Positions 1 to 21,775 of a stretch of DNA of 21,775 nucleotides are shown here, piece by piece. Under the pieces are notes generated by a model. That model had not been told where the DNA came from and did not search any database. It saw only the letters and a program-made list of their open reading frames with translations. The first letter of the stretch is position 1, and every line of letters starts with the position of its first letter. A program made the translations under genes and the position numbers. The DNA comes from a virus, in IMG/VR virus record IMGVR_UViG_3300031027_000046, positions 1 to 21,775 of that record. One strand, given 5' to 3'.

Positions 1-1414
1 CGGCTGTGCCGGCAAGGACACTCGGAGCAGCGGCACCCGGACAGGCCGTGCCGGTCACCGCTGCCGCCGTGGCGAGGGCACCCAGGGCGACCGTGCTCGA
101 GTAGGCCGCACCGGCCGCAGTGGCGGTTCCCGCAGTTCCCGTGGCCGAGACGGAAGCTGCGGCCACCGCCGCGTAGGCCGTGCCGGTGGCCGCAGCCGTC
201 TCCGCCGTGGCCGTGCCGGGGACGGAGGCGCTGCCGGTCGCGGGATAGGCCGTGCCGGTGGCCGCGGCCGATCCAGCGGAGACGGCCAGGGCTGCGGCCA
301 CCGGCACGCCGGTCCCGGTTGCACCCGCGGATCCGGCAGGGACGGCCAGGGCAGGGCTCGGCTGCAAGGCGGTACCGGTGGCCGCACCGGTCCCGGCGGA
401 GACGGTCACCGCGGTTCCCGGCGGCCAACCGGTACCGGTGCCGGCCGCCGACCCGGCGGAGACCGCCAGCCCGGCGGCCGGTGCGGAGCCTGTCCCTGTC
501 GCAGCAGCGGACCCCGCGGAGGCCGTCAGTGCCGCAGTGGTGGCCAGGCTCACTCCGACGGCCTGGGCTACCCCCGCGAGCCCGGTGACGGGCGTCGAGG
601 TTCCGGCGGAGACGGTGTAGGCCGTGCCTGTGGCAGGGGCAGATCCGGCGGAGACCTGCACGCCACTGTTCGGCGCCAGGCCCGTGCCGGTGGCCGCCGC
701 AGACACGGCAGAGGCGGCCAGTCCGGTGCTCGGCGCGAGGCCGGTCCCCGTGGCAGCTGCGGATCCGGCGGAGACCGCCAGACCCAGGGGCGAGATCACG
801 ATCGCGGCCATGACGGCGTCCGCCAAGGACTGGGACGCGGTGGACGTCCAGGTGGCGCTGCCCACCGGCGCCGCGCCGCTGGTGTCGAAGACGGCGATGC
901 TCGCGTCCGCCGAGCCGGTGTTGCCGGTGGCGGCGCGCGAGGCGGTGCCGACCGGCACGGTCCAGGTGGAGGTGATGGTGGACGCGCGGTCGGCGAAGAT
1001 CTGGACGACCCAGTCACCCGTCCCGATACTGGTGACCGAGGGAGTGGTGTGCGTGGTCGAGGCCCCGGACTGCGCAACGGCCGCTGAGGCCTCGACCGGC
1101 GCGGAGGTCGAGGTCCCCGAGTAGGCGAGGCAGGCCAGGAGCAGTTTGGAGACGGGCGAGATCGTCCAGGTGTAGGAGGACGGCTCGGAGGCGGCGATCC
1201 GGTAGAACGCATCGACGGTGCAGTTCACGGCCGTGACCGGGAAGTTGGGGATGCGTGTCCAGCCGGAGGCGACGGTGACCGCCGAACCGGCGGTGTTGAG
1301 GACGGCCACCGTCAGCAGCAGGTTCCCGTTGGCGGTGCCCGACGGCACGGCGACAGCCAGGGAGGAGGTGGTGTTGGCAACGGCGACGTCGGCGTTTACC
1401 GGGGCGATCGTCAC
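1..1414 (-). CDS. Repeat-rich tail fibre-like or surface protein, C-terminus beyond window
   Basis: The frame is open from a GTG at 1414 to the left edge (471 codons, no stop). GGAGG lies 7 bases upstream of the GTG. The first ~200 residues look like a beta-sandwich virion domain, with motifs such as SGWTRIPNF, AFYRIAASEPSSYTWTISP and LLLACLAYSGTS. From about residue 210 it becomes a Gly/Ala/Ser/Thr repeat region with a 20-residue unit resembling VSAGSAAATGTGLAPSTGLA, which degenerates towards the left. It follows a chain of probable virion genes on the same strand, so I infer a tail-fibre or head-surface protein. The opposite strand is also open over long stretches, but its translation is Arg/Pro/Ala-rich shadow sequence. 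Product name is uncertain; the reading frame is well supported. Confidence 0.72.
   Translation of the reverse strand, partial: MTIAPVNADVAVANTTSSLAVAVPSGTANGNLLLTVAVLNTAGSAVTVASGWTRIPNFPVTAVNCTVDAFYRIAASEPSSYTWTISPVSKLLLACLAYSGTSTSAPVEASAAVAQSGASTTHTTPSVTSIGTGDWVVQIFADRASTITSTWTVPVGTASRAATGNTGSADASIAVFDTSGAAPVGSATWTSTASQSLADAVMAAIVISPLGLAVSAGSAAATGTGLAPSTGLAASAVSAAATGTGLAPNSGVQVSAGSAPATGTAYTVSAGTSTPVTGLAGVAQAVGVSLATTAALTASAGSAAATGTGSAPAAGLAVSAGSAAGTGTGWPPGTAVTVSAGTGAATGTALQPSPALAVPAGSAGATGTGVPVAAALAVSAGSAAATGTAYPATGSASVPGTATAETAAATGTAYAAVAAASVSATGTAGTATAAGAAYSSTVALGALATAAAVTGTACPGAAAPSVLAGTA
276..775 (-). repeat. 60-bp tandem coding repeats (20-residue AGSAAATGT units)
   Basis: On the plus strand the octamer gcggagac or a one- to two-base variant recurs at 276, 336, 396, 456, 516, 606, 648, 708 and 768. 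Most steps are exactly 60 bases, so each unit is 20 codons. The register breaks between 516 and 648. Further left, down to base 1, units are still visible as AATGTA-type peptides but lose the strict period. The repeat lies inside the truncated tail fibre-like gene and encodes a low-complexity beta-prone stalk. Confidence 0.8.
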
Positions 1415-1438
1415 GGCCACCTCCGATCAGGGAACGGA

Positions 1439-1930
1439 TCAGACCGTGAAGGTGAAGATCCCGGATCCGCTGAAGTTCAGGGAGAAGGTCCCTGAGGTGA
1501 CGGACTGCGCCCCGCCGAAGTAGTTGAAGCAGACGCCCTGCTTGGCCACGGTGCCGCCGGTGATGGCGGAGTCGTAGACCAGGGTCCCGTAGATGTTGGC
1601 CATGGTGCAGGTGGCCGAACCAGCGATGTTCGAAGCCGAGTAGGTGACCGTGCCCGCGCTGCCCGCCACAGCGCCGCCGCTCAGGGCGACGCCTCCGGCG
1701 ACCCACTGGGTACCGTTGGCCACCTCGTTGGCGGTGACCCATTGGCCGGTGTTGTAGCCGCTCAACGCTGCGGCCACGGTCCGGTCCGGCGTGCCGGTGT
1801 TGTTGAACAGGGCGGCCTTGACCGTGTCGGCGACCAGGCCGGCGTAGCTGGTCGGCATGCTGGCGGTGTTAGCCAGCATGGGGTTGACCACCCAGGCCTG
1901 GAAGATGTTGCTGGAGGACCATCCGGACAT
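1439..1930 (-). CDS. Probable virion structural protein, 163 aa
   Basis: The ATG at 1930 follows the stop of the upstream zinc-ribbon gene by one base, and the repeat-protein gene starts 24 bases after this gene's stop, so it belongs to one operon. The sequence is Ala/Gly/Thr/Val-rich and beta-prone, with many small residues and few charges, ending in SGSGIFTFTV. Composition and position between head genes and a fibre-like protein suggest a surface or head-tail component. No named domain was recognised, and no signal peptide or membrane segment is evident. Confidence 0.7.
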   Translation of the reverse strand: MSGWSSSNIFQAWVVNPMLANTASMPTSYAGLVADTVKAALFNNTGTPDRTVAAALSGYNTGQWVTANEVANGTQWVAGGVALSGGAVAGSAGTVTYSASNIAGSATCTMANIYGTLVYDSAITGGTVAKQGVCFNYFGGAQSVTSGTFSLNFSGSGIFTFTV

Positions 1931-1931
1931 C

Positions 1932-2240
1932 TCAGGCCACCGTCCCTTGTGCCGTCGGCACGTTCACCATCACGTCGTTGCTGCCGTCCGGCCGCTCAGT
2001 GACGACGGCCATGACCGGACGCCCCTCGCCGTCGAAATGGACCAGCTCACTGCCCACGTAGTCCTCGCGCTCCACCGCGATGACGCGGCCCAGGAAGCCG
2101 TCCAGGACCATCGGCGCGAGCAGCCCTCGCAGGCCGCCGCAGTTGTGGTAGCGGTTCGGCTTCCCGGCCGTCACCGCGGTCGTGGTGCAGTTCGGGCAGG
2201 TCCAGTGCTGCTCCGGAGGCTGGAGGATCACGGCACTCAC
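1932..2240 (-). CDS. Small zinc-ribbon-containing protein, 102 aa
   Basis: The GTG start at 2240 has an AGGGGG ribosome site a few bases upstream. Near the N-terminus is WTCPNC, followed about 17 residues later by YHNCGGL, which could form a metal site of the Cys-X2-Cys plus Cys type. A hydrophobic stretch GLRGLLAPMV follows, then an acidic/basic mixed C-terminal half. It sits 9 bases after the upstream virion gene and one base before the next, so it is co-translated with virion proteins. Exact role not recognised; I infer a minor virion or assembly protein. Confidence 0.72.
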   Translation of the reverse strand: MSAVILQPPEQHWTCPNCTTTAVTAGKPNRYHNCGGLRGLLAPMVLDGFLGRVIAVEREDYVGSELVHFDGEGRPVMAVVTERPDGSNDVMVNVPTAQGTVA

Positions 2241-2249
2241 TGCGGCCCC

Positions 2250-2942
2250 CTACAGGTAGAGCGGGTTGCAGGCGGGCGCGGGCGGCGCGACCGAGGTGAT
2301 GCTCCAGTACCAGTGGTCGGCGGCCTGGGCGGCGAAGCCCGGCGGCAGGTAACTGGTACTGCTCTGGTTCGAGGGCTTGCCCCAGCCCACCGTGGGTGCC
2401 AGGGACACCGCCCGGGTCTCCGCCGTGATCGTCAGCGTCGACTTGTCGTTCAAGATCGTGTAGGCCCCGAGCTGGGCGGCGCCGACGTTGGGCCACGCGT
2501 TGTAGATGTACTGCTGGGCGCCGTTGATGTCGCAGGAGTACTGGCCGGCGATCCTCTGCCAGACCTCCAGGGACCAGCGGTTGGTCATCTGGCCCTCCTG
2601 CCCGGCGAAGCCGTAGCCGGTGGCACCGTTGCTGGAGGTCAGCTCGCGCATGGAGGCCATCCAGGAGGCACCGGTCTGGTTCGTCTCGCAGAAGTCCATG
2701 ACCAGCTCGTAGCGCTTGAGGACCGCGTCGTCTATCTGGTTGACGCAGGGCGTGCCGTCGGCGGTGACCTCGAAGAACTCGACCCCGGCCTGGTACTGCG
2801 GGGTCATCGCCACCTGGACGAAGCCCTTGGAGGTGATCACGTTCCCGCCGGTGCCCGTGATCGGGTTGCCGCAGGTATCGAGCGCGATCATTCGGTAGAC
2901 GGTGCCCTTGATCGGGACTACACAGCTAGCTGTGGCTGACAT
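2250..2942 (-). CDS. Probable virion structural protein, 230 aa
   Basis: I chose the ATG at 2942 because GAGGGG lies 5 bases upstream; a GTG at 2948 in the same frame is possible but would overlap that site. The protein opens with SATASCVVPIKGTVYRMIAL and contains LDTCGNPITG, GFVQV, a Cys-containing central part and an aromatic-rich C-terminus. The overall look is a beta-rich phage structural protein. It lies nine bases after a 301-residue virion gene. A tail-tube or decoration role is possible, but I cannot assign one from sequence alone. Confidence 0.75.
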   Translation of the reverse strand: MSATASCVVPIKGTVYRMIALDTCGNPITGTGGNVITSKGFVQVAMTPQYQAGVEFFEVTADGTPCVNQIDDAVLKRYELVMDFCETNQTGASWMASMRELTSSNGATGYGFAGQEGQMTNRWSLEVWQRIAGQYSCDINGAQQYIYNAWPNVGAAQLGAYTILNDKSTLTITAETRAVSLAPTVGWGKPSNQSSTSYLPPGFAAQAADHWYWSITSVAPPAPACNPLYL

Positions 2943-2951
2943 CTTCACCCC

Positions 2952-3857
2952 TCACGTGGGCACGCCGAGTTCTATCTGAGCCGCCAGGTGGCAGCACTCG
3001 AAACCGATTGCATACGTACGAAAAGCCTGGGCCTTGACGGTGTTCTTGGCCCGGTCGAAGGTCTCCGGCATGTGGCGGACGGTCACATCCGACCGGTAGC
3101 CGAAGACTGCGCCGGTGGCGTAGAGCCACGCGTACCCGGCGGCCGGGGCGGCTCCGGCCGGGGAGGTCCCCGGGTAGCCGCCGCCGACGACGACCTTGTT
3201 CCCGGCGGCGGTGTACAGCATCCCGTCGTCCTTGCTGATCATCACTAGCTGCCAGGCCCTCAGCGTGGACAGGGCCAGGCGCGGGACATGGATGACGCCT
3301 TGGCCGCCGTAGCAGGAAGCAAGAGCGGTCTCCAGCTGGCCCATCGCTGTGGCCGCGTCCACCCCGGTCCCGGTGACGACCGGGCTGGCGGCGGTCTGGA
3401 TCAGGATCCCGTTGGCGTCGTCCAGCACGGTGTTGGAGGACAGGTGCGGCCACACGGTCGCCTGTCCCCCGGACACGCCGGTCCAGAACGCCTGCTCGAC
3501 CGTGAACGGCTCCATGCGGGCCAGGTTGGTCTCCGCCAGCGCCCGGGCCCCGAGCGAGTCCAGGCCGACCGGCGAGGCGTCGAACTCCGCGTAGATCGTG
3601 AACGGCGTCGCACCTCGGACAGTCTGGGTGACGTCGCTGGCGACCAGCGGCGGAGCAGAGGGCGCCCCGCCGGTGCCGGTGACCGCTATGCAGTCGTCAT
3701 AGGTGGTCGACCCGATGGGGGACGGGCAGATGTCCACCCAGGTGATGCCGTTCTGCCAGTGCGGGTCGGTCGCGGTCCGCTGCTGGATGGTGTCCCACAG
3801 CCCGAACGGAAGCGTGGTGAAGTCCGGGCCGTCGACTATCTGCCTTGCTCCGGCCAT
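2952..3857 (-). CDS. Probable virion structural protein downstream of the capsid gene, 301 aa
   Basis: The ATG at 3857 is preceded by GGGAGGAG at good spacing. It contains NGITWVDICPS, a YDDCIAVTGTGG segment, a helical stretch rich in Ala and Leu, then GVIHVPRLAL, VVVGGGYPGT and WLYATGAVFGYRSDV, ending in a Cys-Cys-His-rich tail. It immediately follows the major capsid gene on the same strand. Combined helix and beta-rich segments resemble a capsid-associated or head-completion protein. I infer structural function from position and style; the family name is not certain. Confidence 0.75.
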   Translation of the reverse strand: MAGARQIVDGPDFTTLPFGLWDTIQQRTATDPHWQNGITWVDICPSPIGSTTYDDCIAVTGTGGAPSAPPLVASDVTQTVRGATPFTIYAEFDASPVGLDSLGARALAETNLARMEPFTVEQAFWTGVSGGQATVWPHLSSNTVLDDANGILIQTAASPVVTGTGVDAATAMGQLETALASCYGGQGVIHVPRLALSTLRAWQLVMISKDDGMLYTAAGNKVVVGGGYPGTSPAGAAPAAGYAWLYATGAVFGYRSDVTVRHMPETFDRAKNTVKAQAFRTYAIGFECCHLAAQIELGVPT

Positions 3858-3896
3858 GGCTCACTCCTCCCGCTCGGACTGTGGACTGACAGCGGA

Positions 3897-5699
3897 TCAG
3901 AGGTTGGGCTGGCCGCCGGTAGCGAGGCTGGCGACGCCCTGGCCGCTGACCATGAAGGTCAGCGTGTAGAGGCGGGACTCGTGGCCGACCTTGGCCACCA
4001 GGTGCGCCTCTTCTGCCCAGGCCGCGGTGAAGTCGTTCTCCGCGTTGAGGATGGAGTCCCGGATCACGCCGAGGTCCAGGCTCAGACCCGTGCCGTGCAG
4101 GAACGTCCCGGCGGCGTACATCATGAACTGCACCGTGGTCGGCCACGCGGTCATCTGGGCTGCGGCCTGCCCGAACTGGCTGGCACCGCGCACCTGCCAG
4201 TCGCTGACGAACTGGACGGCCACGCCGCGGGTGGCGAACATGGCGATGATCGCCGAGTCCGGGACCGACAGGGTGGAGTCGTCGCCGTAGGTGCGCCAGG
4301 TCAGGTCGGCCCGGATCGCAGCCAGCACCCACGTGGGGAGCACAACCTCCAGGACGGCAGTGTCGCTCATGCCGAACCGGTTGCGGTAGTCGACCGCAGC
4401 CAGCTCGATGCCGTTCATGACGCCCTGGAAGGCGGGGACGGTAGCGCTGGCCGGAAGGGCTGCGGTGACGGTGGACGCGGCGGACATCAGCGAGATGAGC
4501 CTGGCGTTGATGACGTGAGCGTAGGCGTTGCGCAGCAGCCGCAGGAAGTTCTGCGCGGCCTCGGGGTACGCGCTGTCGGTCAGGTTGCCCGCGGTGAGCG
4601 TGATGCCGTAGACCTCAAGGCGCGAGTTGCTGAAGCTGGCGCAGGGTACCCGCAGGGTCGGCTTGTTGATCGAGCCGGTGACGGTGTTGATGTCGTCGGT
4701 CTCGCTCCACAGCCACGGGTCGCTCGTGTTGGCGAAGGTGGCCGCGAAACCGCCCATGCCGGTCGCCGGGTTGCTCCCGCCTGCGGTGAAGAACACGTCC
4801 TTGATGGACGGGCTGGTCGGGAATTGGATGCCGCCACGGCTGATCCCGACGGTCGGCAGGTCGATGATCCCGCTCGGCACGTCGGAGATGTTGAACAGGT
4901 CGTAGTAGATCTCGCTGGGCGCGCACCATCCGCCGCCGGCAAGGAGTGCCTGCTGCTTGTCGCCGCCGGTCAGCTCCCGGACCAGGCGGTCGATCTGCGC
5001 CGGGCCCGTGCGCTCGTCCACCGTGTGGGTGAACTGGTTCTGGATCGAGGCGACGGGGTAGCGCGCGGCGCCCTGGCCCTGGGCCGTGGTCGGGATGTTG
5101 CTGGCCCGCTGGATGAACGCGTCAGCCATCGCCTCCATCGAGACGACCACGCCGCCGGAGGCCACGCCGCGCTTCGGAATATCCACCGAGGCAGTGATCA
5201 CCTTGAGGTTCGCCTTGGCCGGGGCGACGCCCGGGTCCGGCGCGAACTGCCTCGAGGCGCTGAGGCTGGCGGCCTGGCGGACCACGTCCGCCGGGCTGTT
5301 GCCGCCGCGTCCGCTGCCCATCGCGGCGACCAGGCCCTGGGTGACACCGCGGGCTGCCGCAGCAGCGACGGCCTCCAGGTCGCCGGTGGTCTGCGATGCG
5401 GCTGCCGGATCGGCCGGCCCGTGGACCCGCTCGCTCAGCTTGGCCATCGCCTGCGCGGCGGTGTCCTTGGCCGCGGTGGCCTTCAGTTCGGCACGCACGT
5501 CGCGGACGCGCAGCTCCTCGTTGATCCGGTCCAGGTCGTCGGCCACCGAAGTGGCCTGCTGGAGGATCTCCGGGGTCAGGTCGTCCTGGCCGTGGACCCG
5601 CTCGAACGCGGCGACAGCCTGGTCCCGCAGGGCGGCCAGTTCGGCGTCACCCATGAGGGTGAGTTCGAGAGGGCAGGAAAAGACTTCGTCTCCCGACAC
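3897..5699 (-). CDS. Major capsid protein, large form with N-terminal helical extension
   Basis: The protein is 600 residues if translation starts at the GTG at 5699, which has GGAGG five bases upstream; a TTG at 5711 in frame overlaps that ribosome site and is less likely. Residues ~15-110 are charged and helix-prone (AELAALRDQAVAAFERVHG, EELRVRDVRAELKATAAKD), as expected for a scaffold-like delta domain removed during maturation. The remaining ~450 residues carry a mixed alpha/beta pattern with ALLAGGGWCAPSEIYYDLF, GGIQFPTSPSIKDVFFTAGG and a C-terminal AAWAEEAHLVAKVGHESRLYT-like segment. It follows the MuF/protease fusion by two tiny genes, the usual place for an HK97-fold capsid gene. Assignment rests on order, size and architecture. 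Confidence 0.85.
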   Translation of the reverse strand: MSGDEVFSCPLELTLMGDAELAALRDQAVAAFERVHGQDDLTPEILQQATSVADDLDRINEELRVRDVRAELKATAAKDTAAQAMAKLSERVHGPADPAAASQTTGDLEAVAAAAARGVTQGLVAAMGSGRGGNSPADVVRQAASLSASRQFAPDPGVAPAKANLKVITASVDIPKRGVASGGVVVSMEAMADAFIQRASNIPTTAQGQGAARYPVASIQNQFTHTVDERTGPAQIDRLVRELTGGDKQQALLAGGGWCAPSEIYYDLFNISDVPSGIIDLPTVGISRGGIQFPTSPSIKDVFFTAGGSNPATGMGGFAATFANTSDPWLWSETDDINTVTGSINKPTLRVPCASFSNSRLEVYGITLTAGNLTDSAYPEAAQNFLRLLRNAYAHVINARLISLMSAASTVTAALPASATVPAFQGVMNGIELAAVDYRNRFGMSDTAVLEVVLPTWVLAAIRADLTWRTYGDDSTLSVPDSAIIAMFATRGVAVQFVSDWQVRGASQFGQAAAQMTAWPTTVQFMMYAAGTFLHGTGLSLDLGVIRDSILNAENDFTAAWAEEAHLVAKVGHESRLYTLTFMVSGQGVASLATGGQPNL

Positions 5700-5779
5700 A
5701 ACAGCCTCCAAGGCGGGCGGGGTGGCATCTGCCCGAACCGTACGCCCGACCTTGGAAATAGCAAGGAGAAGCTTTTCAC

Positions 5780-5796
5780 TTCACCGAATCGGTGAA
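5780..5796. promoter_or_regulatory. Perfect 17-bp inverted repeat upstream of the capsid gene
   Basis: TTCACCGA, one central base, then TCGGTGAA form a perfect 8-bp inverted repeat. It lies one base beyond the stop of the 47-residue gene and about 80 bases before the capsid start. No run of T follows on the minus strand (GTGAAAAGC), so a classical intrinsic terminator is doubtful. It could be an operator, a processing hairpin or an mRNA stabiliser for the highly expressed capsid message. The surrounding 5700-5797 region is A/T-richer than its neighbours, consistent with a promoter, but no clear -10/-35 pair stands out. Confidence 0.45.
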
Positions 5797-5797
5797 A

Positions 5798-5941
5798 TTA
5801 AAGCGCTGCGACCTCAGAATTGTCGGATGTCTCTTGGGGGTCCCCCGCTGCCTCCGGGCCTGCCGCCTGCTGGATCGGCGCTGGTGCCTGGACGGGCGGT
5901 GTCTGGTACGGCGGGGGCAGCTGGTTGCCGCAGTTGCACAT
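5798..5941 (-). CDS. Tiny Pro/Gln/Ala-rich protein, 47 aa
   Basis: The ATG at 5941 has a near-perfect AGGAGGA at ideal spacing; that site overlaps the TAG stop of the preceding 37-residue gene, implying translational coupling. The peptide begins MCNCGNQLPPPYQTPP and ends EVAAL. The N-terminal Cys-X-Cys could bind a metal or form a disulfide; the rest is disordered. Similar tiny genes are common next to capsid genes in actinophages. Function unknown. Confidence 0.72.
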   Translation of the reverse strand: MCNCGNQLPPPYQTPPVQAPAPIQQAAGPEAAGDPQETSDNSEVAAL

Positions 5942-5950
5942 CGTGTCCTC

Positions 5951-6064
5951 CTAGACCGTGCGCTCGGTGAAGCGGAAGATCCGGGTGCCGAACTGCCACC
6001 AGGACGCCTTCCGCCGGGTGTTGCTGGCCACATCGAAGTACTCGGTGCGGTAGTAACCGATCAT
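5951..6064 (-). CDS. Tiny basic/aromatic protein, 37 aa
   Basis: The ATG at 6064 overlaps the TGA of the large MuF/protease gene in an ATGA arrangement, so translation is coupled. The peptide starts MIGYYRTEYFDVASNTRR, continues KASWWQFGTRIFRF and ends TERTV. It is rich in aromatic and basic residues, without a signal peptide or membrane helix. It precedes a 47-residue gene with a strong ribosome site. A small head assembly or decoration role is conceivable, but nothing in the sequence identifies it. Confidence 0.65.
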   Translation of the reverse strand: MIGYYRTEYFDVASNTRRKASWWQFGTRIFRFTERTV

Positions 6065-9000
6065 GCGTCCGCCTTCACTCGTTTGGCCAGCATCTCCAGG
6101 ACCCGGCGCATCGCCATCTGGTCCAGGTCGTGCTCGCTGGGTCCAGCCACGCCCGGCGCCACGGTGGGCTGACCTGCGGCGACCAGCGCCACCTGGGCCC
6201 CGGCGGAGACCCGGGCGCGCATACGCGGCACCGGGAACCCCGGCACGTTGACGGCCAGCAGGCCGACCAGGCGCAGCTTGCCGCCGATGCGCCGCCAGTC
6301 GCCGGACACCTGGCCCGCCGCACGCAGTGCCGCCACCTTCCCCGCGTCCGCGTCAGCCCGGATCGAGCCGGCGACCCAGATGCCGTGGACGTCGTTGCCC
6401 ACGACCACGTCGGCCACTGCCCATCCGGTGTGGTCGTAGTGCTCCTTGGCCGCCTGGGCCCCGACGTTGAGGCTGGCGTGGCCGGTGCCGACGGTGATCT
6501 GGCCGACGGAGGCGGTAGTGCCGTCGTCCAGGCCGACCTCCCCGGTCATGTAGTAGGCGTGGTAGTCCTCGCGCGGCGGCTGGACGCACTGCCCGGTCTG
6601 GCCGATGTGGCAGGTCCCCCACTGCGCGGCGTGGCCGTAGATCCGGCCGGAGTCGGACACGGTGATCGGGGTGGGCACCGACAACCCCGGGTCGGCGAAC
6701 CACTCGGCGGGCGGAGTGTAGACGCCGAGGGAGGCGGTGACCGCCCCGGTCTCGTCAGGCTCCTCGACCTGGGCGGCCTCCCACTCGGCCGGGTCCATCG
6801 CGCCGCCGGCCACCACAGCGCCGGTGTCGGCGTCGGTGAGCTGGATGTACGCGTCCTTGAACGCGGGTATGTCGCACAGGGTCGCCGCGCGGATCTGGCC
6901 GCCGTGGAAGATGACCTTCTCCGGCTGGGCGAAGAGCATGGCGAAGATGTCCTCTTCGTCGTCGCCCTCGTTGTTCCGCTCGGGCCAGACCATCTCGATA
7001 TCGGCATCGCCGATCGAGTCGGCGTCGATGCTGACTCCGCGGACGAAACGGCCCGCGATCTTGTCGCGCGCGGCCACGCCGTTCGGGTCGGAGAGGTCGA
7101 GGACGCCGGTGGCCTGGATCTGGTTGCCGACCCGCTGGATCGTGTCGATCCGGCCGACGTTGACCGCTACCGTCCTCGGCTCCCCGCCGTGGGAGTCCTG
7201 GATGTTCCAGCGCAACGGGATCGGCGGGTCCTGCCAGGTCAGCGCGTCCGGCGCGAACTCGCGGCCGTCGCCGGTGGTCACGCCCTCCACCGCGAGGACA
7301 CCCGACCACGGCGCGGTCGGACCGCCGGGCGCGATGACCGGAGCAGGCTGGATCGCCGGGGCTCCGGTGGCTGCTGCGGCCTTGAGGTTGTCCGGCACCG
7401 GCTCCTTGATGGCGTTGTAGTGCGCCACCAGGTGGGACTTCGCCGCCGCGACGGCCGCCGGGCTGTGCCCGGTCAGGCTGCTAAACCGGCCTGCTGCCGC
7501 GGCCAGTCCGGCGCGGTTCAGCTCGCCGTCCGGGTCGTGGTGCGGCAGGAAGCACTCCTCCTCGGGAGTCCCGTTGCCGGGGTCGCAGGCGGCCGACGCC
7601 GTCTTGTACTGCACGGGGGTGAAGTTCGAGGGACTGCCGTCCCAGGGTGCGTCGCTGACGGTGTTGCTGGAGCCGAAGTGCGCAGCGTCGTCCGGGCACT
7701 CGGCGCAGGGCGCACCGCCGCTGTCGGACATGCCGCTGGGGGCGGTGCTCCCGTCCGGCTTGTTCTTGCTCAGCCGCTTGTCCTTGGCGGTCCCCTTGTT
7801 CGGCTTGCCGCCGAGCTCTTCCTCAACAACGGTGGTCACGGGCGTACCCTCCTCGGCGGATGCCAGCATCCCCTGGTCCCAGACAGCGTAGATCGTGCCC
7901 CGGCAGTTACCGCCCCCTAGGCAGTCGGCATAGCCGCCGCCCGGGTAGGCGTCCTCGGCGTCGTCCAGCGAATTGAACGCCTTTCCGTCGACTGATTGAC
8001 AGGGCTGACATGTCCGGTCGTCCAGAATCTCGGTGGCGTAGTAAGTGGCTGGAGGCGCGGCTTCCAGCACGGCGATGCGTCCGGCGTTCTGGGCAGCCGA
8101 CATGGCCTCGCCCAGCCACTGCTTGTCGAAAGCGTCGGACAGGCCCTGTAGTGCCAACTCCACCTCGGACGCGAGCCTGATCCCGGAGAGGACGCTGAAC
8201 AGGCCCATCGCGCGGTGCTTCGCGGCCTGCACCAGCCGGTTGCCCATGGTGTCGGCGGCGATGGACGCCACCTGGCGCAGCAGGTCGAGACCGGCCAGCG
8301 CAGCGACCCGGCCCGGTTCCAGACTCCAAGGCGGGACGTGGACGCCCTGCTGCTCGGCCTCCTGCTGCTGCGCCACCCCGGCGGCCTGCGCAGTAGTGCG
8401 CATCCGGCCGTACAGGGTGTCGGCGGCCGTGTCCGTGGTGATGGACAGCGTGGACAGGGCATCAGTGCCGCCGGCCAGGATCTGGTCCTTGATCTGGGTG
8501 CGCCAGTCGGCGGTGACCGCCTGCCAGTCCGTCAGGGCCCCGTTCACGGCCTGCTGCCAGCTGCGCTGGTGTGCCGCGAAGTCGACGCGTGCGGCCAGCT
8601 CGGTGGCGTTCGGCAGGCGGCGGAACTCGTCCGGGCGCTTCGCCCGCTTCGGCTTAGCGGCGGCGGTGATCGCGGTGCCGGTCGCGGCCAGGCTCGCGGT
8701 CAGCGGGATGTCCGTGTCCTCGTTTCCGAAGCTGACGCGGATCCGGTCGAACGTCACCGGGCCGAGTTTCGCCTCCAGCGTGGAAGCCAGGCTCAGGTCG
8801 TCGGTGTAGGCAGCGCAGATGTGCGCCACCCACGGACTGTGCTGGTCCGGCAGCGGAACCGGATCGCCGCCGCGCTGCTGGTGGAGCATCAGCGCGTCCT
8901 GGACCGCCATGGCCGCCAGCTGGTGGAAGTCGTCCAACGGGCAGTCCGCAGCGTCGGCGTCCGGGTTGTCGCCGACGTTCCAGACCCAGGACGCGCCCGG

Positions 9001-9378
9001 GCTGTCGCCGTTCCAGTGTCCGATGCCGAAGACCTTGGTGGTGACTTGGTCCTGGTCGCCGGGGTACTGGTGCAGGGCGGCGATGATGTTCTGCTGCACT
9101 TCGGGCGGGAACGCCGAGGCGTCACCGCCGAGGAACATCAGCGTGCAGTGCAGCTCAGCCGCCACCTCGCCGCCCTTGACCGCGAGCCGCTTGGCATCGG
9201 CTGGAGTCGGCATCAGTGCGATCATGGCCCCGGAATGGGCGTCCGCGCCGGCGTCGGACGCCAGCATCCGGCGGCCGTGGGCGGACTGTACGTGGTGGCC
9301 GCGCTGATGGAGCTGCTCGACCACCGGCTGGCCGTCCCGGGTGCCGATACGCAATCGGGACGGTGTTCCCTCAGACAT
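6061..9378 (-). CDS. 2H phosphoesterase - MuF minor head - capsid maturation protease fusion, 1105 aa
   Basis: The ATG at 9378 overlaps the portal stop by 8 bases. Residues ~50-225 look like a 2H phosphoesterase (2'-5' RNA ligase/cyclic phosphodiesterase superfamily): the first motif is H77-C-T79 in ELHCTLMFLGG and the second is H186-I-C188 in WVAHICAAY. Residues ~250-500 fit an SPP1 gp7/Mu gpF-type domain, ending in DDRTCQPC (453-460) and GGNCRGTIY (~488-496). Residues ~590-650 form a CFLPHHDP...KSHLVAHYN domain. Two protease-like regions follow: one with H730 (DSHGG) and S783 (VRGVSID), the second with H980 (HYDHTG) and S1025 (VSGDWR). The gene lies between portal and capsid, as capsid maturation proteases do. 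MuF and protease identities are fairly firm; the 2H assignment rests on motif spacing, and activity is inferred. Confidence 0.85.
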   Translation of the reverse strand: MSEGTPSRLRIGTRDGQPVVEQLHQRGHHVQSAHGRRMLASDAGADAHSGAMIALMPTPADAKRLAVKGGEVAAELHCTLMFLGGDASAFPPEVQQNIIAALHQYPGDQDQVTTKVFGIGHWNGDSPGASWVWNVGDNPDADAADCPLDDFHQLAAMAVQDALMLHQQRGGDPVPLPDQHSPWVAHICAAYTDDLSLASTLEAKLGPVTFDRIRVSFGNEDTDIPLTASLAATGTAITAAAKPKRAKRPDEFRRLPNATELAARVDFAAHQRSWQQAVNGALTDWQAVTADWRTQIKDQILAGGTDALSTLSITTDTAADTLYGRMRTTAQAAGVAQQQEAEQQGVHVPPWSLEPGRVAALAGLDLLRQVASIAADTMGNRLVQAAKHRAMGLFSVLSGIRLASEVELALQGLSDAFDKQWLGEAMSAAQNAGRIAVLEAAPPATYYATEILDDRTCQPCQSVDGKAFNSLDDAEDAYPGGGYADCLGGGNCRGTIYAVWDQGMLASAEEGTPVTTVVEEELGGKPNKGTAKDKRLSKNKPDGSTAPSGMSDSGGAPCAECPDDAAHFGSSNTVSDAPWDGSPSNFTPVQYKTASAACDPGNGTPEEECFLPHHDPDGELNRAGLAAAAGRFSSLTGHSPAAVAAAKSHLVAHYNAIKEPVPDNLKAAAATGAPAIQPAPVIAPGGPTAPWSGVLAVEGVTTGDGREFAPDALTWQDPPIPLRWNIQDSHGGEPRTVAVNVGRIDTIQRVGNQIQATGVLDLSDPNGVAARDKIAGRFVRGVSIDADSIGDADIEMVWPERNNEGDDEEDIFAMLFAQPEKVIFHGGQIRAATLCDIPAFKDAYIQLTDADTGAVVAGGAMDPAEWEAAQVEEPDETGAVTASLGVYTPPAEWFADPGLSVPTPITVSDSGRIYGHAAQWGTCHIGQTGQCVQPPREDYHAYYMTGEVGLDDGTTASVGQITVGTGHASLNVGAQAAKEHYDHTGWAVADVVVGNDVHGIWVAGSIRADADAGKVAALRAAGQVSGDWRRIGGKLRLVGLLAVNVPGFPVPRMRARVSAGAQVALVAAGQPTVAPGVAGPSEHDLDQMAMRRVLEMLAKRVKADA

Positions 9379-11236
9379 GAGCGCGGCCGTTCACCCGGCT
9401 GTGCGGAGTGACCAGGGTGGACTCCATGGCCGTCGTGTCCAGATACGGCGACAGGCCGTCCAGGCGCACGCGGCCGAAGGCGTCCAGGTGGCACAGGTAG
9501 GTGCCGGGCGTTCCGGGGATCGCCGCCGGGGCGTCCTGCATCACCGCCTCGGTGAAGGGGCACGAATAGGAGTGGTCCCGGCAGACATCGGGGTGCCGCA
9601 GGTCCCAGCGTCCGTCCAGCCGGAACAGCACCGCGTGCTGGACCTTCCCCTGCCGCACCCGCCGCGCCAACTCCGGGTTGACCGCCGCCGCTTGGGTCGG
9701 CGGCCCTGCGGCGGGAGCCGGGGCAGCGGGCACCGTCGGTCCGGCGGGCGGCGTGTGCTCGTCCGGCTCGCCGGTCTGGCCGGGGGCCGGGATGACGCCC
9801 TGGATCTCCTGCGCCGCGCCCGGGCCGGAGGTGGCCGGGGTGACCAGCTCGGTGCCGGTCAGGACGTCCAGCGCACCGGGGGCCGCGCCGTGCGCGAGCC
9901 GGATCAGGGATTTGAGGCCCTGGTCCCGCAGATCCTGCGGAGTCGGTGCGTCGTCCTCGCTCATACCGATCTCGCGCCGGTACGCCTGCCCGCTCAATTC
10001 CAGCCGGTCGTAGGCGTTCTGAGCGTTGATGCTCTTGTCCGGACGGAGTGTCAGCTCGGACAGGTCGTACCAGACGACGATGCTGGGGTCGGTCACGCCA
10101 GCGGCTGCCAGCAGGGGCTGGAGGTAGCCTGTGGTCAGTGCGGCGCAGATGATCTCAGCCAGCGGAGCTATGTGGACCTTGAGTCCGGACTCCTCGACGG
10201 CCCACGCCGACCAGTGGTTACTGTCGCCCAGGCCGAGCATGACGTCCGAGGGGATGTCGAGCTGGGTGGCCACGCGGCGTATCGCCTGATCCCGCTTGTT
10301 GATCACCTGGTCGTCTATCTTGAGGGTGAAATCCAAGTGCTGGACGTCCTTGACCCACTCCGCCGGTACCCGCAGCGGGATCGGGATCACAGCGGATGCG
10401 GTTCCCGGCGTCTTGATCGCCTCGGCGGCGACCGTGATCCACTCCTCCATGAAGGGGTCTTCGGCGTCGGCGAACTCCTCGCGCGCCGGGAAGGACACCT
10501 CCTCCGGCAGGATCAGTACTCCCGCTGAGGCGAGGCGGCTCAGGTACTGTGCCGTGATGTGCCGGTTGACCAGCTCCAGCTCCCGCATGGCGGTCAGCGC
10601 GGACCGGGCTGGGCTGGTGGCTAGGTGGTAGAAGCGGTCGTGTGGACGCCACACCCGGATCGGGACCATGGAGTCCTCGGCCAGGGGCCGCCAGACCGTC
10701 CCCAGGTTCGGGTTGTTCTCGTCGGTGACCTCGTAGCCAGTCCGCCCGGTCACCGCGCCCACCGCGCGGACCTCGTCCACCGCGCGCACCTGCCAACGGT
10801 AGAGGCCGTTGACCTTCTCGCCGATCAGGTACCCCTCGCCGGGGACCGAGAGCTGGACCGTGAGCCGCTTCATGATCTCGGACCGGCCGCCGATGCCGTT
10901 GCCGAGCTGCTGGATCAGGTCGGCGGCCGGTCCGGTGTCCAGGACGGTGGGCTCGTCGTTGCCGGGCTCCATCTGGCCCGCCCGGAGCCGTACCCGGGAC
11001 AGCATGTTGGCCAGCCAGCTCACCCCGTAGTTGAACTCCCCCAGGGTGTCGAAGTACCCCCACACCTCGTTCTGCCAGCGGTCGGTGTGGCGCATGAACT
11101 GGGCGGAAGGCCCGGCGGCCGGGACGGCGGCGGCGGTGACCGCGGACGGTTCGGCTGCGGCGGTCAGAGACGCGGGCTCAAGCCCGGCCTCGTCGGGCAG
11201 CATCCGCCGGTACCCGACGTTGTGGTACCAGGCCAT
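9371..11236 (-). CDS. Portal protein, 621 aa
   Basis: The ATG at 11236 is preceded by GGGAGGACAGTGCT, a good ribosome site; longer in-frame starts give unnatural Arg/Pro-rich sequence and were rejected. After an Ala-rich N-terminus of about 45 residues come WQNEVWGYFDTLGEFNYGVS, a GRSEIMKRLTVQLSVPGEGY segment, then RRVATQLDIPSDVMLGLGDS and VEESGLKVHIAPLAEIICAA, characteristic of actinophage portals. A Pro/Ala linker separates the core from a C-terminal Cys/His-containing extension (HPDVCRDHSYSCPFTEAVM). It would form the dodecameric DNA gate of the head and dock TerL. It overlaps the downstream MuF/protease gene. The gap from terL is unusually large, filled by accessory genes and a plus-strand cassette. 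Confidence 0.88.
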   Translation of the reverse strand: MAWYHNVGYRRMLPDEAGLEPASLTAAAEPSAVTAAAVPAAGPSAQFMRHTDRWQNEVWGYFDTLGEFNYGVSWLANMLSRVRLRAGQMEPGNDEPTVLDTGPAADLIQQLGNGIGGRSEIMKRLTVQLSVPGEGYLIGEKVNGLYRWQVRAVDEVRAVGAVTGRTGYEVTDENNPNLGTVWRPLAEDSMVPIRVWRPHDRFYHLATSPARSALTAMRELELVNRHITAQYLSRLASAGVLILPEEVSFPAREEFADAEDPFMEEWITVAAEAIKTPGTASAVIPIPLRVPAEWVKDVQHLDFTLKIDDQVINKRDQAIRRVATQLDIPSDVMLGLGDSNHWSAWAVEESGLKVHIAPLAEIICAALTTGYLQPLLAAAGVTDPSIVVWYDLSELTLRPDKSINAQNAYDRLELSGQAYRREIGMSEDDAPTPQDLRDQGLKSLIRLAHGAAPGALDVLTGTELVTPATSGPGAAQEIQGVIPAPGQTGEPDEHTPPAGPTVPAAPAPAAGPPTQAAAVNPELARRVRQGKVQHAVLFRLDGRWDLRHPDVCRDHSYSCPFTEAVMQDAPAAIPGTPGTYLCHLDAFGRVRLDGLSPYLDTTAMESTLVTPHSRVNGRAHV

Positions 11237-11449
11237 AGCACTGTCCTCCCGCCGGTCCGGTTGGGCCCAAGGTACCGCCGGTTCCGGGGGCGATCGTCCC
11301 GGGCGCGATAGCGGCACCGCAGTCCCGGTCCGGCGCTGCGCTTGCCCGGGTACTGGGCGATCCACCAGACTCAGGGCAGTGCCCTTCCTGCACTGGCTCG
11401 GAATCGGGATGACAGGGCGGGACCACCGTGTTGGCGCACGGCCCGCCGG

Positions 11450-11484
11450 GAGCCGGCACCCCTGCAAGGGTGCCGGCTCTTTCC
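11450..11484 (+). terminator. Strong hairpin with short T tail
   Basis: The stem GAGCCGGCACCC (11450-11461) pairs perfectly with GGGTGCCGGCTC (11468-11479) across a six-base loop, followed by TTTCC. This fits a plus-strand intrinsic terminator. No plus-strand gene was recognised to its left, so it may insulate the recombinase from read-through, end an unannotated small RNA, or form part of a recombination site. The minus-strand side lacks a T run. Confidence 0.6.
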
Positions 11485-11493
11485 GTAGGCGTC

Positions 11494-11521
11494 GCTCTCG
11501 ATAATCTGCCTTATCGAGAGC
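11494..11521. other. Candidate recombinase core site: perfect 11-6-11 inverted repeat (dif/lox-like)
   Basis: GCTCTCGATAA (11494-11504) and TTATCGAGAGC (11511-11521) are exact reverse complements separated by the six bases TCTGCC. Total 28 bp with 11-bp arms and a 6-bp spacer is the layout of Xer dif sites. The inner bases ATAA...TTAT match the dif pattern, and CGATAA resembles the left arm of actinobacterial dif as I recall it. Perfectly matched arms also recall loxP. It lies 54 bases before a Cre-like recombinase ATG. No T run follows on either strand, arguing against a terminator. Use as attP, resolution site or operator is inference. Confidence 0.6.
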
Positions 11522-11555
11522 CAGAATCAGCGTGTTTCTGCGATTCGATCAATCA

Positions 11556-11574
11556 GACCTGAGACAATCAGGTC
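11556..11574 (+). promoter_or_regulatory. 7-5-7 inverted repeat abutting the recombinase start codon
   Basis: GACCTGA (11556-11562) and TCAGGTC (11568-11574) are perfect complements separated by GACAA, and the ATG begins at the next base. The hexamer aatcag also recurs at 11525, 11551 and 11566. No good Shine-Dalgarno sequence is visible apart from the AGG inside the right arm. A hairpin or bound repressor here would control recombinase expression. Confidence 0.45.
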
Positions 11575-12579
11575 ATGACACCAGGCGAACTGACCCTCTT
11601 CGGATCATCAGATCACGCGCAGGCCCTGGCAGACCGGGCTCTGTCCGACCGGACGCGCGACCGCCTGGAGCGGTCGGTGCCGGAGAACACCCGGCGAGCC
11701 TACGCCCGGCAGTGGACCCAGTTCGCGAACTGGTGCGCGGCGCAGGGCCGTACCGACCTCCCGGCCACCGGGCACACCCTGGCCGAGTACACCGGCCACC
11801 TCGCCGACCTCGACCGGGCGCCCGCGACGATCGAGCAGGCGATCGCCGCCGTCCGCACCGCGCACCGCACCGCCGGGTACCGCCAGCAGCCGGACACCTG
11901 TGACGCCCTGGCCGTCCTCAAGGTCCACAAACAGGACCGGGCGGAAGCCGGCAAGCGGAAGCGGAAGGCGCCCCCGGTCACCCTGGAGCCGCTGCGCGCC
12001 ATGGTCGAAACTACCGACCCGGGCACCCTCGCCGGGAAGCGGGACCGCGCGCTGCTCGTCCTCGGCTTCGCCATGATGGCCCGCCGCTCCGAGCTGGCCG
12101 TTCTGCGCATCGCCGACATCAGGTTCACCGATGACGGGCTCACCGTCACCGTGCGGGCCAGCAAGACCGACCAGGACGCCGAAGGCGTCGAGGTCAACAT
12201 CCCGGCCGGCGTTCACCCCGACACCGACCCCGTCCGGGTGGTCCGGGCGTGGCTGGCCGCCCTGGCCGGACTCGGGGTGACCGGGGGATCGCTGCTGCGC
12301 AGCGTCGACCGCTGGGGACGGCTCGGTGCGAGCATGACCGGCGAGGCCGTCAACGAGGCAGTACAGCGGCGGGCCGCTACGGCGGGTCTGGAGGACGCCG
12401 GGGCCTACAGCGCCCACGGCCTGCGGGCGGGCGGGCCCACCGAGGCCGCCCGGGCCGGGCACCCGGTCAGCTTTATCGCCGAGCACGGCCGCTGGTCCAA
12501 ATCGTCGCCGGTGGTGTACGAGTACGTCCGCGCGGTAGACAAGTGGCGGGACAACCCGATGCGCGGGATCGGTCTCTGA
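11575..12579 (+). CDS. Cre/Xer-like tyrosine recombinase, 334 aa
   Basis: It would cut and join DNA at short inverted-repeat sites through a 3'-phosphotyrosine intermediate. The core-binding domain spans ~35-120 (ENTRRAYARQWTQFANWC, ATIEQAIAAVRTAHR); the catalytic domain runs from ~135. Expected residues are visible: R170 in ARRSEL, K197 in SKTD, H281 and R284 in SAHGLRAGG, W307 in HGRWSKSS, and Y317 in YEYVR (Y315 is an alternative). Trp at the His/Trp position and the HGLR...AARAG...GRW...YVR order are closer to P1 Cre than to most phage integrases. Length matches Cre (343 residues). It is on the strand opposite to the virion genes and starts just after three inverted repeats. Whether it integrates the genome or resolves multimers cannot be decided here. 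Confidence 0.93.
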   Translation: MTPGELTLFGSSDHAQALADRALSDRTRDRLERSVPENTRRAYARQWTQFANWCAAQGRTDLPATGHTLAEYTGHLADLDRAPATIEQAIAAVRTAHRTAGYRQQPDTCDALAVLKVHKQDRAEAGKRKRKAPPVTLEPLRAMVETTDPGTLAGKRDRALLVLGFAMMARRSELAVLRIADIRFTDDGLTVTVRASKTDQDAEGVEVNIPAGVHPDTDPVRVVRAWLAALAGLGVTGGSLLRSVDRWGRLGASMTGEAVNEAVQRRAATAGLEDAGAYSAHGLRAGGPTEAARAGHPVSFIAEHGRWSKSSPVVYEYVRAVDKWRDNPMRGIGL

Positions 12580-12642
12580 CTGTCAGCTCCTCCTGACATC
12601 CTGAACCCGTTCTTCGAACCGCATGAAGTGGAGACAGACCTG

Positions 12643-13185
12643 ATGGACGACGAACCGCGCGGTGCCCGTACCCACGCCATCCCATTGCCGCAGGCCCGGC
12701 AGGTCAAACGGGCGATCAACTCCCTGGACCTCGGCCTGGAGGTGCGCAGGCCGCCCGGCACGGTCCACCCGATGGGTGATCGCGGCGAAGCGGCGCAGTA
12801 CCTCGGGATGCTGAAAGCCGTCGTGGCCCAGATGGAGTACGGCCTGCGGGGCGGCCCGCTCCAGAACGACGTGCAGAAGGGCTGGTTCCAGGGTTTCGAC
12901 CGGGAGACGCCGCCCATCCTGGCGAACATCGCCTCGCAGGTACGGGAGTTGTCCGCGTTCGCCCGACAGGGCATCCTCCAGGTCCCGCACGCCTCGCAGC
13001 AGATGGGCGTCGCCGCTGCGGCTCTTCTGGCTGCGGCTCACGCGTTCGCCGCTGCCGCCGAGATCGCGGTGGGCCTCGACTCACCGAACTTCGATGAGAA
13101 CAAGGTGGTCAGGCAATCCGAGCAGATGTACGAGGCGTTCAGTGTGCTCGCCGAGTACGTGGCCCAGAAGATGGACGGCCTCTGA
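12643..13185 (+). CDS. Unknown helical protein following the recombinase, 180 aa
   Basis: I chose the ATG at 12643, which has GGAG nine bases upstream; a GTG at 12628 in frame lacks a ribosome site. It starts 63 bases after the recombinase stop on the same strand and is probably co-transcribed. The N-terminal third is charged (EPRGARTHAIPLPQARQVKR); the middle contains AAQYLGMLKAVVAQMEYGL and GWFQGFDRETPPILANIASQ; the C-terminal part is strongly helical with an Ala-rich stretch AAAALLAAAHAFAAAAEIAV. The Ala-rich segment could be a membrane or coiled helix. No domain recognised. A recombination accessory or regulator is possible only from position. It converges on the minus-strand operon with six bases between stops. 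Confidence 0.75.
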   Translation: MDDEPRGARTHAIPLPQARQVKRAINSLDLGLEVRRPPGTVHPMGDRGEAAQYLGMLKAVVAQMEYGLRGGPLQNDVQKGWFQGFDRETPPILANIASQVRELSAFARQGILQVPHASQQMGVAAAALLAAAHAFAAAAEIAVGLDSPNFDENKVVRQSEQMYEAFSVLAEYVAQKMDGL

Positions 13186-13201
13186 CCGGGGCTATTCCCG
13201 G
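13186..13201. terminator. Small hairpin between convergent genes
   Basis: CCGGG (13186-13190), a six-base spacer and CCCGG (13197-13201) lie exactly where the plus-strand unknown gene and the minus-strand operon end. The TAG of the minus-strand gene sits in the loop. The short stem and absence of a T run make it weak; it may slow convergent polymerases. Confidence 0.25.
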
Positions 13202-13479
13202 GTGCCGACAGACTGCAACGCCGCGCGGTGCGCGTCCTGGACGTCCCGCGCGGTGAGCCTGTCGTCCGGGTGGTGCTTGCGGCAGACCGTATGGCCGCCG
13301 GCTGTGGTGTGGCGGCCGAGCCGCCAGCAGCCGTGGACCTCGCAGTTGTGCTTGCGCAGGACCATCAGCAGACCGCCGATGATGGTGATCTCGCCGAGGT
13401 CCGAGCCGATACCGGACCAGAACGAGTAGGCGTGCCCGGCGGCATTGGTGATGCCGAACCAGATCAGGAGTCCGTGCAC
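13192..13479 (-). CDS. Small membrane protein with Cys/His-rich tail, 95 aa
   Basis: The GTG at 13479 follows the preceding stop by one base, with GGGAGG upstream. Residues ~1-42 contain hydrophobic stretches (MHGLLIWFGITNAAG, LGEITIIGGLLMVLR), suggesting one or two membrane helices. The soluble part carries HNCEVHGCWRLGRH and TVCRKHHP, a Cys/His cluster that may bind metal. It is the last gene of the accessory operon. Similar small proteins occur in Streptomyces phages, but I know of no assigned function. A lysis or envelope role is possible from the membrane segment and the holin-like gene in the same operon. Confidence 0.78.
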   Translation of the reverse strand: MHGLLIWFGITNAAGHAYSFWSGIGSDLGEITIIGGLLMVLRKHNCEVHGCWRLGRHTTAGGHTVCRKHHPDDRLTARDVQDAHRAALQSVGTRE

Positions 13480-13480
13480 G

Positions 13481-13738
13481 TCAGCCTCCCGGGAGGATCA
13501 GGCCGTTCATCTTGGCCACCTCGGCGCGGATCTGGTCGGCCCAGCGCAGGGCGTCGTCCTTGGCCAGCAGCACCGAGACGGTGGTGTTGGGGACGCGCAC
13601 CGCCAGGGCCAGCCGCTGGCCGCCGAGGGTCGGCACCACCTCGGTCACCAAGAAGGCGGGCACCTCGCCGACGAAGGGGTGGTCCAGGTCGCGCCAGGAT
13701 CCCGGCTGGGCCCCGGTCACGAGCGGAGGAGTTGTCAT
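13481..13738 (-). CDS. Small protein of unknown function, 85 aa
   Basis: The ATG at 13738 overlaps the nucleotidyltransferase stop as ATGA, so this start is chosen over longer ones whose added sequence is Arg/Pro-rich. The protein contains WRDLDHPFVGEVPAFLV and LALAVRVPNTTVSVLLAKDD, then an amphipathic helix ALRWADQIRAEVAKMNG. The pattern suggests a small alpha/beta domain. Function not recognised. Confidence 0.75.
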   Translation of the reverse strand: MTTPPLVTGAQPGSWRDLDHPFVGEVPAFLVTEVVPTLGGQRLALAVRVPNTTVSVLLAKDDALRWADQIRAEVAKMNGLILPGG

Positions 13739-14139
13739 CGGCCACCGTCCACGTAGAGACCGACCGGGTATCGGACATGCGTCGAGTCGTACCGCTTGTT
13801 GGCGTCGGACATCCGCTGGATCTGGAAGTCGACCGGCAGTCCGGTTCGCTGCCTGCCCAGTTCGGACAGGGCCGCGCACATCAGCGACCACATCGGATTC
13901 GTTCGAGACGGCTTGACCAGCTTCGGGAACAGCGCGTCGAACTGGGCGTCCGGCAGAATCAGCCGAAGGTCGACGTCTCGCCACGTCGTGCTAGTGGCTG
14001 ACGAGCCAACGAGCATCGGGAACGAGTCGAAGGCGTCGTTGACCTCGCGACCGAACGCGTCCAGATGAAGTGACGCGGGCATTCCGACGCCGATGGGGCC
14101 GACACCTCGGCTCGGGCTGCGGCGTTCGGTACCTGTCAC
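13735..14139 (-). CDS. Minimal nucleotidyltransferase (DNA polymerase beta superfamily), up to 134 aa
   Basis: The core motif is visible: LVGSSATSTTWRDVDLRLIL, with GSS at 45-47 and acidic residues D55 and D57, followed by a third acidic residue D104 in GLPVDFQIQ. This is the hG[GS]...DhD...hDh signature of minimal NTases. The start is either the GTG at 14139, overlapping the methyltransferase stop as GTGA, or an ATG at 14082 that removes 19 residues; I list the coupled start. The catalytic triad looks intact, so transfer of a nucleotide to an RNA, protein or small molecule is plausible. Substrate unknown. It overlaps the next gene as ATGA. MNT-type antitoxins share this fold, but no HEPN partner was recognised nearby. 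Confidence 0.82.
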   Translation of the reverse strand: MTGTERRSPSRGVGPIGVGMPASLHLDAFGREVNDAFDSFPMLVGSSATSTTWRDVDLRLILPDAQFDALFPKLVKPSRTNPMWSLMCAALSELGRQRTGLPVDFQIQRMSDANKRYDSTHVRYPVGLYVDGGR

Positions 14140-14759
14140 TTCGCCAGCACCGCCTGGAAGAGGCCGACCTGCTCGTGCCGTTCGATCTGCCAGCCCGCCC
14201 GGCGCAGCAGCGCAGCGTAGCCGTCCATGTCCCAGGCCCAGGCGTGCTCGGGGCAGTGGTTGCCGGGCCCCTCGTTCCACGGGCTGGAGCACACCAAGCG
14301 CTTCGACCCGGCACGCACCCAGCGCAGGACGTCCTCCGGGTCGGCAACGTGCTCCAGCACCTCGGTCATGACCGAGACCTCCCCTAGAGCCGCCTCGGAC
14401 CGGCCTGCACCGAAGACGTCCAGGAGTTCGGCGTCCACCCCGCGCTCCCGCCAGCCGGCTTCGTTGGACGGCTGGAAGTCGTAGCCCCAGTGCAGTTGAT
14501 CCGGCATCCCTTTGAGCAGGGAGAGAAGTCCGCCGTCTCCGCATCCCAGATCGGAGACGGTGACCCAGCCGTCCTGGCCCTCAGGGCGCGAGATGTCAGC
14601 GTGCAACTCGTAGACCGCCTGCCGGACGAACCCGGCGGCCGTCTCCAGCCGTGGCCGGTGGTGGTCCTGCTCCAGGTGCGGGGCCCGCTCGCGGTCGGCG
14701 TGGAACTGGGCGGTGGAGACGTGCGGCACCTCTTCGGTGAACAGCCGGTGCTCGGTCAC
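14136..14759 (-). CDS. SAM-dependent class I methyltransferase, 207 aa
   Basis: The SAM-binding motif I is VSDLGCGDGGLL at ~68-79, the next strand ends in WGYDFQPSN (91-99), and the post-motif is MTEVLEHVADPEDVLRW (131-147). These identify a Rossmann-fold methyltransferase of the UbiE/Methyltransf_23-like group. A C-terminal HCPEHAWAWDMDGYAALLRRAG segment follows. I use the GTG at 14759, overlapping the upstream stop as GTGA; another GTG at 14768 is possible. There is no DNA-methylase DPPY or NPPF motif, so a small-molecule, protein or RNA substrate is more likely than DNA. It is coupled to the nucleotidyltransferase gene, suggesting a shared pathway. Confidence 0.88.
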   Translation of the reverse strand: MTEHRLFTEEVPHVSTAQFHADRERAPHLEQDHHRPRLETAAGFVRQAVYELHADISRPEGQDGWVTVSDLGCGDGGLLSLLKGMPDQLHWGYDFQPSNEAGWRERGVDAELLDVFGAGRSEAALGEVSVMTEVLEHVADPEDVLRWVRAGSKRLVCSSPWNEGPGNHCPEHAWAWDMDGYAALLRRAGWQIERHEQVGLFQAVLAK

Positions 14760-14935
14760 GCGACCCACTTCCCGATGATGGCGAGGATCTCGGCAGGGTC
14801 CACCAGATCAGCAGTCGTCCAGTTCCCGTCATCATCCGGCACCTGGTGCTCCCGGCACAGTCCGATCACCTGATTCAATGCCCCGGCCAGACCAGACTGT
14901 CCTGCTACCGCCGTGGGCCCTGCTCGCTCCGTCAT
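14756..14935 (-). CDS. Small acidic protein, 59 aa
   Basis: The ATG at 14935 overlaps the zinc-ribbon gene's TGA in an ATGA junction. The peptide begins MTERAGPTAVAGQSG and ends DPAEILAIIGKWVA, with an intermediate REHQVPDDDGNWTTADLV segment. It appears to be a small helical domain. Its own stop overlaps the methyltransferase start as GTGA. Function unknown. Confidence 0.7.
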   Translation of the reverse strand: MTERAGPTAVAGQSGLAGALNQVIGLCREHQVPDDDGNWTTADLVDPAEILAIIGKWVA

Positions 14936-15117
14936 GGCGCGGCGTCCTTCGTCTTGTCGGGCCTGCCACCAGGACAAGTCGTACCGCCTTCGGCGGTCTG
15001 GCGGTTGTGCGCCGTGATCCGGGCCTCGCGCGGCCCGAGGGTCCGCACATCACCGCAGACTGGGCAGTAGAACCGGCGCAGGATCCCGCGCGGTCGGCGC
15101 GCGTAGGTCTGGGTCAC
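14932..15117 (-). CDS. Small zinc-ribbon-like protein, 61 aa
   Basis: The GTG at 15117 overlaps the peptidase gene's TGA as GTGA. The sequence contains FYCPVCGDVRTLGPREARIT followed by a TTCPGG segment, giving a Cys-X2-Cys pair plus a later Cys near a His; it could be an incomplete zinc ribbon. The N-terminus is basic (TYARRPRGILRR), compatible with nucleic-acid binding. Position in a run of overlapping accessory genes supports reality; role unknown. Confidence 0.72.
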   Translation of the reverse strand: MTQTYARRPRGILRRFYCPVCGDVRTLGPREARITAHNRQTAEGGTTCPGGRPDKTKDAAP

Positions 15118-15647
15118 AGCGACCGCCCGGTCTTCAGGTCGACCGGGTCCAGAACGGTCCTCAGTCGGTAGAGGTCGCCCGGCGTGGCGTAGCCCGGCCA
15201 GCGGCCGTCGGCGAAGAGGTGCCAGCCGCCGTCGGCCGCCGCGCGGTCGGCCAGCTGGGAGCAGATCATGTGGCCTGTATCGCCGATGTACTCCCGTAGC
15301 CCCGGTGCCGGGAGGTGCAGCCGGTGTGCGGCGATCGCGGCGTAGTCGAGGAACGAGTACGGCACGCCGAGGTACGCCTCTGCTGCTGCGGCCACGGCCG
15401 ACCCGTACTGGACCGGGCAGTGCAGCCAGGCCACCGTGTTCGAGGCGTACTCGGCCAGGGCCGCCTTGCGCGCGCCGCTGGGTTCGGCTTCCACGATCCA
15501 GCCGTTCCCGGTGTAGACGAACGCGTGTTCGTAGTTCACAAAACCGTCACCGTCGAGCCACTGAGCAGCCCTGATGCCCAGGCCCACGCCACTCTGGATC
15601 TGAGTCAGCCCGATGTCCCCCGGACTCGGCGTGTAGAGGTCGACCAC
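15114..15647 (-). CDS. Permuted papain-like (NlpC/P60-superfamily, YiiX-type) peptidase, 177 aa
   Basis: The GTG at 15647 has GGGAG upstream at good spacing. The order of catalytic residues is His first: H41 in YEHAFVYTGNGW, E54 in IVEAEPSG, and C129 in GHMICSQLADRA. This permuted arrangement is characteristic of YaeF/YiiX-like cysteine enzymes. A conserved-looking YLGVPYSFLDY lies between. The protein would cleave peptide or amide bonds, possibly in peptidoglycan or an acylated substrate. It sits between a beta-helix protein and small genes, in an operon headed by a holin-like protein, so an envelope role is plausible. No signal peptide is visible. It is distinct from the GH25 enzyme at the right edge. 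Confidence 0.78.
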   Translation of the reverse strand: MVDLYTPSPGDIGLTQIQSGVGLGIRAAQWLDGDGFVNYEHAFVYTGNGWIVEAEPSGARKAALAEYASNTVAWLHCPVQYGSAVAAAAEAYLGVPYSFLDYAAIAAHRLHLPAPGLREYIGDTGHMICSQLADRAAADGGWHLFADGRWPGYATPGDLYRLRTVLDPVDLKTGRSL

Positions 15648-15662
15648 GGTGCGCTCCCAGTC

Positions 15663-16841
15663 TCAGATGTTGTCGCCGTCGGCGACGTAGACGAACCGCA
15701 GGGACGAGGCATCGGCCCCGTCAGTCACCAGGAAGGTGGCGGCCGTCCTGTTGTTCTTCCTGGTGCAGCCCTCGTACAGAGCGAGCTGCCGGACCAGCGG
15801 TGCCGTGGCGTGGTAGGCGTGCTTTCCGGTCAGGTCGCAGTTCCGGTAGGCCACCATGCCCGGGTTGGTGTAGTCCGAGGTGACCAGGGCACTGCTGAAC
15901 GGCTCGAAGCCGAGCGCGGTGTCCGAGCAGCCGTCGAAGACGACCTGGCCGTTCCACAGGGAGGTGATGACCCGGTGGGTGGCGTTGCGCAGCTCGAACC
16001 GGACGTCCCGGACGGCCAGCTTCTGGACGGAGTCGGCATGGCCCGCTACCGGGAAGTCGAAGAACTGGCTGATTCCGCCGTCGGCCCGGGTGCCCTCCAG
16101 GATGTAGCTGCCGCCCTGGCACTTCACGAAGCCGCCGCGGTCCATCCGGATGAAAGTGCCCGAATTGAACTCGATCTTGCAGTCGTTGAACCAGTAGTTG
16201 AGGAACTGGTCCTGCTGGCTGATCGCAGGCTGCATGCCGCCGTAGAGGAAGGCGATGCCGTAGTCCCCGCCGACCTGGCAGTTGTTCCAGCCGAACTCCG
16301 AGTTGAGGTTGTTGCCGTCCAGGCCGATGCCGTAGTTCCAGGTGCCGCGCCACTCGACGTTGTCGAAGCCCCAGTCCTGGGCCCCGGTGCTGGCGTAGCT
16401 GTAGAGGAACTCCGCACCGGAGGCCGCGCCCCGGAAGGAGCAGTCCCTGATCCGGACACCCATCCAGCGGTCCTGGTTGACGAACAGTGGACCGGGGCCG
16501 GTCTTGACGATCTCGCTGGTCCGCTTGCCGAGGCCGGTGATGGTCAGGCCCTCGGCCCGGCCCGGCTTGGCGACCATGATGGTGCCGGACACCGGGTAGG
16601 ACGCACCGGACAGCAGGACCACGGCCGTGCACACCGGTACGCTGCCGCCCTCGTCGGAGGCGAGGGACCCCTCCAGGTCGTCCATCAGAGCGGTGAAGGC
16701 GGCGGTCCAGTCGACCGGATCCTGCCCGCCCGCCACGTAGTCCTCAGGGCGAAGCACCAGGGCCTGGCGGCCCAGCAGGGTCTGGACGGTCGACGTCAGT
16801 GCGGCGAAGTCGGCTTCGGTCGGTACGGATACGGCGCTCAT
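15663..16841 (-). CDS. Right-handed beta-helix protein, possible tailspike/receptor-binding, 392 aa
   Basis: The ATG at 16841 overlaps the DUF1360-like gene's TGA as ATGA. Residues 1-60 form a helical N-terminus (TEADFAALTSTVQTLLGRQA) that could be a trimer or adaptor. From ~75 the sequence has beta-helix rungs: GTIMVAKPGRAEGLTITG, GVRIRDCSFRGAASG, WGFDNVEWRGTWNYGIGLDG, YWFNDCKIEF, VRDVRFELRN and VAYRNCDLTG. Such pectate-lyase-like folds occur in phage tailspikes and glycan depolymerases. No catalytic set could be assigned. Its position before portal, among accessory genes, is unusual for a tail protein, so a surface enzyme delivered otherwise is also possible. Confidence 0.78.
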   Translation of the reverse strand: MSAVSVPTEADFAALTSTVQTLLGRQALVLRPEDYVAGGQDPVDWTAAFTALMDDLEGSLASDEGGSVPVCTAVVLLSGASYPVSGTIMVAKPGRAEGLTITGLGKRTSEIVKTGPGPLFVNQDRWMGVRIRDCSFRGAASGAEFLYSYASTGAQDWGFDNVEWRGTWNYGIGLDGNNLNSEFGWNNCQVGGDYGIAFLYGGMQPAISQQDQFLNYWFNDCKIEFNSGTFIRMDRGGFVKCQGGSYILEGTRADGGISQFFDFPVAGHADSVQKLAVRDVRFELRNATHRVITSLWNGQVVFDGCSDTALGFEPFSSALVTSDYTNPGMVAYRNCDLTGKHAYHATAPLVRQLALYEGCTRKNNRTAATFLVTDGADASSLRFVYVADGDNI

Positions 16842-17245
16842 GACCAAGTCCTGGAGGCGAGTAGGGCGGCGGCGGCCCACACAGCGGGGGCGACCAGCCA
16901 GGGATCGGGGATGCCGGTGGTCAGCGCGACCGCGGCGGTGAGTGCCCCGGCCAGCCACCCCGAGCAGCACCAGGGGCAGCTGACCAGTTCGGCCAGCCAG
17001 TGGGGAGACCAGTCCGCCCGGTTGACGTAGCGGTTCTCTACGCCGTCGACCGCCTGGTGGACGAACGGCTCCCCGTCTCCGGCCGTTCTCCGGAGCAGCG
17101 CCCACTCTGGTTCAGTCAGTGGCCGCCAGCCGCCTGCAAGGCGGTCGCGCACCCACAGCACCGGCGGGAAATCGTCCTTCGTGACGATCCGCGCGGCCCG
17201 GTAGGTGGTAAGCGCCATCAGGACCAGGAGGAGTGGCAGGCTCAT
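16838..17245 (-). CDS. DUF1360-like small membrane protein, 135 aa
   Basis: The ATG at 17245 overlaps the preceding TGA as ATGA; longer starts add non-native sequence. It opens with a hydrophobic segment MSLPLLLVLMALTTYRAARI followed by VTKDDFPPVLWVRDRL, then a central soluble part and ELVSCPWCCSGWLAGALTAA with a Cys pair next to a second membrane stretch, ending in WAAAALLAS. The T.R..R...D...P.R...CPWC.G.W pattern is that of DUF1360, common in Gram-positive phages. Function unknown; likely a two- or three-helix membrane protein acting at the host membrane. Confidence 0.82.
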   Translation of the reverse strand: MSLPLLLVLMALTTYRAARIVTKDDFPPVLWVRDRLAGGWRPLTEPEWALLRRTAGDGEPFVHQAVDGVENRYVNRADWSPHWLAELVSCPWCCSGWLAGALTAAVALTTGIPDPWLVAPAVWAAAALLASRTWS

Positions 17246-17553
17246 ACGGCTTCCCTCAGACCGGGGCACTGAGCGGCCAGTTCGCCGTCCGCCCAGGAGT
17301 GCTGCGCGTGGACCTCTTCGGCGTACCAGCGGGGACAGGGCAGCGCCAGCATGTCGCTGCTCCGGCGCTGGGAACGCATGTGCTGGTTCAGAGGCCATCC
17401 CTCGGAGTCCAGGTGCGCGCCGCGGTTCCGGTTGAAGTCGGCCAGGGCCTGCTCCGGATCGACCGCACTTCCGGCAGCGCAGGCAGGAGGCTCGGCACTA
17501 CGCCCTGCGTACTTCTCCTGGATGTGGCGGAGCCCCCGCTGGAGGGCGCTCAC
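17242..17553 (-). CDS. Hypothetical protein, 103 aa
   Basis: The GTG at 17553 overlaps the holin-like gene's TGA as GTGA, and its own stop overlaps the next start as ATGA. It contains an N-terminal helix SALQRGLRHIQEKYAG, an AVDPEQALADFNRNRGAHLD segment and a Trp/His-rich C-terminus (WYAEEVHAQHSWADGELAAQ). No membrane helix. No family recognised. Confidence 0.72.
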   Translation of the reverse strand: MSALQRGLRHIQEKYAGRSAEPPACAAGSAVDPEQALADFNRNRGAHLDSEGWPLNQHMRSQRRSSDMLALPCPRWYAEEVHAQHSWADGELAAQCPGLREAV

Positions 17554-17915
17554 GCCTGGACGGCTGGTGCCGGTGCAGGCGTGCGCTTCACCAGGGTCAC
17601 CGGGGTGACGTGGCCTCGGGAGATCAGCATCAGGAGCGCGAGGACGAGGCCGTTGACGGCCCCGACGACCCCTGGGCTGATGGAGAAGTGGAAGGTGGCC
17701 AGCAGGTCGACGGCGGCCACGACCAGGCCGGTGAAGGCGGTAGGTGCCAGCGGCCGGGTGAGGACGGCGGCCACGACGGCGAAGACAGCGGTGATGATCG
17801 CGGTGATGGCCCCGGCCTGGTCGGTCGTCAGACCGACGTTCAGGGTCACCACCACGGAGAGCACGGCGGATATGAAGGTGGTGATCAGGACAGGCTCGTT
17901 GCCCAGCGGCTTCAT
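17550..17915 (-). CDS. Holin-like membrane protein, 121 aa
   Basis: The ATG at 17915 has GAAGGA upstream. Three or four hydrophobic segments are visible at ~10-30, 34-55, 62-78 and 82-100, including VLITTFISAVLSVVVTLNVG and GAITAIITAVFAVVAAVL. A short Thr/Pro/Ala-rich C-terminal tail with basic residues follows. Size and topology fit an actinophage holin, which would form pores to release lysins or trigger membrane collapse. It begins the accessory operon 57 bases after terL. The designation is inferred from topology and context, not from a specific motif. Confidence 0.72.
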   Translation of the reverse strand: MKPLGNEPVLITTFISAVLSVVVTLNVGLTTDQAGAITAIITAVFAVVAAVLTRPLAPTAFTGLVVAAVDLLATFHFSISPGVVGAVNGLVLALLMLISRGHVTPVTLVKRTPAPAPAVQA

Positions 17916-17972
17916 CGGGATCCTTCTCTCGGTTGGCAGCAGTATGACCCGAGTGTTTTCAAGATCTGTCCG

Positions 17973-20345
17973 CTAGCCGATGGCCCGGGAGGCAGCCTTG
18001 CTGCCGAGGCCGGACCGGCCGGTACCCCTGGAAGTGGTGTGCACCAGTTTCTGCCCCCAGGCGTTCCAGACGCTGTTGTGCACCAGGATCCCGTTGGCGA
18101 AGAACTCCGGAACTTCCTCCACCGTCAGGTCATAGACCGGCCGCCTTCCTACGGGCTCGGAGATGCGCTCCACAGGAGTTGGAGCAAGTCGCGGGCACGG
18201 GCCGGTACTTGCTCTGCATGAACCCGGCGCCGCAGACGGGGCATTCAGCAGGCACCCTGTACCGGTCAGCCCGGTCGGACATACGCCGGTTGCAGGCTCG
18301 GGAGCAGTGCCGCGACTCTCCGGCATGCCGGGTCGAGTAGGTCTTTCCGCAAGCCTCGCAGGCCGAAGTGCGGGCCTCCCGGTTCGCGTAGCTGGCAGTA
18401 GCCTGCTGGGAATGCCAGGTCCGGCCTTCGTCACTCCGGTGCCAGTCCACGGCGAGGCCCCGGATAGCGTCCAGGTGGGCCAGCCACTCGGCGCTTCCCC
18501 GGTCGAAGTCTCCGGGATGTATCCGGGAATGCTCAAGGCGGGTGACGCACTGGAGGTTGGACGGGTCGTTGTTGAGAGGATCGAAGTCGACGTGATGGAT
18601 GACGCAGCCGCGAGGTACACCGCTCGCTCCGTGAGCCGCCTTCCACACCTCGGTATGGAGTTGACCGACGCCCCGAAGCCGTTTCCCGTCGGCGTAAGCG
18701 GTGTAGTAGACCCGGGCCGACCTGTGTCCAGATGCCGGATTCCGGCTGTAGGTGATGCCGTTGAAGACCACGGACTCCTTCTCGGATGCCATGCCCCCAG
18801 TCTATCGCCCCAGACTATGGCGTCCAGTCTTACGAACCCTTTGCCGAGCACCCAGACCCGATGGTTGGCCGTCCCGGTAAGGGGGCCCGCAGGGGTGTCC
18901 ACGCGGATGACCTCCTCGCTGGAGGACGTCATCCAGGAGCGCAGAACGCGCCGCCAGCCCTGTCGCGTCATTACCTGGTCGTCCGTAGTCACCGCTTCGA
19001 TCGGGACCGGCCCCCGGCGGGTGGTGACCAGGGTCCCCGCTACAAGGCAGGCGTCCAAGTGGTCCGGAGACCAGTCGAGTTCGGGGTACCAGGTGGTCAT
19101 CTGATCTTCCAAAACTTCGAAGACGCCGGCATGCCTCCAATACCCCTGTGAGGTCAGAGCGCTGACAGGCTGCGCCCGGATCGCCTTGCCCCGGGTGGCC
19201 GTCACGATCCGGATGGGGATGTTCACCCCCATGGCCTCGGCGGCCGTCCGGAGAGTCGAGACGCACATGGCCCCGCCGTAGTTGGTCTCCACGAAGATCT
19301 CGTCCGCGTTCCAGTCCACGGCCGCACTGACCGCCTTCCGGCCCCACCCGTCCGGAGACAGGTGGCAGCTCCGGTCGTCCAGGACGAAGCCCTGGTGGCG
19401 GGCCCTGGACGGAGGGAGCGTCAGACCTTCCTCAACGGGCATCACCGGAGGCAGTAGCAACCTCTTCGACTTGCCTACCACGATGATCCCCTGCTCCCCG
19501 GCTCCACCTGACGGGTCTACTCCGATCGAGATGCGGCCGAGATCCGGGACCGACCCTGCGTCGATGCGGGCGGCATCAATCGTGGACCGCTTCCACAGGG
19601 CGTTCTCGTCCTCGTCAATCACCAGGCCCAGGAGTTCCTGCCGACCGAGTTGCGTCCCGCCGTACGCGTCCTCCAGTGCTTCCCTGATCGACAGCGGCAA
19701 GTGCGGGTTGTCGTACATGGACGCCCGCGTAACGACGGTGTCCCGGATGCCGTTCGCTGCCAGTTTCCGGATCAGGTCCCGGGGCTTGGGTGTGGTGGAC
19801 CCGACCCAGTGCGGGTGCGGCCCGGCGCGCAAGCCGAACCTCATGTGGTCCCAGGCGTCCGCCAGGTACCGCCAGGCAGCTAGCTCCTCAGCCCAAACAG
19901 AGCACCGGTTCCCGCCAGAGCGGAGGCGCTCCACGTCATCGGCACTGTTGGCGCCGAACAGCTTGGCCTCGGAACCGTTCGGCCAGATCACGGTGAGCCC
20001 GCCGGGCCGCTGCACCATCCGGGCCGTCGGGTCGTGGGCGCGTATTCCGGACGGCCCTGCGAAGCAGGATGTGGCGGCATCGCCCAAGGTCGGCGCGATG
20101 ATGCCGACCCAGTGCGGGACGGGGCCGGGCAGGCATGCGGGGCCCTTGACGTGCTCCACGATGTGGTTGGCGCAGACGTCCGTCTTCCCGGCACCGCGTC
20201 CGGCGAGCAGCAGCCAGCCGTACCAGTCCCCCGGCGGGGTCACCTGGTGCGGCAGCGGGGTCCAACGCGGCGAGCGCAGCTCGGCGACCCGCTGGGCCAG
20301 CAGGTCGGCCGCCTTGCGGGCGACTATCTCAGCGTCACCGGGCAT
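17973..20345 (-). CDS. terL: Terminase large subunit precursor interrupted by an intein, 790 aa
   Basis: It would pump DNA into the head and cut it. Walker A is GRGAGKT at 49-55; a Walker B-like strand is CSVWAEELAAW; a coupling motif is GSTTPKP. The RNase H-like nuclease supplies D in SIGVDPSGG and E in IFVETNYGG. The third acidic motif, SPDHLDA, is cut by an intein (residues 433-757); the C-extein resumes at S758 with VWNAWG. The spliced protein would be 465 residues, normal for this family. The ATG at 20345 has a weak ribosome site and lies 20 bases after the NUMOD3-array stop. Intein excision would be needed to restore the nuclease centre. Confidence 0.93.
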   Translation of the reverse strand: MPGDAEIVARKAADLLAQRVAELRSPRWTPLPHQVTPPGDWYGWLLLAGRGAGKTDVCANHIVEHVKGPACLPGPVPHWVGIIAPTLGDAATSCFAGPSGIRAHDPTARMVQRPGGLTVIWPNGSEAKLFGANSADDVERLRSGGNRCSVWAEELAAWRYLADAWDHMRFGLRAGPHPHWVGSTTPKPRDLIRKLAANGIRDTVVTRASMYDNPHLPLSIREALEDAYGGTQLGRQELLGLVIDEDENALWKRSTIDAARIDAGSVPDLGRISIGVDPSGGAGEQGIIVVGKSKRLLLPPVMPVEEGLTLPPSRARHQGFVLDDRSCHLSPDGWGRKAVSAAVDWNADEIFVETNYGGAMCVSTLRTAAEAMGVNIPIRIVTATRGKAIRAQPVSALTSQGYWRHAGVFEVLEDQMTTWYPELDWSPDHLDACLVAGTLVTTRRGPVPIEAVTTDDQVMTRQGWRRVLRSWMTSSSEEVIRVDTPAGPLTGTANHRVWVLGKGFVRLDAIVWGDRLGAWHPRRSPWSSTASPTAGIRHLDTGRPGSTTPLTPTGNGFGASVNSIPRCGRRLTERAVYLAAASSITSTSILSTTTRPTSSASPALSIPGYIPETSTGEAPSGWPTWTLSGASPWTGTGVTKAGPGIPSRLLPATRTGRPALRPARLAERPTRPGMPESRGTAPEPATGVCPTGLTGTGCLLNAPSAAPGSCRASTGPCPRLAPTPVERISEPVGRRPVYDLTVEEVPEFFANGILVHNSVWNAWGQKLVHTTSRGTGRSGLGSKAASRAIG
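18075..19049 (-). mobile_element. Intein in TerL at the third nuclease motif (325 codons) with nested HNH gene
   Basis: The N-terminal splicing block begins C433-LVAGTLVTT; block B is GTANHRVWV with H495; the C-terminal blocks are VYDLTVEEVPEFF and NGILVHN, followed by Ser+1. The nucleophile, block-B His, penultimate His and terminal Asn are all present, so it should splice as a class 1 intein. Only about 85 N-terminal and 37-40 C-terminal codons look like intein, together a mini-intein. The ~200 codons between read as Ser/Thr/Pro/Arg-rich filler in this frame because that DNA encodes an HNH enzyme in the -1 frame. The total length is divisible by three, keeping terL open. Confidence 0.92.
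18130..18792 (-). CDS. HNH homing endonuclease nested out of frame within the intein, 220 aa
   Basis: The frame is -1 relative to terL and starts at ATG 18792, 9 bases after an in-frame TAG (18802-18804). The HNH core is VIHHVDFDPLNNDPSNLQC followed by RLEHSRIHPGD, with the usual His-His, Asn and His. Two Cys4 zinc-ribbon-like units follow: CEACGKTY...HCSRAC and CPVCGAGF...TCSNSC. The N-terminal ~60 residues (VVFNGITYSRNP, YYTAYADGKRLRG) resemble the beta-rich N-terminus of HNH_3-type enzymes. The ribosome site is poor; a run of five G (18794-18798) directly before the ATG might allow -1 slippage. It overlaps the C-terminal intein codons by about 55 bases. A homing role is inferred from family and location. 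Confidence 0.87.
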   Translation of the reverse strand: MASEKESVVFNGITYSRNPASGHRSARVYYTAYADGKRLRGVGQLHTEVWKAAHGASGVPRGCVIHHVDFDPLNNDPSNLQCVTRLEHSRIHPGDFDRGSAEWLAHLDAIRGLAVDWHRSDEGRTWHSQQATASYANREARTSACEACGKTYSTRHAGESRHCSRACNRRMSDRADRYRVPAECPVCGAGFMQSKYRPVPATCSNSCGAHLRARRKAAGL

Positions 20346-20365
20346 GGGCCCATGATGCCCGTGGA

Positions 20366-20761
20366 TCAGGCCTCGGCCTTCCGGCGGCGCTTCCGCTCGT
20401 GCCGGTGCCTGCCCTTCTCGGCCGCACTGATCTTCCGACGGGTGGCCGCTGACAGGTGGTGGTGGCTCTTGCTGCGCCGGGACTCCCGGGCCCGGCGCTT
20501 GCCCTTCTCTGCCAGACTGATCTTCCGGCGGGTGGCCGCAGACTCCCGGTGACCCCTGTGCGGGTGCCGCTTGCCTAGGCGCTCCGCCCGCTCCTTCGCC
20601 CGGGTCGCCAAGGACTGCTTGTGCCCCTTGTGCGGGTGCTTTCTGCCGAGGCGCTCGGCCCGCTCCTTGGCCCGGGTGGCCGCCGAGGCCTTGTGGCCGC
20701 GGTGCGGGTGGTGCCTGCCGCGCTCGGCCGCACTGATCTTCCGGCGGGTGGCCGCAGACTC
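20366..20761 (-). repeat. Tandem 72-bp coding repeats of the NUMOD3 array
   Basis: Repeat boundaries on the plus strand are 20690-20761, 20618-20689, 20546-20617, 20456-20545 and 20366-20455. The first three are exactly 72 bases (24 codons); the fourth is 90. The plus-strand word ctgatcttccg, then a or g, then cgggtggccgc, is almost identical in repeats 1, 4 and 5, suggesting recent duplication or conversion, whereas repeats 2 and 3 form a second subtype with a cgctc(g/c)gcccgctcctt(g/c)gc core. Confidence 0.85.
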
Positions 20762-20833
20762 CGGCCGCCTGGCACGCCGGGCGCGGTGCGGGCCATCAGG
20801 CAGGGTCCCCGGTATCGGATATGACCTCGCCAT
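20366..20833 (-). CDS. Free-standing NUMOD3-like repeat DNA-binding protein, 155 aa
   Basis: Five tandem copies of a NUMOD3-like motif fill residues 25-155: SAATRRKISAAERGR (25-48), SAATRAKERAERLGR (49-72), SLATRAKERAERLGK (73-96), SAATRRKISLAEKGK (97-126) and SAATRRKISAAEKGR (127-155). NUMOD3 is normally a DNA-binding accessory of HNH or GIY-YIG homing endonucleases; no nuclease domain is present here. The protein is extremely basic, with His-rich linkers (HHPHRGHK). I use the ATG at 20833, which overlaps terS by 38 bases without a clear ribosome site; a start further upstream is possible. It lies between terS and terL, so it is transcribed with packaging genes. It may be a relic of a homing gene or a packaging-related DNA binder. 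Confidence 0.8.
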   Translation of the reverse strand: MARSYPIPGTLPDGPHRARRARRPESAATRRKISAAERGRHHPHRGHKASAATRAKERAERLGRKHPHKGHKQSLATRAKERAERLGKRHPHRGHRESAATRRKISLAEKGKRRARESRRSKSHHHLSAATRRKISAAEKGRHRHERKRRRKAEA

Positions 20834-21389
20834 CGATCGCTGACAGCTTCGCCTGGGCAGCCTCCAGGGCGACCATCCGCTGCCTGGGGTCCAGGTTGAT
20901 GGCACCGAGCCCGGCCAGGATCGCCTCCACCACGACGGTGGCCTCCAGGTCGGTGCGCTGCTCGAAAGCTATGGTCAGCGACGGAGAGGCGTCCAGGCCG
21001 TGGCGTTTGGAGTACCGCTCGCTGATCCGGCCGAGCCGGTCGATCGCCGCCATGTTGGGGCCGAAGTCACGGACCGGGTTTCCGTCGCGGTCCGTGACGA
21101 CCTTTCCGCCCTGGATGAGCGGATGGCGGCCGGCGAGGATGGCGTACAGGGTGCGCCGCATACCGTCGTCGCGCTCGTCCTCGATCTGGCGCAGCATCTC
21201 GACACTCTCGGCGAGTTCGGCGCGGTGCTGCGCCAGGGCCCGGGATATGTCCATGTACGCGGCGGCTTTGTCACCGTGGTAGTGCTCCGCCATCTGGTCG
21301 GCGATCTGCTGGTAGGTGAAGCCGCTGCGCTTCAGCTCGATGGCCTTGGTCCGCCGTGCCGCCAGGTGCGCCTGGTCTCCGGTGCCCAT
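20796..21389 (-). CDS. terS: Terminase small subunit, 197 aa
   Basis: It would recognise phage DNA and recruit TerL for packaging. The ATG at 21389 has GGAGG six bases upstream; a longer frame to 21677 runs antisense through the lysozyme gene and is rejected. Residues ~8-35 form a helix-turn-helix-like N-terminus (ARRTKAIELKRSGFTYQQIA), followed by a long helical region (ISRALAQHRAELAESVEMLR, DERDDGMRRTLYAILAG) typical of oligomerising TerS. The C-terminal part contains GPNMAAIDRLGRISERYSKR. Location directly before terL supports the assignment. Confidence 0.85.
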   Translation of the reverse strand: MGTGDQAHLAARRTKAIELKRSGFTYQQIADQMAEHYHGDKAAAYMDISRALAQHRAELAESVEMLRQIEDERDDGMRRTLYAILAGRHPLIQGGKVVTDRDGNPVRDFGPNMAAIDRLGRISERYSKRHGLDASPSLTIAFEQRTDLEATVVVEAILAGLGAINLDPRQRMVALEAAQAKLSAIDGEVISDTGDPA

Positions 21390-21452
21390 GGGGAACCTCC
21401 TGGTCGGGGTCGCCCTTAGTGTAGGAGCGACCGCGCGGACGGAAGGACGCTG
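21390..21452. promoter_or_regulatory. Divergent intergenic region between terS and the GH25 gene
   Basis: The 63-bp gap contains both ribosome sites: GGAGG for terS and GGAAGGA for the lysozyme gene. A TACACT on the minus strand, with TTCCGT 15 bases upstream, could be a minus-strand -10/-35 pair; the same bases read TAGTGT on the plus strand. Only the divergence makes promoters likely; exact boxes are tentative. Confidence 0.35.
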
Positions 21453-21775
21453 ATGGGGATCTACGGTGCCGACTGGGCCGACTACCAGTCCGCCAGGCCC
21501 TCGACCGCCGGACTGGCCTACGGCTTCACGAAGGTCAGTGAGGGCCTGGGCTACGTCAACCCGGAATGGGCCTCGCAGTACCGCACCGCCGTAGCGGCGG
21601 GACTCGTGCCGGGGAAGTACCACTATCCCCACATGGCCAACGCGGCCTCGGCCGAAGTCGACTACTTCCTGGCGCACGCCGACGTGCGGCCCGGTGACCT
21701 ACTGGCTCTGGACTGGGAGGGCAACGGCCCCGGCGAGGCCAACGCCGGGCTGCCGGACTCACAGCTGGCCGCCTT
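21453..21775 (+). CDS. GH25 family lysozyme (endolysin), 3' end beyond window
   Basis: It would hydrolyse the beta-1,4 bond between N-acetylmuramic acid and N-acetylglucosamine. The ATG at 21453 has GGAAGGA upstream. The visible 107 residues start MGIYGADWADYQ, the GH25 first-strand motif with D7, followed by YGFTKVSEG, AAGLVPGKYHYPH, and LALDWEGNG, which holds the D87-W-E89 catalytic pair. There is no signal peptide, so release through a holin is expected. A cell-wall binding domain may lie beyond the right edge. It is on the opposite strand to terS and would be expressed from its own promoter. Confidence 0.92.
   Translation, partial: MGIYGADWADYQSARPSTAGLAYGFTKVSEGLGYVNPEWASQYRTAVAAGLVPGKYHYPHMANAASAEVDYFLAHADVRPGDLLALDWEGNGPGEANAGLPDSQLAA

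What the first reader, a model, noticed from the sequence alone, without database searches (positions are those of the whole stretch)
18075..19049. Homing endonuclease nested out of frame inside a TerL intein
The splicing blocks (C433...H495...VHN/S) are in the terL frame, but the intervening 663 bases encode an HNH enzyme in the -1 frame with its own ATG, 9 bases after an in-frame TAG. In usual inteins the endonuclease is fused in frame. Here the same DNA must stay open in two frames: one for the enzyme, one as a Ser/Thr/Pro/Arg-rich filler that must not block splicing. I cannot say whether this arrangement has been described for this insertion point.
Basis: seen in the sequence. Interest (0 to 1): 0.85.

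Follow-up and report, generated by a model that had tools for sequence, protein, structure and literature searches.

The report
Nuclease gene hidden inside terminase intein
A self-splicing insert in this phage's DNA-packaging gene carries a DNA-cutting enzyme written in a shifted reading frame of the same DNA, and more than 120 distinct relatives show that this double-coded design is a common, selectively maintained form of intein that I could not find described before.

Summary
TerL (window 20345-17973, minus strand) contains a 325-residue intein (19049-18075). A 220-residue HNH_3 nuclease (18792-18130) is encoded inside it in the -1 frame. It is neither an artefact nor a one-off. Three other IMG/VR contigs carry identical copies. 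Across 244 fetched loci I found 171 intein N...C pairs; 153 enclose an HNH of this family in the same -1 frame with no stop in the intein frame (123 non-redundant). Nearly all sit in TerL, at several insertion sites and in diverse phages. Given the HNH proteins, 346-489 intein-frame stops are expected and none is seen; the third frame has the expected number (1921). Three loci use the +1 frame instead, and there that frame alone is stop-free. The HNH frame is under purifying selection; the filler is constrained only to stay open. AlphaFold folds the intein ends as a HINT domain with a ~195-residue disordered loop. Inteins are scattered over the TerL tree, and invaded sites carry Ser/Cys where empty ones carry Met. 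Best explanation: a homing intein whose HNH is translated separately from a nested start codon, possibly from an embedded promoter. Closest published case: the ShiLan domain, not an intein.

The parts
17973..20345 (-). terL, large terminase subunit with intein (790 aa precursor; 465 aa after splicing)
   Evidence: ORF and translation; Pfam Terminase_6N 1.1e-13, Terminase_6C 1.5e-6
18075..19049 (-). intein, 325 aa, in frame with terL; inserted after SPDHLDA in the terminase nuclease domain, +1 residue Ser
   Evidence: HINT/intein family matches; 47-sequence alignment with invariant C1, T60, H63, N325; empty-site comparison
18798..19049 (-). N-terminal splicing region (C433 to about L516, blocks A-B)
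   Evidence: intein N-block HMM; AF2 pLDDT 96-98 over intein residues 1-80, 91 over 81-90
18075..18173 (-). C-terminal splicing region (blocks F-G, VYDLTVEEVPEFFANGILVHN)
   Evidence: TIGR01443 8.7e-7; C-block HMM; AF2 pLDDT 94-98
18174..18797 (-). filler in the terL frame, Ser/Thr/Pro/Arg rich, predicted disordered; lies at the usual endonuclease insertion site
   Evidence: AF2 pLDDT about 38-52 and no secondary structure over intein residues 91-285; evolves with pN/pS above 1
18130..18792 (-). nested HNH endonuclease ORF, 220 aa, -1 frame relative to terL, ATG start, stop inside the block F coding region
   Evidence: PF13392 HNH_3 6.2e-13; AF2 mean pLDDT 93.4; purifying selection
18523..18660 (-). 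HNH_3 catalytic domain (L45 to about V90, with HH66-67, N74/N75, N79, H88)
   Evidence: stretch 45-90; conserved or near-invariant across 44 relatives
18172..18360 (-). two C-x2-C...C-x3-C zinc-ribbon-like modules of the HNH protein (C145-C167, C184-C207)
   Evidence: Cys near-invariant in 44 relatives; FCS/YacG zinc-finger structural matches
18799..18804 (-). TAGACT, -10-like hexamer 6 nt before the HNH ATG (its TAG is also the HNH-frame stop); would give a leaderless HNH mRNA
   Evidence: position-specific enrichment over relatives, codon-usage tests; hypothesis

Best explanation
This is a mobile TerL intein of a distinct layout. The HINT splicing domain is encoded in the terL frame and should excise itself after translation to leave active TerL. 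Its HNH homing endonuclease is not a fused domain but a separate gene overprinted in the -1 frame of the loop between splicing blocks B and F. The HNH is translated from its own start codon, and it should cut the terL allele that lacks the intein in a co-infecting phage; repair then copies the whole element across. The terL frame through the HNH gene is kept free of stops by selection, and its product is a disordered linker that leaves with the intein. The -1 register prevails because the frame made of HNH codon positions 2-3-1 starts with few stops (about 3-4 per gene, against about 14-16 in the other frame), so it is the easiest to keep open. Shown here: architecture, two-frame constraint, purifying selection on HNH, sporadic distribution. 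Inferred: splicing, HNH synthesis by internal initiation or from an embedded promoter, target cutting.
For: 153 of 171 intein pairs have the HNH in -1 with an open intein frame. In a sample of 80 inteins picked by C-block alone, 67 have it, none has an HNH in frame or in +1, and in 13 no HNH of this family was found. Stop avoidance: 0 seen against 346-489 expected, third frame 1921 against 1711-2001. Reciprocal control: three +1 loci (L094, L110, L128) have 0 stops in +1 against 11-18 expected, while their other frame keeps its stops. HNH relatives with no intein blocks nearby average 5.1 stops in that frame. Selection: window against L018, HNH dN 0.28, dS 1.78; filler pN 0.38, pS 0.26; 123 of 123 pairs pN<pS in the HNH frame, 23 of 123 in the filler. 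Structure: ordered HINT ends with a disordered loop, PDB matches to mini-inteins. Mobility: same-site inteins L013/L016/L018 do not group, and L044, L045, L050 each pair with an intein-free TerL. Empty sites carry Met at +1 in 28 of 30, invaded ones Ser or Cys. Start: an upstream HNH-frame stop lies a median 12 nt before the start; SD-like motif in 42% of starts against 14% background.
Against: There are no expression, splicing or cleavage data. The window's own HNH has no clear Shine-Dalgarno motif. The -10 enrichment was found after the fact and overlaps the conserved intein GD-x-I/L codons. Loci were gathered by similarity and share ancestry, so counts are not independent. TerL-neighbouring HNH proteins can serve packaging rather than homing. 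Pairs for the rate comparison were chosen by HNH similarity.
Confidence: 0.82

Rival explanations
1. The HNH is made by -1 ribosomal frameshifting during terL translation, as a TerL-intein-HNH fusion, not by separate initiation.
For: The register is almost always -1 (158 of 169 HNH hits with an N-block just upstream).
Against: The HNH frame has a stop a median of 12 nt upstream of its start (9 nt in the window), so slippage would have to fall within a few codons. No classic slippery heptamer stands there by eye in the window. +1-frame and split versions exist. Stop density explains the register.
Confidence: 0.06
2. The HNH is a packaging cofactor of TerL (as HK97 gp74-type HNH proteins are, from general knowledge), kept by the phage for cos cleavage and not for homing.
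For: The HNH family sits almost only in or next to terL, including freestanding copies between terL and portal or before terS. PMC11855218 notes HNH proteins that aid terminases.
Against: Close intein-free TerL relatives carry no member of this family within about 4 kb, and ten sampled neighbour proteins gave no HNH match. Scattered distribution. The domain type is HNH_3, and I-HmuI is the only nuclease among five weak PDB profile matches (E 0.0067).
Confidence: 0.08
3. The open out-of-frame stretch is a by-product of high GC content, and the HNH is a decaying remnant.
For: The window is 69.5% GC; its filler alone is open with probability 0.005-0.03.
Against: Low-GC relatives show the same (17 reps under 35% GC: 0 stops against 59-103 expected). 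HNH pN/pS median 0.40 with catalytic residues and zinc cysteines conserved.
Confidence: 0.02
4. A sequencing or assembly frameshift split one fused intein-HNH frame.
For: None found.
Against: Three other contigs are identical; all relatives share the register; no in-frame HNH fusion was found.
Confidence: 0.01

Closest known systems
ShiLan domain of mycobacteriophage DNA methylase (Arsenault, Gosselin, Gogarten 2025, PMC11855218; out-of-frame HNH in phage Applejack, PMC12613952)
   Same: An insertion open in the host-gene frame that encodes an HNH with zinc fingers in the -1 frame; sporadic distribution. I confirmed the -1 register in ShiLan itself.
   Different: The authors find no intein or intron splicing signals there and propose that the insert stays in the methylase. 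Here the HNH sits inside a clear HINT intein, in TerL, and in a much larger family.
Classical large inteins with a fused homing endonuclease domain, including mycobacteriophage TerL inteins (Kelley et al. 2016, PMC5050341)
   Same: HINT splicing blocks, insertion in a conserved TerL motif, endonuclease at the usual site between blocks B and F.
   Different: There the endonuclease is part of the same polypeptide. Here it is a separate overprinted gene, and the in-frame segment is filler. The window's site is in the nuclease domain; Kelley's sites are in the ATPase domain.
Split inteins in fractured genes with a freestanding endonuclease between the halves (Dassa et al. 2009, paper not held; known from its title and from memory)
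   Same: Endonuclease translated separately from the intein halves. L061, L104, L109 and L117 look like TerL versions of this with the same HNH family.
   Different: The window and 153 relatives keep one continuous precursor frame; no trans-splicing is needed.
Group I introns with nested HNH genes (I-HmuI type)
   Same: An endonuclease gene nested in, and translated separately from, a self-splicing insert; I-HmuI is the nearest solved nuclease, weakly.
   Different: Removal is at protein level; no Rfam intron match in 17900-20400.

Membership tests
intein | N-terminal Cys/Ser nucleophile, block B TxxH, C-terminal Asn, +1 Cys/Ser/Thr | tested here: met
   C433, T492/H495, N757, S758; conserved in 47 relatives
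intein | HINT fold of the two ends together | tested here: met
   AF2 pLDDT 91-98 at both ends; Foldseek hits to DnaB, RecA and gp41-1 mini-inteins, E down to 2e-6
intein | in-frame insertion at a conserved extein site, with empty alleles | tested here: met
   29 of 30 intein-free relatives read WSPDRLD[A/G][M/S]VW (Met in 28, Ser in 1; L035 has Glu), uninterrupted
intein | protein splicing | not testable with these tools
   needs a reporter or mass spectrometry
full-length intein with fused endonuclease | endonuclease domain in the intein reading frame | tested here: not met
   HNH in the -1 frame; in-frame segment disordered with no family match
HNH homing endonuclease | HNH_3 motif with catalytic His/Asn and DNA-binding modules | tested here: met
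   PF13392 E 6e-13; conserved residues and zinc cysteines
HNH homing endonuclease | sporadic distribution between close relatives | tested here: met
   TerL tree with scattered inteins
HNH homing endonuclease | cleavage of the empty allele | not testable with these tools
   needs an enzyme assay
ShiLan-type out-of-frame HNH insertion | no recognisable splicing element around the HNH | tested here: not met
   clear intein blocks flank the HNH
split intein / fractured gene | host gene interrupted by stops, C-part with its own start | tested here: not met
   790-codon terL frame has no stop; met in L061, L104, L109, L117
group I or II intron | conserved catalytic RNA | tested here: not met
   no Rfam match up to E = 1

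The most novel reading that the evidence does not exclude
A widespread class of phage inteins carries its homing endonuclease as an independently expressed overprinted gene. In one subclass, which includes the window, the codons of the intein's own GD-x-I/L motif double as a -10 promoter element exactly 6 nt before the HNH start, so the HNH is made from a leaderless mRNA independent of late terL transcription.
Probability: 0.3. Interest if true: 0.88.

Novelty: new variant of a known kind. Interest (0 to 1): 0.78.

Why it matters
Inteins are usually described as bifunctional single polypeptides. Here splicing and homing are uncoupled at gene level in over 120 non-redundant cases, nearly all missed by annotation: the three named phages I read carry only 'terminase' at the locus. 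It gives one of the larger sets of natural overprinted gene pairs with a known function for each frame, an explanation of why one register wins, and natural inteins that appear to tolerate a ~195-residue random-like loop. It also suggests a route between freestanding HNH genes, nested inteins and split inteins, and makes the question left open by the ShiLan work, how hidden HNH proteins are translated, directly testable.

Tried and rejected
Sequencing error: rejected (identical copies and relatives). Group I/II intron: no Rfam match. -1 frameshifting: disfavoured by nearby upstream HNH-frame stops. High-GC chance: rejected by AT-rich relatives. -35 element: best matches to TTGACA no clearer in the leaderless class than in others, so not claimed. 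The -10 signal at other spacings (for example gap 14) probably reflects YG codons of the protein, so I tested the gap-6 box against codon usage and against other inteins. Structure search for the HNH: I-HmuI ranks first but weakly (E 0.17, TM 0.22), so it is not used as proof. Dassa 2009 is not held. No paper describing inteins with out-of-frame endonucleases was found in the open library; subscription journals are not covered.

Full report
WHAT IS THERE. On the minus strand, terL runs 20345..17973 with no stop (790 codons). Residues 433-757 are an intein: C433, T492-x-x-H495, N757, +1 Ser758. Pfam, NCBIfam and a 47-member alignment support this. The HNH ORF 18792..18130 starts with ATG, 9 bases after a TAG in its own frame, and lies -1 to terL. 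It carries an HNH_3 domain (6e-13) and two Cys4 modules. The window is a whole IMG/VR record. Three other contigs hold the same element at 100% identity.

IT IS A CLASS, NOT A CASE. A tblastn search with the HNH hit annotated terL genes of Tetrasphaera phage TJE1, Acinetobacter phage Highwayman and Rhodobacteraceae phage LS06-2018-MD07. In all three the HNH is out of frame in the same register, inside intein blocks, and not annotated as a gene. Scans of viral contigs with TerL, two HNH alignments and the intein C-block, plus a bacterial-genome scan, gave L013-L244. HMMs for the intein N-block, C-block and HNH found 171 N...C pairs; 153 hold an HNH in -1 with an open intein frame, 123 at 70% identity. 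In the sample chosen by C-block alone, 67 of 80 are of this type, none has an HNH in frame or in +1, and in 13 no HNH of this family was found; one of those 13 has a LAGLIDADG match (L238). The host gene is TerL wherever recognised (Terminase_6N in 62 and Terminase_3 in 37 of 116, with PHROGs). At least two insertion points occur within the window's own TerL family: after SPD[HR]LDA, and before the CLAW motif, which I take to be the Walker B region.

TWO FRAMES UNDER SELECTION. I recoded each HNH protein with synonymous codons drawn from host-gene or own usage. Expected stops in the intein frame total 489 or 346; observed 0. In the third frame 1711 or 2001 are expected and 1921 observed. The set was chosen for open frames, but only 5 of 171 pairs fail that condition, so the bias is small. 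Three loci put the HNH in +1; there the +1 frame has 0 stops against 11-18 expected while the other frame keeps 8-17. HNH relatives without intein blocks nearby average 5.1 and 18.7 stops in the two frames. The register bias then has a simple cause: the -1 arrangement starts with far fewer stops. ShiLan's unrelated insertion has the same register. In 123 pairs the HNH frame always has pN<pS (median ratio 0.40), the filler 1.14. The filler is therefore constrained to be open, with no sign of amino-acid constraint. AlphaFold gives the intein ends pLDDT 91-98 and the middle 195 residues about 38-52 with no secondary structure. The HNH model has mean pLDDT 93.4. Foldseek matches the intein to DnaB, RecA and gp41-1 mini-inteins.

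SPLICING AND MOBILITY. Intein-free relatives carry Met at the +1 position in 28 of 30; the invaded ones carry Ser or Cys, which splicing needs. On a TerL tree built without inteins, the three same-site carriers do not group, and the three other-site carriers each pair with an intein-free TerL at full support. This is gain and loss, as expected for homing.

HOW THE HNH MAY BE MADE. An upstream HNH-frame stop lies a median of 12 nt before the start, which argues against frameshift fusion. SD-like motifs precede 42% of starts against 14% of inner start-like codons. A second group, which includes the window, starts 5 nt after the N-block and has TANNNT exactly 6 nt upstream: 34 of 119 against 3 expected. 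That box uses the codons of the intein GD-x-[I/L] motif. In the high-GC members of the group Asp is GAT in 14 of 14 (P 5e-9 by host codon usage) and the next codon is often ATA, AGA or ACA, rare in those genes. Against other inteins the box is enriched (P 0.008). A leaderless mRNA is the natural reading. The test was made after seeing the pattern and relatives are not independent, so I hold it as a hypothesis.

RELATED FORMS. L061, L104, L109 and L117 have stops in the intein frame and a start, in L061, L109 and L117 behind an SD-like motif, before the C-terminal intein part: candidate split inteins with the HNH gene between. Freestanding relatives sit beside terL in other phages. A path from freestanding to nested to split, or the reverse, is plausible and untested.

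AGAINST THE LITERATURE. Open-access searches found out-of-frame HNH insertions only in phage methylases without intein signals (PMC11855218, PMC12613952). Reviews and structural papers describe endonucleases as domains nested in the intein polypeptide (PMC6801210). I therefore file this as a new variant of a known kind. Experiments on splicing, expression and cutting remain to be done.

Noticed in passing
window 20366-20905 (-): A 179-aa ORF between terS and terL consists of NUMOD3 repeats (PF07460, E 1.5e-10) with no nuclease domain: a freestanding array of endonuclease DNA-binding modules beside an intein-bearing terL.
   Followed up: no
L061 3220-4185, L109 3188-4171, L117 1241-2224, L104 2668-3645: Candidate natural split TerL inteins: HNH gene between the intein halves, stops in the intein frame, C-part with its own start; an SD-like motif precedes it in L061, L109 and L117.
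   Followed up: partly
L142 and L143: One terL gene with two inteins, each with its own nested -1-frame HNH.
   Followed up: no
L043 3220-5568: TerL intein at the Walker A site (GRG|C...HN|SGKT) with a long in-frame filler but no recognised HNH ORF of 100 aa or more in the other frames of that strand.
   Followed up: no
L245 about 4590-4596 (phage ShiLan): GGAGG stands 4 nt before the proposed GTG start of the ShiLan hidden HNH, although the paper reports no detectable ribosome-binding site.
   Followed up: no
window 17973-20345, empty sites L019-L051: L019, an intein-free TerL, already has Ser at the +1 position where 28 of 30 relatives have Met: perhaps a former carrier.
   Followed up: no
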